A stretch of 64,000 nt of DNA. Source: an uncultured Dehalococcoidia bacterium (GTDB lineage Bacteria > Chloroflexota > Dehalococcoidia > Bin125). Made by a program: the position numbers and the translations under genes. Where the stretch lies: assembly GCA_958295515.1 (NCBI GenBank), contig CATQGW010000001.1:841522-905521 (forward strand), read 5' to 3'. This document shows positions 1 through 64,000 of the stretch, piece by piece (positions within the stretch are counted from its first letter, which is position 1; each line of letters opens with the position of its first letter). The notes below the pieces were generated by a model. The model was not told where the DNA came from. It saw nothing but the letters and a program-made list of their open reading frames with translations, and searched no databases.

Positions 1-1
1 G

Positions 2-310
2 GGCGGGGCGACCAACAACCTCTCCTACAACTACCAGCCGATGACCGACATCGCGAACAAGATGCGGATCACGCTGGATCGCGAGGAGCGGCGCGAGATG
101 TCGCACGAGGCGCAGCGCATCCTGCTCGGCAACCACCCCGATCACGGGGTGGACGGGCTGGGCTTCGCGCCCGCCGTGATGAACGGCATCTCGCCCGCCG
201 TCTGGTGGCCGTACGTCCAGCGCCCCGCCGACACCCTCCAATTCGCCCACGCCTCGCACCGCTACGACGAGGGCTGGATCGATGTGAACCACCCCGACTA
301 CCCGGCGTAG
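2..310 (+). CDS. ABC transporter solute-binding protein, C-terminal end (partial)
   Basis: Only the last 102 codons of a family 5 (peptide/nickel-type) extracytoplasmic solute-binding protein are in the window; the reading frame is open to the left edge. The residues align along their length with the C-terminus of the complete solute-binding protein at 414-2408, including the ending HASHRYDEGWIDVNHPDYPA. The two genes are therefore tandem paralogues. Its last 65 bases before the stop (242-306) are identical to 2340-2404 although the preceding sequence has diverged. Ligand unknown. Family assignment is firm by homology to the neighbour; the N-terminal signal cannot be seen. Confidence 0.9.
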   Translation, partial: GGATNNLSYNYQPMTDIANKMRITLDREERREMSHEAQRILLGNHPDHGVDGLGFAPAVMNGISPAVWWPYVQRPADTLQFAHASHRYDEGWIDVNHPDYPA

Positions 311-353
311 GCGGCGAGCCCTCGGTCATTTTCGCAGCCCCACTGTCGCGCAC

Positions 354-413
354 TTGACACTCTGGGCTAGACTTGCCGAACCTCAGCGAGTGGGCAGCAG
401 GAGGAGGCCACCC
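354..413 (+). promoter_or_regulatory. Putative promoter and ribosome binding site of solute-binding gene
   Basis: TAGACT at 368-373 is a -10-like hexamer about 40 bases before the ATG at 414, the spacing seen repeatedly in this window. A purine-rich GGAGGAGG (about 400-407) lies just upstream of the ATG and decides the start. A TTGACA at 354-359 is only 8 bases from the -10 and is not a normally spaced -35. Confidence 0.5.
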
Positions 414-2408
414 ATGAGCAGCGAGCGGAACTACTGGCAGCGGATGCGGCGGTCGCGGATGAGTCGGCGCGCGCTGCTGCGCGCCTCGGGGCGCGCCGGC
501 GTGGGCGCGGCAGGTCTGGCGCTGGTGGGCTGCGGCGACGATGACGACGATGACCAGCAGACGGTCGCGCAACGCGCGCCGCAGCAGCAGGATCAGCCGG
601 CGCAGCAGCCGGCGATGCAGCAGCAACAGACGACGCAACAGCAGCAGCAGGCGGCGGACACGCAGGCGCAGGCGGCGGATCAGCAGGACGCGCCGGCCGA
701 CGACCAGCAGTCCGACCCGCAGCAGACGGTTTCGCAGAGCAACATCGTGCGCGGCGGCGACCTGCGCTTCTCGACGCCGGCGGCCACGCACGATTATTTC
801 GACCCGCACCGCGGCGTCTTCGGCCCCACCCAGTTCTGGATGGGCTTCTACATGAACTACCTGATCCGCTGGCGCAACAAGGAGCAGGGCATCCTGGAGG
901 CGGATGTCGCCTCGCTGCCGGAGATTCCCGACGAGGAGACCTACATCTTCGCCGTGGATCAGGGCGCGCGCTTCTGGGACCGCTACCCGACGGAGGGCGG
1001 GCGCGAGGTGACGGCGGAGGACGTGCAGATCAATTTCCAGCGGCAGATCGACGCGGTCGACGCGACCGGCACGGAGGACGGCACATTCCTGGGCGCCTCC
1101 TCCTTCCAGAAGACGGCGTCGACGGACGTGCCGGACAATCAGACCTTCATCGCCCGCACGGCGGGACCGGACGCGACCTGGATGGGCGTGCCGCTGCGCC
1201 CGTTCAGCTGGATCACGTCGCCCGAGGCGATTCAGGAGTTCGGCGACCGCTGGCGCGACGAGCCGACCAACGTCGAGCTCTCCAGCGGCACCGGGCCCTT
1301 CATCCCGATCAGCTACGACGCGGATATCGGCGTCGACATGATTCGCAACGAGAACTACTGGAAGCTGGGCGTCGATGGGCAGGCGCTGCCCTACTACGAC
1401 AGCGTCACCCATTCCAACCTGACCGACCCGACGGCGGTGGAGGCGGCCTACCGCGGCAAGGAAATCTTCGTCGGCGGCTTCCCGCTCTCGACTGTGCAGG
1501 CGGATGCGATCCTGGCCGATTTCCCGGACCACCGCTCGGGGCAGATCGCGTTCGGCTTCACGATCATCACGGGCGGCGCGAACTTCAACCCCGACTGGGC
1601 CGGCGAGGACGGCCTGGGCAACCCCTGGATTGACCGCCGCTTCGCGCAGGCGATGCATGTCGCGGTGGACCGCTACCTGATGATCGACGCGGTCTATCTC
1701 GGCTCGGGCAAGCCCAGCGGGATGGGCGAGACGCCGTGGTACAACGCCTTCTGGGCGATTCCCGAAGAGGAGCTGCTGGCCACGCCGGGCTTCCGTCCGG
1801 ACCGCGCGGCGGACATCGAAGAGGCGCGCGCGCTGTTGGACGCGAGCGGCTACGACCGCAGCCGCTCGCTCACGCTGATCGCGCCGGACATCTGGGAGGG
1901 CACCTACCCGGGCATCCTCGAGACCGAAGTGGGGATGTACCGCGAGGCGCTGGACATCGACGTGACCTTCGATGTGCAGCCCTACACGGTGATCCTGCAG
2001 CGCTGGATCGAGGGCACCTATCCGGGCCAGGGTCCGCAGTGGACCAACCCGCCTTCGGACCTCGATCCGACGACCTCCTACAACAACAACTACGTGCCCG
2101 GCGGCAGCACGAACAACCTCTACTACGACTTCCAGCCGATGACGGACATCGCGCAGGAGATGCAGACGACGCTGGATCTCGAGCAGCGCCAGTCGATGGC
2201 GCACGAGGCGCAGCGGATTCTGCTGGGCACGCACCCGGACTACGGGCTGGAGGGGATCGCCAACAGCCCGGCGGTGATGAACGGCATCTCGCCGGCGCTC
2301 TGGTGGCCGTTCGTGGAGCGCCCCGACGACAGCCTGCAGTTCGCCCACGCCTCGCACCGCTACGACGAGGGCTGGATCGATGTGAACCACCCCGACTACC
2401 CGGCCTGA
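414..2408 (+). CDS. Peptide/nickel-type ABC transporter solute-binding lipoprotein
   Basis: A 664-residue extracytoplasmic solute-binding protein (SBP_bac_5 family) that would capture an oligopeptide or other organic ligand for the permeases encoded just downstream. The N-terminus carries a twin-arginine signal (SRRALLR, residues 18-24), a hydrophobic stretch and a lipobox ending LVGC at Cys40, so it is probably a Tat-exported lipoprotein. Then come a DDDDDD run and a Gln/Ala-rich linker (about residues 45-110) that tethers the binding domain to the membrane. The binding domain begins near NIVRGGDLRFSTP. The ATG at 414 is chosen over an upstream TTG at 354 because of the Shine-Dalgarno and the export signal. 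The permease gene follows after 77 bases. Ligand not determinable. Confidence 0.92.
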   Translation: MSSERNYWQRMRRSRMSRRALLRASGRAGVGAAGLALVGCGDDDDDDQQTVAQRAPQQQDQPAQQPAMQQQQTTQQQQQAADTQAQAADQQDAPADDQQSDPQQTVSQSNIVRGGDLRFSTPAATHDYFDPHRGVFGPTQFWMGFYMNYLIRWRNKEQGILEADVASLPEIPDEETYIFAVDQGARFWDRYPTEGGREVTAEDVQINFQRQIDAVDATGTEDGTFLGASSFQKTASTDVPDNQTFIARTAGPDATWMGVPLRPFSWITSPEAIQEFGDRWRDEPTNVELSSGTGPFIPISYDADIGVDMIRNENYWKLGVDGQALPYYDSVTHSNLTDPTAVEAAYRGKEIFVGGFPLSTVQADAILADFPDHRSGQIAFGFTIITGGANFNPDWAGEDGLGNPWIDRRFAQAMHVAVDRYLMIDAVYLGSGKPSGMGETPWYNAFWAIPEEELLATPGFRPDRAADIEEARALLDASGYDRSRSLTLIAPDIWEGTYPGILETEVGMYREALDIDVTFDVQPYTVILQRWIEGTYPGQGPQWTNPPSDLDPTTSYNNNYVPGGSTNNLYYDFQPMTDIAQEMQTTLDLEQRQSMAHEAQRILLGTHPDYGLEGIANSPAVMNGISPALWWPFVERPDDSLQFAHASHRYDEGWIDVNHPDYPA

Positions 2409-2485
2409 CGAAAGCGGTTACCCTCCCGACGCAGCCGATCACAAACCAACCCAGGTCCGACACCGAGCAGTAAGCGCGAGCGCCG

Positions 2486-3964
2486 ATGCAGAAGTACCTG
2501 ATCCGCCGGCTGATCCTCGTCATTCCGACGTTGTGGCTGGTGCTCTCGATTCTCTTCCTGGCGCTGCGCGCGCTGCCGGGCGATTTCGTCACGCGCAAGC
2601 TCTCGAACCTCGAGAACCAGGGCGCAGAGACGCGGCCGCAGGAGATCGCCGGCATCCTGGAGGTGGAGGACACGACCCACCGGGTGATCTCGGGCGACAC
2701 GCTGGAGAGCATCGCCCTCAGCGAAAACGTGACGGTCGATCATCTGCTCAGCGTCAATCCGAATCTGACCGCCGACTCGGTGCGGCCGGGTTCGCGGATC
2801 ATCACGATTCCGGGCAAGCTGCTCACGCAGGTCGCGATCTCGGAGCGGCTCTCGCTGCCGGAGGATGTCGCGCTCGGCGCGCAGTTATTGGTCGAGCGCA
2901 ATCCGGAGATCGACTTCCCATCGCAGAACGGAGCGCTCTACGCGCCGACGGGGACGAATCTGGTGCTGCGCGACAACATCAGCGTGGCGGAACTGGCGCG
3001 GGTGCATCGGATTGAAGCGCAGGACATTATCAACGCCAATCCGACCGGTACGCCGTTCAACCCCGACGGCGGCCTGAGCGGCGCGACGCTGCTCTATCCG
3101 GGCGACCGGATCACGATGCCGACGACGAAGATTACGGAGGCGAATATCCGTAATCGGCTGGGCATCGACAAGCCGATGGGGGTGCAGTACTACGAGTTCC
3201 TGTGGGAGACGGTGCGGCTCAAATTCCGTCCATCGTTCCAGACACAGGAGGATTCGCTGGACATCTTCCTGCGCGCGCTGCCGCGCTCGCTGCATCTGAT
3301 GGTCTACTCGTTGCTGATCGGTCTGCTGATCGCGTTCCCGGTGGGCATTCTCTCGGCGATGCGGCAGGACAAGCTGATCGACTACGTCCTGCGCGGCTTC
3401 GCAATCCTCGCCTTGGCGGCGCCGTCGTTCTGGGTCGCCACCATGCTGATCTTCGTGGTGACGCCGGGCGGCGTCGCGGAGGGAGGCATCTGGTCCATTC
3501 CATTGACCAGCGAGGAGGCGCGCAGCATCTTCACCTCCGTGTCCGGGTTCTTCGCGCTGTACACGATTCCGGCGGTGGCGGGCGGGATTGCGGCGGGCGC
3601 GGGGCTGATGCGGATCACCCGTTCCGAGCTGCTCGAGGTGCTGCGCCAGGATTACGTGCGCACGGCGTGGTCGAAAGGCCTGCGCGAGCGCACGGTGATT
3701 CGCCGCCACGCGCTGCGCAACGCGATGGTCAACGTGCTCAGCGTGCTCGGCCTCTCGATCGCGGCATTGGTCGGCGGCAACATCGTGCTGGAGCTGCTGT
3801 TCAACATTCCGGGCATTGGGCTGCTGCTGATTCAGCGCATCAACCAGGCGGACATCCCCGTCGTGCAGACGATGGTGTTCTTCTTCGCGCTGTTCATCAT
3901 CATCGTCAACATCGCAATCGATCTGACTTACGCGATGATCGATCCGCGCATTCGCTACACGTAG
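2486..3964 (+). CDS. ABC permease (DppB/OppB family) with LysM-like external loop domains
   Basis: Inner-membrane permease subunit, 492 residues against roughly 310-340 for the family. TM1 is residues 4-30 with the family signature ending ALPGDF. Between TM1 and the next hydrophobic segment (from about 268) lies a 200-residue external insertion. Residues 65-109 read as a LysM domain (HRVISGDTLESIA, then LLSVNPN and RPGSRIITIP); residues 159-212 are a second, degenerate one (INANP, LLYPGDRITMP). The C-terminal half has the ordinary transmembrane core and an intact EAA coupling loop (about 388-418, DYVRTAWSKGL) for binding the ATPase. It is followed 10 bases later by the partner permease. Family is certain; the LysM reading is from motif inspection and the peptidoglycan-binding role is inferred. 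Confidence 0.9.
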   Translation: MQKYLIRRLILVIPTLWLVLSILFLALRALPGDFVTRKLSNLENQGAETRPQEIAGILEVEDTTHRVISGDTLESIALSENVTVDHLLSVNPNLTADSVRPGSRIITIPGKLLTQVAISERLSLPEDVALGAQLLVERNPEIDFPSQNGALYAPTGTNLVLRDNISVAELARVHRIEAQDIINANPTGTPFNPDGGLSGATLLYPGDRITMPTTKITEANIRNRLGIDKPMGVQYYEFLWETVRLKFRPSFQTQEDSLDIFLRALPRSLHLMVYSLLIGLLIAFPVGILSAMRQDKLIDYVLRGFAILALAAPSFWVATMLIFVVTPGGVAEGGIWSIPLTSEEARSIFTSVSGFFALYTIPAVAGGIAAGAGLMRITRSELLEVLRQDYVRTAWSKGLRERTVIRRHALRNAMVNVLSVLGLSIAALVGGNIVLELLFNIPGIGLLLIQRINQADIPVVQTMVFFFALFIIIVNIAIDLTYAMIDPRIRYT

Positions 3965-3974
3965 GGATGCCTGA

Positions 3975-5219
3975 ATGAGCGACCGCGCCCCCACCCCCGC
4001 AGGAGAAGGTCTGGAAGAGTTCGCCGCCGCGCAGGGCCTGCGGGTGGAGGAGCGGAGCCTGGGACGGCTGCTGCTCAACGGGCTGCGGTCCTTCTTCCGC
4101 ACCAAGCCGCTCGGCGCGGGCGGGCTGGTGCTGGTGGTGGTCTGGTCGCTGATTGCGGTGGGCACGGTCGGCGACGGCGGCGGCTGGCTGGGCCTCGGGC
4201 GCTACGACTCGCAAGAGGTGTTCAAGGTCGCCAACGCCAATTTCGCCGACGACAAAGTCGCCAACGCGCTCGACGGGATGTCGGCGGATATCTCGCGGGC
4301 GGAGCTGACGACGCTGTTGATCGATCCGAATGTGTACGGCGATCTGGCCATTCAGAGCAATGTCGTCGACGACATGCTCGAGTACGTGCAGGGTCTGATC
4401 GACGAGGGCCTGCTGCTCACCCACCTCGCGGAGCTCGACCCGGCGCAGATCGAGATCACCGACGGTGTGATTTACGACGTTGACGATCTGCTCGCCACGG
4501 GCACGAACACGCCGCTCACCACCGCCTCGCTACAGGGGCCGTCGGGCAAGCACTGGTTCGGCACCGACCGAGCGGGGCACGATCTGTACTCGCGGGTGAC
4601 TGAGGGTGCGCGGCTGTCGCTCTACATCGGCTTCTTCGCGACGCTGATCGGTGTCGCGGCGGGGACGGTGATCGGGCTGGTCAGCGGCGGGGTCGGCGGC
4701 AACGTTGATCTCGGCATTAACCGCTTTATGGACGCGATTCAGTCGTTCCCGCCGATTGTCTTCCTGCTGCTGCTGCGCTCCGTGACGGAGCCGTCGGCGC
4801 TGTGGGTGACGCTGGCGCTGTCGGCGCTGGCGATCGCGCCGGTGCAGCGAATTGTGCGCGGGGCGGTGATCGCGCTGCGCGAAGCGCCGTTCGTGGAGGC
4901 GGCGCGCTCGATCGGCGCCTCCAACGCCCGCGTGATGAGCATCCACATTCTGCCCAACATCGTGGCGCCGCTGATCGTGATTTTCAGCATCACCGTCGGC
5001 GCATTCATCCTCGCCGAGGCGACGCTGAGCTTCCTCGGTCTGGGCACGCTGGATGTGTCGTGGGGCAAGATGATCGCGGACGGACGCCAGTTCATCGTGC
5101 AGTCGCCCTGGACGAGCCTCTTCGCCGGGCTGGCGCTGACCTCGCTGGTCTTCGGCTTCAACGTGCTGGGCGATGCGTTGCGGGATGTCTTCGACCCGCG
5201 TCTGCGCGGCTCGCGCTAG
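3975..5219 (+). CDS. ABC permease (DppC/OppC family) with enlarged external loop
   Basis: Second permease subunit, 414 residues. TM1 lies near residues 43-60; the family motif HWFGTDRAGHDLYSRV appears only at about residue 193, so roughly 120 extra residues (50-190) sit in the loop facing outside. The core follows, with the EAA loop (VEAARSIGASNARV, about 308-321) intact and the usual ending VLGDALRDVFDPRLRG. It should pair with the upstream permease and use an ATPase encoded elsewhere, since none lies in this window. The extra loop matches that of the paralogue at 6932-7990, so it is a conserved feature of this transporter type and not an accident. Its fold is not recognised. Confidence 0.92.
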   Translation: MSDRAPTPAGEGLEEFAAAQGLRVEERSLGRLLLNGLRSFFRTKPLGAGGLVLVVVWSLIAVGTVGDGGGWLGLGRYDSQEVFKVANANFADDKVANALDGMSADISRAELTTLLIDPNVYGDLAIQSNVVDDMLEYVQGLIDEGLLLTHLAELDPAQIEITDGVIYDVDDLLATGTNTPLTTASLQGPSGKHWFGTDRAGHDLYSRVTEGARLSLYIGFFATLIGVAAGTVIGLVSGGVGGNVDLGINRFMDAIQSFPPIVFLLLLRSVTEPSALWVTLALSALAIAPVQRIVRGAVIALREAPFVEAARSIGASNARVMSIHILPNIVAPLIVIFSITVGAFILAEATLSFLGLGTLDVSWGKMIADGRQFIVQSPWTSLFAGLALTSLVFGFNVLGDALRDVFDPRLRGSR

Positions 5220-5238
5220 GCTGACGGCGGAGGGTGAG

Positions 5239-5448
5239 ATGGAGTGTACGGCGGTCATGCAGCAGGACGGGGACTGGTGGATCGGCTGGATCGCCGAAGT
5301 GCCGGGGGTCAATTGCCAGGAGCGGACGCTTGAGGAGTTGCGCCGCAGCCTCGCAGAAGCGCTGGCCGAAGCGATTGAGTTGAACCGCGAAGAAGCGCTG
5401 GCGGCGGCGGATGGCGATTACTTTGAGGAGAAGGTCGCCATTGCGTGA
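5239..5448 (+). CDS. hicB: HicB-family antitoxin
   Basis: A 69-residue protein of the HicB fold: MECTAVMQQDGDWWIGWIAE, then VPGVNCQERTLEELRRSLAEAL. This is the usual HicB pattern of a strand pair ending in a valley of PG followed by the amphipathic helix. It should neutralise the HicA toxin made by the next gene, which it overlaps by 4 bases (GTGA). There is no obvious C-terminal DNA-binding domain; the length is that of the short HicB form. The start at 5239 is chosen because the homologous domain begins there. The pair sits between two ABC permease pairs, 19 bases after the first. Confidence 0.8.
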   Translation: MECTAVMQQDGDWWIGWIAEVPGVNCQERTLEELRRSLAEALAEAIELNREEALAAADGDYFEEKVAIA

Positions 5449-5639
5449 AGCGAGTTGCTCTTCTGCGGCATCTTCGCCGCCAAGGTTGCGAACAGGTCCG
5501 CGAGGGCGCGGGGCACTCTTGGTGGCGTAACCCCCGGGGCCCCAGGAGCACTGCCGTTCCGCGCCACAGAGAAATCAATGACAGATTGGTCCGCAAAATC
5601 TGCCGCGACCTCCGCGTGGACCCGCCTCGCCACTCCTGA
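5445..5639 (+). CDS. hicA: HicA-family mRNA interferase toxin
   Basis: A 64-residue protein matching HicA, a small double-stranded-RNA-binding-fold toxin that cleaves mRNA. The key region is GAGHSWWRNPRG, where the His after Gly-x-Gly corresponds to the HicA catalytic histidine, and the C-terminal VPRHREINDRLVRKICRDL matches the family's closing helix. The GTG start overlaps the hicB stop, implying translational coupling with antitoxin first. Order hicB-hicA is the less common one but known. Arg-rich, as expected for an RNA-binding toxin. The family call is by motif only. Confidence 0.75.
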   Translation: MKRVALLRHLRRQGCEQVREGAGHSWWRNPRGPRSTAVPRHREINDRLVRKICRDLRVDPPRHS

Positions 5640-5660
5640 GGATTCGCAAGCCGTCGCACG

Positions 5661-6935
5661 ATGAAACATCTCGTCGTCCGCCACTTTCTGATCGCCCTGC
5701 TCTCGCTTTGGGTGGCGCTGTCGTTGGTCTTTCTGATTGTTCGGGTCGCCCCCGGCGACTTTGTGGCGCAGAAACTTGCTGCGCTCGAAACTCAGGGAGC
5801 GGAACAGCGACCGACTCAAATCGTCGGCGCGATCATCGTCGAGCACGATGCTCCGCTGTCCGAGATCGCCGTTGAGCAGCGGCTGGTCCGCGAGGAGCAC
5901 GCCGAGGATGGCGCGGCGCTGCTATTGGAGCGCAACCCGAACGTTGAATTTCCGCTTGTCGACGGGGAGCCGTCGGCGCGGGCGGGGACCGAGCTGACGC
6001 TGCGCGAGCGAGTGACGATTGCCGATCTCGCGTACGCCTATCGAATCGAATCCGACGACATCCTCGATGCGAACCCGGCCGGATCGCTGACCAATCCGGA
6101 TGGCCAGCTTGCGGCCGACACGGTGCTTCATCCGGGCGACTGGATTGTGATGCCCACGACCACGATTGTGGAGGCGAACATTCGCCGCCGCCTCGGGGTC
6201 GATCGTTCGCTGGGCGCGCAGTATGGCGACTTTCTCTGGCATGTCGTGCGTTTCGACTTCGGAGCCAGCGTCCAGACGCAGGAGAGCGCTCTTTCCGTGG
6301 TGGGGGTGGTGTTGCCGCGGACCGTGCAGCTGAACCTCTACGCGCTCATCGTCGCCGCGCTGATCGGACTACCGCTTGGTTTTGCCGCGCTGCGCTTGCG
6401 CGGCAGGCGCATCGCCGCCGTGCTGCAGAGCGGCAGCGCCGTGCTGTGGGCGCTGCCGTCGTTCTGGCTTGTGCTCTTCCTGATCGGAATGGTCGCTGCG
6501 CGCGGGTATTTCTTCGAAGACGGGCTTTGGTGGATTCCGCTGCTCGACCATGATGCCTACAGCATCACCAGCTCGCCGACGGGCTTTCTGGCGCTGTACA
6601 GCCTCCCGGCGGTCGCGGCCGGTCTGCCGCTGGCGGCCGTGATATTCGCCGCGTGCGCGCCCCACTCGGATGATCGGGAGCGCGATCTGCGAGCGATTGC
6701 ACGCCGCCTGCTCGCTGCGCTGCGCATTCAGTTGCCGATATTGATTGGCTTCAACTTCATTCTGGAGTTGATGTTCGCGCTCCCGGGGCTCGGCTTCGTG
6801 TTGTTCGGGAGCTTGAACCGATCCGATACTCCGCTCATCAGCGCGGTCGCCTGCGTGACCGTGCTCTTCATGGTCTTCTGCTATTTCGCAATCGATATGG
6901 CGCGCGCGGGGCTGGATCGGGAGGCTCGCGCATGA
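5661..6935 (+). CDS. Degenerate ABC permease (DppB-type) lacking the EAA loop
   Basis: Paralogue of the permease at 2486-3964 (424 residues): TM1 (4-30, VAPGDF), an external loop and a transmembrane core align well. Two pieces are missing. The first LysM-like domain (residues 62-110 of the paralogue) is deleted while the second (about 115-166, DANPAG and LHPGDWIVMP) is kept. The cytoplasmic EAA coupling loop is replaced by a short charged stretch (APHSDDRERDLRAIARRLL, nucleotides about 6658-6715). The frame is otherwise intact with normal codon use, so it looks maintained, but it could not dock an ATPase in the standard way. The next permease gene overlaps by 4 bases (ATGA). Could be a pseudo-transporter, regulator or sensor. 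Confidence 0.8.
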   Translation: MKHLVVRHFLIALLSLWVALSLVFLIVRVAPGDFVAQKLAALETQGAEQRPTQIVGAIIVEHDAPLSEIAVEQRLVREEHAEDGAALLLERNPNVEFPLVDGEPSARAGTELTLRERVTIADLAYAYRIESDDILDANPAGSLTNPDGQLAADTVLHPGDWIVMPTTTIVEANIRRRLGVDRSLGAQYGDFLWHVVRFDFGASVQTQESALSVVGVVLPRTVQLNLYALIVAALIGLPLGFAALRLRGRRIAAVLQSGSAVLWALPSFWLVLFLIGMVAARGYFFEDGLWWIPLLDHDAYSITSSPTGFLALYSLPAVAAGLPLAAVIFAACAPHSDDRERDLRAIARRLLAALRIQLPILIGFNFILELMFALPGLGFVLFGSLNRSDTPLISAVACVTVLFMVFCYFAIDMARAGLDREARA

Positions 6936-7990
6936 GCGGCGTCGGGCTGCGAGCGTTGGCAGCGATTCGGGCGCAGCCGCCGGCGGCGTTCGGGTTGTTG
7001 ATCCTGCTGGTCTGGAGTATCGCGGCGGTCGGGGCAATCGGCGATGGCGCGGGTTGGATGCGCATTGGGCGCTATGGCCCGGCGGAGGCGTTTGAGGCAG
7101 CGAATCTGGAGTTCGCGGAGGCGCGGGCGGCCGACGCGCTGGACGGTCAACCCGTTGATCTGACCGGCGAGGAACTGACGGCGCTGCTGACGCAGCCGCA
7201 GGTCTACGGCGAGCTCGTTTCCGATCCCGCCGTGATCGACAAGTTCAGCTCCCATATCCGCGGCTTGATCGAGGACGGAGCGCTGGCTGAACGTTTGACG
7301 AGCGGCTTCCACCCGCTGCTGCAAGTGAGCGACGGGCGGTTCGCGCTTGCGCCGCGCTCGATCACCGCGATCACGCCGCGTCCGCTGGTGACTGCGAGTT
7401 TGGAGCGTCCCTCGTGGCGGCACTGGCTTGGCACGAATCGGGCGGGGAACGATATCTACGCGGGAATCATCGATACGGCCTGGATTCCGCTGATGATCGG
7501 ATTCCTGGGCGCGCTCTTCGGCGTGGCCGCCGGGGCGGCGATCGGGTGGCTGCAACGCCGCGATGGGCGGACCGAGTGGCTCGACGGGCTGATCGGCGGC
7601 GTGTACGCCTTTCCGCCGATCTTGCTGCTGCTGCTGTTCGTGACGTATGTCGAGTACGGGCAGATCTGGTTTGCAGTCGTGCTGGCTCCGTTCGCGCTGG
7701 TTCCGGCGGCGCGGGCTGCCCGCGATGCGGAGTCCGTCCGCGGGGCGGCCGCGCCGTTGCTGGGGCTGTTCGGGGTGATGATGGCGACGTTTGCGCTGAT
7801 CGAGGCGGGAACCAGCTTCGTGGGCTTCGGACTCGGCGGGTGGGGCCGGATGATCGCCGATGGGCGGCAGTTCGTCGTGCAGGCGCCGTGGTGGAGTCTG
7901 TTCGCCGGGTTGGCGCTAATCTCAGTGGCGTTCGCCGCATTCGCGCTCGGGCGCGGCCTGCAACGTCTGGTGGAGCATGACCCAACCTGA
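6932..7990 (+). CDS. Degenerate ABC permease (DppC-type) lacking the EAA loop
   Basis: Paralogue of the permease at 3975-5219 (352 residues). It keeps TM1, the same enlarged external loop (for instance RYGPAEAFEAANLEFA), the HWLGTNRAGNDIYAG motif and the ending MIADGRQFVVQAPWWSLFAG. About 28 residues containing the EAA motif are deleted: where the paralogue has the coupling helix, this one runs AARDAESVRGAAAPLLGLFG straight into the last transmembrane region. Both partners of this second pair have thus lost the ATPase contact. Start by ATGA overlap with the upstream permease; its own stop overlaps the start of the metallo-hydrolase gene at 7977. Confidence 0.8.
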   Translation: MSGVGLRALAAIRAQPPAAFGLLILLVWSIAAVGAIGDGAGWMRIGRYGPAEAFEAANLEFAEARAADALDGQPVDLTGEELTALLTQPQVYGELVSDPAVIDKFSSHIRGLIEDGALAERLTSGFHPLLQVSDGRFALAPRSITAITPRPLVTASLERPSWRHWLGTNRAGNDIYAGIIDTAWIPLMIGFLGALFGVAAGAAIGWLQRRDGRTEWLDGLIGGVYAFPPILLLLLFVTYVEYGQIWFAVVLAPFALVPAARAARDAESVRGAAAPLLGLFGVMMATFALIEAGTSFVGFGLGGWGRMIADGRQFVVQAPWWSLFAGLALISVAFAAFALGRGLQRLVEHDPT

Positions 7991-8990
7991 ACTTGATGCG
8001 CCCGATTTGCCCGCCGGCATCCGCCGCTTCACAATGCCGATGCCGCCGCCGTTGGCGCATGTGCATGTCTGGCTGATTGAGACCGGCGGCGGCTGGGCGA
8101 TGTTCGACACCGGCTTTCCGACGCCCGAAGGCGAGGCGCTGCTGGAGCGTGAGATTTCGCCGCTGCTGACCGACGGGCGGCGGCTCGAGGCAGCGTTTAT
8201 CTCGCACTACCACCCGGACCACACCGCCTTCGCCGGCCGGCTCCAGCGCGCGTTCGGCTGCGATGTCTACGTGCATCGCGCCGACTGGCAGCGGATGCAG
8301 ATGATGTCGCGGATGGATCCGCAGATGGCGCGCTCGCGTTTCTCGTCGGGCTGGGCGGCGCAACTCGATAGCGACGGGGCAGACGCGGCGGAAGAGCAGC
8401 CGGACTCGATGTTCGCGCGGATGCGGGCGGCGCGCGAGGGAATGGATCTGCCGCTGCCGGAGCCCGAACTCGTCGAGGGCGGCGAAATCATCAAGGTCGG
8501 CGGGCGCGAGTTCGAGATGATCTGGACGCCCGGGCACACCGATGGGCATTTGTGCGTGCTCGACCGCGGCGAGCAGCTGCTGTTCACGGGCGACCACCTG
8601 CTGGCGCGGATCACGCCGCACATCGGCATGTGGCCGGAGGACGCGCGCAGCCCGCTGCCGCAGTTCGAGCAGTCGCTGGGGTTGGTCGCCGAGCTCAACC
8701 CGTCGCTGGCGCTGCCTGCGCACGAGCGGGTGATCGAGCATCCGGCGGAGCGCGCGGGCGAAATTCTCGAGCATCACCAGGAGCGGCGGCAGCGCATCCT
8801 CGAGGCTGTGGCCGGCGGCGACGGCAGCATCCGCGAGGTCGCAATCGCGGTGTTCCCCAAGCGGGCCGGCGACCGCATGCAACTGGCGATGGCGATGTCG
8901 GAGACCGTCGCGCACCTGGAAGCGCTGGTCGAAGAGGGCGATCTGCGCCGCGACGGCGATGCCGCCGACCGCAGCTACGCGCCCCGATAG
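7977..8990 (+). CDS. MBL-fold metallo-hydrolase
   Basis: A 337-residue metallo-beta-lactamase-fold hydrolase, cytoplasmic (no signal). The zinc site is visible: FISHYHPDHTAF gives the HxHxDH motif, the later His is in WTPGHTDGH, the bridging Asp in LLFTGDHLL and the last His in LALPAHERV. The C-terminal part (from about residue 250) resembles the winged-helix tail found in LACTB2-like and glyoxalase II-like members, AGEILEHHQERRQRIL. Substrate unknown; a thioester or phosphodiester are the usual options. The start overlaps the end of the preceding permease by 14 bases, so it may be cotranscribed. Confidence 0.85.
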   Translation: MTQPELDAPDLPAGIRRFTMPMPPPLAHVHVWLIETGGGWAMFDTGFPTPEGEALLEREISPLLTDGRRLEAAFISHYHPDHTAFAGRLQRAFGCDVYVHRADWQRMQMMSRMDPQMARSRFSSGWAAQLDSDGADAAEEQPDSMFARMRAAREGMDLPLPEPELVEGGEIIKVGGREFEMIWTPGHTDGHLCVLDRGEQLLFTGDHLLARITPHIGMWPEDARSPLPQFEQSLGLVAELNPSLALPAHERVIEHPAERAGEILEHHQERRQRILEAVAGGDGSIREVAIAVFPKRAGDRMQLAMAMSETVAHLEALVEEGDLRRDGDAADRSYAPR

Positions 8991-9019
8991 CCGTCTCAGC
9001 CCGATCCTGCTCACTCCGC

Positions 9020-9050
9020 TAGCCTCTGCGGGCTTGAGGGGAGCAGACGC
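9020..9050 (+). promoter_or_regulatory. -10-like element before SDR gene
   Basis: TAGCCT at 9020-9025, 25 bases before the ATG at 9051, with a purine-rich GAGGGGAG between them. Confidence 0.4.
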
Positions 9051-9923
9051 ATGGCGAATCTCGAAGGACAGGCGGCGCTGATCACGGGCGCGGGATCGGG
9101 CATCGGGCGGGGCACGGCGGTGCGGCTGGCGCGCGACGGGGCGGACATCTGCATCGCCGAGATCGACCTCGACGGCGCGGAAGAGACCGCGTCGATGGTT
9201 CGCGAGTTCGGGCGCGAGGCGCATGTCGTGCGCTGCAACGTGGCCTCGATCGACCAGGTCCAGGAGGCCGCGGATCAATGCGTCGAGCAGCTCGGGCGGC
9301 TCGATATCGCGGTGGCCAACGCCGGCATCGGGCGCGGCGGCTCGGTGCTCGAAATGCCGCTCAAAGACTGGCAGGACCAGGTCGACATCAATCTGACCGG
9401 AGTCTTCCTGACCGTGCAGGCGGCTTCGCAGCGGATGGTCGCGCAGGGCGAGGGTGGGCGGATCGTCTGCCTCTCGTCGCTTGCCGCGCTGACCACCGGC
9501 GAAGCCTTCTGGGGCTACTCGGCCACCAAGGCCGGCGTCGCCATGCTGGTGCGCGGCTGGGCGCAGGACCTCGGGCGGCACGGGATTACCGTCAACGCGA
9601 TCGGCCCGGGCGTGATCGATACGCCGCTGGCGCACGGGCTGGCCGGCGACAACGGCGGGCCGATTCGCGCCTCGCTCGAAGAGCGCACACCGGCTGGACG
9701 CGCGGGCGCGCCTTCCGACATCGCCGGTCTGATCGCGTTCCTGGTCGGGCCCGACGCCGAATTCATGAGCGGCTCCTACATCGTGATGGACGGCGGCCTG
9801 CGCGACGCAGGGCCGTTGGTCGGCACCGACATGTCGGACCCGGCGAATGCCGAGCGGATGCGTCACGTGCAGACATCGGAGGAGCGCAACGCGCGGCTCC
9901 AGCCGCTGATTGATCAGCGCTGA
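9051..9923 (+). CDS. Short-chain dehydrogenase/reductase
   Basis: A 290-residue classical SDR that would oxidise or reduce an alcohol/ketone with NAD(P). The cofactor site is TGAGSGIGRGTA (residues 13-24), followed by the NAG-type motif VANAGIG and the active-site YSATKAG; the catalytic Ser is in CLSSLAAL. The acidic residue after strand 2 (AEIDLDG) suggests NAD preference. Genes downstream are a zinc alcohol dehydrogenase and an acyl-CoA dehydrogenase, so a degradative pathway is likely; the substrate is unknown. Confidence 0.92.
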   Translation: MANLEGQAALITGAGSGIGRGTAVRLARDGADICIAEIDLDGAEETASMVREFGREAHVVRCNVASIDQVQEAADQCVEQLGRLDIAVANAGIGRGGSVLEMPLKDWQDQVDINLTGVFLTVQAASQRMVAQGEGGRIVCLSSLAALTTGEAFWGYSATKAGVAMLVRGWAQDLGRHGITVNAIGPGVIDTPLAHGLAGDNGGPIRASLEERTPAGRAGAPSDIAGLIAFLVGPDAEFMSGSYIVMDGGLRDAGPLVGTDMSDPANAERMRHVQTSEERNARLQPLIDQR

Positions 9924-9935
9924 GGGGAGACGCAG

Positions 9936-11039
9936 ATGAGCGAATCGCTTCCCGCCGCGGCGCGGGCGATGGTGCAGACCGGCGTGCGCGAGCTGCAGCC
10001 GCAAGAGTTCCCGATGCCCGAATTCGGCGATGACGACGGCATTCTGCGGATGGAAGTCTGCGGCATCTGCGGCTCCGACTACGAGCAATTCAACGGCGAG
10101 TTCGCCGCGCGTTATCCGGTCATCCCCGGCCACGAACCGGTCGGGCGGATTGCGGCGCTGGGCGCCCGCGCCCGCGAACGCTGGGGCGTGGAAGAGGGTG
10201 ATCTGGTCGTGGTTGAGCCGGGCATCCGCTGCGGCGTCTGCCACGGCTGCCGCGCGGGCGAACGCTGCATCGAGCGCGCCGGCGGCTACGGCTACACGCT
10301 GACCGACCGCGCGCCGTCGCTCTGGGGCGGCTACGCCGAGTACATGTACCTCGCGCCGCCAACGACGATGCACAAGATGCCCAACGACATACCGCCGCGC
10401 CTGGCGGCGCTGTACAACCCGCTCGGCGCGGGCTTCGCCTGGGCGGTGGCGACGCCGCAGCTGGAGGTTGGCCAGACGATCGCGATTCTCGGACCCGGTC
10501 AGCGCGGGCTCTGCTCGGTTGTCGCCGCCCGCGCGGCCGGCGCGGGGCAGATCATCGTGACCGGGCTGGGCCGCGACGAGCACAAGCTGGCGCTGGCGCG
10601 CGAGTTCGGCGCGGACCTGACCATTGATGTGGACGCCGAACCGACCGTCGAGCGCGTGCTCGAAGCGACGGGCGGGCGCGGCGTGGATGTGGTGCTCGAC
10701 GTCACCGCCTACGCGACGCAGCCGGTCGCCGACGCGCTGAAGATGGTGCGGCGCGGCGGCACGGTGGTGTTGGCGGGTCTCAAAGGCTCGCACCGCCTGC
10801 CCGAGTTCAATCCCGATGACATCATCCTGCGCCAGGTCACCGTCAAGGGCGTGCTGGGCGTCGACTACAGCTCGTTCCGACGGGCGATCGACGTGATCAT
10901 CAGCGGCGCGGTCCCGCTGGAGCGCATGCATACGCACGCATTCGCGCTGGAGGACGCCGAGCAGGCGATCGAGACGTTGGCGGGCGCGACGGGCGAGGCG
11001 GCGATCAATGTGACGATCGAGCCGTGGCTGGAGAGCTAG
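9936..11039 (+). CDS. Zinc-dependent medium-chain alcohol dehydrogenase
   Basis: A 367-residue MDR-family dehydrogenase. Catalytic zinc ligands are suggested by CGICGSDYEQF and GHEPVGRI; structural-zinc cysteines by CGVCHGCRAGERC (three to four Cys with normal spacing). The Rossmann motif is AILGPGQRGLCSVVAA and NAD(P) binding continues to VLAGLKG. It starts 12 bases after the SDR stop with a GGGGAGACG ribosome site, so the two are one operon. Related to threonine/sorbitol-type dehydrogenases; substrate not assignable. Confidence 0.9.
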   Translation: MSESLPAAARAMVQTGVRELQPQEFPMPEFGDDDGILRMEVCGICGSDYEQFNGEFAARYPVIPGHEPVGRIAALGARARERWGVEEGDLVVVEPGIRCGVCHGCRAGERCIERAGGYGYTLTDRAPSLWGGYAEYMYLAPPTTMHKMPNDIPPRLAALYNPLGAGFAWAVATPQLEVGQTIAILGPGQRGLCSVVAARAAGAGQIIVTGLGRDEHKLALAREFGADLTIDVDAEPTVERVLEATGGRGVDVVLDVTAYATQPVADALKMVRRGGTVVLAGLKGSHRLPEFNPDDIILRQVTVKGVLGVDYSSFRRAIDVIISGAVPLERMHTHAFALEDAEQAIETLAGATGEAAINVTIEPWLES

Positions 11040-11053
11040 CGGCAGCGCGTCGG

Positions 11054-11101
11054 TAGACTCAGGCCAACATTCGCGGGCTGGGGCAGCGAGGGAGGCCGTC
11101 C
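11054..11101 (+). promoter_or_regulatory. -10-like element before acyl-CoA dehydrogenase
   Basis: TAGACT at 11054-11059, 42 bases before the ATG at 11102; GGGAGG (11090-11095) is the ribosome site. No clear -35. Confidence 0.45.
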
Positions 11102-12310
11102 ATGGACTGGCGCGACACCGAAGATCAGCAGCGTTTCCGCGGCGATGTGCGGACGCTGATCACCGAGCGGCTGCCGGAACGCTACGTCGAAATGGCGCGC
11201 AGCGGCTCGATGCCCGAGCGGGCCTGGGAGAACGACCGCAAGTCGCACGACGCGGACGCGCTCGGCGCGGCGCGCGACTGGCACGCGGCGCTGGCGGAGC
11301 AGCGCTGGGTTGCGCCGCACTGGCCGTCCGAATACGGCGGCGGCGGGCTGGGGCCGATGGAGCAGTTCATCCTCAATCAGGAGTTGGCCGAGTCGGGCGC
11401 GCCGGCGGTGGGCGGCTCCGGCGTGCAGATGCTCGGTCCGACGCTGATCATGCACGGCAGCGAGGAGCAGAAGGCGCAGTATCTGCCGCCGATCCTCGAC
11501 GCCGAGGTGACCTGGGCGCAGGGCTACTCGGAGCCCGGCTCCGGCTCCGACCTGGCCTCGCTGACGACTCGCGCGGTGCGCGACGGCGATGAGTTTGTGC
11601 TCAACGGCCAGAAAATCTGGACCTCGGCCGCGCACACCGCCGACGCGATGTTCGCGCTGGTGCGCACCGATCCGGACGCGCCCAAGCACCGCGGCATCTC
11701 GTTCGTGATGATCGACGACATTCACACGCCGGGCATCACCGTGCGGCCGCTGATCAACATCAACGGCGACCACTATTTCAACGAGGTCTTTTTCGAGGAT
11801 GTGCGCATTCCGGCGCGCAACCTGGTCGGCGAGCTCAACCGCGGCTGGTACGTGGGGATGACGCTGCTTGATTTCGAGCGCTCGAACATCGCCGGCGCGG
11901 TGGCGGCGCGCCGCCAGCTGCGCCAGCTGATTGAGCAGATCGGCAACAATGCGCAGGGCGCGTCGGAGCGGGTGCGCGGGCCGTTGCGCAACGAGATCGC
12001 GGAGCGCTGGATCGAAACGGAGACGCTGTTTCAGTTCTCGTTCCGGATCATCTCGATGCAGACGGCCGGCCTGGTGCCAAACTACGAGGCGTCGACGGCG
12101 AAGCTGTTCGCCAGCGAGTTGAACCAGCGTCTGGCGCTGACGGCGACGCGGGTGTTCGGCCTGCACGCCAATCACTGGTCGGGCGCGGCGCCCGCGTCGA
12201 CGTTCACGCGCAACTACATCGCGATGGTGCCGGCGACGATTCGCGGCGGCACGAGCGAGGTGCAGCGCAACGTGATCGCCACCCGCGGCCTCGGGCTCCC
12301 GCGAGGCTGA
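11102..12310 (+). CDS. Acyl-CoA dehydrogenase
   Basis: A 402-residue FAD-dependent acyl-CoA dehydrogenase, cytoplasmic. N-terminal helical domain, then the middle-domain signature WAQGYSEPGSGSDLASL and the FAD-contacting region DEFVLNGQKIWTS, ending with the C-terminal GGTSEVQRNVIATRGLGLPR. Similar to the gene at 29566-30759, which has the same ending. The general catalytic base cannot be placed with certainty by eye. The stop overlaps the next start (TGATG at 12308-12312), linking a metabolic gene translationally to the helicase gene. Confidence 0.93.
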   Translation: MDWRDTEDQQRFRGDVRTLITERLPERYVEMARSGSMPERAWENDRKSHDADALGAARDWHAALAEQRWVAPHWPSEYGGGGLGPMEQFILNQELAESGAPAVGGSGVQMLGPTLIMHGSEEQKAQYLPPILDAEVTWAQGYSEPGSGSDLASLTTRAVRDGDEFVLNGQKIWTSAAHTADAMFALVRTDPDAPKHRGISFVMIDDIHTPGITVRPLININGDHYFNEVFFEDVRIPARNLVGELNRGWYVGMTLLDFERSNIAGAVAARRQLRQLIEQIGNNAQGASERVRGPLRNEIAERWIETETLFQFSFRIISMQTAGLVPNYEASTAKLFASELNQRLALTATRVFGLHANHWSGAAPASTFTRNYIAMVPATIRGGTSEVQRNVIATRGLGLPRG

Positions 12311-15300
12311 TGGTGGCCCGGCGAGCGGCTACCGCGGCGCAGGGCGATGCCGAGGCGATCAGCCGCGCGCTGCGCAGCTGGACCAGCCAGCTGATCGACA
12401 CCGGCGGGCGCAACCGTCTGCTCTATTTCAAACATCTCAAGCGCGGCACACTCGATCTGGGGTCGGAGGCCGGTGCGGATTCGCAGGTCACCGCCGCGCT
12501 GCGGCGCGGGCAGAGCGTGAAGCTCTCGGCCTGCTTTCCCGACGACGACGGCGCGGACGCCAGCCAGCGCGCGCGCTGGATTTTGCGGAAGGCGCTCGAG
12601 CACGAAGAAGAGCAGGGCATCCGCACGCTCTATCTCGGCTGGCGCTTCGCCACGTGGGAGCAGTCGGGGCCCGGCCCGGCGACGCCCAACGCGCCGCTGA
12701 TGCTGGCCGCTGCGGAACTGACGCCGCAGGGGCGGATGGGCGACGATTTCACGCTCAGCGTCAGCGACGATTGGGAGGTCAACCCCAGCCTGGCGGCGCT
12801 GCTCAAGCGCGAGTTTGGCGCAGAGATCGCCGCCGCCGCGCTGGACGAGCTGTTGCAGGCGGACACACTCGACGAGGCGGCGGTGATCCGGCTGCTGCGC
12901 CGCGCCTACGCCGAGGTGCCGGGATTCGACATTCACGACGGCTTGGTGCTGGGCACGTTCTCCTACGCCAAGCTGCCGATGGTGCGCGATCTCGAGGCGG
13001 CGGGGGCGGCTGTTGCGCAGCATCCGCTGGTCGCGGCCATCGCCGGCGATCCTCTGGCGCAGCGGCAGTTGCGTGATACGCAGCGCAACGGCGCGAGCGG
13101 CGCCGGCGCGCCGAACGGCGACAATCTGCCGCCCCGCGACGAGTTTCTGGTGCTCGACGCCGACGGGACGCAGAGCGAAGTGATCAATGCGGCGGTGGGT
13201 GGAGCCAATCTGGTCGTCGTGGGCCCGCCCGGCACGGGCAAGAGTCAGACCATCGCCAACCTGCTCGCGACGCTGACGGCGCGCGGCCGTTCAACGCTGT
13301 TCGTGGCGGAGAAGCGGGCTGCGATCGACGCGGTGGTGAAGCGGTTGCACGGCGTCGGGCTCGGCGATCTGGTGCTCGATCTGCACGAGGGCATGCGCAG
13401 CCGCCGCCAAACCGCCGAGCAGCTAGCCAATGCGCTGCAGGCCGCGCACACCGCCCACGCGCCCGATGTGGAGGGGTTGCAACGCACGCTGTCGCGCCGC
13501 CGCGAAACGCTCAACGACGCGCAGCGGGCGCTGCACCAGCCGCGCGAGCCATGGGGACAATCCGTCTACACGCTCCAATCGCTCGTTCTCGGCATGGACG
13601 ATTCGCGCGACAGCGGGCTGCGCCTGCGCGGCGGCGCGCTTGAGGCGCTGAGCGGCGAAACGTTGGAGCGGGCCAAGGATGAACTGCGCGAGTACGTTGA
13701 CCTCGGAGGCGCGGCGCTCGACGCCGTGGATGACGCGCCGTGGAGTGCGGCGCACCGCGCGTCCAGCGTGGCGTCGCGCGAGCGCGCCGATGAGACCGCT
13801 CGCCTGCTCGATGATCTGCTCGATTCTCACCTCCCGGATCTGGAACGCGAGCTGACTGCATTCGCTGAAGCGTTGAAGATTGAGACGCCGTCGACGATCG
13901 CCGACGCCGGCGCGTTGCTCTCGGCGTCTGACGAACTCCGTCCATTCGCCGACCGGCTGCGCCCCGCGGTGTTTGAGGTGGAAGACCTCGACCAGCTGAT
14001 CGCCGCGTTGGAGCCCGCGGAGCGCGGGATGCTTGGTCGGCTGGCAGCACACCTTGCCAACGCCGCCTACCGCGCGGCCAAGCAACGCGCGGCGGCGCTG
14101 GTGTCCGATTCCGCGTTCGCAGCCGCCGGAGCGCGGGAGCAGTTGCTCGGTTTCTCGCGCGCGAGCGAAGCCTGGCGGCAGGCGAGCGGCGCTGAGGCGA
14201 ACGCTTCGGTGTGGGAGATCGATGCTCAGGAGGGCGCAGACGCGCTGAAGCGCTTTTCGGACACGCTCGATGATTTTTGCGAGCGCGCCGTCCTGCGCGA
14301 TGAGGGCGACTTGGACTGGACCGCGCAGCGCGAGCGTCTGGAGCGCTTTCGGCGCGACCGCCGCATGCTCTTTCTGCTGCCGCGTCTGCATGAGCTGCGC
14401 GAGCAGCTCGCGGAGCGCAGCCTCGCGCCGCTCACGCGCGAGGCGCATGAGCGCGGCCTGAGCGGCGACACGGCGGTGCGCGCATTGGACGATATCTGGA
14501 CGCGCTCGGTGCTTGAAGCGATCGAAGCGGAGGACACCGGCTTCGCCGCGTTCCGCGCGGCGGGGCATGATGCGGTGGTTGCGGAGTTTTGCGAGGTGGA
14601 TCGGCGGCATATTGCGGGTAGCCCGGCGCGGGTGGTGCGGGCTTGGGCGGAGGCGGCGGTGGCGGCGCGGGATGAACATCCGGAGCAGTCGCAGCTGATT
14701 ATGCGCGAGTCCAACCGCAAGCGGCGGCACCTGCCCACCCGCGATCTGTTCGAGCAGGCGCCCGATGTGCTGACCGCGCTCAAGCCCTGCTGGGTGATGA
14801 GCCCGCTGGTCGTGGCGCAGCTGCTGCCGCTGACGGGCGAGCCGCCCTTTGATGTGGTGGTGTTCGACGAGGCCAGCCAGATCCCGCCCGCGGATGCGGT
14901 CTCGTCGCTGCTGCGTGGACGCCAGGCGATCGTCGCCGGCGATCCGAAGCAGCTGCCGCCTACGGCGTTTTTCACCAGCAGCAGCGAGGATGAGGACGAG
15001 GAGAACGACCAGGACGCGCTGCTGACGCAGGATGTGGAGTCGATTCTCGACGCGATGAGCACGCTGTTGCCGATGCCCTGGGGCTCGCGCACGCTCGGCT
15101 GGCACTACCGCAGCAAGGATGAGCGGCTGATCGCCTTCTCCAATCACCATGTCTACGACCGCCGGCTCACGACCTTCCCGGGTGCGCTGCCGGACGACTG
15201 CCTGGCGCACGTTGAAGTGCCGTTCGAGCAGGGCGTGTCGTGGGTCAGCGGTTCCTATTCGCCGGAGGTTGAGCGGGTGGTTGAGCTGATCCTCGGTCAC

Positions 15301-16377
15301 GCCCGCGAGCGCCCGGACGAGACGCTGGGTGTGATTGCGCTGGGCGCTAACCACGCCAACCGCATCGTCGAGACCTTGCGGATGGAGCGGCGCAAACACC
15401 CCGAGTTCGACGATTTCTTCAGCGAAACGAAGGCCGAGCCGTTCTTCGTTAAGAACCTCGAGCGGGTGCAGGGCGACGAGCGCGACGCGATCATCCTGAC
15501 CGTCGGCTATGGGCGCACTGCCGACGGGCGAATGCGCTACAACTTTGGGCCGATCAATCAGGCGGGCGGCTTCCGCCGGCTCAATGTCGCGGTGACCCGC
15601 GCCAAGCGGCGGATGACGGTCGTGAGCTGCTTCTCCGCCGATGACATGGATCCGGACCGCGTGACCAATGAGGGCGTGCGGATGCTGCGGGATTACATCG
15701 AGTATGCATCGGGCAACGGGCGCAACCTGGGCTCCGGCGCGGTCGACGCGCCGCCGCTCAACCCGTTTGAGATCGACATCAAGAAGCGCCTCGAAGCGCG
15801 GGGGCTGGCGTTGCAGACGCAGTACGGCGTCTCCGGCTACCGGATCGACTTTGCGGTGATGCATCCCGATGAGCCGGGACGCCCGATCCTGGCGATCGAG
15901 GCGGACGGAGCGCAGTATCACTCGGCGCAGGCCACGCGCGATCGCGACCGTCTGCGGCAGGAGAATCTCGAACGGCTCGGCTGGCGCTTCCACCGCATCT
16001 GGTCCACCGAGTGGTTCCACAGCCCGGAGCAGGAGGCCGATCGCGCGGCCGCCGCTTACCAGCAGGCGCTGGCGGCGGATCGGGGGCGCGAATCGCCGAG
16101 CGCCGCCCCGCTGCCTCCGATGCCGCCGCTGCCAGACGACGCGCCGCAACCCGCCGCGGCGCCGCAGCGCGAGCCGCGCCCCGAGGTGAGCCCCGGCCGG
16201 AAGATCGACGAATACACGCCGAGCCAGCTGATCGGCATCGTGCTGTGGATTAAGTCCGACGGCCGCCTCCGCACGGAGGAGGAGTTGCTGACCGAGGCGA
16301 TGGCGGAGCTGGGCTTCAAGCGCAAAGGCACGAAGATCGTCGCGGCGATACAGGCGGCAATCAAGGCGGCGCGCTGA
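12310..16377 (+). CDS. DUF4011-helicase-nuclease defence protein (Hhe-like)
   Basis: A 1355-residue multidomain protein. Residues 15-50 match the DUF4011 start (LIDTGGRNRLLYFKHLKRG). A superfamily 1 (UPF1-like) helicase follows: Walker A GPPGTGKSQT near 303, Walker B VVFDEASQIPPA near 851, then GDPKQLPPT, and motifs V-VI ERVQGDERDA and LNVAVTRAKRR. Residues about 1160-1250 form a Vsr/MTES_1575-type nuclease domain with GYRIDFAV, IEADGAQYH and the trailing RLGWRFHRIWSTEWF. The tail (1297-1355) looks like the DUF3320-type ending. This architecture is known from the single-gene anti-phage system reported as Hhe; the defence role here is inferred. It is coupled to the dehydrogenase upstream and followed by a Fic gene. 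Confidence 0.85.
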   Translation: MVARRAATAAQGDAEAISRALRSWTSQLIDTGGRNRLLYFKHLKRGTLDLGSEAGADSQVTAALRRGQSVKLSACFPDDDGADASQRARWILRKALEHEEEQGIRTLYLGWRFATWEQSGPGPATPNAPLMLAAAELTPQGRMGDDFTLSVSDDWEVNPSLAALLKREFGAEIAAAALDELLQADTLDEAAVIRLLRRAYAEVPGFDIHDGLVLGTFSYAKLPMVRDLEAAGAAVAQHPLVAAIAGDPLAQRQLRDTQRNGASGAGAPNGDNLPPRDEFLVLDADGTQSEVINAAVGGANLVVVGPPGTGKSQTIANLLATLTARGRSTLFVAEKRAAIDAVVKRLHGVGLGDLVLDLHEGMRSRRQTAEQLANALQAAHTAHAPDVEGLQRTLSRRRETLNDAQRALHQPREPWGQSVYTLQSLVLGMDDSRDSGLRLRGGALEALSGETLERAKDELREYVDLGGAALDAVDDAPWSAAHRASSVASRERADETARLLDDLLDSHLPDLERELTAFAEALKIETPSTIADAGALLSASDELRPFADRLRPAVFEVEDLDQLIAALEPAERGMLGRLAAHLANAAYRAAKQRAAALVSDSAFAAAGAREQLLGFSRASEAWRQASGAEANASVWEIDAQEGADALKRFSDTLDDFCERAVLRDEGDLDWTAQRERLERFRRDRRMLFLLPRLHELREQLAERSLAPLTREAHERGLSGDTAVRALDDIWTRSVLEAIEAEDTGFAAFRAAGHDAVVAEFCEVDRRHIAGSPARVVRAWAEAAVAARDEHPEQSQLIMRESNRKRRHLPTRDLFEQAPDVLTALKPCWVMSPLVVAQLLPLTGEPPFDVVVFDEASQIPPADAVSSLLRGRQAIVAGDPKQLPPTAFFTSSSEDEDEENDQDALLTQDVESILDAMSTLLPMPWGSRTLGWHYRSKDERLIAFSNHHVYDRRLTTFPGALPDDCLAHVEVPFEQGVSWVSGSYSPEVERVVELILGHARERPDETLGVIALGANHANRIVETLRMERRKHPEFDDFFSETKAEPFFVKNLERVQGDERDAIILTVGYGRTADGRMRYNFGPINQAGGFRRLNVAVTRAKRRMTVVSCFSADDMDPDRVTNEGVRMLRDYIEYASGNGRNLGSGAVDAPPLNPFEIDIKKRLEARGLALQTQYGVSGYRIDFAVMHPDEPGRPILAIEADGAQYHSAQATRDRDRLRQENLERLGWRFHRIWSTEWFHSPEQEADRAAAAYQQALAADRGRESPSAAPLPPMPPLPDDAPQPAAAPQREPRPEVSPGRKIDEYTPSQLIGIVLWIKSDGRLRTEEELLTEAMAELGFKRKGTKIVAAIQAAIKAAR

Positions 16378-16455
16378 TCGGCGTCATGATCGACGCCGAC
16401 TGAGCCGTGCTTGTGTGCATTTGCGCATTGATGGTTCGATCAACCGAATACGCGA

Positions 16456-16470
16456 TAGGCTTGGCGGCAA
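16456..16470 (+). promoter_or_regulatory. Leaderless-type promoter of Fic gene
   Basis: TAGGCT at 16456-16461 with 9 bases to the ATG at 16471. There is no Shine-Dalgarno for that ATG, consistent with a leaderless or near-leaderless transcript. Confidence 0.4.
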
Positions 16471-17586
16471 ATGCCAACAGGCAGAGTGGATATGCGTCGC
16501 ACCATCACACTCCGTTGCGATATCGACGATGGGCTGCGCTCGCAGATCGAGGGAGTGCAGCGCGTCGCCAATGCGGCGCAGGCGGCGATCCCGGTCGGAT
16601 ATGCAGGCTTCCTCCGTCGGCGCGGCGGCTATCTCAGCGGGCGCACATCGACCGTGATCGAGGGCAATCCGCTTGACGAGGCGGCCTCACAGCTGGCGGC
16701 GTTCGACGGCGAGGGCGACTCGCCGGCGCAGATCGACCTGCGCAACTCGGTTGAGGCCTGCGCGCTCGCGCTGGACTGGGCGCAGGACGCATCGTTTCAG
16801 CTGGATCAAGGCAGCATGCGGGCGTTCAACTCGGTGCTGCTGCGCGGCCTGCCCGGGCGGGCGGCGGAGCATCGGGGGCGCTACCGGCTCGGCGGCAGCA
16901 TGGTCATGAACACCGCGACCGGCCGCATCGTTTACACGACTCCGCCGCCGATCTGGGTGCCGGAGTTGATGGATTCGCTGCAATCGCAGATCGCGGAGTG
17001 GCTGCGCGATGACCCGCCGGAGGTCGCCGCAGCCAAGGCGCACTTTGGGCTGGTCTCGGTGCATCCGTTTGAGGACGGCAACGGGCGCACCGCGCGGCTG
17101 ATGGCCGATGTCATCCTGCATCGGGCCGGCGTCACGGTGGAGGGGATGGCGTCGCTCAGCGGTGCAATCCTCAGCCGCCACGCGGAGTACTACGAGACGC
17201 TGACCGCTGTGCAGGGCGGCGAGTTTCAGGCGGTCGTTGATGTTGCGCCGTTCGTCCGCTTTCACACATCGGCGTTGTGGGAAGCGGTGGCGGCGCTGGA
17301 ACGCTACGTCGCCGCGCTGAACCGCCGGCGCGCGATGCTGCAAGCGGACGCCGCGGGGTTGTCGGAGCGGCGAATTCTTGGGCTGCTGGCGATGCTGGAG
17401 TTCAGTCCGGTGGCGGCGACGACATACGCAGACCTCGCGGAGTGCTCGCCGCAGACGGCCAGAACCGACCTGGCCGCGCTCGTTGACGCCGGCTTCGTTG
17501 AGCGGCGCGGGCGCGGCAAGGCCACCCGCTACACGCTGACCGAGTCGGCGCGCGCCCGACTCAGCGAGGCGCAAAGCGGCGTCTAA
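16471..17586 (+). CDS. Fic-domain protein with N-terminal inhibitory motif and winged helix
   Basis: A 371-residue Fic protein, probably an AMP-transferring or related nucleotidyl-transferring enzyme. The catalytic loop HPFEDGNGRTAR (His about 198) matches HPFxxGNGRxxR fully. An inhibitory helix motif (S/T)xxxE(G/N) is present as STVIEGN at about residue 54, N-terminal to the Fic core, so this is a class II, self-inhibited Fic. The C-terminus (from about 290) is a winged-helix domain: RILGLLAMLEFSPVAATTYA, then LVDAGFVERRGRGKATRYTL. A second possible ATG is 16492. Follows the helicase-nuclease gene by 93 bases on the same strand; could be a toxin, a regulator, or part of a defence unit. Confidence 0.88.
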   Translation: MPTGRVDMRRTITLRCDIDDGLRSQIEGVQRVANAAQAAIPVGYAGFLRRRGGYLSGRTSTVIEGNPLDEAASQLAAFDGEGDSPAQIDLRNSVEACALALDWAQDASFQLDQGSMRAFNSVLLRGLPGRAAEHRGRYRLGGSMVMNTATGRIVYTTPPPIWVPELMDSLQSQIAEWLRDDPPEVAAAKAHFGLVSVHPFEDGNGRTARLMADVILHRAGVTVEGMASLSGAILSRHAEYYETLTAVQGGEFQAVVDVAPFVRFHTSALWEAVAALERYVAALNRRRAMLQADAAGLSERRILGLLAMLEFSPVAATTYADLAECSPQTARTDLAALVDAGFVERRGRGKATRYTLTESARARLSEAQSGV

Positions 17587-17624
17587 CCTGTGCGCGGCAA
17601 TCATCCTCGCTGAAGGAGGCGCGC
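17584..17624 (+). promoter_or_regulatory. -10-like element before CoA-transferase
   Basis: TAACCT at 17584-17589 overlaps the Fic stop; the ATG at 17625 is 35 bases further, preceded by GAAGGAGG as ribosome site. Confidence 0.35.
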
Positions 17625-20237
17625 ATGCCTGAGAACGAAACTGCTCCCACCGACACTCTGCTGGACGGCGTCCGCGTGATCGAAATCGGCGATGAGCAGG
17701 TCGCCTATTGCGGGCGGCTGCTGGCCGGGCTGGGCGCCGACGTGATCAAGGTCGAGCCGCCGGAGGGCTGCTCGACGCGGGCGATTGGGCCGTTCTATGA
17801 GGATCAGCCCGGAGCGGAGCGCTCGCTGTTCTGGTGGCACTACGGGCTGGGTAAGCGGTCGGTGGCGCTGGAGCTGTCAACGCCGGCGGGCGTGCGCGAC
17901 TTCGAGCGGCTGCTGGCCAGCGCCGATCTGCTGCTCGATGGGACGCCGCGCGGTATGTGGGCGGAGCTCGGGCTGCCGTTGGAAACGATTCGCGCGCGCT
18001 TCGGATCATTGATCGTCGCGCGGATGACGCCCTTCGGCGACGACGGGCCGTGGGCGAATTACCAGGCGTCGGACCTGATCCACCTCGCGCTGGGCGGACC
18101 GATGATGAACTGCGGCTACGATCCGCAGCCCGACGGCACGTACGACCTGCCGCCGATTGCGCCGCAGATGTGGCACGCATACCACATCGCCGGCGAGCAG
18201 CTTTGCATGAACGCGATCGGCGCGCTGATTGATCGGCGGCGCTCGGGGCGCGCGCAACTGCTGACCTGCGCCGTACATGACGCGGTATCGAAAAATACCG
18301 AGCTCGATCTGATGTCGTGGGTCTACCGGGCTGCAACGTTCTACCGCCAGACCTGCCGCCACGCGGCGGAGCAGATCACGCCGGTACCGTCGATCGGCCC
18401 GACCAAGGACGGTCGCTGGGTGATGGCGCTGGGGCGGGCGCGTTCGTCGCAGCTGATTGATTTCCTCAAGCGTTACGACATGGCCGCCGACCTGGACACG
18501 GAGCCGCCGGAAGGTGGCGGTGCAAGCCGCCGTCCGCGCGGTGAAGCGGCGGCGCACTTGGGCGAGGTGGTGCAGCGTCTGGTGCGCAAGTTCCGCTTTG
18601 TGGATGTGCCGTGGCGCGAGGCGCAGGAGCACGGCCAGCTCTGGGCGCCGCTGCGCAAGCCTCACGAAAACGCGGAAGACCCGCACTGGTGGGAGCGCGG
18701 CAGCTTCGCCCGCGTTCGCCATCCCGAGCACGACGCGGAGTTCGTCTACACGACCAGCAAATGGGTATCGACCGAGACGGCCTGGCGCGTGGGTCCACGC
18801 GCGCCGTTGGTCGGCGAGCACACCGGAGAGGTGCTCGACGCACTGCCCGCGATGCCGACGGCGACCGGAGCGGCGGCCTCACCGCCGACGCACGCGACCG
18901 ACGACGGCGCGCGTTCGCGCTGGGGAACGCCATTTCCGTTGGACGGCGTGCGCATCCTCGATTTCACCTGGTGGCTGGCGTCCGGCGGCGCGCCGCGTTA
19001 CCTCTCCGCGCTCGGCGCGGAAGACGTTAAGGTTGAGTGGCACCAGAACCTCGACCTGCGTGTCGGGATGGCGCAGTACGGCGTGGGCGGTCACGAAGCG
19101 CGCGCCGCCGCCACCTCGCCGCTGGCGGCGGATCTCAGTACGATCAATCGCTCCGGGCAGTTCAACGATTTTCACGCCGGGCACCGCGGTCTCTCGCTCA
19201 ACCTGCGGCATCCTGAGGGGCTGGCGATCGCCAAGCGGCTGGTCGCGGTGTCGGACATTGTGGCGGAGGGGTTTTCGCCGGGCGTGATGGAGCGCTGGGG
19301 TCTCGGTTACGACGTGATGCGCGAGATCAAGCCCGACATCATCTATCTCTCGCAGTCGGGGATGGGGCAGGTCGGCGTCTATGGGCGCTACCGCACGGTC
19401 GGACCGATTGCGGCGTCGATGGCGGGCATATCGGAGATGTCCGGATTGCCCGAGCCGTATGCGCCTGCCGGCTGGGGATACTCGTATCTCGACTGGTTCG
19501 GCGCGTATAACCTGGCGACGGCGATGATGGCCGCACTCTGGTACCGCGAGCGCACCGGCAAGGGGCAATGGATCGACTCCTCGCAGGTCGACTCCGGCAT
19601 CTACCTCAACGGTACGGCGGTACTCGACTGGTCTGCGAACGGGCGCGTCTGGCAGCGCTACGGCAATCGCTCGCCCTACAAGCCCGCCGCACCGCACGGG
19701 GCGTACCGCTGCCGCGCCGACGCGGAGTCGGAAGATCGCTGGATCGCGATCGCCTGCTTCACGGATGCGGAGTGGGAAGCGCTGCGGGACGCGATGGGGC
19801 GTCCCGAGTGGGCTTCGCAGCCCGAGTTTGCGTCGCTTGCCGAGCGCCTCGCCAACCAGGATGCGCTCGACGACAAGCTGAACGAGTGGACGCGGCAGCA
19901 GGAACGCTGGGAGCTGATGGAGCGGCTGCAGGCTGTCGGCGTCCCCGCCGGCGTTTGCCAGGATGCGCAGGATCGCTACGAGCGCGACCCGCAGCTGCGC
20001 CACCTGCGCTGGCTCACGGAGGTCGAGCACAGCGAGATGGGCGCCTGGCCGGTGCGCGAAATCCCCGTTAAGTGGGACCAAACTCCGCCGTTCATGGGCG
20101 GCCCAATCGACCGCGGCGCGCCCTGCTATGGCGAGGACAACCGCTACGTCCTCACCGAGTTGCTCGGCATGAGCACCCCCGAAATCGCCCGCCTCGCCGA
20201 GGACGGCGTGATCGCCGAGGGGCTGACTTCGGTATAA
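17625..20237 (+). CDS. Double-domain family III CoA-transferase (CaiB/BaiF)
   Basis: An 870-residue fusion of two CaiB/BaiF CoA-transferase domains. The first begins LLDGVRVIEIGDEQVAYCGR with LGADVIKVEPP; the second begins near residue 437 with LDGVRILDFTWWLASGGAPR. The second half keeps the catalytic Asp environment (GYSYLDWFGAYNLATAM, then RTGKGQWIDSS). In the first half the aligned position reads AYHIAGEQ, so Asp is apparently replaced and this half may be non-catalytic. The family moves CoA between carboxylic acids through an aspartyl-CoA intermediate. Fused double CaiB/BaiF proteins are known in aerobic degraders. Substrate unknown. Confidence 0.88.
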   Translation: MPENETAPTDTLLDGVRVIEIGDEQVAYCGRLLAGLGADVIKVEPPEGCSTRAIGPFYEDQPGAERSLFWWHYGLGKRSVALELSTPAGVRDFERLLASADLLLDGTPRGMWAELGLPLETIRARFGSLIVARMTPFGDDGPWANYQASDLIHLALGGPMMNCGYDPQPDGTYDLPPIAPQMWHAYHIAGEQLCMNAIGALIDRRRSGRAQLLTCAVHDAVSKNTELDLMSWVYRAATFYRQTCRHAAEQITPVPSIGPTKDGRWVMALGRARSSQLIDFLKRYDMAADLDTEPPEGGGASRRPRGEAAAHLGEVVQRLVRKFRFVDVPWREAQEHGQLWAPLRKPHENAEDPHWWERGSFARVRHPEHDAEFVYTTSKWVSTETAWRVGPRAPLVGEHTGEVLDALPAMPTATGAAASPPTHATDDGARSRWGTPFPLDGVRILDFTWWLASGGAPRYLSALGAEDVKVEWHQNLDLRVGMAQYGVGGHEARAAATSPLAADLSTINRSGQFNDFHAGHRGLSLNLRHPEGLAIAKRLVAVSDIVAEGFSPGVMERWGLGYDVMREIKPDIIYLSQSGMGQVGVYGRYRTVGPIAASMAGISEMSGLPEPYAPAGWGYSYLDWFGAYNLATAMMAALWYRERTGKGQWIDSSQVDSGIYLNGTAVLDWSANGRVWQRYGNRSPYKPAAPHGAYRCRADAESEDRWIAIACFTDAEWEALRDAMGRPEWASQPEFASLAERLANQDALDDKLNEWTRQQERWELMERLQAVGVPAGVCQDAQDRYERDPQLRHLRWLTEVEHSEMGAWPVREIPVKWDQTPPFMGGPIDRGAPCYGEDNRYVLTELLGMSTPEIARLAEDGVIAEGLTSV

Positions 20238-20268
20238 CAGCCCCGCGACTGTTACATCGGAGAAGCGG

Positions 20269-21432
20269 TTACAGCGCGCTGTAGAGCGCGTCGATCAGGC
20301 CGTTGACGCGCGGGTCGCCGCTGAGGTTGTTTTGCATCTGGTTCATCGTGTAGCCGAAGCCGATGCCGGCGTCGAGGTCGGCGTAGCCGAGCGAGCCGCC
20401 CGCGCCGGGGTGGCCGAAGGCGCGCGGGTTGGGACCGAGCGGCATGAAGTCGGCGGTCAGCATCCAGCCCAGGCCGAAGCGAGTCTCGAGTTGCAGGCAG
20501 GCGTCGGGGCCGTTGGACTGCTCGATGATCGCGTTTTCGATGGTTGCGGGGTTGAGCACGTGAATGCCGTCGATCGCGCCGCCGTTGGCGGCGCCGCCGT
20601 AGACGCGGGCGAGCGCGCGGGCGGTCGCGTGACCGTTGGCGGCGGGGATTTCGGCCGCGCGCCAATCCCGTCCGGCGGTGATGTTTTGCTCGTCCGGCCC
20701 GGCGATCGGCGGGTTGGAGAACGCGGCCGCGCCGACGCTGTCGGGCCCGCCGAAGAGATCGAGCAAGTCCGGCGCCTCCGGATCCGGCGGGGCGTCAACC
20801 AGCGTGGAGATGCGCCCGTCGAACTCGGGGCCGGTGCCGATGTGGGCGTCCAGCCCGAGCGGGGCGGCGAACTCCTCGCGCCAGTATGTGCCCAGGGAGC
20901 GTCCGTCGATCCGCCGCACGACCTCGCCGACCAGCCAGCCGTAGGTCAGCGCGTGGTAGCCGTGCCGCTCGCCCGGCGCCCACCATGGCTCCTGCTCCGC
21001 CAGCGCCTCGGTCATCGTGTCCCAGCTGAACATGTCCTCGATCACCAGCGGGCGGCGCACCGCCGCCATCCCGGCCTGGTGATTGAGCAGCATCCGCACC
21101 GGGATCGATTCCTTGCCCGCCGCGGCGAACTCCGGCCAGTACTGCGCGACCGGCGCATCCACATCGAGCAAGCCCTGCTCGACCAGCCGATGCGCGCAGA
21201 ATGCGGTCAGCCCCTTGGTCGTGGAGAACACGTTGACCAGCGTGTTGCGGTCCCACGCGCGCTCCTGCGCGGGCGAATACCAGCCGCCCCAGAGGTCGAC
21301 GATCGGTTCGCCGTGCAGGTACACGGCCACGGCCGCGCCCAGGTCTCCATGTTCCGCAAAGTTGCGCGCAAACGCCTCGCGCACCCCCTCAAATTGCGGC
21401 TCGCACCATCCACCAATCGGCACGTCTGTCAT
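20269..21432 (-). CDS. Serine beta-lactamase-like hydrolase/esterase
   Basis: A 387-residue serine hydrolase of the beta-lactamase class C/EstB group. The nucleophile motif SxxK is FSTTKGLTAF, the second motif is HALTYGWLVGEV (Tyr in place of YxN), and the third, HPGAGGSLGYADLDAG, replaces KTG. No signal peptide, so cytoplasmic and more probably an esterase than a resistance enzyme. The ATG at 21432 is chosen over an upstream TTG: it lies about 40 bases downstream of TAGACT and after GAGGCGGGG. It ends close to the convergent CoA-transferase gene. Confidence 0.87.
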   Translation of the reverse strand: MTDVPIGGWCEPQFEGVREAFARNFAEHGDLGAAVAVYLHGEPIVDLWGGWYSPAQERAWDRNTLVNVFSTTKGLTAFCAHRLVEQGLLDVDAPVAQYWPEFAAAGKESIPVRMLLNHQAGMAAVRRPLVIEDMFSWDTMTEALAEQEPWWAPGERHGYHALTYGWLVGEVVRRIDGRSLGTYWREEFAAPLGLDAHIGTGPEFDGRISTLVDAPPDPEAPDLLDLFGGPDSVGAAAFSNPPIAGPDEQNITAGRDWRAAEIPAANGHATARALARVYGGAANGGAIDGIHVLNPATIENAIIEQSNGPDACLQLETRFGLGWMLTADFMPLGPNPRAFGHPGAGGSLGYADLDAGIGFGYTMNQMQNNLSGDPRVNGLIDALYSAL

Positions 21433-21473
21433 GAATCCCCGCCTCTCAGCCAACGCTCGGTCGTCGCAGTCTA
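21433..21473 (-). promoter_or_regulatory. -10-like element before beta-lactamase-like gene
   Basis: On the minus strand TAGACT occupies 21473-21468, 35 bases before the ATG at 21432. Confidence 0.45.
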
Positions 21474-21498
21474 GGGGCAGCGGGGCGCGGGCGTATGC

Positions 21499-22236
21499 CT
21501 ACAGGAGACGCGCCGCCGGACGCTTCAACTGCGACTGCACAATTGCGTCTTTGATGGCGGATGCCAGCTCTTCTGTGGTTTCGACGCAGGTCACCAGCTC
21601 GTGATGTCGCAGCCTGGCGACTTTCGGGCTGTCGGCGTCAGAGTGATCGCTGCGAAGCGCGAGGATCAGCAGTTGCGGCTGCTTCCGCCCGTCGCGGCTC
21701 GTGCGGAGCGCCTCCTGCCCGGCGGCGATCGTGCCGCCCGACTCGCGGGGTTCAACAACGACGACGACGGCCGACAGCGCGCAGATCAGGGCATTGCGGG
21801 CCATTGCTCGGTGCGTGGTCCATCGCGTGCCTGGCAGAAACTGCGACACGACGGTCAATCTGTCGAGTTCGGTATCGAAGCCTCGATATTCCTCTCGCAG
21901 TCGGAATCGTTCGATGCCCTCGGCCATCACCGCCACCGTTGATCCCCCTGCGGACAACGCCGCGACATGCCCTGCTGTGTCCACGCCGCGTGCGTAGCCG
22001 CTGACCAGCGGTACGCCGAGATCGGCCGCGGCGGCGCCCGCGACGCGAGCCATCGCAATCCCATCCGCCGACGCATCGCGCGAGCCGCACAATCCAACTC
22101 CGGCGGTCAACAGCAGCTCCGCGCGGCCGTGTAGATCGAGCGATGCGACCCCCGCGCCCGATTCGCTGAAGACGTGGAGTTGCTTCGGCAGATGGTCTGC
22201 GGTCAGATCGATCCCTTTAATGTCGAGAGTCGTCAT
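21499..22236 (-). CDS. DprA-like (SLOG fold) protein, ShosA-like
   Basis: A 245-residue protein with the DprA/Smf Rossmann-like core: ELLLTAGVGLCGSRDASADG, then VSGYARGVDTAGHVAALSAGG and TVAVMAEGIERF, and later VVVVEPRESGGTIAAGQEAL. This matches DprA's conserved GSR, SGxAxGID, and SGxL blocks, but the protein lacks the extra domains of competence DprA. It starts 2 bases after the stop of the phosphoribosyltransferase gene, so the two are one operon. A PRTase plus DprA-like pair is the composition of the ShosTA toxin-antitoxin defence system, where the DprA-like partner is the antitoxin; that role is inferred here. A competence function is less likely given this pairing. Confidence 0.75.
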   Translation of the reverse strand: MTTLDIKGIDLTADHLPKQLHVFSESGAGVASLDLHGRAELLLTAGVGLCGSRDASADGIAMARVAGAAAADLGVPLVSGYARGVDTAGHVAALSAGGSTVAVMAEGIERFRLREEYRGFDTELDRLTVVSQFLPGTRWTTHRAMARNALICALSAVVVVVEPRESGGTIAAGQEALRTSRDGRKQPQLLILALRSDHSDADSPKVARLRHHELVTCVETTEELASAIKDAIVQSQLKRPAARLL

Positions 22237-22238
22237 GG

Positions 22239-23084
22239 CTACGCCTCCATGGGCCAGTTGGCGGTTTTGGGTGCGAGACCCAGGCACTCCTTGGCCGTTT
22301 TCGTCGCCGTCAGCGAGAGGACGGCTGCCGCCCCTGCCTTGCGGAGGACCTGCGCCATCGCGTTGACGGTTGCGCCTGTTTCGTAGATGTCGTCGATCAC
22401 AAGGGCGACCTTGTCGCGCATATTTCCCATCACGGTGTACTGCTGCGCGAGGTGTTCTGCAGAGGCCTTCTCCGCGGGGATCAAATTCTTCTGCGGCGCA
22501 GTATTGGAGGATCGAATTGTCATCACCTCCTTGCGCGTTCGCCACGCCAGGCGCTCGGCGATGAATGCAGGGAGATCGTAGTATTTGTCGGGATTCGTAG
22601 ATGGCGCAGGGACGATTATGTCCGCGTTGGCGTAGGGCGGCATTGCTTCAATCCAGGAGAGCATTTTCTCGGCAAGCTGCTCTGCGATGTGAGGATCACC
22701 AGGGCTTGATGCTCGGTCGTAGGGCTTCGCCTGTCGCACGAGCTTGCCGATGTCGGAATGCGCCGAGTCATCTGTGTTCTTGCACCATGGCCTATGGATG
22801 CGGAGCGCATGCGACGCATCGGCGGAATCCTCGATCGTCACGCTGGTCTCCAGCAAATACAGGACAGTCTCGGCTTGAACGCGCCGGTTACCCAAATCGG
22901 CTCGCGCGTCTCCGGCGATGCGTCCGCCTGCGATCTCTCTTATGGTCCATGTGGGCAAGAATCGTCGCAGGATGCCGACGAAGTTCACCGAGCCACTGGT
23001 GTCCGGATGCGGCACGGCTATGAACTGGTGGCTGGAGCCTTGCACAACCCACGACGTGCTCTCGATCCGACTGCAGACAGGCAT
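22239..23084 (-). CDS. ComF-like phosphoribosyltransferase, ShosT-like
   Basis: A 281-residue protein whose C-terminal half is a type I phosphoribosyltransferase: the PRPP loop is VALVIDDIYETGATV (about residues 223-237), with ADIIVPAPSTNPDKYYDLP before it, as in ComF proteins. The first ~140 residues are unrecognised. Codon use and GC are lower than in neighbours, pointing to acquisition. It has its own promoter-like sequence (see 23085-23150) and is followed 2 bases later by the DprA-like gene. In ShosTA the PRTase is the toxin; by analogy this may be the effector. Domain is secure, role inferred. Confidence 0.78.
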   Translation of the reverse strand: MPVCSRIESTSWVVQGSSHQFIAVPHPDTSGSVNFVGILRRFLPTWTIREIAGGRIAGDARADLGNRRVQAETVLYLLETSVTIEDSADASHALRIHRPWCKNTDDSAHSDIGKLVRQAKPYDRASSPGDPHIAEQLAEKMLSWIEAMPPYANADIIVPAPSTNPDKYYDLPAFIAERLAWRTRKEVMTIRSSNTAPQKNLIPAEKASAEHLAQQYTVMGNMRDKVALVIDDIYETGATVNAMAQVLRKAGAAAVLSLTATKTAKECLGLAPKTANWPMEA

Positions 23085-23150
23085 GTTGCGCCCTTTCGCG
23101 CACTCTGGTCAGACTGCTCAAATGATACATGCGTTCTACGCATTGCGCAA
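23085..23150 (-). promoter_or_regulatory. Promoter of the PRTase/DprA operon
   Basis: Minus-strand TATCAT (23127-23122) with TTGCGC (23150-23145) 17 bases upstream makes a fair sigma-70 promoter, 37 bases before the ATG at 23084. The stretch 23085-23193 carries no gene. Confidence 0.45.
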
Positions 23151-23193
23151 ATTCACCGACCGGAGGCAATGCTTGCCGACGCGCTGTGCGCTG

Positions 23194-23946
23194 TTAGCCG
23201 TTGATGTCGCAGCCGAGGAAGACTCGGTTTCGTTGCTGGCAGGCAGCCAGCACTGAGAAGGCGCCGGCGGCGGGATCGACGACCAGATCGCCGGGGTTGG
23301 TCACCGCTTCAATCAGTTCGGCTTGCAGCTCGACCGGCTTGGGGTGGACGCCGCGTTGCTGGGGCGCTGTTTCCGACCAGACGTCGGGAATGGTGTGGAC
23401 TTTCCATATGCCTTTCGCCTTGCGGGGCGCTTTCTGCAGCACGACCAGGTACTCCGACTTGCGACGGGAGCGATAGCCCATCCCGATTCGCCCCTTGTCC
23501 CACGTGATCAGATCGACCACATCCAGCGATGTCCCGGCCAGCCAGTCGCGAAAGCCGGTGCAGAGGTGAAACTTGTCCATCCAGAGGAACAGGTGGCCGC
23601 TGCCGATCAGGATGCGGTCGAGCTCGCCGATGAACTGGGCGATGGCCTGCTCGCTCATCTGGGGCAGCGACGCGCGGCCCTGACCCCTGTGGACTCCTTC
23701 GTTGCCGTAGGCGAGATGATCAAGCACGCCGCGGTATTGCGGGTCGAAGAAGGCGGCGGGCACGGCGGAGTCCGGGAGGGCGGCGAGGAGGTGGAGGCCG
23801 TCCATCTTCAGGCGGGTGTTGGCCGTCAACTCGGGGGGCAGCGCGATGGAGGGTTGCTCGAGCAGGCGCTCATTCGAGAAGACCGAGAGTTGGCCCTGCT
23901 CTGGCGTTGCGCTGTCCTCAGCCGTTGTATGCGCGTCGCGCGTCAT
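23194..23946 (-). CDS. DNA methyltransferase (N6-adenine/N4-cytosine, beta-class)
   Basis: A 250-residue DNA amino-methyltransferase. Motif IV is FDPQYRG, a variant of DPPY; motif I is VVDPAAGAFSVLAACQQ followed by FLGCDI near the C-terminus, so motif order is IV then I, as in the N6_N4_Mtase (beta) class. A segment ITWDKGRIGMGYRSRRKSEY resembles the region after motif V-VIII in that class. No restriction enzyme gene is adjacent. It lies 109 bases upstream of the PRTase/DprA operon on the same strand. ATG at 23946 preceded by GGAGGA. May be an orphan methylase or a member of the defence cassette. Confidence 0.82.
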   Translation of the reverse strand: MTRDAHTTAEDSATPEQGQLSVFSNERLLEQPSIALPPELTANTRLKMDGLHLLAALPDSAVPAAFFDPQYRGVLDHLAYGNEGVHRGQGRASLPQMSEQAIAQFIGELDRILIGSGHLFLWMDKFHLCTGFRDWLAGTSLDVVDLITWDKGRIGMGYRSRRKSEYLVVLQKAPRKAKGIWKVHTIPDVWSETAPQQRGVHPKPVELQAELIEAVTNPGDLVVDPAAGAFSVLAACQQRNRVFLGCDING

Positions 23947-23984
23947 GGTTCCTCCAGCCGCTGCAGGCGTGGACGGCTGGCGGC

Positions 23985-23991
23985 TACGATA
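23985..23991. promoter_or_regulatory. Overlapping divergent -10 elements
   Basis: The near-palindrome CTACGATAG (23984-23992) gives TACGAT on the plus strand (54 bases before the ATG at 24045) and TATCGT on the minus strand (39 bases before the ATG at 23946). The two divergent genes would share the same -10 bases. Confidence 0.35.
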
Positions 23992-24044
23992 GGCCAAGAT
24001 CGGCGGTGGTCGCGCGAGGCGACTGCCGGTGCGAGGAGGCCGAC

Positions 24045-24992
24045 ATGCCTGAGGTTCCGAGTGAGGCGCAGGTGCTTTCGTGGATGGACGAGCTCTCGAA
24101 CTGGGGGCGCTGGGGGGAGAACGACCAGCTGGGAACGCTGAATTTGGTCACGCCGGAGGTGCGGCGGGCGGCGGCGGCGCTGGTCTCCGAGGGCGTTTCG
24201 GTGTCGTGCGCGTGGGATATCGAGAATACGCACCAGCCCGATCACGCGATGGGCACGCCGCAGCGTTTCATGGTGGCAACGGGCGAGAGCGCGGCGGCGC
24301 AGGCTGAGCGCGGCAACCGCATGGGCGGCTGCCTGGAGTTCTTCGGGCTCGTCTACCACGGCTACGCGATCACCCACCTCGACGGGCTGTGCCACATCTT
24401 CTGGGACGGCAAGATGTACAACGGCAAGCCGGCGCATCTGGTCAACGCGGCGGGCGGGGCGACCAACCTGCCGATCACGGAACTGCGCGACGGGATCGTG
24501 ACGCGGGGCGTGATGCTCGATATCGCAGCGCTCAAGGGTGTGGACTGGATGGGCCCCGGCGAGGGCGTGTTCCCCGAGGACCTGGAGGCTGCCGAGGAGC
24601 GGCAGGGCGTGCGCGTGCAGCCGGGCGACGCGGTGCTGCTGCGCACCGGCTACGGCCGGCGCAAGCGCGAGGTCGGGCGCGAGTCGCTGCTCGAAACCGG
24701 CTTCCCGGGCTGGCATGTGGCCTGCGCGCCGTGGCTGCGCGAGCGCGGCGTCTCGGTGATCGGCGCGGACACGGCGACCGATGTCAATCCCTCGGGCTAC
24801 CAGCAGTTGGGCATCCCGCTGCACGCTGTGGGGATCGCCGCGATGGGTCTGTGGCTGATCGACAACATGCAGCTGGAGGACCTTGCGGCGGCCTGCAACC
24901 GTTACGGGCGGCACGAGTTCCAGTTTCTGCTCAGCCCGCTGCGGATCATCGGCGGCACCGGCAGCCCCGCGAATCCGCTGGCGGTGTTCTAA
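24045..24992 (+). CDS. Cyclase-family hydrolase (kynurenine formamidase-like)
   Basis: A 315-residue metal-dependent hydrolase of the cyclase family (PF04199). The metal site is YAITHLDGLCHIFWDGKMY, containing HxDxxxH; further conserved blocks are GVMLDIA, PGDAVLLRTGYG and VSVIGADTATDV. The start at 24045 follows GCGAGGAGG and is where the homologous domain begins. Likely substrates are amides or lactones; members in degraders act in aromatic catabolism. Divergent from the methyltransferase gene. Confidence 0.88.
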   Translation: MPEVPSEAQVLSWMDELSNWGRWGENDQLGTLNLVTPEVRRAAAALVSEGVSVSCAWDIENTHQPDHAMGTPQRFMVATGESAAAQAERGNRMGGCLEFFGLVYHGYAITHLDGLCHIFWDGKMYNGKPAHLVNAAGGATNLPITELRDGIVTRGVMLDIAALKGVDWMGPGEGVFPEDLEAAEERQGVRVQPGDAVLLRTGYGRRKREVGRESLLETGFPGWHVACAPWLRERGVSVIGADTATDVNPSGYQQLGIPLHAVGIAAMGLWLIDNMQLEDLAAACNRYGRHEFQFLLSPLRIIGGTGSPANPLAVF

Positions 24993-25011
24993 GCCGGGCC
25001 GGGCGCGGCGA

Positions 25012-26052
25012 TCAGGCGTTCGGGGTGAGGTGGACCTTGACCGACAGGCTGCTCTTGTCGAGCGCGGTGTCGAACGCTTCGTTCACATCGTCCAGCCCGA
25101 AGCGGTGGGTGATCAGTGAGCGCGCCTCGTCGCGGCAGCCGGTCAGCATGTCGAGCGCCTTGCGGTAGTCGGGCACGCGCCCGCCGGGCGCCGCGTAGGT
25201 GACTGCGCCGACCATCGTGATTTCGCGTCCGAGCAGGGTGAGCGGGTTGAGTCCGGCGTCCTCGATGGCGAAGACGCCGAGGATCACGACCCGGCCGAGC
25301 CGGCGCACGGCGTTGACGGAGGTGCGGATGGTGTCGGCGTGGCCGCCGACGCATTCGGCCACGACATCGATGGCGTCGTCCGTGGCGAGCTCGGCGAGGC
25401 GCTGCTTGCCCGCTTCGTCGTCGCCGATGATCTCGACCGCGCCGAGCTGCCGCGCCGCCTCCTGCTGATGCGGGTAGCGGGCGAGCATGATCACCTGCGC
25501 GCCGTAGGCCTGGGCGGCGAGCTGGGCGGTGAGGCCGATGCTGCCGCCGCCGATCACGAGCACGGTCTCTCCGTCGCCCAGACTGATCTCCTCATAGCCG
25601 TGCACCGAGCAGGCCAGCGGCTCGGCGATTGCGGTGAGCTCGCCGTCGATGCCGGGCGGGGCGGCGAAAACAGCCTCGCTCGGGGCGAGCACCTGCTGCG
25701 CCATGCCGCCGTCGACGGCGATGCCGATCAGCCCGCCGGCGACCTGGCATTGGTTGTAGCGGCCGGCGGAGCAGTGCCCGCAGGTTCCGCAGCGGAGCAG
25801 CGGTTCGACTCCGACCACATCGCCCTCGCTGAAGCCGGAGACACCCGAGCCGACTGCGGCCACGATGCCGCCGATCTCGTGCCCCGGCGTGCGCGAGGCC
25901 TGGGGCGGGAAGTCGCCTCGATACCAGTGGAGATCGGAGCCGCAGATGCCGGCGTTGACGACCTGCACCAGCACTTCACCCTCGCCGGGCGCGCGATCGG
26001 CCTCGTCCAGCACGCTCAGCGTTTGGTCTGCATTCCAGGCTGCTCGGCGCAT
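25012..26052 (-). CDS. Zinc-dependent alcohol dehydrogenase (sorbitol/threonine dehydrogenase type)
   Basis: A 346-residue MDR dehydrogenase. Catalytic zinc region AGICGSDLHWYRGDFP and GHEIGGIVAAVG; four structural-zinc cysteines in LLRCGTCGHCSAGRYNQC; NAD-binding VLVIGGGSIGLTAQLAAQ. The start is taken at ATG 26052 (MRRAAWNADQTLSV), where the family N-terminus begins; further upstream sequence is in frame but not family-like. Convergent with the cyclase gene, 19 bases apart. Confidence 0.9.
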   Translation of the reverse strand: MRRAAWNADQTLSVLDEADRAPGEGEVLVQVVNAGICGSDLHWYRGDFPPQASRTPGHEIGGIVAAVGSGVSGFSEGDVVGVEPLLRCGTCGHCSAGRYNQCQVAGGLIGIAVDGGMAQQVLAPSEAVFAAPPGIDGELTAIAEPLACSVHGYEEISLGDGETVLVIGGGSIGLTAQLAAQAYGAQVIMLARYPHQQEAARQLGAVEIIGDDEAGKQRLAELATDDAIDVVAECVGGHADTIRTSVNAVRRLGRVVILGVFAIEDAGLNPLTLLGREITMVGAVTYAAPGGRVPDYRKALDMLTGCRDEARSLITHRFGLDDVNEAFDTALDKSSLSVKVHLTPNA

Positions 26053-26105
26053 CGCTCGCGCCCCCTTCCACCGTGCCCGCGCGCTGTTCGCGCGGCGCAA
26101 GGCTA
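26053..26105 (-). promoter_or_regulatory. -10-like element before alcohol dehydrogenase
   Basis: Minus-strand TAGCCT at 26105-26100, 47 bases before the ATG at 26052, with GGAAGGGGG as ribosome site. Confidence 0.4.
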
Positions 26106-26133
26106 GCACCTCAGCAGGGCTGCCGACCGCCTG

Positions 26134-26145
26134 TAGGCTGGCGGC
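26134..26145 (+). promoter_or_regulatory. Leaderless promoter of esterase gene
   Basis: TAGGCT at 26134-26139 with 6 bases to the ATG at 26146 and no Shine-Dalgarno. The block CCGCCTGTAGGCT around it recurs before the paralogous gene at 27105. Confidence 0.5.
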
Positions 26146-27066
26146 ATGCTCGCCGCCTCGCGTCCGATCATGCTCGCCCTGCCGCTGATCGCGCTGCTGG
26201 CGATCATCGTCCTGTTCTTCGGCATCCGCGACGATCCGGACGCGCAGAAGATCGCGGCGCGCATGAGCGATACGCACACCGTCCGTCTGATCGGCGGTGA
26301 GCGCCCCGCCGCGCTCGCCCTCCCGCGCGTATTCGACCCGCAGCGATCGTATCTGTTGATCCTCGGCTTGCACGGCTACGACAGCAACGCCTGGGAATAC
26401 GATCAATACCTTCGACTCTCTCCGGCCGTCAATACCGATGATATCGCCCTGCTCTTGCCGCAGGGACTCAAAGACTCCGAAGGCTCGCGTTTCTGGAATG
26501 GCGTACCCTGGCGCGGCGCTCCGCAACGTAGCGGTGTTGACGATGTTGCCTGGCTTCAGTCGCTGATCGTTGAAGCGGGCGAGATCGTCCAGATCGAACG
26601 GGTCGTCGCTGTCGGACACTCCAACGGCGGCTTCATGGCTTACCGCCTGGCCTGCGAGGGTGTTCCCAACCTCAGCGCGATCATCAGTCTGGCCGGCTCG
26701 TCATTCGCCGATCCGCAGCGCTGCGCCGAGGCTGCGCCGGTTTCGGTATTGCAGATTCACGGCGACGAAGATGATCTGGTGTTGTATGAAGGTGAAGCCG
26801 GCGAGGACGGCTATCCCGGCGCAGCAGCGCTCGCGCGCCGCTGGGCGGAGCGCGCGGGCTGCGATCTCGACGCGCCCGCCGAGCTGCCGCCGCTCGATCT
26901 CGACAGCGATATCGATGGGGCGGAGACCGCCGCGCGGCGCTGGTCGGAGGGCTGCGATGGCGATGTGGTGGTCGAACTCTGGAGTATCCACGGCGGCGGC
27001 CATGCGCCCGATTTCTCCGATGCGTTCGCCCCGCGGATTCTGGCCTGGCTCGACGCGGCGAACTGA
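26146..27066 (+). CDS. PHB-depolymerase/LpqC-family esterase, membrane-anchored
   Basis: A 306-residue alpha/beta hydrolase of the LpqC/poly(3-hydroxybutyrate) depolymerase family. A hydrophobic segment (about 8-27, IMLALPLIALLAIIVLFFG) anchors it with the enzyme outside. The nucleophile is in GHSNGG (Ser about 159); likely acid in IHGDEDDLVLYEG (about 206) and His in IHGGGHAPDF (about 285). The oxyanion area is LLILGLHGYDSNAWEYD. Expected to hydrolyse short polyester or feruloyl-type esters. Immediately upstream of a larger lipoprotein made of two copies of the same domain. Confidence 0.85.
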   Translation: MLAASRPIMLALPLIALLAIIVLFFGIRDDPDAQKIAARMSDTHTVRLIGGERPAALALPRVFDPQRSYLLILGLHGYDSNAWEYDQYLRLSPAVNTDDIALLLPQGLKDSEGSRFWNGVPWRGAPQRSGVDDVAWLQSLIVEAGEIVQIERVVAVGHSNGGFMAYRLACEGVPNLSAIISLAGSSFADPQRCAEAAPVSVLQIHGDEDDLVLYEGEAGEDGYPGAAALARRWAERAGCDLDAPAELPPLDLDSDIDGAETAARRWSEGCDGDVVVELWSIHGGGHAPDFSDAFAPRILAWLDAAN

Positions 27067-27092
27067 GCGGAGAGCGTAGCGGCGGCCGCCTG

Positions 27093-27104
27093 TAGGCTCG
27101 CGCC
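27093..27104 (+). promoter_or_regulatory. Leaderless promoter of double-esterase gene
   Basis: TAGGCT at 27093-27098, 6 bases before the ATG at 27105. The surrounding CCGCCTGTAGGCT..GCG.CATG repeats the arrangement at 26129-26148 almost base for base. Confidence 0.5.
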
Positions 27105-29057
27105 ATGCGCATCCTCAGCTCACTGCCTGCTTTGCTCCTCGCCGTCGCCTTGATTTTTGCCGCCTGCGGCGGCGACGAAGCGCAGCAGCAGGGCGAACCA
27201 CCAGCGCCGACCGCCCGGCAGCAGCAGGTTGAGCAGCAGGAGGTCGAACCGCAGGAGTCCGAGCAGCAGCCGCGAGAGGCGAAACAGGACACCGCCCAAG
27301 CGGAGGAACAAGAAGCGGCGCAGGCTGAGGTCGAGAAGACGCAGACGCAGAAGGATGGGAAAGACGATCAGCCCGCGGCGGTTGAGCGCGTCAAGGGACT
27401 GACGATCGGCGGGGAACGCCCGGCCAAGCTGCTGCTGCCGCTGGAGTACGACAAGAGCGAGCCGCTGCCGTTGGCGCTGTTGCTGCACGGCTTCGGCGGC
27501 GACGCGGCCTCAATCGACGCCTACATCGGCGCATCGCTGCTGGTCGCCGACGGCGGTTTCGGGCTGATTCTGCCCGACGGCACGCCCGACGCCGACGGCA
27601 ACCGCTTCTGGAACGCCACCGACGAGTGCTGCGATTTCTACGACACGGGCGTGGACGATGTGGGCTACCTGAGAGGGCTGGTTGAGGAGGCGTGGAGCTA
27701 CACGGGCGTCGGTCCGGTTGCGGCGATTGGCGTCTCGAACGGCGGCTTCATGTCCTACCGGCTGGCCTGTGAAAGCCTGCCGGGGCTGTTCGCGGTCGTC
27801 AGCATTATGGGGTCATCGCACGCCGATCCTGCCGATTGCGCCAACCCGACCCCTGTCTCGGTGCTGCAAATTCACGGGACCGACGACCAGGTGGTGTTCT
27901 ACGAGGGCGGGCTGACCGGTGAGCTTGCCGTCGCCGTGGATCCGCCCGGGGCGGTCGAGCTGGTGCTGCGCTGGGCGGAGCGCGCGGGCTGCGAGCTTGA
28001 CGCGGTCGAGGAACACGAAGCGATCGAAATCGAGTTCAGCGAGAGCGGCAACGAAACATCGGTCAACCGCATCCGCGACGGCTGCACGGACGGGATCACG
28101 ATCGAGCTGTGGACGATGGACGGCGTGGGGCACTATCCGTGGTTCCTGCCGCAGCAGATTTCGCTGCATCTGTTCACCTGGCTGGGCTCCGAGGCGCGGG
28201 TTGGCGCGCTGCAGGAGGAGTCATCGGCGGTGGCGGACCCCGGGTCATCGAGCGAAGCAGCGACCCGGATCACGATCGGTGGCGAGCGCCCCGCCACGCT
28301 GTTGCTGCCCACCCGACCGAGCGCGCAACCGCTGCCGCTGGTGATGCTGCTGCACGGGTTTGGGATGACGGCGGATTTGGTTGATGGATACTTCGGCATC
28401 TCGTCCCTGGCCGATGACGGGCTGATCGGACTGATTCTGCCCGACGGCACGCCGAATCCCGACGGCGATCGGTTCTGGAACGCCACGCCCGAGTGCTGCA
28501 AATTCGCCGGACAAGATGTGGATGATGTGGGGTATCTCAGCGGGCTCATCGAGGAGGCGCGCGACTACGCCGAGTTCGACCGCCTCTATCTGATCGGCTA
28601 CTCGAACGGCGGTTTCATGTCCTACCGCCTCGCCTGCGAGAGCCTGCCGGGTCTGACCGCGCTGGTGAGCGTGGCGGGCTCGTCGTACGTCGACTCTGAC
28701 CATTGCGACTCGCCCACGCCGGTGTCGGTGCTGCAAATTCACGGCACCGCGGACTACCTCGTGCGCTACGAAAACGGCGCTACGCCCGGCGCGGTGGAGC
28801 TGACGCGCCGCTGGGCGGAGCGGGCCGGCTGCGACCTTGAGGCGGTTGAGGAGCTCGAAACGATTGAACTCGACTTCAGCAGCGCCGGCCCGGATACGAC
28901 CGTGCGGCGGTTCCGCGAGGGCTGCGCCGAGGGGATCACGATCGAGCTCTGGGCAATGCAGGACATCGGACACGGCCCCGCCTTCTCGCCGCAGGTCTTC
29001 GCGGGGCGCGTGATCGGCTGGCTGATCGGCGAGTCGCGGGTTACCGCCGGATCATGA
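27105..29057 (+). CDS. Lipoprotein with two tandem LpqC-family esterase domains
   Basis: A 650-residue secreted lipoprotein. Residues 1-21 are a signal peptide with lipobox LIFAAC (Cys21); then a Gln/Glu/Lys-rich linker to about residue 100. Two esterase domains follow (about 105-365 and 390-645), each with its own triad candidates: GVSNGGFMSYRLACES with IHGTDDQ and GVGHYPWF in the first, GYSNGGFMSYRLACES with IHGTADYLV and DIGHGPAF in the second. Both are closer to each other than to the single-domain neighbour upstream, so the gene arose by internal duplication. Function: cell-surface esterase/depolymerase, substrate unknown. The next gene overlaps by ATGA. Confidence 0.88.
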   Translation: MRILSSLPALLLAVALIFAACGGDEAQQQGEPPAPTARQQQVEQQEVEPQESEQQPREAKQDTAQAEEQEAAQAEVEKTQTQKDGKDDQPAAVERVKGLTIGGERPAKLLLPLEYDKSEPLPLALLLHGFGGDAASIDAYIGASLLVADGGFGLILPDGTPDADGNRFWNATDECCDFYDTGVDDVGYLRGLVEEAWSYTGVGPVAAIGVSNGGFMSYRLACESLPGLFAVVSIMGSSHADPADCANPTPVSVLQIHGTDDQVVFYEGGLTGELAVAVDPPGAVELVLRWAERAGCELDAVEEHEAIEIEFSESGNETSVNRIRDGCTDGITIELWTMDGVGHYPWFLPQQISLHLFTWLGSEARVGALQEESSAVADPGSSSEAATRITIGGERPATLLLPTRPSAQPLPLVMLLHGFGMTADLVDGYFGISSLADDGLIGLILPDGTPNPDGDRFWNATPECCKFAGQDVDDVGYLSGLIEEARDYAEFDRLYLIGYSNGGFMSYRLACESLPGLTALVSVAGSSYVDSDHCDSPTPVSVLQIHGTADYLVRYENGATPGAVELTRRWAERAGCDLEAVEELETIELDFSSAGPDTTVRRFREGCAEGITIELWAMQDIGHGPAFSPQVFAGRVIGWLIGESRVTAGS

Positions 29058-29536
29058 CCGACGAACCCGGCGCGCAGCAGCTGCTGGCGATGCTCGGAAT
29101 CGAGCGCCACGATCGGCCGGCGGTCGCCGTTTCGCACCGCATCGGCGCGGCGCGCGCCGCGGAGCTGGCCGGGCAGATCAGCGTCCGTCTCGACCAGGCC
29201 GCGGTTCCGCCGCAACGCCGCATCTGGATTGTGGGCGGCTCGGACGATCCCGCTGCCGACGCCGCGATCGCCGAGGTGCTGGGCGCGCTCTCCGACTCGA
29301 TCGGCGCGGCGCGGCTCGAGCTGCATGACCCGCGCGATCCCGACCGCCTGATCTTCCGCCGCCGCCCGCCTAACCAAAAGCGCGGCGGCATCTATCTCAA
29401 CGCGAGCTGGATGCAGGCAAGCATCCGCATCGCCTGCGGCCCGCCGTCCGATCTCGCCGCCGGCCTCAGCGCCTGGTTCAACGGTCGCGCAATGCTGGAC
29501 CCCGAACACGACCTGGATGCCACGCTCATTCTTTGA
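29054..29536 (+). CDS. Small protein with weak resemblance to LarA/DUF2088
   Basis: A 160-residue protein coupled to the esterase gene by an ATGA overlap. I do not recognise it with confidence. The segment ELHDPRDPDRLIFRR, then GGIYLNASW and the ending DLAAGLSAWFNG, is reminiscent of the middle of nickel-dependent lactate racemase LarA/DUF2088 (HD..dpd.L, lNr.v.eAD, aGfSGG), but the protein is far shorter than the ~420-residue family and lacks the metal-cofactor lysine region. It may be a truncated relative. No membrane segment or signal. Confidence 0.6.
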   Translation: MTDEPGAQQLLAMLGIERHDRPAVAVSHRIGAARAAELAGQISVRLDQAAVPPQRRIWIVGGSDDPAADAAIAEVLGALSDSIGAARLELHDPRDPDRLIFRRRPPNQKRGGIYLNASWMQASIRIACGPPSDLAAGLSAWFNGRAMLDPEHDLDATLIL

Positions 29537-29548
29537 ACGGGGGCACAA

Positions 29549-29567
29549 AGGCGGCGAAACGCCGCCT
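29549..29567. terminator. Hairpin between convergent genes
   Basis: AGGCGGCG (29549-29556), AAA loop, CGCCGCCT (29560-29567): an 8-bp stem located between the plus-strand gene ending at 29536 and the minus-strand gene ending at 29566. It can serve both directions; A-rich and no long T tract. Confidence 0.5.
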
Positions 29568-30759
29568 AGCCTCGCGGGAGTCCCAGCCCTCGCGTGGCGA
29601 TGATGTTGCGCTGGATTTCGCTCGTGCCGCCCTCGATCGTGTTGGCGATGCTGCGCATGAAGCCGTACTGGTAGCGGCCGCGGCGCGGCGCGTAGGGGTC
29701 GCCCCCGCCCAGCTGGCCGTAGAGGCCCAACACCTTCATCGCCGTCGCCTGGATGCGCTGGTTCAGCTCCATCGCGTAGAGTTTGGCCATCGACGCTTCG
29801 TGGTTGGGGATCATCCCCTGGCTCTGCATGCTGACGATGCGGTAGGAGATCATCATCGCTGTCTGCGCTTCGATGTAGCGGTCTGCGAGCGCGTTGCGCG
29901 TCTCCTCGTTCTCGCCGAGCGAGGACATGCCGCTGCCCTGGTGCTCCTTGGCGACATCGATGATCGCGTCCACGCTCTGACGCATGCCGACCGCCGAGCC
30001 GATGCTGCTGCGCTCGAAATCGAGCGTGGTGACCGCGCCGTACCAGCCGCGGTTGACCTCGCCGAGAATGTGGCGGCTGGGAATGCGGACATCCTCGAAG
30101 AAGACCTCGTTGAACTCGTGGGTGTTGGTCATGTTGACTAGTGGGCGCACCTCCACGCCGGGCGAGTGCATGTCGAGCATGAAGTAGGTGATGCCCTTGT
30201 GCTTGGGCGCGTCGGGGTCGGTGCGGGCGAGCAGGATCATCCAGTCCGCGCGGTGCGCGCCGGAGGTCCAGATTTTCTGCCCGTTGACCACCCAGTCGTC
30301 GCCGTCCTTGACCGCGCGGGTCTGGAGCGAGGCGAGGTCGGAGCCGCTGCCCGGCTCGGAGTAGCCCTGGCACCAGATCGCCTCGCCGCTGAGGATCGGC
30401 GGCAGGTGCTCGGCCTGCTGCTCCTCGGTGCCGATCGTGATCAGCGTGGGGCCGGCCATGCCGATCGCGATGCCGCCGGGACGCGGGGCGCGGGCTTCGG
30501 CCATCTCCTCGTTGAAGATGAACTGCTGCATCACGCTCAGGCCGGCGCCGCCGTACTGCTCGGGCCAGGCGGGCGCGATCCAGCCGCGCTCGGCGAGCTC
30601 GCCCTCCCAGGCGCGCATCGCGGGCGTGCGCTCGAAGGGCGCGGCGCGGCGCGCCTCCTCGCGGATTTGGCTGCGCCGCGGCTCGTATTCGCCGCCGATG
30701 AACTCGCGCACGGTGGTGCGGAACGCCGCCTCGGTGCCGGTGTCTCTGAAGTCGACCAT
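29566..30759 (-). CDS. Acyl-CoA dehydrogenase
   Basis: A 397-residue FAD-dependent acyl-CoA dehydrogenase. Signatures: WCQGYSEPGSGSDLASL (FAD/substrate), DDWVVNGQKIWTSGAH, and the ending IEGGTSEIQRNIIATRGLGL. Paralogue of the gene at 11102-12310. ATG 30759 follows GGCGGAGGAC, the start being set by the family N-terminus MVDFRDTGTEAAFR. Divergent from the flavin reductase gene. Substrate chain length not inferable. Confidence 0.93.
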   Translation of the reverse strand: MVDFRDTGTEAAFRTTVREFIGGEYEPRRSQIREEARRAAPFERTPAMRAWEGELAERGWIAPAWPEQYGGAGLSVMQQFIFNEEMAEARAPRPGGIAIGMAGPTLITIGTEEQQAEHLPPILSGEAIWCQGYSEPGSGSDLASLQTRAVKDGDDWVVNGQKIWTSGAHRADWMILLARTDPDAPKHKGITYFMLDMHSPGVEVRPLVNMTNTHEFNEVFFEDVRIPSRHILGEVNRGWYGAVTTLDFERSSIGSAVGMRQSVDAIIDVAKEHQGSGMSSLGENEETRNALADRYIEAQTAMMISYRIVSMQSQGMIPNHEASMAKLYAMELNQRIQATAMKVLGLYGQLGGGDPYAPRRGRYQYGFMRSIANTIEGGTSEIQRNIIATRGLGLPRG

Positions 30760-30803
30760 GTCCTCCGCCTTCCCGCCTCGAGCAGCCGAATGACCGCAGT
30801 TTA
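30760..30803 (-). promoter_or_regulatory. -10-like element before acyl-CoA dehydrogenase
   Basis: Minus-strand TAAACT at 30803-30798, 38 bases before the ATG at 30759. Confidence 0.4.
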
Positions 30804-30812
30804 CCGCATCGG

Positions 30813-30854
30813 TACCATGCACTTCGCAGCGGCAATGCGAAGGAGCGGGATTGC
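30813..30854 (+). promoter_or_regulatory. -10-like element before flavin reductase
   Basis: TACCAT at 30813-30818, 36 bases before the ATG at 30855; GAAGGAGCGGG is the ribosome site. Confidence 0.35.
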
Positions 30855-31592
30855 ATGGTTCGGCGATCACTGGTCGAGGATGACGCGCGCCGTCTGCTGG
30901 GCGGCGCGCCGGTGCTGATCGTGACGACGCAATGGCGGGCCGTGGCCAACGCCGCGCCGATCGCCTGGGCGATGCCGGTCAGCGTCAATCCCCCGCTGCT
31001 GGCGATCGCGGTGCATCCCTCGCGCCGCAGCCACGACATGATCAAGTACGGCGAGGAGTTTGTGGTCAACATCCCCTCGCGGGTGCTGCTCAATCACACT
31101 CAGTGGCTGGGGATGGTGAGCAACTCGGCGGGAGACAAGCTGGAGGCGTCGCGCATTCCCTCGTTCCGCGCGCGGCAGGTCGACGCGCCGCTGCTCGAGG
31201 GCTGCGTGGGCTGGATCGAATGCACGCTGCACGACTGGTACACGATGGGCGACCACACGCTGTTCATCGGCAAGGTCGTCTCCGCGCAGGCGGACACCGA
31301 CGCCTTCGATTTCAACACCGGGATGTGGACGCTGGACGACGACGAGTACAAGCCGCTGATGTATCTGGGCGGTCGCAGCTACAGCGTGCTGGACGAGGCG
31401 TTCGACGCGACGGTGGAGCAGCGCAGCGTGGAGCAGATGCAGGAGGAGGGGCTGGGTCAGGAGCTGGAGGAGGCGGAGGCGGAGCGGCGGATTAAGCGCG
31501 AGGAGGAGGCCGAGCGGCGCGAACAGGAAGAGCAGCGCGGCGAATACGAACCCGACACTTCGAGCCTGCCGCGTGAACTGCCCGACGCATAA
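30855..31592 (+). CDS. Flavin reductase-like (flavoredoxin-type) protein
   Basis: A 245-residue protein with an N-terminal flavin reductase-like FMN-binding domain (about 5-180): PVLIVTTQWRAVANAAPIAW, then PPLLAIAVHPSRRSHDMI and EEFVVNIPS. It may supply reduced FMN to flavin monooxygenases, such as the luciferase-like proteins encoded at 33740 and 41149, or act as a flavoredoxin. The last ~60 residues are a highly charged, Glu/Arg-rich helix (QELEEAEAERRIKREEEAER), an addition not usual for the family. Divergent from the acyl-CoA dehydrogenase. Confidence 0.85.
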   Translation: MVRRSLVEDDARRLLGGAPVLIVTTQWRAVANAAPIAWAMPVSVNPPLLAIAVHPSRRSHDMIKYGEEFVVNIPSRVLLNHTQWLGMVSNSAGDKLEASRIPSFRARQVDAPLLEGCVGWIECTLHDWYTMGDHTLFIGKVVSAQADTDAFDFNTGMWTLDDDEYKPLMYLGGRSYSVLDEAFDATVEQRSVEQMQEEGLGQELEEAEAERRIKREEEAERREQEEQRGEYEPDTSSLPRELPDA

Positions 31593-31624
31593 GCTTCGGC
31601 TTGGGCAAGGAACAAGAGGAGCGC

Positions 31625-33664
31625 ATGATGACTCGTGTCGCAGTGGCGTTGTTGGCGGTGGTGGCCGGCGTGGCGCTCGCCGTGTTGGCGCTGGGCGGCG
31701 GTTCCGCGCGCGCGGACGGCGGTGATGACGTACGGATCATTGCGCGGGTGGCGTCCGATCAGCGGATCGAGTTCGGCGCGCAGGTGAATGGTGCGTCGGT
31801 GCTGCCGGAGCGGCGCTTTGTGCGCGCGTCGATCGCGCACAGCCGCTGGCTGCGCAGCACGCCGATCGAGCTGGGCGGCGGGCGCAGCGGACGGATTGTG
31901 GCGCGTCGGCTGGCCGACGGGCGCTTCGAGGTCGGTCTGCGGGTGACGGGCATCGACGAGCTGCTGCTGCCGCGGCAGCGTCACGTGCCGGTGGGCTTCG
32001 CGGGGCGCGGCTGGCAGCGCAGCAGCGCGGTCGAGATTGGCGCTGACGCCTTCGTCGTGCGGCGCGGCTACGAGCGGCTCAGCGCGGGCTACGACCACAC
32101 CTGCGCGGTGCTGCCCGGCGGCGCGCTCGAGTGCTGGGGCTCGAACGAATTCGGTCAGCGCGACGCGCCCAGCGGCACATTCCGGTCGGTCAGCTCGGGG
32201 CGGCTGCACACCTGCGGGCTGCGCGACTCGGGCGAGATCGCCTGCTGGGGCGCAAACGACGACGGGCGCACCGACGCGCCGTCCGGGCGCTTCCGCTCGA
32301 TCAGCGTGGGCTACGACCACACCTGCGGCGTATCCGAGTCGGGCGCGCTGGCCTGCTGGGGCAAGAACGTCTACGGACAGACCGACGCGCCGTCGGGCTC
32401 GTTCAGGGCGGTCGACGCGGGGCATCGAGATACCTGCGCGATTGATGACAATGCCGCGCTGCGCTGCTGGGGCGACAACCGCTGGGGCGAGTCGGATCCG
32501 CCCAGCGGCCGCTTTGCGGTGGTCAGCGTGGGCAACTCGCACTCCTGCGCGCTCAGCGTCGACGGCATTCTCGATTGCTGGGGCTACACCGACGACCTGC
32601 ACCCGGTCGAAGATTTGGACGGCGGCCGCTACGAGTTCCTCAGCGCGGGCGGCTGGCACACCTGCGCGATCAGCGCCGACAAGGAGCTCGATTGCGTCGG
32701 CTGGAACGGCTACGGACACGCCGACGCGCCGTCTTCGGGTCGGTACGCGCTGGTCAGCGGTTCCGAGGAGCACACCTGCGCGGTCACCGTCGAGGGCGCG
32801 GTGACCTGCTGGGGCCGCAACGGATTCGGACAGACGGACTCGCCAAGCGGGGCGTTCGCCGCCCTGGCGGCCGGCTACGACCACACCTGCGCGATCGACG
32901 CGGCGGGGGCGCTGTCCTGCTGGGGCGCGAACGGCGACTCGCAGACCGAAGCGCCGGCCGGCGCCTTCATCTCGGTCGCGCCGGGCGACTGGCACACCTG
33001 CGGGGTGCGCGACTCGGGCGAGCTGATCTGCTGGGGCTTCAACGGCTACGGGCAGATCGATGTGCCCAGCGGCAGCGATTACACGATGGTGGTGAGCGGC
33101 CGATCTTCCGCCTGCGCCCTGCGCGAATCCGGCGCGGTCGTCTGCTGGGGCCGCAACGATCACGGCCAGGCCGAACCGCCGCAGGGCGCGTTCAGCTCGA
33201 TCAGCGCCTCCTCGCTGCACGTCTGCGGGGTCACCAGCGACGCAGAGGTTGTCTGCTGGGGCCGCAACATCGAAGGCCAGTCCGACGCGCCGTCGGGCCG
33301 CTTCACGGCGGTCGCGGCGGGCGATTTCCACAGCTGCGGCCTGCGCGAGACGGGCGAAGCCGTCTGTTGGGGGCAGGCCGAAGGCGGACGCACAGCCGCG
33401 CCGTCCGGCCGCTACACGGCGATCGGCGCGGGCCTGGCGCACACCTGCGCGCTGACCGAGGCCGGCGATCTGACCTGCTGGGGCAAAAACTTCTGGGGCC
33501 AGGCGAACCCGCCGGAGGGGAGCCACACAGCGGTGGTAGCCGGCAACTCGCACTCCTGCGCGCTGTGCGACGACGACGAGATCGAGTGCTGGGGCATCGA
33601 GGTCTACGGCCAAACCGATGTCCCCGAAGCGCTCCAGCAGGCAGGCGCAATCTCAACGGACTAA
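31625..33664 (+). CDS. Secreted RCC1-like repeat protein (14 repeats)
   Basis: A 679-residue exported protein. A signal peptide occupies residues 1-30 (VALLAVVAGVALAVLALGGG, then SARA|D). An unassigned ~110-residue region follows, then 14 repeats of about 37 residues (nucleotides about 32070-33630) of the pattern F..v.aG..HtCal...G...CWG.N..GQtdaPSG. This is the short bacterial RCC1-like repeat; 14 units would make two seven-bladed propellers. Almost every repeat has two cysteines (HTCA and CWG), suggesting one disulfide per blade, consistent with an external location. ATG 31625 follows GAGGAGCGC; an in-frame TTG at 31601 is rejected. Function probably binding or adhesion; no enzyme motif. 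Confidence 0.85.
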   Translation: MMTRVAVALLAVVAGVALAVLALGGGSARADGGDDVRIIARVASDQRIEFGAQVNGASVLPERRFVRASIAHSRWLRSTPIELGGGRSGRIVARRLADGRFEVGLRVTGIDELLLPRQRHVPVGFAGRGWQRSSAVEIGADAFVVRRGYERLSAGYDHTCAVLPGGALECWGSNEFGQRDAPSGTFRSVSSGRLHTCGLRDSGEIACWGANDDGRTDAPSGRFRSISVGYDHTCGVSESGALACWGKNVYGQTDAPSGSFRAVDAGHRDTCAIDDNAALRCWGDNRWGESDPPSGRFAVVSVGNSHSCALSVDGILDCWGYTDDLHPVEDLDGGRYEFLSAGGWHTCAISADKELDCVGWNGYGHADAPSSGRYALVSGSEEHTCAVTVEGAVTCWGRNGFGQTDSPSGAFAALAAGYDHTCAIDAAGALSCWGANGDSQTEAPAGAFISVAPGDWHTCGVRDSGELICWGFNGYGQIDVPSGSDYTMVVSGRSSACALRESGAVVCWGRNDHGQAEPPQGAFSSISASSLHVCGVTSDAEVVCWGRNIEGQSDAPSGRFTAVAAGDFHSCGLRETGEAVCWGQAEGGRTAAPSGRYTAIGAGLAHTCALTEAGDLTCWGKNFWGQANPPEGSHTAVVAGNSHSCALCDDDEIECWGIEVYGQTDVPEALQQAGAISTD

Positions 33665-33678
33665 CGCCGGTACCGGCA

Positions 33679-33727
33679 GTCATACCCGCGTGTCCTCCGC
33701 CATACGCGCGCTTGCCGCGGGTGTGAC
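33679..33727. repeat. REP-like palindromic element, copy 1
   Basis: GTCATACCCGCG at 33679-33690 faces CGCGCTTGCCGCGGGTGTGAC at 33707-33727, an imperfect inverted repeat between convergent genes. The core CATACCCGCG/CGCTTGCCGCGGGTRT is shared with the element at 40228-40253 in inverted orientation. Confidence 0.5.
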
Positions 33728-33739
33728 GGAGTGAACCCC

Positions 33740-34813
33740 TTACCCCCGCAGCGCGGGCGCGACTTCTTCCATGAGCAGCCGCATTGAGCGGAGCACTTGG
33801 TCGTGGGGAATCATCCCGCCTGGGTTGCACCAGGTGAGGAAGTGCCCCACGCCGTAGCGCTCGTGCAGGCCGGCGAGCGTGGCGGCGACTTCTTCGGCGC
33901 TGCCGATCGCGCCCGTCTCCTCGATCAGCTGCTCGTAGCTGAAGGAACTGTTGCGCTCCATCAGCGGCGGCAGGTTGTCGGGGTCGCCGCCGAGGGCGAT
34001 GATGCTGCGCCGGCCGGTGGCGATGATGACGTCGATGTAGCTCATCAGGCTGGCGCGCGCCTCCTCGCGCGCCTGCTCGCCGCTCTCCGCGACATGCACC
34101 GGCAGCAGCAGTCCGGCGTCGGTCGCGGGCGGACGCGCACCCTCAGCCGCGCTGCGGGCGCGCCAGTATTCGGCGAAGCGGCGGTCGAGGTCCTCGCTGA
34201 AAGCGGTGATCGGCGAGGCGAAGACCCGCCAGCCCTCGGCGGCGGCGCGCTCGAACGACTCATCGCTGTTGGCCGCCAGCCGCAGCGGCGGATGCGGGCG
34301 TTGGAGCGGCTTGGGCACGACCTGCACATCCGCGTAGTCGAAGAACTGGCCGTGGAAGTTGACCGGCTTGTCGGACCAGGCTTGCAGCATCACCTCCAGC
34401 GCCTCGTCGAAACGCGCTGCGCGTTTGCGGATCGGCACGCCAAAACCGTTGAAGTGCTCGGCGATCGAGCCGCGCCCGACGCCGTATTCGAGCCGCCCGC
34501 CGGAGATGATGTCCAGCGTGGCGGCGTCCTCGGCCGCGCGGATCGGCTCCACCAGCGGGATCAGCGCGACGCCGGTGCCGAGTCGGATGCGGGTCGTCTG
34601 CGCCGCCGCCGCCGCCATCGCCACGATCGGCGAGGGCAGCACCGAGAACTCGCGCACAAAGTGCATCTCCGCCAGCCAGGCGAGATCGAAGCCAAGCCGG
34701 TCCCCCTCGACGATCTGTGCAATCGTGTCGCGGTACCGCGCGGCCACATCCTGCCCATCCGCCTGCGGCAGCTGAAAGAACAGCCCAAACTCGAGGGACC
34801 CGGCTTCGCTCAT
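33740..34813 (-). CDS. LLM-class (luciferase-like) flavin-dependent oxidoreductase
   Basis: A 357-residue bacterial-luciferase-like monooxygenase. N-terminal LEFGLFFQLP, then LGFDLAWLAEMHFVREFSV, TTRIRLGTGVALIPLVEP and LDIISGGRLEYGVGRGS are the characteristic blocks of the TIM-barrel fold that binds FMN or F420. The ATG at 34813 is preferred to an in-frame TTG two codons earlier. Such enzymes are greatly expanded in some marine Chloroflexota and oxidise recalcitrant organics, which fits the degradative context, but the substrate is unknown. Confidence 0.9.
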   Translation of the reverse strand: MSEAGSLEFGLFFQLPQADGQDVAARYRDTIAQIVEGDRLGFDLAWLAEMHFVREFSVLPSPIVAMAAAAAQTTRIRLGTGVALIPLVEPIRAAEDAATLDIISGGRLEYGVGRGSIAEHFNGFGVPIRKRAARFDEALEVMLQAWSDKPVNFHGQFFDYADVQVVPKPLQRPHPPLRLAANSDESFERAAAEGWRVFASPITAFSEDLDRRFAEYWRARSAAEGARPPATDAGLLLPVHVAESGEQAREEARASLMSYIDVIIATGRRSIIALGGDPDNLPPLMERNSSFSYEQLIEETGAIGSAEEVAATLAGLHERYGVGHFLTWCNPGGMIPHDQVLRSMRLLMEEVAPALRG

Positions 34814-34898
34814 GCCCAACTCCCCACGCTTGCCGACCGCCCCCGCGGAGCAGGCCCGCCAAGGCAGGCTAGCCGACGCCCGATCCGAAGCGCAGGGG

Positions 34899-34947
34899 TA
34901 GGATGCGCTCAGAGCGTCGCGGACGGCACCGGAGGGATTCGACGCCG
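34899..34947 (+). promoter_or_regulatory. -10-like element before sacsin-DUF3883 gene
   Basis: TAGGAT at 34899-34904, 43 bases before the ATG at 34948; CCGGAGGG (34930-34937) is the ribosome site. On the other strand TAGCCT (34871-34866) is a similar element for the divergent gene starting at 34813. Confidence 0.4.
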
Positions 34948-37900
34948 ATGGCCATCGACTACCGCGCGATCAGCGACGAGAACTGGAGGAACTACGGAAC
35001 GCGGATCGACCGCTACGGCCCGACGCTGCTCGCAAATCTCTACGCCGAGAGCACTCATTTCATCTTTGAGCTGCTGCAAAACACCGAAGACGCGCTGCGA
35101 CGCCGAGGGCCGGATGGGCCTCGATCCGTGACATTCGAGCTCAGCGAGCGAGCGCTGACGATTCGACACTTCGGCGAGCCGTTCAACGAAGACGACATCC
35201 GAAGCATCTGCGGCATCGCGGAAAGCACCAAGCAGCTCACGGACATCGGCCGTTTCGGGATCGGCTTCAAGTCGGTCTATGCATGGACCGACCGGCCGGA
35301 AATCCACTCAGGCGGCGAGGACTTCGCGATTAAGAACTACGTGCATCCGCAATCCGCGGATCGCATCGAGCGGACAGCGGACGAAACGGTGATCGTGCTC
35401 CCGTTCAAAGATGGCTTGGCTGGCGCCCGAGACGAGATCGTCGAGGCGTTGGAGCGCGGCGCCGGCGACGCACTTCGATTCCTACGGGAGATCGACGAGA
35501 TCAAATGGCAAGTGGACGGCGAACCGGCAGGGCACTATCTAAGAGAGTGCCAAGTGCTTGATGAGCTTGTCGCGCGAGTCACGATCATCGGCGAACAGCG
35601 CGCCGCCGCACCTGACGATCAGTGGTTGGTGTTCTCGAAACCCGTTGAGCGCGCCGGAGAGCAGGTGGGGCATGTCGAGATCGCCTTCGCGCATGTACCT
35701 GAGACCGCCGACAAACCCGCGCGCATCACCCCCGTGCACCACTCCCCGCTTAGCGCCTACTTCCCTACCACACTGGAAACCCACTTGGGGTTCCTCGTGC
35801 ATGGGCCCTATCGTACGACGCCCGCCAGGGACAACGTGCCGATAGATGACGAATGGAACATCAACCTCGTGGCGCAGACGGCAAATTTGCTCAACCGGAC
35901 GCTTCCATGGCTTCGCGACCACGGTTATCTCACGCCGGCTGGGCTTGAGTGCATGCCGATCGATGAGGATAAGTTCGATGAGTCGAACATGTTCTCACCA
36001 TTGTTTCAGGTTACCAAGGATGCTCTTGCATCAGAACCGTTGCTACCTGCGTACTCGTCGCCCCACATCTCCGCGCGGCATGGCGTGCTCGGTGGGACTG
36101 ACGCGTTGCGCAAGCTATTTACGCCCGAGCAAGTCACCGAGCTGTTGGGGTCGAGGGAAGAACTTGCGTGGCTGAGCCCGCAGATCACGCGAGCTCGTAC
36201 TCCCGCCCTGCACAATTATCTTCGCACCACTCTTAACATGCTTGAGGCGGAGGACACCGCGGCGATTATACAGAAACTGAAACGGTCGTTTCTGGAACAA
36301 CAGACAGACGAATGGATACGTGCGCTGTACACGACCCTCAAAGACCAAGCGAGGATGCAGAAGCAGCCATGGTTCGCCGCACTTCCGATTGTTCGCTTGG
36401 AGGATGGAACTCATATTGAAGTGGGTACAGAGACAACACCTACGGCGTATCTGCCTACATCGGCGGAGACGAGCTATCCTGCTGTACGGCGAACAGTTTG
36501 CGACACCGCCGACGCACGCGAGTTCTTGGAGATGGTCGGCCTCCATGAGCCTGACCTGATCGACGACATAATTGACAATGTATTGCCTGAGTATACAGCA
36601 GGCGCAATAGCTGTCGACGACGAAGAACGATACGCGGACGATATTCGGCGACTTGCGAACGCTTATCAGATAGGCTCGGCGAGTCGGCGGCAAGTCTTGG
36701 TGCGGGCACTGCGGCGTACGCAGTTCGTGCGCGCTGTCGACGCAGGGAGCGGTGAGCGCACTTACAGTAGACCAACTGCAGTTTATGCACCCACCGACGA
36801 GTTGCGGAGGCTGTTCGACGGCGTGCTTGGCGTGTCATTTCTCGATCAGATGATGCGATGTTTTGAGGAGACAGATGTTAAGGCTATACTTGATGCTTGC
36901 GACGTAGATGGCACCTTGCGAGCAAGGAAAGTCGTCTACAATCGTGGTGTGTCGTACGATAAGTGGAGGAAGTTGCAAACCGCCGTGCAGTTGCCGCGCT
37001 CGACTCGAGAGCGCCATGCTGAAGACTGGACACTCCAAGGACTCTCGGCGTTCCTTCAGGCACTTCCGAATCTCAGCGAAGAGCGTCGAAGCGAAGCGAC
37101 TTCGACGCTATGGCAGTGCCTCGGCGATTTCGCCGCACGCGGCAACAATGCGTCGTTCGACGGAGTGTATCACTACTTCTACCGTACTGAACAGGTGAAG
37201 CGGTTTCCGGCAAGGTTCATCAGAATGCTAAATGCGGAACGGTGGGTGCCGACTGAAGACGGGCGACTGGTGAAACCTGAAGACGTTGCGTTCGAATCGC
37301 TCGGATGGCCACGCAATCAGTTCTTGGAAGGACGGATTCGGTTTAAGACCATAGTTACGTCACCGATCGTCACACTGGCTGAACAAGCTGATGTTGACGC
37401 CGGAGCGGTCGCGCTGATCAAAGAACACGGGCTTACGAAGAGCGATCTGGAGGAGATGCTAGAACAGAAGCGAGCCAGTGTTCGAGAGCCTTACGCGGGG
37501 CTGACAAGTCAGGCGTCGTCACCTGCCGGCGGAGTGAGCAGGACGTTCCGGTCCTACGTCGCTGTTGAGCGCAGCAGTGAGCTCACTAGTGGGAGTGTCG
37601 ATCAGGAAGCACGGATGGGACTTGAGGAACGTGCGATCCTGCACATTCTTCAATGTGAGCCGGGTTGGCGCCGGACGAAGACGGGAAACCCTGGCTTTGA
37701 TCTTGATCAGGCCGATGATCATGGGAACGTGGTCAAGTGGTGTGAGGTCAAGTCGCTTAGCGGCTCTTGGGAGGCGCATCCCGTTGGCATGTCGCACACG
37801 CAGTTCGAGTTCGCGCAGGAGAAGGGCGACGCCTTCTGGCTCTATGTGGTCGAATACGCCGACGATCCGGAGCGCATCCGGATTCTGCGCATCCAGGACC

Positions 37901-37977
37901 CGGCAGAACGGGCTGAGACATTCACGTTTGATGCGGGTTGGGCGGGTGTCGCGGAGACGGGGAGCGGTGGCGGCTAG
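34948..37977 (+). CDS. Sacsin-type GHKL ATPase with C-terminal DUF3883 domain
   Basis: A 1009-residue protein. The N-terminus is a Hsp90/sacsin-like ATPase: the N box FIFELLQNTEDALRRR (about 37-52) and G2 loop IGRFGIGFKSVYAW (about 99-112) are clear, whereas the G1 position reads IRHFGEPFNEDDI, without the usual DNGxGF. The middle 600 residues have no recognised domain. The C-terminus (about 890-985) fits DUF3883, a restriction-endonuclease-like domain: NPGFDLD then KWCEVKSLSG. This architecture is frequent near defence genes. GC falls in the middle (about 36200-37560) compared with both ends and with neighbours. Defence role inferred; could also be a chaperone-like factor. Confidence 0.8.
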   Translation: MAIDYRAISDENWRNYGTRIDRYGPTLLANLYAESTHFIFELLQNTEDALRRRGPDGPRSVTFELSERALTIRHFGEPFNEDDIRSICGIAESTKQLTDIGRFGIGFKSVYAWTDRPEIHSGGEDFAIKNYVHPQSADRIERTADETVIVLPFKDGLAGARDEIVEALERGAGDALRFLREIDEIKWQVDGEPAGHYLRECQVLDELVARVTIIGEQRAAAPDDQWLVFSKPVERAGEQVGHVEIAFAHVPETADKPARITPVHHSPLSAYFPTTLETHLGFLVHGPYRTTPARDNVPIDDEWNINLVAQTANLLNRTLPWLRDHGYLTPAGLECMPIDEDKFDESNMFSPLFQVTKDALASEPLLPAYSSPHISARHGVLGGTDALRKLFTPEQVTELLGSREELAWLSPQITRARTPALHNYLRTTLNMLEAEDTAAIIQKLKRSFLEQQTDEWIRALYTTLKDQARMQKQPWFAALPIVRLEDGTHIEVGTETTPTAYLPTSAETSYPAVRRTVCDTADAREFLEMVGLHEPDLIDDIIDNVLPEYTAGAIAVDDEERYADDIRRLANAYQIGSASRRQVLVRALRRTQFVRAVDAGSGERTYSRPTAVYAPTDELRRLFDGVLGVSFLDQMMRCFEETDVKAILDACDVDGTLRARKVVYNRGVSYDKWRKLQTAVQLPRSTRERHAEDWTLQGLSAFLQALPNLSEERRSEATSTLWQCLGDFAARGNNASFDGVYHYFYRTEQVKRFPARFIRMLNAERWVPTEDGRLVKPEDVAFESLGWPRNQFLEGRIRFKTIVTSPIVTLAEQADVDAGAVALIKEHGLTKSDLEEMLEQKRASVREPYAGLTSQASSPAGGVSRTFRSYVAVERSSELTSGSVDQEARMGLEERAILHILQCEPGWRRTKTGNPGFDLDQADDHGNVVKWCEVKSLSGSWEAHPVGMSHTQFEFAQEKGDAFWLYVVEYADDPERIRILRIQDPAERAETFTFDAGWAGVAETGSGGG

Positions 37978-37993
37978 CCGTCGCCGTTCCGTC

Positions 37994-38029
37994 TATAATC
38001 GCGGGCAGCGATGCGGGATGGAGGGCGCG
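37994..38029 (+). promoter_or_regulatory. Promoter -10 of cupin dioxygenase gene
   Basis: A consensus TATAAT at 37994-37999, 30 bases before the ATG at 38030; GGAGGG at 38019-38024 is correctly spaced for that ATG and argues against the in-frame ATG at 38018. Confidence 0.55.
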
Positions 38030-38587
38030 ATGACTTACACACTGCAGGACTTTGCGAAAGAGGCGCAGCGGATTGTGGATCGGGGGGACAGCGCGGAGCG
38101 CGCGATCGCCGCGATCGCGGGACCGCTGGAGCGGATCATCTCCCGCCCCGACTGCCTGACCGACCTGCCCGACCGCGACGATCCGGACCCCGATGAGGGG
38201 TTCATGATCCACCGCAGCGACAATCTGACGATCAATGCGGTGGTCTGGGCGCCGGAGAGCGGCGCGCCGGTCCACAATCACAACGGCTGGGCGATGGAGG
38301 GCGTGATCTCCGGGATCGAGCTGAACCGCAACTTCGACCGCACCGACGACGGCTCGCGGCCGTGGTTCGCCACGCTTGAGGAGCGCGCGCCGACGCGGGT
38401 TGAGGCGGGCGAGACGACCTTCCTGCCGGAGCCGCCCTCGGACATCCACGCGGTGGAGATTCGGCACGGCAAGACCGTGGCGATTCACGTCTACGGGCTG
38501 GACCTCTTCCGGCAGTGGCGTTACCGCTTCGACCTCGACACCGGCAAGGTCGAGCCGTTCGGCATGCGCACCCGTCCGCGGGCGTAG
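38030..38587 (+). CDS. Cysteine dioxygenase-like cupin
   Basis: A 185-residue cupin of the cysteine/3-mercaptopropionate dioxygenase group. The iron site is visible: GAPVHNHNGWAMEGVISG supplies two His in an HxH motif and the third is in SDIHAVE. Fe(II)-dependent thiol oxidation to a sulfinate is the family reaction. Length is near that of bacterial members (~190-200). Flanked by the sacsin-DUF3883 gene and two SDR genes; starts 12 bases before the first SDR, so probably cotranscribed with it. The exact thiol is unknown. Confidence 0.78.
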   Translation: MTYTLQDFAKEAQRIVDRGDSAERAIAAIAGPLERIISRPDCLTDLPDRDDPDPDEGFMIHRSDNLTINAVVWAPESGAPVHNHNGWAMEGVISGIELNRNFDRTDDGSRPWFATLEERAPTRVEAGETTFLPEPPSDIHAVEIRHGKTVAIHVYGLDLFRQWRYRFDLDTGKVEPFGMRTRPRA

Positions 38588-38599
38588 AAAGGGCGAATC

Positions 38600-39373
38600 A
38601 TGGGCAAGCTCGACGGCCAGGTGGCGCTGATTTCCGGCGGCTCGCGCGGACAGGGCGAGGTGCAGGGACGGCTGTTCGCGCAGGAAGGCGCATCGGTCGT
38701 GCTGGCCGATGTGCTCGACGCCGAGGGCGAGCTGGTCGCGGCCAGCATCAACGACACCGGCGGCGACGCCGTCTACCACCACCTCGATGTGACCGAGCAG
38801 AGCCAGTGGGCGTCGGTCGTCGACGCCGTGGTGGAGCAGTACGGGCGGCTCGACATCCTGATCAACAACGCCGGCATCGCACGGCTCAAGCTGATCGAGG
38901 ATTCCTCGCTGCAGGAGTATCTGGAGGTCATTCAGATCAACCAGGTCGGGGTCTGGCTGGGGATGCAGGCCGCGATTCCGGCGATGAAGGCGGCCGGCGG
39001 CGGCTGCATCATCAACACCTCCTCGACGGCGGGGCTGGAGGGTTACCCCGGGCTCGGCGCTTACGTCTCCTCGAAGTTCGCCGTGCGCGGGATGACCAAG
39101 GTCGCCGCCCAGGAGCTCGGACGCTTCAACATCCGCGTCAACTCGGTCCACCCCGGGCCGATCGACACTCCGATGATCCGCGATCCGCAGATCGCCAGCC
39201 GCGCCGCCGATGACACCAGCTTCAACGGTCCGATCCCGCGGGTGGGGCGGCCTGAGGAGGTTGCGGCGATGATGCTCTTTATCGCCGCCGACGCGACCTA
39301 CAGCACGGGCTCGGAATTTGTGATCGACGGCGGCCTGACGGCCGGCTCCGCCCTCACCCGCCAAGCCGATTAA
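38600..39373 (+). CDS. Short-chain dehydrogenase/reductase (tandem copy 1)
   Basis: A 257-residue classical SDR resembling 3-alpha/20-beta-hydroxysteroid dehydrogenase. Cofactor loop SGGSRGQGEVQGRLF, NNAGIA, active-site Ser in NTSSTAGLEGYPG and YVSSKFAVRG with Tyr and Lys. Acidic residue in VVLADVLDAEG suggests NAD. The following gene is a close duplicate, starting 38 bases later; both start MGKLDGQVALISG. Substrate unknown. Confidence 0.92.
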   Translation: MGKLDGQVALISGGSRGQGEVQGRLFAQEGASVVLADVLDAEGELVAASINDTGGDAVYHHLDVTEQSQWASVVDAVVEQYGRLDILINNAGIARLKLIEDSSLQEYLEVIQINQVGVWLGMQAAIPAMKAAGGGCIINTSSTAGLEGYPGLGAYVSSKFAVRGMTKVAAQELGRFNIRVNSVHPGPIDTPMIRDPQIASRAADDTSFNGPIPRVGRPEEVAAMMLFIAADATYSTGSEFVIDGGLTAGSALTRQAD

Positions 39374-39411
39374 TCAACCGCGGACCGCGGCGAGACGAAG
39401 GAGCGACTGAG

Positions 39412-40182
39412 ATGGGCAAGCTCGACGGACAGGTAGCGTTGATTTCCGGCGCGGCGCGCGGGCAAGGCGAAGCGGAGGCTCGCCTCTTCGCCCGCGAGGG
39501 CGCAGCGGTCGTGCTCGGCGATGTGCTGGAGGAAGACGGGCAGCGCGTGGCGGAGAGCATCATCGACGCCGGCGGGCAGGCCATGTTCCGCAAGCTCGAT
39601 GTGAGCGATCAGTCGAACTGGGCCGAACTGGTCGAGCAGACAGTGGGACAGTTCGGACGGCTCGACATCCTGGTCAATAACGCCGGCATTCTGCGCGCCG
39701 CGCTGATCGAGGACTCTTCGCTGCAGGAGTATCTCGAGGTGATCAAGATCAATCAGGTCGGCGTCTGGCTGGGGATGCGCGCCGCGATCAAGCCGATGCG
39801 CGAGGCCGGGGGCGGCTGCATCATCAACACCTCATCCACCGCGGGGCTCGAAGGCTATCCGGGGCTCAGCGCCTACGTTTCCTCCAAGTTCGCCGTGCGC
39901 GGGATGACCAAAGTCGCCGCCGTGGAACTGGGGCGATACAACATTCGGGTTAACTCGGTGCATCCCGGTCCGATTGACACGCCGATGATCCGCGATCCGC
40001 GCGTCGCTCCCGGCGATGGCGGCGAAATCCGGCTCAGCAGCCCGATTCCGCGCCTCGGTCGAGCTGACGAGGTAGCGAAGATGATGCTCTTCATCGCCGC
40101 CGACGCTACCTACAGCACCGGCGCGGAGTTCGTGATCGACGGCGGGCAAACATCGGGAACGGCGATCCCCGTATCGGACTGA
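39412..40182 (+). CDS. Short-chain dehydrogenase/reductase (tandem copy 2)
   Basis: A 256-residue SDR that is a tandem duplicate of the preceding gene: the same cofactor loop SGAARGQGEAEARLF, NNAGIL, the block SSLQEYLEVIKINQVGVWLG and active site YVSSKFAVRG. Differences are concentrated at residues 195-215, the substrate-facing loop (PRVAPGDGGEIRL against PQIASRAADDTSF), suggesting altered specificity. GAAGGAGCG ribosome site upstream. Confidence 0.92.
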   Translation: MGKLDGQVALISGAARGQGEAEARLFAREGAAVVLGDVLEEDGQRVAESIIDAGGQAMFRKLDVSDQSNWAELVEQTVGQFGRLDILVNNAGILRAALIEDSSLQEYLEVIKINQVGVWLGMRAAIKPMREAGGGCIINTSSTAGLEGYPGLSAYVSSKFAVRGMTKVAAVELGRYNIRVNSVHPGPIDTPMIRDPRVAPGDGGEIRLSSPIPRLGRADEVAKMMLFIAADATYSTGAEFVIDGGQTSGTAIPVSD

Positions 40183-40227
40183 GCGGGATCGCCAGCTCGC
40201 CGCGGCCTCCGTACTGCTCGCGGCGAG

Positions 40228-40253
40228 ATACCCGCGGCAAGCGCGGGTATGAC
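40228..40253. repeat. REP-like palindromic element, copy 2
   Basis: ATACCCGCG (40228-40236), GCAAG loop, CGCGGGTAT (40242-40250), then GAC: a perfect 9-bp inverted repeat in the gap 40183-40290 between convergent genes. Same core as the element at 33679-33727. Confidence 0.55.
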
Positions 40254-40290
40254 GGGGGCGGCGCAGGCCGGGACGGAGCCGATGTGTTTG

Positions 40291-40644
40291 CTAGCCGAGG
40301 GGCTTGGCGAAGGAGATTTCGTGGTTGTCGGGGTCGGTGATGTGGAAGTAGCGCTCGCCCCAGGGAGCGTCGCGGGGGGTGAACTGCGGCTCCAGGCCGG
40401 CGGCTACTGCGGCGGCGTGGAACTCGTCGACGTCTTCAACGTAAAAGATGGCGCGGCCCCAGAAGCCGGCGCTAGGTTCGGCGGCGATCAGGTTCAGGTA
40501 GCTCTCGCCGGCGCGGTAGGAGGTGAAGCCGGCGGCGGGGCCGCCGTAGAGGCGCTCGAAGCCGAGCGCTTCGTAGAAGGCGACGCTGCGCGCCATGTCG
40601 CCCACGGCCAGGGTGACGGCGCTGAGCGACGTAACGCGGCTCAT
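40291..40644 (-). CDS. VOC-family (glyoxalase-fold) protein
   Basis: A 117-residue vicinal-oxygen-chelate fold protein: LSAVTLAVGDMARSVAFYEA at the start, GERYFHITDPDNHEISFAKP at the end. The metal-ligand pattern is partial (Glu in DNHEISF), so enzymatic activity is uncertain; such proteins include glyoxalases, dioxygenases and resistance binders. The ATG overlaps the stop of the next VOC gene upstream (4 bases), making a two-gene operon. Confidence 0.85.
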   Translation of the reverse strand: MSRVTSLSAVTLAVGDMARSVAFYEALGFERLYGGPAAGFTSYRAGESYLNLIAAEPSAGFWGRAIFYVEDVDEFHAAAVAAGLEPQFTPRDAPWGERYFHITDPDNHEISFAKPLG

Positions 40645-41045
40645 GTGAGATCGGTGAAGGGGTTGTGGGCGACCTCCCAGAGGTAGCCGTCGGGGTCGCT
40701 GAAATAGCCGGAGTAGCCGCCCCAGAAGGTGGGCTCGGCGGGCTTCACAATTGCTGCGCCGGCCTGCTCCGCCTCGGCCAGGGTTGCGTCGACTTCAGCG
40801 GGAGAACCGACGTTGCGCGCCAGCGTGATCGTCTGGGTTCCGCCGGCGCTCCACTCGACCTCGGCCTCGTCGCGCAGTTTTTCCAGCGGGTAGAGCGACA
40901 ACCATGTCCCCTCCAGCTCGAAGAAGACGATGCTTGCGCCGTCTTCGTAGTCGTGCGTGGGCAGGCCGAGTCCGTCGCGGTAGAAGCGGAGCGAGGTTTC
41001 GAGGTCGGCGACGCCGAGCGTGATGATGCTGACTTTGGGTTTCAT
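40641..41045 (-). CDS. VOC-family (glyoxalase-fold) protein
   Basis: A 134-residue VOC-fold protein: KVSIITLGVADLETSLRFYR, then the ending GGYSGYFSDPDGYLWEVAHNP, with Glu in the last strand as metal-ligand candidate. Translationally coupled to the following VOC gene. The pair probably forms hetero- or homodimers typical of the fold; substrate unknown. Separated by a strong hairpin from the luciferase-like gene upstream. Confidence 0.87.
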   Translation of the reverse strand: MKPKVSIITLGVADLETSLRFYRDGLGLPTHDYEDGASIVFFELEGTWLSLYPLEKLRDEAEVEWSAGGTQTITLARNVGSPAEVDATLAEAEQAGAAIVKPAEPTFWGGYSGYFSDPDGYLWEVAHNPFTDLT

Positions 41046-41089
41046 CTTGGCTTCATGCGGGCTTCACAGCGGGCGTTGCGGGGGACGGC

Positions 41090-41121
41090 AAACGGGGCGG
41101 AGCTGGTGCTCCGCCCCGTTT
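41090..41121 (-). terminator. Strong hairpin terminator after luciferase-like gene
   Basis: AAACGGGGCGGAGC (41090-41103), TGGT loop, GCTCCGCCCCGTTT (41108-41121): a perfect 14-bp stem beginning 28 bases past the minus-strand stop at 41149. The A/T ends give a short T run in transcripts of either strand. Confidence 0.75.
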
Positions 41122-41148
41122 GGCTTGGGCTCGAACGGGTGGTTCGGG

Positions 41149-42441
41149 CTAGAAGGTGAGCGCGGCGGGCTCGGCCTGGCCGCCCGGCAGGCCCTGCGGC
41201 CACCAGTGGTCTTCCCAGCCTTCGTCGTCCCAGATGTGCTTGAGGTTGGGCAGCACTTCGCGGGCCGTGAGCTGGATGTTGGGGATCGCCAGTTCCTTGG
41301 GGATCGAGCCGAACTGGTTGAGGATCATCAGGTGCCCCACATGGAGGGTCTTGATCACCTCTTCGAGCTGCTCGGTGACCTGGCTCGGCGTGCCGGCGAC
41401 GATGTTGCCTTCGCGGATCAGGTCGTTCCAGGTGATTTCGCTGTTGGCCTTGGAGGCCAGCATCTTCTCCTGGGTCTTCTCGCCCTTGAACTTGTCGGTG
41501 TCGCCGAAGACGGGCTTGAGGCCCTGGCTGCGGGTGAAGCCCTGCTCGATGGTGCGCACCGTGCGGTAGCCGGGCGGGTCGGCGTAGCGCGGGTCGATGT
41601 GGAGCATCTTGTTGTAGAAGTACTCCGCGTGCGGGCCGAACTTGTCGGCCACTTCCTGCTCGCTCTCGCCGGTGGCGACGAGCTGGAGGAAGCCGGCCTG
41701 GTAGGGGTTGAGCGGCTTCTCGCGCTGCTGCATGACCCGCCAGAAACCGTCCACGTTCTTCTGCCCGGCCTTGTAGCCGCCGTAGGAGAGGTAGCAGTAG
41801 ACGTAGTTGTTCTCTGCGCACCACTCCCAGGTCTCGACGGAGCCGCCGCCGGGGATCCAGACGGGCGGGTGGGGCTGCTGGATCGGGCGCGGCCAGATGT
41901 TGACGTAGCGCAGCTGGTTGTAGCGCCCGTTGTAGGAGAACATCTCGGGGCGCGTCCAGGCCTGGGTGATGACGTCGGCGGCCTCGTAGTACTTGTCGCG
42001 CAGGTGCGAGGGGTTGGCGCCGTAGCAGAAGCAGTCGTCCATCGGCGTGCCGACGGGGAAGCCGGCGACGAGCCGCCCGCCGGAGATGCAGTCGAGCATC
42101 GCAAACTCTTCGGCGACGCGGGTGGGCGGGTTGTAGAGCGCGATCGAGTTGCCCAGCACGACGATCGCCACATCCTTGGTGCGGCGGCAGAGGTTGGCCG
42201 CCATCAGGTTGGGCGAGGGCATCAGGCCGTAGGCGTTCTGGTGGTGCTCGTTGATGCAGATGCCGTCGTAGCCGGCCTCGGCGGCGGCTTCGAGCTCGTC
42301 GAGGCCGTCGTTGTACATCACGTGCGCCTTGGCCGGGTCGAAGAGGTCCGAGGGGACATTGACCCAGACCGAGTTGTGCTTCTCGGCGAAGTCGGGGGGC
42401 AGGTCCCGATAGGGCATCAGGTGGAAGAATTCGAACTTCAC
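41149..42441 (-). CDS. LLM-class (luciferase-like) flavin-dependent oxidoreductase
   Basis: A 430-residue luciferase-like monooxygenase, longer than the one at 33740-34813. Blocks: KFEFFHLMPYRDLP, then GYDGICINEHHQNAYGLMPS, TKDVAIVVLGNSIALYNPP and LDCISGGRLVAGFPVGTP. The NEHH segment and SGGR are usual for the alkanal/limonene-type subgroup. The GTG at 42441 is chosen since the family N-terminus begins there and GGAGGA lies 11 bases upstream. It ends before a strong terminator. Reduced flavin may come from a reductase such as the one at 30855. Substrate unknown. Confidence 0.9.
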   Translation of the reverse strand: MKFEFFHLMPYRDLPPDFAEKHNSVWVNVPSDLFDPAKAHVMYNDGLDELEAAAEAGYDGICINEHHQNAYGLMPSPNLMAANLCRRTKDVAIVVLGNSIALYNPPTRVAEEFAMLDCISGGRLVAGFPVGTPMDDCFCYGANPSHLRDKYYEAADVITQAWTRPEMFSYNGRYNQLRYVNIWPRPIQQPHPPVWIPGGGSVETWEWCAENNYVYCYLSYGGYKAGQKNVDGFWRVMQQREKPLNPYQAGFLQLVATGESEQEVADKFGPHAEYFYNKMLHIDPRYADPPGYRTVRTIEQGFTRSQGLKPVFGDTDKFKGEKTQEKMLASKANSEITWNDLIREGNIVAGTPSQVTEQLEEVIKTLHVGHLMILNQFGSIPKELAIPNIQLTAREVLPNLKHIWDDEGWEDHWWPQGLPGGQAEPAALTF

Positions 42442-42565
42442 AGGTAGGTCCTCCGCTCGTGGTGAGGGTTGGCGGCCGCGCACAGGGCGGCGCGGTATTG
42501 GGCGCAAGCTATCGGGTTGCGGTGCGGGCTGTCAATTGGGCATGGGGAAGCGTGCTCCGCCGCCC

Positions 42566-44551
42566 TTAGGCGGGGTAGTCGGGATGCCCCGTGTCCAGCC
42601 AGCTGTCGTCGTAGCGGTGCGAGGCGTGGGCGAACTGGTAGACATCCGGCGAGTTGTTGACGTAGGGCCACTCGACCTGCGGGGAGATCGCGTTCATCAC
42701 CGAGGGCTGCCCGGTCATCCCCTCGACGCCGTGGTCGGGGTGGACGCCGAGGAAGATCCTGAGCAGCTCGCTGGCGGTCTCCATCCGCTTCTCGATGTCG
42801 AGCTCGCTCTTCATGCCGAGGATCATCTCCTCGGCGGGCGGGTAGTTGTACTGCGAGAAGTTGGAGCTGCCGCCGGCCACATGGGTGATGTTCCACTCGC
42901 CGGTCGGGTCCAGGTCCTGGGGCGGGTTGGTCCAGGCCGGCGTCTGCCCGGGGTGCGTGCCCTCCAGCAGGCGCTGGAGGATCACCGTGTAGGGCTGGAT
43001 GTCCATCGAGAGTTCGACATCGAGCGCCTGCTCGTACATCGCTTTGACGGTCTCCGTGATGCCCGGGTAGGTCTGCTCCCAGACATCCGGGGTGATCCAG
43101 TAGAAGGTGCGGCTGCCCGGTTCGACGCCGGCGGCGCTCATCAGATCGCGCGCCATCTTGATGTCTGCATCCCGATCGGGGCGGTAGCCCGGCCAGGTGG
43201 CGAGCTCATCGGGCGGCACGGTCCAAGCCTGGTTGAACCAGGGCGCCTGGGCGATCGCCGAAATCTTGGCCGAGCCGAGATAGACGGAGTCGATCAGCTG
43301 ATAGCGGTCGGTGGCGACATGGAAGGCGTAGGCAAGCCGGCGATCGGCCCACGGGTTGCCGAGGCCGTCCTCACCCTCCCACTCGGCGTTGAAGTTGTAG
43401 CGGATCTGGATCGTGAAGCCGAACGGCACGTCGAACGACTGATGATTGGGGAAGTCGGCGAGGATGCCCTCGACCTGCAGGCTGGAGAGCGGGAAGCCGC
43501 CGATGTCGATGCCCTTGCCGCGGTAGGCGGCGTCGACCGTGGTGGCGTCGAGCAGATTGGTGAACTCGATGCGGTCCAGATAGGGCAGCGGGCCGCCGTC
43601 GTCGCCCTGCTTCCAGTAGTCGGGGTTGGCGTTGAGGTTGATCCCGATGTCGGGGTCGTAGAGCTCGGGGATGTAGGCCCCGGTGCCGGAGGAGAGTTCG
43701 ACGTTGGTCTGCTCGTCGCGCCAGCGGTTGCCGAACTCCTCGACTGCTTCGGGCGACGTGATCCAGGAGAACGGACCGAGATGGACGCCGAGATAGGTGG
43801 CGTCGGCCTCGGCCGTGGTGAACTTGATCGTCGCCTCGTCCACCACCTCGATCGAGTCGGTCTGCTGGTATTTGCTGGCCGAGAGGAACGATGTGTCCTG
43901 CACGCCGTCGGCGTCGACCGAGTCGATCTGGCGCTGGGCGTTGTAGCGGATGTCCTCGGCGGTGACCATCCGCCCGCCCTCGGTGGGGAACTGATTCCAG
44001 AAGCGCGCGCCCTGGTCAACGCTGAAGATGTAGGTCGTGTCGTCGGGGACTTCGGGCAGCGAGGCGATGTCGGGCTCCATGAGCCCGCGCTCCTTGTTGC
44101 GCCAGCGGATCAGGTAGTTCATGTAGAGGCCCATCCAGAACTGGGTGGGCCCGAAGACGCCGCGGTGCGGGTCGAAGTAGTCGTGAGTGGCGGCCGGAGT
44201 GGAGAAGCGCAGGGTGCCGCCGCGCACGATGTTGGAGGTCTGCGCGACGGTCTGGGTCTGCTGCTGCTGATCGTCGGCCGGCGCATCCTGCTGCTCGGCC
44301 TGCTGCGCCTGCTGCTCGGCAGCCGTCGCTTGCTGCTGTTGCTCCGTCGCCTGCTGCGCGGCGGGCTGATCCTGCTGCTGTCGGGTGGTCTGCTGCGCGG
44401 CCAGCTGATCGTCGTCATCGTCGTCGTCGCCGCAGCCGACGAGCGCGAGGCCGGCCGCGCCAACCCCGGCGCGGCCGGAGGCGCGCAGCAGCGAACGCCT
44501 GCTCATCCGTGAGGTGCGCATTCGCTGCCAGTAGTTGGGTCGCTCGCTCAT
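42566..44551 (-). CDS. Peptide/nickel-type ABC transporter solute-binding lipoprotein
   Basis: A 661-residue SBP_bac_5 protein, paralogue of 414-2408. It shares the twin-arginine signal (SRRSLLR, residues 18-24), lipobox LVGC (Cys40), an Asp run, a Gln/Ala-rich linker to about 110 and the binding domain starting NIVRGGTLRFSTP. The C-terminal residues diverge after HASHRYDDSWLDTGHPDYPA. No permease or ATPase gene is adjacent, so it may feed the transporter encoded near the left end or one elsewhere. Ligand unknown. Confidence 0.92.
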   Translation of the reverse strand: MSERPNYWQRMRTSRMSRRSLLRASGRAGVGAAGLALVGCGDDDDDDDQLAAQQTTRQQQDQPAAQQATEQQQQATAAEQQAQQAEQQDAPADDQQQQTQTVAQTSNIVRGGTLRFSTPAATHDYFDPHRGVFGPTQFWMGLYMNYLIRWRNKERGLMEPDIASLPEVPDDTTYIFSVDQGARFWNQFPTEGGRMVTAEDIRYNAQRQIDSVDADGVQDTSFLSASKYQQTDSIEVVDEATIKFTTAEADATYLGVHLGPFSWITSPEAVEEFGNRWRDEQTNVELSSGTGAYIPELYDPDIGINLNANPDYWKQGDDGGPLPYLDRIEFTNLLDATTVDAAYRGKGIDIGGFPLSSLQVEGILADFPNHQSFDVPFGFTIQIRYNFNAEWEGEDGLGNPWADRRLAYAFHVATDRYQLIDSVYLGSAKISAIAQAPWFNQAWTVPPDELATWPGYRPDRDADIKMARDLMSAAGVEPGSRTFYWITPDVWEQTYPGITETVKAMYEQALDVELSMDIQPYTVILQRLLEGTHPGQTPAWTNPPQDLDPTGEWNITHVAGGSSNFSQYNYPPAEEMILGMKSELDIEKRMETASELLRIFLGVHPDHGVEGMTGQPSVMNAISPQVEWPYVNNSPDVYQFAHASHRYDDSWLDTGHPDYPA

Positions 44552-44597
44552 GGTCGTCTCCCGCTCGCTCTGCGGTGCCTGTGATGCCGCAATCCTA
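44552..44597 (-). promoter_or_regulatory. -10-like element before solute-binding gene
   Basis: Minus-strand TAGGAT at 44597-44592, 40 bases before the ATG at 44551, with GGGAGACGA as ribosome site. Confidence 0.4.
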
Positions 44598-44649
44598 GCG
44601 ATTTGCGAGCGGGGGCGAGTGACGAATAGGAGAGGCGGGGATGACGGGT

Positions 44650-45174
44650 TCAGAGGGTGTGGAACGACAGCTCGGCGTCGCCGATTGCGCCGAAGCGTTC
44701 ACGCAGGCGGCGGGCGCGGTAGCGGAAGATTTGGCGCAGGCGGGGGATCACCAGCCAGTGGGCGATGGGCGCGCTGAGCGGCTCCAGCGGCAGCGCCCAG
44801 TGGACGATGTCGGAGGCTTCGACGCCCCGATCCAGCTCGCGGAACAGATGCTGGTGATGCCAGAGCGCATAGGGGCCGAGCAGTTGGGCGTCGGTGAAGT
44901 ATTCGGGCGCGCGGATGTGGGTGATCTCGGTCGCCCAGGGCACTTCGATGTTGAGCAGCGGGGTGAGACGGTAGGTGATCACCATCCCGGGATACGCCTC
45001 CGCTGCCGGCTCGCCAGTGAGTTGGCTGGTGCGTTGACCAGTGAGTCGGCTGGTCAGTCGGAAATGCATATCCGGCGGGGTGAGATCCGCGAGGTTGCGC
45101 GGGTCGGAGAAGAACGCCCAGGCCGTGTCCAGGTCGGTGGTCAGCGTCTGGCGGGCTTCGAGTCGGAAGGGCAT
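44650..45174 (-). CDS. SRPBCC-fold ligand-binding protein
   Basis: A 174-residue START/Bet v 1-like (SRPBCC) protein: FRLEARQTLTTDLDTAWAFF, then SDPRNLADLTPPDMHF and later GPYALWHHQHLFRELDRGVE are typical of the polyketide-cyclase/coenzyme Q-binding subgroup. Likely binds a hydrophobic ligand. A short internal near-repeat (LTSRLTGQRTSQLTGEP, nucleotides about 45010-45060) appears to be a local duplication. Starts leaderless, 6 bases after TAGCCT. Its neighbour menA suggests but does not prove a quinone link. Confidence 0.8.
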   Translation of the reverse strand: MPFRLEARQTLTTDLDTAWAFFSDPRNLADLTPPDMHFRLTSRLTGQRTSQLTGEPAAEAYPGMVITYRLTPLLNIEVPWATEITHIRAPEYFTDAQLLGPYALWHHQHLFRELDRGVEASDIVHWALPLEPLSAPIAHWLVIPRLRQIFRYRARRLRERFGAIGDAELSFHTL

Positions 45175-45186
45175 GTGCTCAGGCTA
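45175..45186 (-). promoter_or_regulatory. Leaderless promoter of SRPBCC gene
   Basis: Minus-strand TAGCCT at 45186-45181 followed by 6 bases and the ATG at 45174. Confidence 0.5.
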
Positions 45187-45192
45187 GCTAGT

Positions 45193-46110
45193 TCACAGGC
45201 CTGCGATCAGCGCGCCGAGGGCGATCAGCGCGCCGACGATCAGGTGCAGCATCGCGGTTCGTTTGAGCACGGTAATCAGATCGGGGCCGGCGGTCCCGCC
45301 GAGCACGGCGCGGCAGAGCGGCAGGGCCAGCGGGGCGGCGGCCAGCGCCAGCGCGGTCCAGGCGGGCAAAACGCCCGTCGCGGCGAAGATCAGGATGGCA
45401 GTGAAGGCGGCGGCGATCAGCAGGACATATTGGGCGCGGGTGTTGCGGTCCCCCAGGATCACCGCGAGCGTGCGCTTGCCGGCGGCGCGGTCGGTCTCGA
45501 TGTCGCGCAGGTTGTTGGCGACCAGGATCGCGGTGACCAGGCAACCGACCGGAATCGAGGCCGCACCCAGCGCCCAGGTCAGCTCTCCGCTCTGCACGTA
45601 GCCGCTGCCCATGACCGCGACCACGCCGAAGAAAGCGAAGCAGATCAGGTCGCCGAGGCCGTGGTAGCCGTAGGGCCAGGGACCGCCCGTGTACAGCACC
45701 GCGGCGACGCATGATGCCGCCCCCGCGACGAGAATCGGCCAGCCGGCGGCGATGGTCAGCGAGATGCCGATCGCGACCGCGCTGCCGAAGACGGTGATCG
45801 CGCCGGCCAGCATCTGGCGCTCCGAGAGCCAGCCCATGGCGACGGCGCGGGGCGGTCCGAGGCGGTCCGGGGTGTCCGCGCCGCGGCGGAAATCGGAGAG
45901 ATCGTTGGCGAAGTTGACGCCGATCTGAATCAGGATCGCAGCCGCCAGCACCTGCAGAAAGAGGCCGACATCGAAGGGTCCGTCGATCGTCGCCACCGCG
46001 GTGCCCGCCAGCACGGGGGCGACGGCCGCGGGCAGCGTGGGGGGGCGCGCCGCGAGCAGCCAGACGCGCGCGGTGGAGGGTGCGGGGGGAGATGCGGGTT
46101 CAGCGCTCAT
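45193..46110 (-). CDS. menA: 1,4-dihydroxy-2-naphthoate polyprenyltransferase
   Basis: A 305-residue integral membrane prenyltransferase (UbiA superfamily) that attaches a polyprenyl chain to dihydroxynaphthoate in menaquinone synthesis. Both Asp-rich sites are present: NFANDLSDFRRGADTPDR near residue 65 and RDIETDRAAGKRTLAV near 205. Around eight hydrophobic segments. Downstream of menB with an 8-base gap on the same strand, consistent with the men pathway. Confidence 0.92.
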   Translation of the reverse strand: MSAEPASPPAPSTARVWLLAARPPTLPAAVAPVLAGTAVATIDGPFDVGLFLQVLAAAILIQIGVNFANDLSDFRRGADTPDRLGPPRAVAMGWLSERQMLAGAITVFGSAVAIGISLTIAAGWPILVAGAASCVAAVLYTGGPWPYGYHGLGDLICFAFFGVVAVMGSGYVQSGELTWALGAASIPVGCLVTAILVANNLRDIETDRAAGKRTLAVILGDRNTRAQYVLLIAAAFTAILIFAATGVLPAWTALALAAAPLALPLCRAVLGGTAGPDLITVLKRTAMLHLIVGALIALGALIAGL

Positions 46111-46118
46111 CGACAGGC

Positions 46119-46970
46119 CTAGGGGAAGCGCTCGTACTTGCTGAAGTCCGGGCGGCGCTTTTCGAGGAATGCCTCCTTGCCCTCCTTCGCTTCCTCAGAG
46201 AGGTAGTAGAGCAGCGTCGAGTCGCCTGCGAACATCTGCATGCCGGCGAGGCCGTCGGTGTCGGCGACCAGCGCGCGCTTGATGAAGCGCAGCGCCGTGG
46301 GCGACATGCACAAAATCTCGCGGCAGTAGTTGACCGTCTCCTCTTCGAGTCGGTCGACGGGGAAGACGGCGTTGGCGAGCCCCATCTCGCGTGCTTCCTC
46401 GGCGTCGTACTGGCGGCACATGAACCAGATTTCGCCGGCCTTCTTGTGGCCGACGATTCGCGCCAGCAGCATCGTGCCGTAGCCCGCGTCGAACGAGCCG
46501 ACCTTCGGCCCGGTCTGCCCGAAGCGCGCATTGTCGCCGGCGATGGTCATGTCGCAGACGGTCGCCAGCACGTTGCCGCCGCCGATCGCGTAGCCCGCCA
46601 CCATCGCGATCACGGGCTTGGGAATCGCGCGGATCTGGCGGTGCAGGTCGAGCACGTTGAGCCGCGGCACGCCGTCGTCGCCGACATAACCCCCGTCGCC
46701 GCGAATACGCTGATCGCCGCCCGAGCAGAACGCTTCCTTGCCCTCGCCGGTGAGGATGATCACGCCGACCGACTGGTCTTCGTGGGCGGCGTGGAAGGCG
46801 TGCTGCAGCTCGAACAGGGTTTGCGGTCGGAAGGCGTTGCGCACCTCGGGGCGGGCGATCGTGATCTTGGCGATGCCTTCGGCGACGTCGTAACGGATAT
46901 CGCCGTAGTCGCCGCGGCGCTCCCAGTCGGGGAGTCCCGTGCGATCGACGCTCACGGTGGGGTATGACAT
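46119..46970 (-). CDS. menB: 1,4-dihydroxy-2-naphthoyl-CoA synthase
   Basis: A 283-residue crotonase-fold enzyme that closes the second ring of menaquinone. Diagnostic MenB features: [11 protein letters not shown], the region [12 protein letters not shown] with the catalytic Asp, and the C-terminal [13 protein letters not shown]. Start overlaps the TetR gene stop by one base (TGATG). menA follows. Confidence 0.95.
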
Positions 46971-47623
46971 CAGCTCTGCTCCTTGTCATTTGAGACGGTG
47001 GCGGGATCGGCGACGCCTGCGCCGCGCAGGGCGAGGCGTCGGAGTTCAGAGTGGATGCGCTGGGGCGGCGCGGCTACGCGCCCGTCCGCCCAGGCGCCGA
47101 TCAGTCCCTGCGCCATGAGCACCCAGGCGCGCGCGGTGAGTTCCGGATCGAGCGGCGCGATACGGCCGAGCGCCAGCGCGCGTTCGAGTTCGGGGCGCAG
47201 CAGCGCGGCGAACTCGTCCTCGATCTGCGCCGCCTGAGCGCGAAGCTCGGGGCCGGCGGCGAGCGCTTCATTCAGCACGCGGGCCAGCGCGCGGCGTCCC
47301 GACAGCCCCTCGAAGAGCGCGGACAAGGCCGCCTCGGCGCGCTCCAGCGGGTCCTCGCCCGCCTTGTCCATCGCGCTGCGTACGCGGCGCTGCAGCAACG
47401 CGCCGGCACGGGCGACGACGGCGGCCAGCAACGCTTGTTTGGTCGGGAAGTGGAAGTAGAGGCCGCCCTTGGAGGTGCCTCCCGTGCGCGCGATCTCGTC
47501 CATCCCGGCCTGGGCGAAGCCGCGCTGCGCGAAGACGCGGGTGGCGGCGCGCAGCAGCAGTTCGCGGCGCTCGACGGCGCGCGCCTGCTGGGGAGGGCGG
47601 GTCTCAGCGACGCTGGGCGCCAC
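46970..47623 (-). CDS. TetR-family transcriptional regulator
   Basis: A 217-residue TetR-type repressor. The helix-turn-helix is in residues 25-65: [20 protein letters not shown], then [20 protein letters not shown]. The GTG start at 47623 is taken since the DNA-binding domain follows at normal distance. It heads an operon with menB and menA, and faces menG across a perfect inverted repeat, so it probably represses itself and menG. The ligand-binding half resembles the ScbR/AcrR-like group only in general. Confidence 0.9.
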
Positions 47624-47638
47624 TCGCGGTCCTCTTCA

Positions 47639-47660
47639 AAACCGACGCTGTAGTCGGTTT
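47639..47660. promoter_or_regulatory. Palindromic operator, probably for the TetR regulator
   Basis: AAACCGAC (47639-47646), 6-base spacer, GTCGGTTT (47653-47660): perfect 8-bp arms, ~22 bp total, the size and symmetry of TetR-family operators. It lies between the divergent regulator and menG starts and next to the -10 of menG. Confidence 0.65.
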
Positions 47661-47663
47661 CCC

Positions 47664-47676
47664 TACGCTAGCAGGC
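47664..47676 (+). promoter_or_regulatory. Leaderless promoter of menG
   Basis: TACGCT at 47664-47669, 7 bases before the GTG at 47677, immediately beside the operator. Confidence 0.5.
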
Positions 47677-48378
47677 GTGACCGCTTCCGACGACGAACGC
47701 GCCCGCACGATCCAGGCGATGTTCGGGCGGCTCGTGCCGCAGTACGACCGCATGAATCGGGTGATGAGCGCCGGTCTCGACGGGCGCTGGCGTCGTCTGG
47801 CGGTGCAGGCCGCCCAGCCGCAGAGCGCGGATGTGCTGGACCTCGGAGCCGGCACGGGCGATCTCTCCCGCGAGTTTCGCCGCGCCGGCGCGGCCGGCGT
47901 CGCGGGCGCGGACTTCGCCGCCCAGATGCTGCGCCGCGCGCGGCGAAAGCACGGCCCCGAAACGGCGGACTGGCTGCAAGCCGACGCGCTGCAACTGCCG
48001 TTCGCCGAGGCGAGCTTCGATGTCGTCGCCAGCGCCTTCGTGCTGCGTAATCTGGTCGATCTGCCGGGCGGCTTCGCCGAGATGCTGCGCGTGCTTCGCC
48101 CCGGCGGGCGGCTGGTCGCCCTGGACATTACGCATCCGCCCGACGATCTGCGCGGCCGCATCCTGCGCCTCGGTTTCGAGCGGGTGGTCACGCCCGCCGC
48201 CGGCCTGCTCAGCGGCGATCGCAACGCTTACCGCTACCTGCCGAATTCGCTGAGCGGCTATCCGACGGCAGAGGAGCTGGCCGAGATGCTGCGCGCCGCA
48301 GGCGCGGCGGAGGTCTCATACCGCCGTCTGGCGGGCGGCGCGGTGGCGCTGCACGCTGCCCGCAAGCCGTCCGAGTAA
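47677..48378 (+). CDS. menG: Demethylmenaquinone methyltransferase (UbiE/MenG)
   Basis: A 233-residue SAM-dependent methyltransferase for the last step of menaquinone synthesis. UbiE signatures: MFGRLVPQYDRMNRVMSAGL at the start, motif I VLDLGAGTGDLS, then LPFAEASFDVVASAFVLRNL and the ending GAAEVSYRRLAGGAVALH. GTG start in leaderless position. Divergent from the TetR-menB-menA operon and probably under the same regulator. Confidence 0.92.
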   Translation: MTASDDERARTIQAMFGRLVPQYDRMNRVMSAGLDGRWRRLAVQAAQPQSADVLDLGAGTGDLSREFRRAGAAGVAGADFAAQMLRRARRKHGPETADWLQADALQLPFAEASFDVVASAFVLRNLVDLPGGFAEMLRVLRPGGRLVALDITHPPDDLRGRILRLGFERVVTPAAGLLSGDRNAYRYLPNSLSGYPTAEELAEMLRAAGAAEVSYRRLAGGAVALHAARKPSE

Positions 48379-48394
48379 TTGCGGCAACCCTCGC

Positions 48395-49021
48395 TCACCC
48401 GGCGCGCGACGCCGACAGCCCCACCATCGCCCGCCGGCTGCCTTTGACCAGGCGGCCTGCCCAGCGGGTGGGCGGGGCGTCCTGCGGATTAAGCCAGCCG
48501 CAGGATTGGACGGCGAACCCTGCCTCTGCGAGCGGACCCTGCAACGCGGCTGCAAGCGAGTGCGGCGTCGGCGGCTCGCAATCGGGCGGCGCGGCCTCCG
48601 CGTTCAGCACCAACTCCAGCGCGCAGCGCTCGGCGGCCAGTCGATCCAGCAGCGCCGCGAACGCGGGCGCGTCTTCGAGAATCAGCCGTAGCAGCGCCGC
48701 CCAGGGAAAATGAACCGTCAGCCGCTGCGCCGCGCCTTCCAGTTCCGGCGGCGGATGCTGCGCATCGGCGGCGATGAAGAGCGTGTTGGCGGCCCCGCCG
48801 CGCTCCGCCCGCCGCTCAGCCTGCCGCGCCGCGCGGCGCAGCGCTTCGCGATCCGAATCCAGCCCCGCCGCCAGCCAGCGCGGATGCTCCCGCGCAAAGC
48901 GCCGCACATAATCGCCCTCGCCGCAGCCGAGGTCCAGCAGCACGCCCTCGCGCCCGTCGCGCAGCCGCTGCCACGCTGCGCCGTCGTACGATTGAGGGCC
49001 GGAACGAGTGATCACTTCCAC
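48395..49021 (-). CDS. Putative 16S rRNA (A1408) methyltransferase, KamB-like
   Basis: A 208-residue class I methyltransferase. Motif I is VLLDLGCGEGDYVRRFARE with LDSDREALRRAAR after it. The later stretch LFIAADAQHPPPELEG and VHFPWAALLRLILED corresponds to the KamB/NpmA pattern of m1A1408 methyltransferases that confer aminoglycoside resistance, including the tryptophan of the FPW loop. Length agrees with that family (~215). The GTG start is 7 bases downstream of TAGCCT (leaderless). Function is by motif resemblance; a methyltransferase of another substrate remains possible. Confidence 0.65.
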   Translation of the reverse strand: MEVITRSGPQSYDGAAWQRLRDGREGVLLDLGCGEGDYVRRFAREHPRWLAAGLDSDREALRRAARQAERRAERGGAANTLFIAADAQHPPPELEGAAQRLTVHFPWAALLRLILEDAPAFAALLDRLAAERCALELVLNAEAAPPDCEPPTPHSLAAALQGPLAEAGFAVQSCGWLNPQDAPPTRWAGRLVKGSRRAMVGLSASRAG

Positions 49022-49034
49022 GCCGCGCAGGCTA
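49022..49034 (-). promoter_or_regulatory. Leaderless promoter of KamB-like gene
   Basis: Minus-strand TAGCCT at 49034-49029, then 7 bases to the GTG at 49021. Confidence 0.45.
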
Positions 49035-49061
49035 CGTAAGGCGCGAGCGAAGCGGGGCGAT

Positions 49062-49105
49062 TAGACTCCCGCTGACATTCACCCACAGAGGAAACGAGCC
49101 GCCCC
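49062..49105 (+). promoter_or_regulatory. -10-like element before alcohol dehydrogenase
   Basis: TAGACT at 49062-49067, 38 bases before the ATG at 49106; ACAGAGGAA serves as ribosome site. Confidence 0.45.
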
Positions 49106-50218
49106 ATGCCGACCCCCGCACGAGTCGTTTTTTTGCCCGAGGAGGATGCGCCGCTGGCCGTCGAGCAGGTTGAACTGCCCGATCCGGGGCCGCTGCAGGT
49201 GGTTGTCCGCCAGTTCGCCAGCGGTATCTGCCACTCGCAGCTGCACCAGATGCACAACCCCCGCCCCAGCGATCAGGTGCTCGGCCATGAGGCGACGGGC
49301 GAGGTGGTCGCGATCGGCTCGGAAGTGACCAACGTCGCCGTCGGCGACATGGTCTTCGTCACCTGGGTGCCGCGCGACCCCTCCGTCGCTTCCCGCCCCG
49401 TCGAGGAGATCGTCGTCGAGCGCCCCAACGGGCGGCAGGCGACGACGCGCAATGTTTTCACCTGGGCCGATCACACGATCGCCGACGAGAAGTACATCGT
49501 GAAGGTGCCGCAGGACACGCGGCGCGATGTGACCTCGATCATCGGCTGCGCGGTGCTGACCGGCTCCGGCGCGGTCTACAACACGGCGGCGGTGCGCGAG
49601 GGCGACTCGGTCGCGATCTTCGGCGTTGGCGGCGTCGGACTCTCCGCCGTCGTTGCCGCCTCCGTGGTCAAAGCCGATCCGATCATCGCGGTGGACCTCG
49701 ACGACGAGAAGCTCGAGTTCGCCAAGACGTTCGGCGCGACGCACGGCGTGAACGCCGGCGGCGGCGACGCGATCGAGCAGATCAAGGCGCTGACGGCGGG
49801 CGAGGAGGGCGTCACGACCAGCTTCGGCGAGCCGGTCTCGGGCGTTGATTTCGCCTTCGACTGCATCGGGCGCGAGGTCACGATGGGTCAAATCCTGCGC
49901 GCCGTGCGCCCCGGTGTGCTGGGCGCCGGGGGCGGCGGCACCGCAGTGCTGGTCGGCGTCCCCCAGACCGGCCTCCAGTTCGACCAGCTGGACATGATGG
50001 GGCTGCTGATCAACGAGAAGCGCTACATCGGCTCAATCGGCGGCTCCTGCCGCCCCGACCGCGACTTCCCGATGTTCCTCGCCTGGTCCGAGGACGGCGC
50101 TCTGGACCTCGACGCGATGGTCACCGAACGCTTCAAGATCAGCCAGATCAACGAGGCGACCGCGGCCCTCGAACAGGGCGAAATCTTCGGGCGCGCGATC
50201 ATGGAGTTTGACGACTAG
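49106..50218 (+). CDS. Zinc-dependent alcohol dehydrogenase (class III-like)
   Basis: A 370-residue MDR dehydrogenase. Catalytic zinc region FASGICHSQLHQMH and GHEATGEVVAIG; NAD-binding VAIFGVGGVGLSAVVAA. The usual cysteine-rich structural-zinc loop is not seen (VTWVPRDPSVASRPVEEI occupies its place). Resembles S-(hydroxymethyl)glutathione/mycothiol dehydrogenase-like members; substrate unknown. Its stop overlaps the stop of the convergent gene within CTAG (50215-50218). Confidence 0.9.
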   Translation: MPTPARVVFLPEEDAPLAVEQVELPDPGPLQVVVRQFASGICHSQLHQMHNPRPSDQVLGHEATGEVVAIGSEVTNVAVGDMVFVTWVPRDPSVASRPVEEIVVERPNGRQATTRNVFTWADHTIADEKYIVKVPQDTRRDVTSIIGCAVLTGSGAVYNTAAVREGDSVAIFGVGGVGLSAVVAASVVKADPIIAVDLDDEKLEFAKTFGATHGVNAGGGDAIEQIKALTAGEEGVTTSFGEPVSGVDFAFDCIGREVTMGQILRAVRPGVLGAGGGGTAVLVGVPQTGLQFDQLDMMGLLINEKRYIGSIGGSCRPDRDFPMFLAWSEDGALDLDAMVTERFKISQINEATAALEQGEIFGRAIMEFDD

Positions 50219-51459
50219 GTCTCGAGCTCCCGCGCTGCTGCGAGGGCATCGCGCCACTCGGTGTGGTCGCGGATCAGCTGCTGGTAGCGGCGCAACATTC
50301 TGGGCCAGGCGACGGCGACTACGCCGCTGAGGTAGCCGTGGCGGGCGTAGAGCGCGGCGAAGCGGCGCTCCGCCAGGCTGCCGTGGACGACTTGCACGGC
50401 GTCGTGCGGGCTGGTGATGCCGGCCGCCATCACCGTGAGGCCGTGCTGGTCGGACCAGAAATAGGGGATTGGCGAGAAGGCTGTGAGCGGCTCGCCGCGC
50501 GACTCGGCGAGCAGGTTGGACGCTGCGGCTGCGCCCTGTTCGACCGCGTTGGTCCAGTGCTCGACGCGCATCGTGGGCTGCGGCTCGGCGTAGGCGAAGG
50601 GGCGCAGGTAGGCGTTCGGCCAGCGGCAGACATCGCCCGCCGCGTAGACGTCGGGCGCGGCGCGTACGTATTGATCGCAGATCACGCCGTCGCCGATCGA
50701 TAGCCCTGAATTCGCCAGCCAGCCCACCGTCGGGCGCACGCCGACGCCGACCACGACCGTTGAGGCTTCGATCACTTCGCCGCTGTCGAGCCGCACGCCC
50801 TCTACGCGCTCGCCGCCCAGCCATTCGGTCACCCGCCGGCCGGTGCGTAGGTCGACGCCGGCGTCGCGGTGCAGATCGGCCATGAACGCTGCGAGGTCAG
50901 GGCCGAGCGGACCGAGCATTGGCGCGTCGAGCGCCTCGATCAACGCGACATCCAGGCCACGCGCCCGCGCCGAGGATACGACCTCTGCGCCGATGAAGCC
51001 CGCGCCCACGACCGCGACTCGCCCGCCGCGCTCGAAGTCGGCGCGGATGCGCAGCGCGTCGGCCTCGCTGCGCAGCGTGTGGACGCCCTCCAGTTCCGAG
51101 CCGGGCAGGGAGATCGGCGACGCGCCGGTGGCGATGATCAGGCCGTCGAAGGCGATTGGCTCGCCGTCTTCGAGACGCAGCGCGCGCGCGGCGAGATCGA
51201 GCGAGGCGGCGCGGCGTCCGAGCACCCAATTGATTCGCAGCGCCTCCAGCTCCGATTCGCTGCGCAGCGGCAGGCGATCCACGTCCCACTCGCCGGTCAG
51301 CAGCTGTTTGGAGAGCGGTGGGCGGTCGTAGGGGAGGTTCGGCTCCGCGCCGATCAGCGTCAGTTCGCCCTCAAAGCCCTGATCGCGCAGCGTCTCGGCG
51401 GCGTTCAGCCCGGCGAGCGAGGCCCCGACCACGACGACCCGTTTGAGCGACTCGGTCAT
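50215..51459 (-). CDS. FAD/NAD(P)-dependent ferredoxin-reductase-type oxidoreductase
   Basis: A 414-residue flavoprotein of the BphA4/rubredoxin-reductase group. FAD-binding VVVVGASLAGLNAAETLRDQ, then PPLSKQLLTGEWD; NAD site VAVVGAGFIGAEVVSSA; second FAD block DVYAAGDVCRWPN. It would pass electrons from NAD(P)H to a ferredoxin or oxygenase component not seen here. ATG in leaderless position, 6 bases after TAGCCT. Confidence 0.92.
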   Translation of the reverse strand: MTESLKRVVVVGASLAGLNAAETLRDQGFEGELTLIGAEPNLPYDRPPLSKQLLTGEWDVDRLPLRSESELEALRINWVLGRRAASLDLAARALRLEDGEPIAFDGLIIATGASPISLPGSELEGVHTLRSEADALRIRADFERGGRVAVVGAGFIGAEVVSSARARGLDVALIEALDAPMLGPLGPDLAAFMADLHRDAGVDLRTGRRVTEWLGGERVEGVRLDSGEVIEASTVVVGVGVRPTVGWLANSGLSIGDGVICDQYVRAAPDVYAAGDVCRWPNAYLRPFAYAEPQPTMRVEHWTNAVEQGAAAASNLLAESRGEPLTAFSPIPYFWSDQHGLTVMAAGITSPHDAVQVVHGSLAERRFAALYARHGYLSGVVAVAWPRMLRRYQQLIRDHTEWRDALAAARELET

Positions 51460-51471
51460 ACGCGCAGGCTA
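51460..51471 (-). promoter_or_regulatory. Leaderless promoter of flavoprotein gene
   Basis: Minus-strand TAGCCT at 51471-51466, 6 bases, then the ATG at 51459. Confidence 0.5.
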
Positions 51472-51480
51472 GCTGCGGGG

Positions 51481-51535
51481 TATGCTGTGGCGGATTCCAA
51501 CACGAATACGTGAGCATTGAATCGGGAGGTTCGGC
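51481..51535 (+). promoter_or_regulatory. -10-like element before SDR gene
   Basis: TATGCT at 51481-51486, 49 bases before the ATG at 51536; CGGGAGG is the ribosome site. Confidence 0.35.
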
Positions 51536-52393
51536 ATGGGCAAGTTGGACGGCAAGATCGCGATTGTGACGGGCGCGAGCCGCGGGATCGGAGCAGCGAT
51601 CGCCGAGTGCTACGCGGCCGAGGGCGCGAAGGTGATCGCCACCGCGCGCACGCTGCAAGAGGGCACGCACCCGCTGCCCGGCTCGCTGGAGATGACGATC
51701 CAGAACATCCAGGAGGCCGGCGGCGAGGCCACCGCGGTGGCCGGCAACGTCTCCGAGTACGAGGAGTGCGTGGCGATCGTGCAGGCATGCATCGACACCT
51801 ACGGCCCGCCCGATGTGCTGGTCAACAACGCCGCGCTGACCTACTTCATCCCGGTCAAGGACTTCCCGGTGGGGCGCTGGCTGCGCTCGACGGCGGTCAA
51901 CTTCCACGGACCGTTCTACATGAGCCAGCTCTGCCTCAACGAGGGCGGGATGATCGAGCGCGGCAGTGGGGCGATCGTCAACGTCTCCAGCGCCGCCGCG
52001 ATCGGTCCGGGCCGCGGCCCCTACGAAGGCGACGGCGGCGGCGGGACGCTCTACGGCGCGGAGAAGGCGGCGCTGGAGCGCTTCACCCAGGGGTTGGCCT
52101 CCGAGGTTCACCAGCACGGCATCTCGGTGACCTGCTACAGCCCGTCGCAGATTGTGCCCACGCCCGGCGTGGTCCACCACCGCCTGATGGAAGGGCGTGA
52201 CCCGAACGACGCGGAGTCGGTCGAGATCATGGCGCAGGCGGCGCTGCTGCTGGCCACCGAGCCGCTCGACAAGGTTTCCGGGCGCGTCACCTACAGCCAG
52301 GAGATCCTCAAGGAGTTCGGCTGGGACATGGGCGACAAGACGCCGGCCGGCACAGGCGTCGACACGCCCGGCTCGGGCTACTCGCAGATCTAA
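51536..52393 (+). CDS. Short-chain dehydrogenase/reductase
   Basis: A 285-residue SDR. Cofactor loop TGASRGIGAAIAECY, NNAALT, Ser in NVSSAAAIG and active-site LYGAEKAALERF. Longer than most classical SDRs through a C-terminal extension and an insertion after strand 2 (RTLQEGTHPLPGSLEMTI). Followed 4 bases later by a phosphodiesterase gene, so likely cotranscribed. Substrate unknown. Confidence 0.9.
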   Translation: MGKLDGKIAIVTGASRGIGAAIAECYAAEGAKVIATARTLQEGTHPLPGSLEMTIQNIQEAGGEATAVAGNVSEYEECVAIVQACIDTYGPPDVLVNNAALTYFIPVKDFPVGRWLRSTAVNFHGPFYMSQLCLNEGGMIERGSGAIVNVSSAAAIGPGRGPYEGDGGGGTLYGAEKAALERFTQGLASEVHQHGISVTCYSPSQIVPTPGVVHHRLMEGRDPNDAESVEIMAQAALLLATEPLDKVSGRVTYSQEILKEFGWDMGDKTPAGTGVDTPGSGYSQI

Positions 52394-52397
52394 CTCG

Positions 52398-53612
52398 ATG
52401 CCGGCCTCGGACCGCGACCGCGTCGAAGGCTGGCTGGCAGAGGGACGCCTGCTGCGGCCGATCGAGCCCGACGGCGCGGGTCCGCCGACCACGGTGGACC
52501 TGGCCCGCGCCGTCGCGCACATCGGCGGCGCGCCGCTGGGCGGCGATGATTACGCCGCCGCCGCGCTGGCTGAGCGAATCGGCGTCGACCGCCCGTTGCT
52601 GTTCGTGCTGGTTGACGGCCTCGGCGACGTGTTCGTGGATCGGCTGGAGTCGACCAGCGCGCTGGGCGGCGCGGAGCGGATCGGGCTGCGCTCGGTGTTT
52701 CCCTCAACCACGGCCGCGGCGCTGACGGCGATCGCGACCGGCGAGTGGCCGGCCACCCACGCGGTGCCGACCTGGTTCACGCATCTGCATCGGCGCGAGA
52801 TCACGGCCACCATCCTGCCGTTTGTGGAGCGCGGCTCGAACACCGCGTTGCAGCGTTTCGGAGTGACGCCCGATGAGGCGTTTCCCTGCCCCTCGCGGCT
52901 GGCGGCGATGCCGGGGCCGCTGCGCACCTATCACCCGCGGGCGATCTCGAACAGCGAGTTCACCAGCTACGGGCGGGGCGGCTGGCCGACCGATCCATAC
53001 GACCATCTGCGCGACGCGGCGGCCGGCGTGGTCGAACGGATCGCCGAGCAGAGCGAGCGCGGCGTCCACTATCTCTATCTACCGATGGTCGATTCGGCCT
53101 CGCACCGCGTGGGTCCCGACGGCGGTGACACGGAGCAGGCGCTGCGAGCGGTGGATCGGGCGATCGGCGCGATCGCCGAGGCGCTGGACGGGCAGGCGCG
53201 GATCGCGATCAGCGCCGACCACGGGGCGATCGGCGTCGGCGCGCAGGAGAAGTCGCTGATGCTGCCCGACGACTCCATTCTGGACGAGCTGCACACGCCG
53301 CCGCACGGCGAGCCGCGGGTGCCGATGTTCTGCGTCCGCCGCGGTCGCGGCGAGGCGTTCGCCGGGGCGTTCCGTGAGCGCTGGGGGGAGCGCTGGGCGC
53401 TGCTCTCACGCGCTGAGGCCGAGGAGCTTGCGCTGTTCGGACCAGGACCGCTGAGCGAGCTGGCAGCCGAGCGGATCGGCGATTACATCGGCATCTCAGC
53501 CGGGCGCGAGATCATCGTGTACGGCGAGCCGGGCAATCCACAGATCTCGCTGCGCGGCTTCCACGCCGGGATGTTGCCGGAGGAGATGTCGATTCCGCTG
53601 CTGCTGCTCTGA
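52398..53612 (+). CDS. Type I phosphodiesterase/nucleotide pyrophosphatase-like protein
   Basis: A 404-residue member of the alkaline phosphatase superfamily. Metal-site residues: LFVLVDGLGD (Asp), the nucleophile region FPSTTAAALTAIATGEWP (Thr), MVDSASHRVGPDG and ISADHGAIG (Asp-His). No export signal is visible, unusual for the family but not unknown. Would hydrolyse a phosphodiester or pyrophosphate; substrate unknown. The ATG lies 4 bases after the SDR stop. Confidence 0.85.
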   Translation: MPASDRDRVEGWLAEGRLLRPIEPDGAGPPTTVDLARAVAHIGGAPLGGDDYAAAALAERIGVDRPLLFVLVDGLGDVFVDRLESTSALGGAERIGLRSVFPSTTAAALTAIATGEWPATHAVPTWFTHLHRREITATILPFVERGSNTALQRFGVTPDEAFPCPSRLAAMPGPLRTYHPRAISNSEFTSYGRGGWPTDPYDHLRDAAAGVVERIAEQSERGVHYLYLPMVDSASHRVGPDGGDTEQALRAVDRAIGAIAEALDGQARIAISADHGAIGVGAQEKSLMLPDDSILDELHTPPHGEPRVPMFCVRRGRGEAFAGAFRERWGERWALLSRAEAEELALFGPGPLSELAAERIGDYIGISAGREIIVYGEPGNPQISLRGFHAGMLPEEMSIPLLLL

Positions 53613-53629
53613 GCGCCCTCGGGTCGGGC

Positions 53630-53657
53630 TACGCTGGTGCGAGGGAGAGTGGGCTGC
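53630..53657 (+). promoter_or_regulatory. -10-like element before DUF433 antitoxin gene
   Basis: TACGCT at 53630-53635, 22 bases before the ATG at 53658, with GAGGGAGAG between them. Confidence 0.4.
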
Positions 53658-54293
53658 ATGAGTTGCCGCGCGGAGCCGGATCCGCTGGAGAGCGCTGGGG
53701 CGATATCGCCCGCGATCGTAGCGGGGCTCGCCGGTTTGGACCCCGCGCAACTTGAGCGCTGGCGCTCTGCGGGGCTGTTTCCGGCTTCGATCAGCAATGA
53801 TGATCCCGACCGTGAGGAGTTCGGCGAGCCGCCCTGGTACTACAGCTGGAACGACCACCACCGCGTGCTGGCCGCCGTCAAGCTGCTTGAACTTGACCTG
53901 CCGTCCGCCGAGCTGCCCGACGCGCTGGCGCGTCTCGACGCCGTTTGCCCCCGCTGGGCGACCGCGTTGGTCCCGCGCGCGATGGAAGAGGCGCTGCCGC
54001 TGGGGATTGATCGGTCCCGCTTCTTCGCTGAGCGCTGGCACGAAGGCCCGCTCGGCAGGCTCTACGCCTTCGCTGAGGTTGTGGAGATGCGCCCCGGCTA
54101 CTCGGGCGGGGACCCGGCCATCCGCGGGCGCCGCATCCGCACAGCGATGCTGGCGCTCGAATACCCCGCCGCCTCGAGCGCCGAAGCGTTGGCGGAGACT
54201 TACAGGCTGACCTCGCATCAAGTACGCCGCGCTATCGAATTCGAGGATGCGCTTCACAGCGCAGAGCAAATCCATGCGCCTGCTGCTGGATGA
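53658..54293 (+). CDS. DUF433-domain antitoxin (VapB45-like)
   Basis: A 211-residue protein. Residues 20-50 resemble a MerR-type helix-turn-helix start (VAGLAGLDPAQLERWRSAGL). The C-terminal domain is DUF433: VVEMRPGYSGGDPAIRGRRI, then AETYRLTSHQVRRAIEFEDAL. DUF433 proteins are antitoxins paired with PIN-like toxins. It overlaps the next gene by 20 bases, the classic arrangement for such a pair, and is probably autoregulatory. Confidence 0.82.
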   Translation: MSCRAEPDPLESAGAISPAIVAGLAGLDPAQLERWRSAGLFPASISNDDPDREEFGEPPWYYSWNDHHRVLAAVKLLELDLPSAELPDALARLDAVCPRWATALVPRAMEEALPLGIDRSRFFAERWHEGPLGRLYAFAEVVEMRPGYSGGDPAIRGRRIRTAMLALEYPAASSAEALAETYRLTSHQVRRAIEFEDALHSAEQIHAPAAG

Positions 54294-54726
54294 AAATGTT
54301 GCGACCGACCTGGAAAGCGAGCTGCGTGCGTACGGACATACTGTCGATCACGTGGAGAGTCTCGAACTAAAAGGCGAGGTGGATCGCGTGCTACTCGCCT
54401 ACGCGGCAGCTGAGGGCTATGACGCAATCATCACGAAAGACCGTTACGCAAAGCGCGAGGCCCGTCTGGCCGCGCTCCGCGCGATGCGCGACGGTCTGTG
54501 CATCATCCAGCTCCGGTTTCGACAGGATGTGCGAGGCTCAGGCTCAGCCGACGCGCAACTGCGATTGATCCTCAACCATCTCGATGCAATCGAGCGCGCG
54601 GTCGCTCCCGACTCGGAGATTCGACAACTGATTCTCAACGAAGCGATTGACGGCATCTCGCGAGTCGTGACGGCTGACGAAGTAGCTGCTGCGCTGCTCC
54701 GCCTGGAAACCGAATCAGCCGATTAG
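54274..54726 (+). CDS. PIN-like (DUF5615) toxin, putative RNase
   Basis: A 150-residue protein beginning MRLLLDENVATDLESEL with GHTVDHVESLELKGEVDRVL and YDAIITKDRYAKRE: the Mut7-C/DUF5615 PIN-like pattern with acidic residues Asp6, Glu7 and a TKDR Asp as metal-site candidates. Probable RNase toxin partner of the overlapping DUF433 gene. The ATG at 54274 is preferred over 54247, since the domain starts there; the C-terminal ~65 residues are helical and not recognised. Confidence 0.8.
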   Translation: MRLLLDENVATDLESELRAYGHTVDHVESLELKGEVDRVLLAYAAAEGYDAIITKDRYAKREARLAALRAMRDGLCIIQLRFRQDVRGSGSADAQLRLILNHLDAIERAVAPDSEIRQLILNEAIDGISRVVTADEVAAALLRLETESAD

Positions 54727-54781
54727 CGCCCGTTGCACACCCGCTTCGCCCTCACCGCTGACATTCCCGTCCCAGCGCTGA

Positions 54782-55966
54782 TCAGGTTGGCTCTGCTTGC
54801 CAGCGTGCTTGAGGGCGCTGGCCTTGCTCGGCGTATGCGGCGGCCAGAGCGACCAGCGTCTGGGCCGGGCCCAGGCGGCTGCGGAAGCCGTGATAGCTCG
54901 ACTCGCCCCGCACAATGCGGCAGAACGCGCCCCAGAAGCGGCTGGAGCGGCGCAGCAGCTGCACGTACGGCCAGGGGAGTTGGTGGAAGAGCGCTTGCAG
55001 CTGGCGGGCGACGGCGAGGTCGGGATCGATCTCGTCGGCCACAGCCGTCTCGTAGCCGCGCAGATCGGGCGCTGCGCCGTCGAGGTAGCGCTGCGCCGCC
55101 TCGGCGGCCAGTTGGCCGGAACGGATCGCGTTGCCGATCCCCTCGCCGGAGAGCGGGTCGATCAGCCCGGCGGCGTCGCCGATCAGCGCGACCGGTCCCA
55201 GCGTCAGCGTTTGCCCTGCGTCTCGCAGCGGCAGATGATGCGCGCGCAGCTGCTCCAGCGCCTCGGCCTCGAAGCCCTCGCTGCGCGCGTAGTCGGCGAG
55301 CTCGCGGCGCAGCTCGGGCGCGCCCGACGGATACCCGCCCACTCCCAGGTTGCAGTGCTCGCGCTTGGGGAAAACCCAGCCGTAGCCGCCCCGAATTGAG
55401 CCCAGTTCGAGCCCCACGTGGTCCGTCCAGCGCTCTGCCGCCGGCTGGCTGCGCGGGGCGTTGCCTTCCAGCGCGACGGCGGCGCGCAGACGCGGCAGAC
55501 CGAGTGCGCGGCGGCAGACGCCGTTTGCGCCGTCGGCGGCGATCAGTACGCCCGCCTCCACCGCGTCGCCGCGCGTGGTGCGGACCGTCACGCCGCGATT
55601 GGTCTCGATGGCGCGCACCGGATCGCCGTCGCGCAGTTCTGCGCCGGCGTAGACGGCTTGCTCGGCGAGGAAGGCGTCAAGCCGCGAACGCTGCGTCATC
55701 ACGGCGAGCGGTTCGTCGTAGCGGTGGTTGAACTCGTCCTGGCGGCGGTAGCGCACGCGGAAGCCGAAGATTTCGCGCTCGACGACGGGGCTGATGTCGA
55801 AGGGCAGATGCTGAAGCGCGCTGACCAGCACGCCGCCGCCGCAGGGCTTGTCGCGCGGGAAGCGCGCGCGTTCGAGGATCGCCACCGACGCTCCGGCGCT
55901 CGCCAGGGCGTACGCGGCGCTGGAGCCGCCCGGGCCGGCGCCGACGACGACCGCGTCAACCCGCAT
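54782..55966 (-). CDS. Geranylgeranyl reductase family FAD protein
   Basis: A 394-residue flavoprotein. FAD-binding AVVVGAGPGGSSAAYALA at the N-terminus, PRDKPCGGGV (the family's CGG motif), GYGWVFPKREHCNLGVG and the second FAD block VALIGDAAGLIDPLSGEGIG. Saturates isoprenoid double bonds: chlorophyll, archaeal lipids or menaquinone side chains are known substrates; the men genes elsewhere in the window make menaquinone plausible. Overlaps plsY by 11 bases. Start at 55966 set by the FAD motif. Confidence 0.88.
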   Translation of the reverse strand: MRVDAVVVGAGPGGSSAAYALASAGASVAILERARFPRDKPCGGGVLVSALQHLPFDISPVVEREIFGFRVRYRRQDEFNHRYDEPLAVMTQRSRLDAFLAEQAVYAGAELRDGDPVRAIETNRGVTVRTTRGDAVEAGVLIAADGANGVCRRALGLPRLRAAVALEGNAPRSQPAAERWTDHVGLELGSIRGGYGWVFPKREHCNLGVGGYPSGAPELRRELADYARSEGFEAEALEQLRAHHLPLRDAGQTLTLGPVALIGDAAGLIDPLSGEGIGNAIRSGQLAAEAAQRYLDGAAPDLRGYETAVADEIDPDLAVARQLQALFHQLPWPYVQLLRRSSRFWGAFCRIVRGESSYHGFRSRLGPAQTLVALAAAYAEQGQRPQARWQAEPT

Positions 55967-56540
55967 CGGTCTGCGCGGCGCGGGTGCGCATGTAGCGGTC
56001 GAGGCCGGCCTTGAGCCCCGCCGCGATCGGCGCGGCGAAACAGAAGCCGATCGCTTCGGGCGGGGCGTCAAAGGCGATTGCGAGGAACGGCAGCGGGGCG
56101 GCGACGAGCAGGATGCCCAGCTCGGCGATACCGGTGACCAGATAGGTCAGCCCGCCGACGACGAACGTGACACCGAACTGCCAGGGGATGAAAGCGCCCG
56201 CTGCGCCGAGCGCAGTCGCCGCGGCGCGCCCGCCGTTGAAGCGCAGGAAGACGGGGAACATGTGGCCGACCATCACCAGTGCGCCGGCCGCCGCCCACCA
56301 GCCGATCTCGAGCGACCACCAGCGCGCGATTGCGACGGCGAGCAGTCCCTTGCCGATGTCGGCGAGGATGATCAGCACGCCGTCGATGCGCTTGGCGCCC
56401 TCGCGCACGGCGTTGGCTGCGCCGACATTGCCGTCGCCCGCGAGCCGCAGGTCGCGGCCGGTGCGGTAGCGGAAGAGCAGCCAGGCGACGGGCACGGAGC
56501 CGAGCAGGTAGGCGAGGATCAGCGTGACCGCTTCAGGCAT
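55956..56540 (-). CDS. plsY: Acyl-phosphate:glycerol-3-phosphate acyltransferase
   Basis: A 194-residue integral membrane enzyme that makes lysophosphatidate. The family motifs are all present: YLLGSVPVAWLL, GDGNVGAANAVREGA (usually GSGNIGATN), ADIGKGLLAV and GHMFPVFLRFNGGRAAATALG. About five to six membrane segments. Followed by the geranylgeranyl reductase-family gene and preceded by an aminotransferase, all minus strand. Confidence 0.92.
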   Translation of the reverse strand: MPEAVTLILAYLLGSVPVAWLLFRYRTGRDLRLAGDGNVGAANAVREGAKRIDGVLIILADIGKGLLAVAIARWWSLEIGWWAAAGALVMVGHMFPVFLRFNGGRAAATALGAAGAFIPWQFGVTFVVGGLTYLVTGIAELGILLVAAPLPFLAIAFDAPPEAIGFCFAAPIAAGLKAGLDRYMRTRAAQTDAG

Positions 56541-56570
56541 CGGAGCGCTCCGGCGCGGCTGCCGCCGGCG

Positions 56571-57503
56571 TTAGCCCGATCCGCTGTCGACCGGCGTCAG
56601 CCAGTGCTCGTAGCCCTCCAGTCGGCCGAGGATTGCGTCGAAATAGAGCCGCTCCAGCTGCGCCGTGATTGGCCCGGTCTCGCCTCCGTTGATGCTGCGG
56701 CGGTCGACCGAGGAGATCGGCGTCACGTGCGCTGCGGTGCCGGTCATGAAGACCTCGTCGGCGATCCAGAGCTCGGAGCGGTCGATCGTCCGCTCCACCG
56801 TCGGGATACCCAGCTCTTGTTCGGCAAGCTCGATCACCGAGGCGCGGGTGATTCCGACGAGGATGTTGTCGTTGCTGGGCGGGGTGTAGATCACGCCGTC
56901 GTTGATCATGAAGATGTTCTCGCCGCTGCCCTCCGAGACGTGCCCGTCGTCGTTGAGCATGATCGCTTCGTCGAAGCCCGCCGTTTCGGCTTCCGTCTTG
57001 GCCAGCGCGGAGTTGATGTAGACGCCGGTGACCTTGGCGCGGACGGGAATCGAAGTGTCCTCGCTGCGCCGCCAGGAGGAGGTGACGACATGCACGCCGC
57101 CTTCGGTATCCAGATACGCACCCCAGGGAATCACGAACGCGAGGAAGTCCTCGGCGATCCCGTGCAGCCGCACGCCCAGCGCGTCCGCCGACTTGTAGAC
57201 CATCGGGCGCACGTACAGGTCCTCGCGGAAGCCGGCCCGCTGGATCAGCTCGATCGTCATCTCGCAGAGCTCGTCGTCGCTGAGCGGCAGCTCCATCATG
57301 AGCGCGTGCGCCGACTTGCGCAGTCGCTCGTAGTGCTCGCGCATGCGGAATAGATAGAGCTGTTCCGACTCGGCGTTCCAGTTCGCGCGAATGCCCTCGA
57401 ACACCGCCGTGCCGTAGTGCAGGGCGTGGGTCATGATGCTGATCTTCGCGTCGGCAAGAGGCAGGAACTCGCCCTGCAGGTAGGCCATCGGCTGCGCGGA
57501 CAT
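56571..57503 (-). CDS. ilvE: Branched-chain amino acid aminotransferase
   Basis: A 310-residue fold-type IV PLP enzyme. N-terminal AYLQGEFLPLADAKISIMTH and HALHYGTAVFEGIR are signatures; the PLP lysine is expected in RAKVTGVYINSALAK and the phosphate loop is LVGITRASVIELA; EGSGENIFMI is conserved. The start is taken at ATG 57503; a second ATG is five codons later. A minus-strand TATACT at 57562-57557 is a promoter candidate. Catalyses the last step of Leu/Ile/Val synthesis. Confidence 0.9.
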   Translation of the reverse strand: MSAQPMAYLQGEFLPLADAKISIMTHALHYGTAVFEGIRANWNAESEQLYLFRMREHYERLRKSAHALMMELPLSDDELCEMTIELIQRAGFREDLYVRPMVYKSADALGVRLHGIAEDFLAFVIPWGAYLDTEGGVHVVTSSWRRSEDTSIPVRAKVTGVYINSALAKTEAETAGFDEAIMLNDDGHVSEGSGENIFMINDGVIYTPPSNDNILVGITRASVIELAEQELGIPTVERTIDRSELWIADEVFMTGTAAHVTPISSVDRRSINGGETGPITAQLERLYFDAILGRLEGYEHWLTPVDSGSG

Positions 57504-57595
57504 CGCTTCGACTCCCGTCTCGCCGCCCGCCCCGCAGCGCGGCGTCAATTTGAATGAGTATACGTGCGCGGGCGGCGGCATCCGCGATAGCTGGG

Positions 57596-58015
57596 TTACC
57601 TCGGTTCGAGCACCATCTGCGTCTGTGTGACCTGCGCTACCAGCTTCCCGTCGGCGTCGCTGATGCTGGTCTGCCAGACCTGCGTGCGGCGTCCGCGGTG
57701 CAGCGGGCGCGTCTCCCCGTGCAGCGTCGATCCCTCGCGCCCGCCGCGGAAGAAGTTGGTTTTCGACTCGATCGTCGTGGTGCCCGATTCGTCGTCGAGG
57801 TTGGCCATGGTGGCCAGCGCGCCGAGCGTATCGGCGAAGGCCATCAGCGCCCCGCCGTGGATCAGCCCGGGCGCGGTGCAGAGCTCGCGCCGCACATCGA
57901 GCTCGCCGACCAGTAGATCGGGTTCGACCGAGAGCAGGCGGATGCCGAGCAGCTCAGGGAACAGGCCGTGCATTCGCGCCGCATAACGGGCGAGATCGCG
58001 TTCCGTGTCGGGCAT
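57596..58015 (-). CDS. PaaI-type hotdog-fold thioesterase
   Basis: A 139-residue hotdog thioesterase: APGLIHGGALMAFADTLGAL is the catalytic HGG-type motif with the Asp, followed by TIESKTNFFRGGREGSTLHG and VAQVTQTQMVL. Hydrolyses an acyl-CoA; in a catabolic setting removes stalled intermediates. ATG at 58015 is 6 bases after TACGCT (leaderless). Divergent from the metallo-hydrolase gene with only 36 bases between starts. Confidence 0.9.
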   Translation of the reverse strand: MPDTERDLARYAARMHGLFPELLGIRLLSVEPDLLVGELDVRRELCTAPGLIHGGALMAFADTLGALATMANLDDESGTTTIESKTNFFRGGREGSTLHGETRPLHRGRRTQVWQTSISDADGKLVAQVTQTQMVLEPR

Positions 58016-58051
58016 TTCGGGAGCGTAGCAGCGCGTGATACCGTCCCATTT
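58016..58051. promoter_or_regulatory. Divergent pair of leaderless promoters
   Basis: Minus-strand TACGCT (58027-58022) lies 6 bases before the ATG at 58015; plus-strand TACCGT (58039-58044) lies 7 bases before the GTG at 58052. The whole regulatory space is 36 bases, with no room for a ribosome site for either gene. Confidence 0.55.
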
Positions 58052-58960
58052 GTGACGACCTCCTCGAGCGCAAGCCCGATCTACCGCGTCGGCGGCATGA
58101 CGATCACCGTCGTCAGCGACGGCGTGATCTGGCTCGACGCCGGCGCGGTCTTCGGCTTGGTGCCCAAGATCATGTGGTCGCGGGTGGCGGGCGAAACCAA
58201 TGAGCGCAACCAGATCCCGCTGGCGCTCAACTGCCTGTTGCTCGAATCGGACGGCAAGACGGTGCTGATCGAGACCGGCCAGGGGGACAAAGATTTCGAG
58301 CAGACTCGACAGCGCGGCTGGGCGCCCGATCACGGCACGCTGCTCGACGATCTGGCGCGCAACGGCGTGCAGCCCAGCGATGTGGACATCGTGATCAACA
58401 CTCATCTGCACAACGATCACACCGGCTGGAACACGGTCGAGCGCGGCGGCGCGCTGCGCCCCACCTTTCCCAACGCGCGCTACTGGATTCAGCGCGGCGA
58501 GTGGGAAGAGGCCATGCAGCCCAACGAGCGCACCCGCGCGACCTACCTGCCGCAGAATCTGCTGCCCGTCGAGGAGGCCGATCAGATTGAGTTCATCGAG
58601 GGCGAGACGCGGGTGACCTCGGAGATCACCGTGATCGAAACGCCCGGCCACACGGCCAATCACGCCTCGGTGGTGCTCTCCAGCGGCGGTGAATCCGCCG
58701 TCTATCTCGGCGACATGATCCAGCACGAGGTGCAGCTTGAGCGCGTCGCATGGCTGAGTGCGTTCGATGTGCTGCCGCTGATCAATCTGGAGACCAAGAA
58801 GCGTTTGGTCGCCGAGGCGATCACACACCGACACCTGCTGATCGCCGTCCACAACGCCTTCCCCGGCGCCGGGCGGCTCTCAACGACCGAGGAGGGGCGG
58901 ACGCGCTGGACGTCCGAAGCCCCGCACGCATGGGCGGACGGCGAGACGCCCCGCCCCTGA
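58052..58960 (+). CDS. MBL-fold metallo-hydrolase
   Basis: A 302-residue metallo-beta-lactamase-fold hydrolase. Zinc residues: NTHLHNDHTGWN (HxHxDH), ETPGHTANH (His), VYLGDMIQHE (Asp) and LIAVHNAFPGAG (His). Similar to the quorum-quenching-lactonase/N-acyl homoserine lactonase-like branch in general layout, but substrate unknown. The GTG start is set by the leaderless promoter; frames further upstream are open but not family-like. The next gene starts 15 bases later. Confidence 0.86.
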   Translation: MTTSSSASPIYRVGGMTITVVSDGVIWLDAGAVFGLVPKIMWSRVAGETNERNQIPLALNCLLLESDGKTVLIETGQGDKDFEQTRQRGWAPDHGTLLDDLARNGVQPSDVDIVINTHLHNDHTGWNTVERGGALRPTFPNARYWIQRGEWEEAMQPNERTRATYLPQNLLPVEEADQIEFIEGETRVTSEITVIETPGHTANHASVVLSSGGESAVYLGDMIQHEVQLERVAWLSAFDVLPLINLETKKRLVAEAITHRHLLIAVHNAFPGAGRLSTTEEGRTRWTSEAPHAWADGETPRP

Positions 58961-58975
58961 AGGAGCAAGGCAACG

Positions 58976-59614
58976 ATGGCTTTCGGCGAACACCCGATGG
59001 GCGATCCGATGATGGACCCGGCCGCCGCGATGGCTGCGCTGCCCAAGCCGCGGCGCAAAATCTGGCGCGAAGAACTGCTCGTCGATGAGGCCTTCCTGGC
59101 CTATAAGGACAAGACTGAGATCATCCCCGATCCCGACCTGATCGAGCGCGTCTTCCTGCTGATCCGCCGCCGCGACCGCCACCTCGTCGTCCGCCTGGGC
59201 GACCGCAGCCAACCCTGGGAGCTGCCGATCCTCGAATTCGAAATCGAGCCGCGCGTCGAAGACGCAGCGGAGGATGCCGACCAGGAGGAACGCCGCCAGC
59301 TGCTCGACGACATGATTCGGCGCGTGGTTCACGAGACCTGGCAGGTTCCGATCATCGACTGGGCGATTCACACCCGCACGCAGATGACGGCCAAGGACAA
59401 CCAGACTGAATACGAGCCCGGCGCGCGGCGCTACGAGCTGGTGGTGACCGCTCAATGCGCCGAACCGGACGACCTCGCCGAAGACACCGAGTGGGCGCGC
59501 CGCTTCTTCCCCCCGCGCGAGATGAACCAGGTGCTCCGCCAGCGCTACATGGATCGCGAGGAGCTGGGACTCGCCCACGAGCAACAGGTCATCGCCGCCG
59601 CCAAATCGGGCTGA
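58976..59614 (+). CDS. Unrecognised protein, possible degenerate Nudix fold
   Basis: A 212-residue soluble protein, 15 bases after the metallo-hydrolase, with GAAGGAG as ribosome site. Not firmly recognised. The middle, RHLVVRLGDRSQPWELPILEFE then VVHETWQVPIIDWAI, has the layout of a Nudix domain (strand, GG-loop region, helix with HET in place of REUxEE), but the catalytic Nudix box is absent. The ending, EWARRFFPPREMNQVLRQRY, resembles the closing helix of Nudix proteins. If so, it is catalytically dead or uses another chemistry. Confidence 0.6.
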   Translation: MAFGEHPMGDPMMDPAAAMAALPKPRRKIWREELLVDEAFLAYKDKTEIIPDPDLIERVFLLIRRRDRHLVVRLGDRSQPWELPILEFEIEPRVEDAAEDADQEERRQLLDDMIRRVVHETWQVPIIDWAIHTRTQMTAKDNQTEYEPGARRYELVVTAQCAEPDDLAEDTEWARRFFPPREMNQVLRQRYMDREELGLAHEQQVIAAAKSG

Positions 59615-59618
59615 TGCC

Positions 59619-60542
59619 TCACGAGGCTTGCAACACCTTCTCCGGTTCCCAGCGGCCCGGCGCCAGCGGATCGCTGCGCAGCACTGCGATCACTGCGCCC
59701 GCCGCGTTCAGCGCCAGCGCGTGGGGTTGGCCGGGGCTGGGGCGGGAGCGAATCGGCTGGCCGCGGCGGATGCGCGCCAGCTGTTCGCCGGCCAGCGTGA
59801 AGCTCGGCCAGTCGCCGAACAGCCGCGCCGGCGAGTCGGAGAGTTCCCAGATGCGCTCCGCTTCCGCGGCCGCGGCCAGCGCGGCGGGTGTGTGCGCGTC
59901 GTCGGCCGTCAGATCGCCGATCCGCGTGCGGCGCATCTCGATCACGTGCGCGCCGCAGCCCAGCGCCGCGCCCAGGTCGCGCGCCACCGCGCGCACGTAG
60001 GTGCCGGTGCTGACCCGCATCGCCAGCCGCAGCTGCGGGAGGTCCAGCGAGAGCAGCTCGAGCTCGTGGATCGTGACCGTGCGGGGCTCGATCTCCAGCG
60101 GCTGCCCGGCGCGCGCGGCGCGGTGCGCCGCTACGCCGCCCACCTTGACCGCGCTGTAGCGCGGCGGCGCTTGCTCGATCGTGCCGCGAAACGCCGCGAG
60201 CTGCGTCTCGATCTCCGCTGCGCTCAGCGACGGCACCTCGGCGGTCGAGATCACCTCGCCCTCGCTGTCGTCGGTATCGGTCGCCGCGCCCAGCAGCACC
60301 GTGGCCTCGTAGGACTTGGAGTAGGACGCGAGGTACTCGTTGAGCCGCGTCGCCACGCCGACGAAGATCGGCAGCAGCCCGGTCGCCAGCGGATCCAGCG
60401 TGCCGCCGTGCCCTACCCGGCGCAGATTGGTCCAGCGCCGAATGTCGCGCACGATGTCGTGCGAAGTCGGGCCGCTGGGCTTGTCGACCAGAAAGACTGC
60501 GCCGGGATGCTCCGGCTCGCCGCGCCGGCGGCGCCTGCTCAT
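59619..60542 (-). CDS. truB: tRNA pseudouridine(55) synthase
   Basis: A 307-residue TruB. FLVDKPSGPTSHDIV opens the domain; the catalytic Asp is in GHGGTLDPLATGLLP; KSYEATVLLGAATDTDD and QAPPRYSAVKVGG follow; C-terminal PUA-like tail. ATG overlaps the rbfA stop by ATGA. Last gene of the nusA-infB operon; it ends 4 bases from a convergent gene with no visible hairpin between. Confidence 0.95.
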   Translation of the reverse strand: MSRRRRRGEPEHPGAVFLVDKPSGPTSHDIVRDIRRWTNLRRVGHGGTLDPLATGLLPIFVGVATRLNEYLASYSKSYEATVLLGAATDTDDSEGEVISTAEVPSLSAAEIETQLAAFRGTIEQAPPRYSAVKVGGVAAHRAARAGQPLEIEPRTVTIHELELLSLDLPQLRLAMRVSTGTYVRAVARDLGAALGCGAHVIEMRRTRIGDLTADDAHTPAALAAAAEAERIWELSDSPARLFGDWPSFTLAGEQLARIRRGQPIRSRPSPGQPHALALNAAGAVIAVLRSDPLAPGRWEPEKVLQAS

Positions 60543-60949
60543 GCCGACGCCGCCGCGTCGTCGGACTCGCCCTCGCCCTGCGCGGCGGCCAGCGCGCGCA
60601 GCCGCGCGTCGACCCCTGCGGAGAGCGCGATCCGATCGTCGCGCTGAAACTCGATCCACGGGATCCGCTTCATGTGCAGCTTCTTGCGGAGCATGCGGTG
60701 GACGAAGGGTTCGGCGCTGCGCAGCGCGGCGAGCGCGTCGCGCAGCGAAGCCGCCTGCGCTTCAGCCGAGTCGTTCGGTTCGGCCATCACGGAGACCAGC
60801 GCCCGGGCGCGGCGCAGGTCGCGGCTGGCGCGCACCTCGGTCACGCTCAGCAGCGGCACATCGAGGCGCGGGTCCTTCAGCTCGCCCGCCACCACCTCGG
60901 CCACCGTGTCGCGCAGCAGATCGTTGACCCGCGCCATGCGATCGGTCAT
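60539..60949 (-). CDS. rbfA: Ribosome-binding factor A
   Basis: A 136-residue RbfA, a KH-fold 30S maturation factor. Blocks RMARVNDLLRDTVAEVVAGE, LSVTEVRASRDLRRARALV and KKLHMKRIPWIEFQRDD match the family. Coupled to truB by ATGA; the preceding gene is infB. The C-terminal 20 residues are Ala/Asp rich. Confidence 0.92.
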   Translation of the reverse strand: MTDRMARVNDLLRDTVAEVVAGELKDPRLDVPLLSVTEVRASRDLRRARALVSVMAEPNDSAEAQAASLRDALAALRSAEPFVHRMLRKKLHMKRIPWIEFQRDDRIALSAGVDARLRALAAAQGEGESDDAAASA

Positions 60950-60963
60950 CGGCTGCGTCTCCG

Positions 60964-62793
60964 TCAGCGCGAGACTGCGCGAATCTCGCCGCCCGACGAA
61001 ATCCGCGACTGGGTCTCGATGTGGTAGAACTCGAGCTGGTCGCCGGCCTCGAAATCCTCGAAGCTGGTCAGCGCGATGCCGCACTCCTGGCCGGCCTCAA
61101 CCGATTGCACATCGTCCTGGAAGCGGCGCAGGCTGCGGATTTGGCCGTCGGCGATCAGCTCGCCGCGACGGTAGACATGCACCTGCACGCCGCGCTGGAT
61201 TGAGCCGTCCAGCACCCGCGAGCCAGCGACTTTGCCCAGCCCGCGAATGGGGAAGATTTGCAGCACCTCGGCGTGCGCGTCGACCACCTGCATCTCGACC
61301 GGGCGGAGCATCCCGGTGATCGCCGCCTCGACCTCGTCGATCACTTGGTAGATCACGCTGTAGGAGCGAATCTCCACTCCCTCCGTCTCCGCCAGCCGCG
61401 CCGCGCCCGGCTCGATCGGGCAGTTGAAGGCGATCACGATTCCCTCGGAGGCCAGCGCGAGGTTGACATCGCTGCCGGAGACCGCGCCGGCGGCGGCGTG
61501 GATCACCTTCACCGCCACCTCTTCGTTGCTGAGCCGTTCGAGCGAGTCGCGCAGCGCTTCGACGCTGCCCATCACATCGGTTTTGACGATCAGGTTCAGG
61601 GCGCTGACGCCGCCGCGCGAGATTTCGCCGAAGAGCGCGTCGAGGCTGGCGGAGTGGCGCAGCTGCGCCTCGATTGCCTCGCGCTCGCGCCGCGCCTGTT
61701 CGTAGATACGCTTCGCCTCGCGGTCGCTGGCCAGGACCCGGAAGGCGTCGCCCGCGTCGGCCACGTCTTGCAGACCGAGCACCACGACCGGCGTCGAGGG
61801 GCCGGCCTCCTTGATCCGCTCGCCGGCGAAGGTGGTCATCGCCTTGATCCGCCCCCAGGTGCGGCCAACCAGCAGCGCGTCGCCCTGCCGCAGCGTGCCG
61901 CGCTGTACCAGCAGCGTGGTGCGCGGTCCCTGCCGACGGTCCAGCTCGGCTTCCAGCACCACGCCTTCGGCGGCGCGGCTGGGGTTGGCCTGAAAGTTGC
62001 TGATGTCGGCCAACAGACCGAGCGTCTCCAGCAGGTCATTCAGCCCGTCGCCGCGCGTCGCCGAGACCGGCACCAGCGGCGCCTCGCCGCCGTACTCCTC
62101 GATCTGCACTCCCGCGTCGGCCAGCGACGCCTTGACCCGATCGGGGTTGATGTTGTCCAGGTCCATCTTGTTCAGCGCCACCACCATCGGCACCTCGGCG
62201 GCCTGGATGTGACTGATCGCCTCCCGCGTCTGCGGCATCACGCCGTCGTTGGCGGCCACTACCAGCACTGCCAGATCGGTCGCATTCGCCCCCCGCGCGC
62301 GCATCTCGGTGAAGGCTTCGTGGCCGGGCGTGTCGATGAAGGTCAGCAGCCGTCCGCCGGCTTCGGCTTGATATGCGCCGACCTGCTGGGTAATCCCGCC
62401 CGCCTCGCCCTCGGCCACGTTGGCCTCGCGGATCGCGTCGAGCAGGCTGGTTTTGCCGTGGTCGACGTGCCCCAGGACGGCGATCACGGGCGGACGCGGA
62501 CGCAGCGACGCGGCGTCGTCCTCGTCAACCGCGTCGCCGAGCAACTCGAGCGTCGAGGGCGCTTCGGGCTCGGCGATCACATCGCCCTGCTCCTCCGGCT
62601 CGAAGCCGTGATCGAGCGCCACCACCGCGGCGGTGTTGTAGTCGAGCGTTTTGCTCACGTCGGCCATCACGCCGTTGACCATCAGCGTCTTGATCACCGT
62701 GACCGGCGTGTCGCCGAGCAGTTCCGCCAGCTCGCGCACGGTCAGCGTGCGGGGAATCTGCAGCGTGCGCGCGGAGCGCTGCTGGGTAGTCAT
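60964..62793 (-). CDS. infB: Translation initiation factor IF-2
   Basis: A 609-residue IF-2 GTPase. IF2_N domain at residues 15-60 ([20 protein letters not shown]), then the G domain: G1 [18 protein letters not shown]3 [11 protein letters not shown]4 [10 protein letters not shown]-Tu-like domains II and IV follow. The long charged N-terminal region of many bacterial IF-2 proteins is missing, making it one of the short forms. Overlaps ylxR by ATGA. Confidence 0.96.
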
Positions 62794-63086
62794 GTCGTCT
62801 CCTCTTGTTCGGGCCCGTAGGCCCGTGAAATCTGCTCAGTCAGCGCCGCCGGGATGGTGCTGCGCAAGGCGCGCGCCAGCGGGCGCGGGTCGGCGGCCAG
62901 CGCCGCCGCGCACTCGCCCAGGCAGACGTATGCCCCGCGCCCATCCGCCGCGCCCAGCGCGAGGCCGCCAGAGGGCGTCCGCGCGATTCGCCCCAGCTCG
63001 GCTTTGGCAGCCGAGCGGCGACAGACCACGCAGCGGCGCAGCGGGACATGCGGCGCACGGGCGGCGGGCGGGGTCGGGGCGGTCAC
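62790..63086 (-). CDS. ylxR: YlxR-family RNA-binding protein
   Basis: A 98-residue YlxR (DUF448) protein encoded between nusA and infB as in most bacteria. LRRCVVCRRSAAKAEL and DGRGAYVCLGECAAAL are the conserved motifs. GTG start at 63086. Thought to bind RNA or RNase P; role in this organism not deducible. Confidence 0.9.
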   Translation of the reverse strand: MTAPTPPAARAPHVPLRRCVVCRRSAAKAELGRIARTPSGGLALGAADGRGAYVCLGECAAALAADPRPLARALRSTIPAALTEQISRAYGPEQEETT

Positions 63087-63157
63087 GGATGCTTTCTCCC
63101 TCGATCCGGCGAGCGCCTGCCGAGGAAGGTCCGCGGCGCTCCTCCGTCACTGCACGA

Positions 63158-64000
63158 TTAGAACTCGTCCTCGTAATCCGCGTACGGATCGTCTTCGAGG
63201 CCTTCGTCGATCTCCACGTAGCGCGGGCGGCGGCGCGGGCGGCGCTGCGGCTGCTCTTCCGGCTCGCGCCGCAGCACATCCTCGCCGAAGCGAATCTGGC
63301 CCGGCTGCGAGGCGGCGGGTTGCAGCTCGGTTGCGACCAGCGCGGGCTCCGCTTCCGGCTCTTCCTCGATCGGTGTCTCCGGCTCGCCCTGCGGTTCGGC
63401 GCTCGGCTCCTCCAACGGCATCGAGGCCGCCTCGACGACCGGCGGCGCAATCGGCGTCGGCGGCGTCTCCGGCTCCAGCTCGATCACCAGCTCCTCCTGC
63501 GGCGCGAACGCCCCGCGCCCGTCGTCGCGCAGGCGCTCGGCGGCCGTCTGCGGCTTGATGTCGATTCGATAGCCCGACAACTGCGCGGCCAGCCGCGCGT
63601 TCTGTCCCTCGCGCCCAATCGCCAGACTCAGCTGCTGGTCGGGCACCGCCACCTCGGCGGTGTTGGTGTCGGGCACGATCCGCACCGCCAGCGTCTGCGC
63701 CGGGCTCAGCGCGTGCTCGACGAAGGAGCGCGGGTCGGGGTCCCACTGCACCACATCGATTCGCTCGCCGCCGAGCTCGTTGACCACGTTCTGAATCCGC
63801 ATCGCCCGCATTCCCACACAGGCTCCGATCGGATCGACCCCCTCCTGGCGGGAGAAGACCGCGATTTTGCTGCGATGGCCGGCCTCGCGCGCGACGCCGC
63901 GAATTTCGACCGTGCCGCGCGCGATCTCCGGCACTTCCATCTCGAACAATCGCCGCACGAACTCCGGGCGGCGGCGCGAGATCACGATCTGCGGGCCCTT
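63158..64000 (-). CDS. nusA: Transcription termination/antitermination factor NusA (partial)
   Basis: The C-terminal 280 codons of NusA; the frame is open at the right edge. Visible: end of the S1 domain and the SRRRPEFVRRLFEMEVPEI block, then KH domains with GVDPIGACVGMRAMRIQ and SLAIGREGQNARLAAQLSGY. After the KH domains comes a ~120-residue acidic, Pro/Glu-rich tail ending in DDPYADYEDEF, replacing the acidic repeats of proteobacterial NusA. First visible gene of the nusA-ylxR-infB-rbfA-truB operon. Confidence 0.95.
   Translation of the reverse strand, partial: KGPQIVISRRRPEFVRRLFEMEVPEIARGTVEIRGVAREAGHRSKIAVFSRQEGVDPIGACVGMRAMRIQNVVNELGGERIDVVQWDPDPRSFVEHALSPAQTLAVRIVPDTNTAEVAVPDQQLSLAIGREGQNARLAAQLSGYRIDIKPQTAAERLRDDGRGAFAPQEELVIELEPETPPTPIAPPVVEAASMPLEEPSAEPQGEPETPIEEEPEAEPALVATELQPAASQPGQIRFGEDVLRREPEEQPQRRPRRRPRYVEIDEGLEDDPYADYEDEF

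Follow-up and report, generated by a model that had tools for sequence, protein, structure and literature searches.

A LysM array in the TM1–TM2 loop of a DppB-type permease from uncultured Dehalococcoidia

Introduction

Type I ABC importers are commonly viewed as machines in the membrane that rely on mobile binding proteins. The solved DppB/OppB permeases from Escherichia coli (8z1v-8z1z, 8z21) and Mycobacterium tuberculosis (8wd9, 8j5q) comprise 306–339 residues without a LysM array, and ATPase genes beside the permease genes are usual for Dpp/Opp operons but do not define the permease. In the maltose importer, also of type I, the permease MalF offers a precedent: its P2 loop, which faces outward, holds a large folded domain. 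LysM modules of the beta-alpha-alpha-beta fold, on the other hand, sit on secreted enzymes in the NlpC/P60 endopeptidase of Thermus thermophilus (4uz2) and in plant and algal chitinases (5bum, 5k2l).

Here, we describe a permease gene from an uncultured Dehalococcoidia bacterium that places the same LysM fold inside a membrane pore subunit. It was found in a stretch of 64,000 nucleotides, referred to as the window. Our favoured, though tentative, reading, to which we give a probability of roughly 45%, is that the LysM array binds the cell's own peptidoglycan and so holds the pore at the wall.

Permease gene and LysM modules

The gene at positions 2486..3964 (+) encodes a protein of 492 aa (P0001). 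The reading frame is genuine, and a Pfam match to BPD_transp_1 over residues 284–490 (E 1.3e-36) bears out the preliminary description of its product as a DppB-type permease. The EAA-type coupling loop is intact (residues 376–414, 3611..3727, +); in an alignment of 32 rows (A3) it was present in all 28 coupled copies and missing from all four EAA-less ones. With this core and loop, and with genes for a DppC-type permease and a family 5 binding protein adjoining, P0001 has the make-up of a DppB/OppB importer subunit.

Profile and fold searches both returned the E. coli and M. tuberculosis DppB/OppB proteins as solved relatives, corresponding over their whole chain in TM1, pore, and EAA loop. 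Since in the profile of 32 relatives these chains align only from residue 213–223 on, after TM1, the LysM stretch falls between TM1 and the remaining pore, giving P0001 a TM1–TM2 loop about 165 residues longer than in the solved proteins. Judging from the topology of those transporters, this loop would face outside. Matches to two OppB-type models also begin late, at position 144 of 388 in NF043081 and 87 of 364 in NF011712 (YejB), so that these permeases may likewise have long outward loops, although to our knowledge their long N-terminal parts have not been described as LysM.

Within the loop, LysM (PF01476) was matched at residues 65–106 with E 8.7e-10; the bit score of 38.8 exceeds the cut-off of 20.9. 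The Pfam scan gave no match for the two modules that follow. Among the 32 relatives scanned, 28 matched LysM at E <= 1, and two stretches matched in a 541-aa orthologue; two EAA-less paralogues, each scanned singly, gave no LysM match. Using hhalign, the modules were compared with nine LysM domains that this genome encodes, alongside three control regions, which scored 0.1–0.3%. Module 1 (residues 65–109, 2678..2812, +) reached 98.4%, module 3 (residues 159–212, 2960..3121, +) 87.2% (E 3.8e-6) or 74.7%, depending on the cut, and module 2 (residues 110–158, 2813..2959, +) weakly 13.3% and 35.4% in two runs. Orthologues in the sister genus carry a fourth module, which scored 96.9%.

In an AlphaFold2 run on the 32-row alignment, residues 51–210 were modelled at a block pLDDT of 74–91 as three consecutive beta-alpha-alpha-beta units (module 1: E63-66, H73-79, H84-90, E104-108; module 2: E110-112, H113-119, H125-138, E150-154; module 3: E158-160, H167-173, H178-184, E208-211). 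The permease core was modelled poorly (block pLDDT 41–77, pTM 0.44). Module 1 superposed on the chitinase LysM 5bum_A with VIA-align (Z 7.3, rmsd 1.3, 49 residues at 61–109); a Z below 8 is weak by itself but agrees with the LysM sequence profile of this module. Foldseek ranked tandem LysM proteins under the DppB chains for the P0001 model, with 4uz2 at E 0.045 and probability 1.00, and 5k2l matched with a TM of 0.86 by target length.

A chance match to LysM was rejected on the Pfam result, the hhalign profiles against the controls, and the AlphaFold2 fold. The preliminary description had staked its claim on profile and fold, and the profile search did find LysM and the model the expected fold. 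Of the two LysM domains proposed there, the good one at 65–109 was confirmed, and the weaker one at 159–212 stands by profile and model, albeit without a Pfam match; the middle module at 110–158 had been missed.

Modules 1 and 4 retain the full LysM consensus, whereas modules 2 and 3 have diverged from it and may be unable to bind glycan. GlcNAc polymers are the ligands of LysM families, and the best PDB sequence match of the insert, at E 4.1e-7, is to the chitin effector Ecp6. Both would suit an array that captures glycan-containing substrates, such as muropeptides, chitooligosaccharides, or glycopeptides, perhaps from a host or from lysed neighbours, and concentrates them at the pore. Such an origin of substrate would also fit the carrier bin125, a sponge symbiont that is listed in a table of PMC5649159 as coming from Aplysina aerophoba. 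A domain fixed to the permease would, however, compete with the mobile binding proteins, and we consider substrate capture unlikely.

Distribution and selection

Searching other genomes for the fusion, as had been proposed, located the LysM insert in 16 of 20 genomes of the same order (all but G002, G004, G006, and G010), while none of 373 genomes elsewhere in the class matched better than E 1e-30. Matches at E <= 0.001 occurred in 56 of these 373; they were weak (E 5.3e-7 or worse) and covered nearly always module 1 alone. A spread of the fusion through the phylum was rejected, because among 400 phylum genomes only four members of the order scored better than E 1e-30; six others matched one LysM stretch each (E 1.1e-8 to 7.5e-7). 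The order holds 36 LysM-permease loci, 31 of the coupled and five of the EAA-less type, as split by E-value and ORF length. A named genome collection yielded 19 loci, all in MAGs titled Dehalococcoidia or Chloroflexi/Chloroflexota, and the plasmid records searched contained no match to the insert. Fusion, conservation, and operon alike can be read directly from these genomes.

Given the independent MAGs, the 19 loci of the named collection, the strong Pfam match, and the confidently modelled insert, the chance that the fusion is an artefact, i.e., a fortuitous pattern match or an assembly chimera, is negligible. Among the relatives searched, the sequences point to an architecture specific to one order of Chloroflexota. 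Its parts are known; for their combination in a pore subunit, no LysM-permease fusion is named in the literature searched, a scope that most subscription journals lie outside.

In six close pairs, dN/dS was 0.058–0.133 for the insert and 0.005–0.026 for the pore, i.e., the insert is under purifying selection, yet evolves several-fold faster than the pore. Together with profile, predicted fold, and conservation, this upholds the earlier proposal of LysM in the outward TM1–TM2 loop of a DppB-type permease. As the insert changes faster than the pore and the number of modules varies, with four in the sister genus and two in the EAA-less copy of the window, its exact geometry seems not to be needed. 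This fast evolution, with gain and loss of modules, is also what a tolerated, largely functionless domain acquisition would display, but the low dN/dS in all six pairs and the retention in 31 coupled-type loci make that explanation highly improbable.

Partner permease and operon

Directly downstream, 3975..5219 (+) encodes the DppC-type partner permease (BPD_transp_1, E 3.3e-24; alignment A4). This protein also carries an insert in its TM1–TM2 loop, about 110 residues long and mostly helical in the model (4170..4508, +; alignment A5). In the sequence searches the insert appears to belong to no known family: the Pfam scan gave no match apart from a weak one to MTS in one of seven rows, no PDB sequence matched below E 0.5, and fold searches with the DppC model returned ABC transporters only. 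A putative relative in G167 (E 2.7e-4) was rejected since no permease-like ORF exists there. The DppC insert was present in exactly the 16 of 20 order genomes that have the LysM-bearing DppB, and G001 has one additional copy (C81), whose contig is short and shows no adjoining B gene.

Upstream, 414..2408 (+) encodes a family 5 solute-binding lipoprotein (SBP_bac_5, E 5.1e-29) with a Tat-like signal; its reading frame opens at 354, and 414 is the probable start. Behind the lipobox Cys it has a Gln-rich linker of 81 residues. A binding protein of the same subfamily is encoded at 42566-44551 (−) of the window, and Gln-rich linkers of 78–98 residues between lipobox Cys and domain were seen in both proteins as well as in L040, L044, and L055-L067, inside and outside the operon. 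Several paralogues of the binding protein occur in the operon.

These paralogues, the position of the B and C inserts in the same loop and their co-occurrence in the very same genomes, and the loss of LysM sequence hallmarks from modules 2 and 3 with the fold kept would all suit another role, in which LysM array and DppC insert form a docking collar for the binding proteins and the LysM fold acts as rigid spacing material instead of binding sugar. The MalF P2 loop docks the maltose-binding protein, a precedent that favours contact with binding proteins over anchoring, although P2 differs from the P0001 insert in its fold and in the loop that carries it. What makes docking the strongest rival to anchoring is the joint presence of inserts on both permeases and the drift of two modules out of three; we nevertheless regard docking as somewhat unlikely, as modules 1 and 4 hold a full LysM consensus that a mere spacer would not need.

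The genome has a second LysM permease about 10 kb upstream (C1:832845; 69% identity), and the window itself gave DppB-type permease matches at 2486 and 5661 only. In ten long loci (L055-L064), the gene order is binding protein(s), a long LysM-B (mostly 541 aa), C, binding protein, a short LysM-B (mostly 493 aa), and C, in some cases followed by an EAA-less B and C. In the genome studied here, a short B and C come first, then binding proteins, then the genes of the window. In the tree, the 541-aa forms are the neighbours of the window gene (95/88), and the second copy falls with the 493-aa forms (100/99 for all 15 together). On this tree, it is therefore simpler that the sister genus gained module 4 than that the window gene lost it, although such a loss may still have occurred.

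Cell wall genes and ATPases

The genome encodes penicillin-binding proteins (five Transpeptidase matches at four loci) and Mur ligases (six Mur_ligase_M matches), so that its own peptidoglycan would be available as a ligand, and a grip on the wall or a sensing of muropeptides, as suggested in the preliminary description, is possible. This differs from the SAR202 genomes of PMC6306507, which are described there as lacking peptidoglycan genes. At L041:6620-8400, a 612-residue ORF contains six LysM domains followed by a part that we take to be M23-peptidase-like from its motif.

The linked DppD/DppF ATPases of a complete Dpp/Opp operon are missing here. Neither the window nor loci L055-L068 contained an ABC ATPase motif pair, and the sole find in L040 was an exporter-type half transporter, encoded on the opposite strand. 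Elsewhere, the genome has three oligo_HPY ATPases, none of them beside the LysM-permease operons, and 18 DppB-like places, the EAA-less copy included; dipeptide-type ATPases were located at C2:157170-158697 and C1:354552. Across the 16 carrier genomes, the number of oligo_HPY ATPases was three in 13, two in one, and one in two. The ATPases are probably shared in trans among permeases.

A paralogue pair without EAA loops

The second permease pair of the window consists of a LysM-B paralogue (5661..6935, +) that lacks module 1 and, by Pfam and alignment, the EAA loop of a coupled permease, and a DppC paralogue (6932..7990, +; alignment A4) that lacks the EAA region and keeps the C-type insert (match E 1.4e-21). 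The former had been described as keeping only the second domain; this needs correction, as the alignment shows that both modules 2 and 3 are retained (5847..6155, +) and module 1 is gone. Among sister taxa, dN/dS of EAA-less copies was about 0.25–0.33 in insert and pore, and that of the window copy 0.36–0.58 at a dS > 1, near saturation. A pair without the EAA loop in both subunits is still kept in five of 20 order genomes. Such a pair might be a transport-dead receptor derived from a wall sensor, in which the density of glycan strands or free muropeptides would gate, or be reported through, the LysM permease; we consider this role for the array rather improbable.

Discussion

Weighing these results, we prefer anchoring to the wall. 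It is favoured by the LysM assignment from Pfam, profile, and fold, the position in the loop, the intact EAA loop, the selection on the insert, the 31 coupled-type loci in 16 of 20 genomes, the wall genes, and the operons that lack a dipeptide ATPase, of which the genome has three elsewhere, whereas the drift of modules 2 and 3, the changing number of modules, the four of 20 genomes without insert, and the poorly modelled core speak against it. Under anchoring, a type I Dpp/Opp importer would have gained extracellular domains in the TM1–TM2 loops of both permeases, three tandem LysM modules (four in sister taxa) in the DppB part and a helical domain in the DppC part. The array, chiefly module 1 and, where present, module 4, would bind the cell's own peptidoglycan at its glycan strands and thereby hold the pore at the wall. 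Substrate would be delivered by several binding proteins, all tethered by lipid and equipped with a Gln-rich linker of ~80-98 residues, and ATP hydrolysis would probably come from dipeptide-type ATPases encoded elsewhere.

If this is true, import in these bacteria would be fixed to the wall, or tuned by it, through a glycan- or wall-binding array borne by the pore itself and a matching new domain in its partner, all within one compact gene pair of a lineage to which a sponge symbiont belongs.

What the first reader, a model, noticed from the sequence alone, without database searches (positions are those of the whole stretch)
5661..7990. A permease pair in which both subunits lost the ATPase-coupling EAA loop
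The second DppB/DppC-type pair aligns along its length with the first pair (2486-5219), but the cytoplasmic EAA segment is replaced by a short charged stretch in one subunit and cleanly deleted (about 28 residues) in the other. Frames stay open, codon use is normal and the two genes are still coupled by ATGA. Losing the same functional element in both partners looks like co-evolution toward an ATPase-independent role (channel, receptor, decoy or regulator of the intact pair) and not random decay.
Basis: partly seen in the sequence, partly recalled or inferred. Interest (0 to 1): 0.72.

Follow-up and report, generated by a model that had tools for sequence, protein, structure and literature searches.

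The report
Conserved transporter pair lacking its motor interface
Five related bacterial species keep a pair of membrane proteins that look like the channel of a peptide importer but have both lost the part that grips the ATP-burning motor, and natural selection still preserves the rest, so this 'pseudo-transporter' probably does a job other than pumping.

Summary
B3 (5661-6935) and C3 (6932-7990) are full-length, ATGA-coupled DppB/DppC-type paralogues of the intact pair 2486-5219 (41-42% identity). Both keep six predicted TM helices but have lost the TM4-TM5 coupling (EAA) loop. Orthologous pairs lacking the loop in both subunits exist in 4 of 19 other genomes of the family (inferred class Dehalococcoidia): open, ATGA-coupled, in the same locus. 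With the EAA columns removed they form one clade (B 100/100, C 100/99), so the losses predate the split of two genera. dN/dS among them is 0.24-0.34 (intervals exclude 1), against 0.03-0.19 for intact pairs: purifying but relaxed. The loop replacing EAA drifts at w about 0.5-1.4, while the extracellular domain, TM bundle and TM5-TM6 outer loop are kept. The genome has about 17 intact pairs but only one orphan DppD/DppF ATPase pair plus one extra. Most likely this is an ATPase-uncoupled pseudo-translocator acting at the outer face, perhaps docking or regulating the locus's binding proteins. Lack of usual ATPase coupling is well supported; the exact role is inferred. No precedent was found in the literature searched.

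The parts
5661..6935 (+). B3: DppB-type permease subunit without EAA/coupling loop (424 aa)
6932..7990 (+). C3: DppC-type permease subunit without EAA/coupling loop (352 aa)
6932..6935 (+). ATGA start/stop overlap of B3 and C3; the same 4-base overlap in all four orthologous pairs
6660..6725 (+). B3 linker (aa ~334-355) standing where the TM4-TM5 coupling loop should be; boundaries from hydropathy
   Evidence: near-neutral in orthologues
7721..7744 (+). C3 linker (aa ~264-271): coupling loop excised between TM4 and TM5; boundaries from hydropathy
6783..6836 (+). B3 outer TM5-TM6 loop (gate region), best-preserved region relative to intact B subunits
   Evidence: 0.68 identity to intact copies
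7802..7894 (+). C3 outer TM5-TM6 loop (gate region), best-preserved region relative to intact C subunits
   Evidence: 0.56 identity to intact copies
2486..3964 (+). B2: intact DppB-type subunit, reference; coupling motif RTAWSKG at 3659-3679; LysM insert at aa 65-106
3975..5219 (+). C2: intact DppC-type subunit, reference; EAARSIG at 4896-4916
354..2408 (+). Substrate-binding protein (SBP_bac_5 type), one of several at this locus
7977..8990 (+). MBL-fold hydrolase overlapping C3; first gene of the conserved downstream cluster (SDR, alcohol dehydrogenase, acyl-CoA dehydrogenase by sequence likeness)

Best explanation
B3/C3 is an ATPase-uncoupled DppBC-type heterodimer, a 'pseudo-translocator'. 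An old duplicate of the peptide-type permease pair lost the coupling helix in both halves before two genera of the family diverged, so it can no longer dock the shared DppD/DppF ATPases in the usual way. SHOWN: the loss in both subunits, a single origin in the trees, conserved synteny, purifying selection in the sister genus, and preservation of the extracellular domain, six TM segments and outer gate loops with drift of the replacement loop. INFERRED: the pair assembles in the membrane, still engages the binding proteins of its own locus at the outer face, and works there as a receptor, parking site, decoy or regulator of the neighbouring intact pairs, without pumping.
For: EAA-less orthologous pairs in G004, G009, G011 and G012, in both subunits of each, with the 4-base overlap, 9 bp downstream of an intact C gene. 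Single clade with EAA columns removed: B 100/100, C 100/99; window B3 with window B2 rejected (p-AU 1e-58), C3 with C2 rejected (p-AU 0.005). dN/dS 0.24-0.34 with intervals within 0.18-0.46. Neutral drift to the observed dS would leave at most about 1% of frames open. Replacement loop w about 0.5-1.4 against 0.15-0.37 for the extracellular parts. Identity to intact copies: outer TM5-TM6 loops 0.68/0.56, cytoplasmic loops 0.12-0.22. In intact copies the same segment is 91-97% invariant in three of four sets. In E. coli DppBCDF the coupling helix between TM4 and TM5 mediates each TMD-NBD contact, and the SBP is bound at the periplasmic face (PMC12136057). About 17 intact pairs share one orphan DppD/DppF pair plus one extra ATPase. 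No ABC ATPase lies in the window.
Against: No biochemistry, expression or partner data. SBP contact is not shown. Selection is weaker than on the intact pairs, and pair 3 is absent from most genomes of the sister genus. Between window and sister genus dS is saturated, so selection on the window's own branch is only indirectly supported. AlphaFold models are poor (pLDDT 58 and 46, three-row alignments).
Confidence: 0.6

Rival explanations
1. Slow decay: a redundant pair that lost its motor interface and is eroding, with residual constraint only because the proteins must not be toxic or because they sit inside an operon.
For: w is raised several-fold over intact pairs; absent from many relatives; GC3 lower in the window copy.
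Against: Both frames open in five species of two genera; at most about 1% of neutral simulations stay open at the observed dS; w intervals exclude 1; constraint is patterned (outer face and TMs kept, replacement loop free); 29 and 24 residues are invariant and specific to pair 3.
Confidence: 0.15
2. Passive or gated channel: without motor coupling the heterodimer forms a facilitated-diffusion pore for the locus's substrate.
For: TM bundle and gate loops preserved, many pair-3-specific invariants within TM segments.
Against: No positive evidence; a constitutive pore would be costly; gates of SBP-dependent permeases are normally opened by ATP-driven conformational change (established knowledge).
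Confidence: 0.1
3. Non-canonical coupling: the pair still works with an ATPase through another cytoplasmic surface, as YrbE permeases are proposed to use an EExDA loop in the penultimate cytoplasmic loop.
For: An alternative coupling loop has been proposed for other ABC permeases (PMC1810536).
Against: The cytoplasmic loops of pair 3 are its least conserved parts (cyt1 0.12/0.22 to intact copies, 0.31/0.17 between genera); no ATPase gene is linked to the pair.
Confidence: 0.08
4. Mixed dimers: B3 or C3 pairs with an intact C or B subunit to give half-coupled complexes that damp transport.
For: In the four relatives the pair lies 9 bp after an intact C gene and is probably co-transcribed.
Against: Both subunits lost the loop and are always kept together with overlapping genes, which favours a B3-C3 dimer.
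Confidence: 0.07

Closest known systems
DppBC/OppBC membrane subunits of type I peptide ABC importers (E. coli DppB/DppC, PDB 8z1v series; M. tuberculosis DppBC 8wd9)
   Same: Sequence homology of both subunits (profile E-values down to 1e-13 and 1e-14), six TM segments, GTDxxGxD-type outer motif and TM5-TM6 gate loop in C3, locus with SBPs; best Foldseek hits of the weak B3 model are DppB chains.
   Different: Coupling (EAA) loop absent from both subunits; Pfam BPD_transp_1 partly or wholly lost; weaker selection; no dedicated ATPase.
Intact LysM-containing B1/C1 and B2/C2 pairs of the same locus
   Same: Paralogues with the same large extracellular TM1-TM2 domain and the same neighbourhood.
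   Different: They keep RTAWSKG/EAARxxG coupling loops.
YrbE permeases of Mce systems
   Same: ABC permease subunits without a classical EAA loop.
   Different: They carry a conserved EExDA loop proposed to meet the ATPase (PMC1810536); pair 3 has no conserved cytoplasmic loop.
Pseudoenzymes (general class; own knowledge)
   Same: Loss of the catalytic or energy-coupling element with retention of the rest under selection.
   Different: Here the lost element is a subunit interface and the loss is concerted in both halves of a heterodimer.

Membership tests
DppBC/OppBC permease subunits (functional type I importer TMDs) | Full-length homology and six-TM topology | tested here: met
DppBC/OppBC permease subunits (functional type I importer TMDs) | EAA/coupling helix between TM4 and TM5 in each subunit | tested here: not met
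   absent in B3 and C3 of all five genomes
DppBC/OppBC permease subunits (functional type I importer TMDs) | BPD_transp_1 (PF00528) domain over the curated cut-off | tested here: inconclusive
   B3 31.7 bits against cut-off 26.4, C-terminal part only; C3 no match
DppBC/OppBC permease subunits (functional type I importer TMDs) | Cognate ATPases and SBP-stimulated ATP hydrolysis | not testable with these tools
   ATPases are orphan and apparently shared; no assay possible
YrbE-type permeases with alternative coupling loop | Conserved alternative cytoplasmic coupling motif | tested here: not met
   cytoplasmic loops are the least conserved regions
Pseudogene | Broken frames or dN/dS near 1 | tested here: not met

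The most novel reading that the evidence does not exclude
A conserved class of motor-less ABC permease heterodimers ('pseudo-permeases') that act as binding-protein receptors or regulators beside intact transporters sharing a common ATPase pool; a membrane-transport counterpart of pseudoenzymes.
Probability: 0.4. Interest if true: 0.8.

Novelty: new variant of a known kind. Interest (0 to 1): 0.6.

Why it matters
The EAA loop is the best-conserved element of type I importer permeases because it is the motor coupling. A pair that lost it in both halves, yet persisted across two genera under selection, suggests that the outer-face functions of a permease can be kept without transport. It would give a natural tool to separate binding-protein docking from energy coupling. 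It would also warn annotation pipelines that 'ABC permease' genes in transporter-rich genomes need not encode transporters.

Tried and rejected
Genome-collection scan with C3 alone: only two distant ordinary permease loci. Viral-contig scans with pair alignments: nothing. Class-wide search with the C3 profile (393 genomes) and phylum-wide search with the B3 profile (400 genomes): no match at the strict E-values used outside the family; more distant, independently derived EAA-less pairs would not have been seen. Remnants of pair 3 in relatives lacking it: only weak matches (best E 0.013, antisense to an acyl-CoA dehydrogenase gene), taken as chance. AlphaFold with the alignments the tool permits gave low confidence; only B3 was fold-searched. 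Independent EAA loss in the two genera: rejected by AU tests on trees built without the EAA columns, with the caveat of long branches. Literature searches for EAA-less type I permease pairs found none; the library holds open-access papers only.

Full report
WHAT IS THERE. The window lies at C1:841522-905521 of a 2.62 Mb genome in six contigs. Two DppB/DppC-type pairs follow a substrate-binding protein gene: an intact pair (2486-3964, 3975-5219) and the reported pair B3 (5661-6935) and C3 (6932-7990), which overlap by ATGA. A third, intact pair (B1/C1) and more SBP genes lie just upstream of the window. B3 and C3 align end to end with B2 and C2 at 41% and 42% identity. The main discordance is the TM4-TM5 cytoplasmic segment (B3 also lacks the LysM insert). 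In B2 that segment holds RTAWSKG and in C2 EAARSIG. The 'RTA' triplet is also the coupling-helix label used for E. coli DppB (PMC12136057). In B3 the segment is a short charged stretch; in C3 it is excised. Six hydrophobic segments remain in each. Among the DppB/C-type pairs of this genome, B3 is the only subunit whose BPD_transp_1 match lacks the EAA half, and C3 is missed altogether.

ORTHOLOGUES. All 20 genomes of the family (the only family of its order in the collection) were searched. Four genomes of a sister genus (G004, G009, G011, G012) carry a third pair most similar to B3/C3. All lack the coupling loop in both subunits, all are open, all overlap by four bases, and all start 9 bp after an intact C1 gene. 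Downstream, the same SDR / acyl-CoA dehydrogenase cluster follows, as in the window, with or without MBL-fold and alcohol dehydrogenase genes. Other genomes of the sister genus have the same locus with no pair 3 and no convincing remnant. The class profile search (393 genomes) and phylum search (400) found no such pair elsewhere at the strict cut-offs used. The class is inferred to be Dehalococcoidia, because same-class single-contig genomes of 1.4-1.7 Mb carry 24-27 matches to the reductive dehalogenase family, as Dehalococcoides and Dehalogenimonas do (identity of those genera from own knowledge).

ONE ORIGIN. With the EAA columns left out, the five B3 form one clade (100/100) and the five C3 form one clade (100/99). 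Trees grouping the window's B3 with its own B2, or C3 with C2, are rejected (p-AU 1e-58 and 0.005) (the larger trees agree). Branches are long, so attraction cannot be excluded fully. However, 29 (B) and 24 (C) residues are invariant in pair 3 and absent from all intact copies compared, and the synteny agrees. Two separate deletions, one per gene, thus predate the split of the two genera, unless the pair moved between them by horizontal transfer.

SELECTION. Among the sister-genus orthologues NG86 dN/dS is 0.28-0.34 for B3 and 0.24-0.33 for C3; bootstrap intervals lie within 0.18-0.46. Intact pairs give 0.03-0.19 over the same genome pairs. Point-mutation drift alone to the observed dS would leave at most about 1% of frames open in one lineage. 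So the pair is neither neutral nor as constrained as a working transporter. Across genera dS is saturated and the ratio (0.37-0.54) is not informative; selection on the window's own branch is supported only by open frames, shared invariants and synteny.

WHERE THE CONSTRAINT LIES. The replacement linker evolves at w of about 0.5-1.4 in most comparisons (21-27 codons, noisy), while the extracellular domain is at 0.15-0.37. Compared with intact copies, the outer TM5-TM6 loops are best kept (0.68 in B, 0.56 in C) and the first cytoplasmic and EAA-position loops worst (0.12-0.22). In intact pairs the coupling segment is the reverse: 91-97% invariant in B1, B2 and C1 against 57-73% elsewhere, although C2 shows no excess. 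In E. coli DppBCDF each TMD-NBD contact is made by this coupling helix, and the SBP sits on the periplasmic face with a DppB scoop motif in the TM1-TM2 region (PMC12136057). By homology, pair 3 has kept the face that meets the SBP and lost the face that meets the motor.

THE MOTOR. The genome has about 17 intact adjacent permease pairs of this kind (counted from coordinates, subfamily not checked one by one) but only three oligo_HPY ATPase genes: one orphan DppD/DppF pair, without flanking permeases, on contig C2, and one further single gene. ATPases are evidently shared, so the EAA loop is what gives a pair access to the common motor. There is no ABC ATPase gene in the window.

MECHANISM. The best-supported reading is an ATPase-uncoupled heterodimer that acts at the outer face. 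The step 'no usual ATPase coupling' is strongly supported by anatomy. The step 'docks binding proteins, as receptor, decoy, parking site or regulator' is inference from what is conserved and from the many SBP genes at the locus. Channel, alternative coupling, mixed dimers and slow decay are rivals with lower weight.

MEMBERSHIP. Homologous to DppBC but failing its defining coupling feature, pair 3 should be called a DppBC-like pseudo-permease, not a peptide transporter. No described type I permease pair of this sort was found in the open-access literature searched. The nearest documented deviation, the EExDA loop of YrbE (PMC1810536), is a substitute motif; here no substitute is seen.

LIMITS. 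All genomes may be metagenome assemblies. Structure models are poor because only window and named-locus proteins could be used as alignment rows. The B3 model's best fold hits are nevertheless DppB chains, and profile searches find DppB, DppC and OppC structures. TM boundaries are from hydropathy only.

Noticed in passing
window 2486-3964 (aa 65-106 of B2) and relatives' B1/B2: A LysM domain (PF01476, E 9e-10) is inserted in the extracellular TM1-TM2 loop of an ABC permease; sister-genus B2 proteins have a further insert of about 48 aa that looks LysM-like. Window B3 has lost the LysM stretch; sister-genus B3 keep a diverged version without a Pfam match.
   Followed up: partly
L041 9702-17930 and window 354-2408: Four tandem SBP genes of one family at the locus, with Gln-rich linkers; two of them are 99% identical (recent duplication or gene conversion).
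   Followed up: no
window 5239-5448: Small UPF0150/HicB-like ORF between C2 and B3 (just under the Pfam cut-off), with no counterpart in the 9-bp gap before B3 in the sister genus.
   Followed up: no
G000 contig C2 157-159 kb (L091): Single orphan DppD/DppF ATPase gene pair, apparently serving about 17 permease pairs in the genome.
   Followed up: partly
L042 5691-6341, L043 3791-4441, L044 4376-5053: A GPP34/GOLPH3-like protein ('LSISDQIVLLGLGEDG...', name from memory, not tested) is conserved in the downstream cluster of the sister genus.
   Followed up: no
downstream of C1/C3 across relatives: The MBL-fold hydrolase gene is present in the window, G001 and G013 but was not seen in the sister-genus genomes that carry pair 3.
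   Followed up: no
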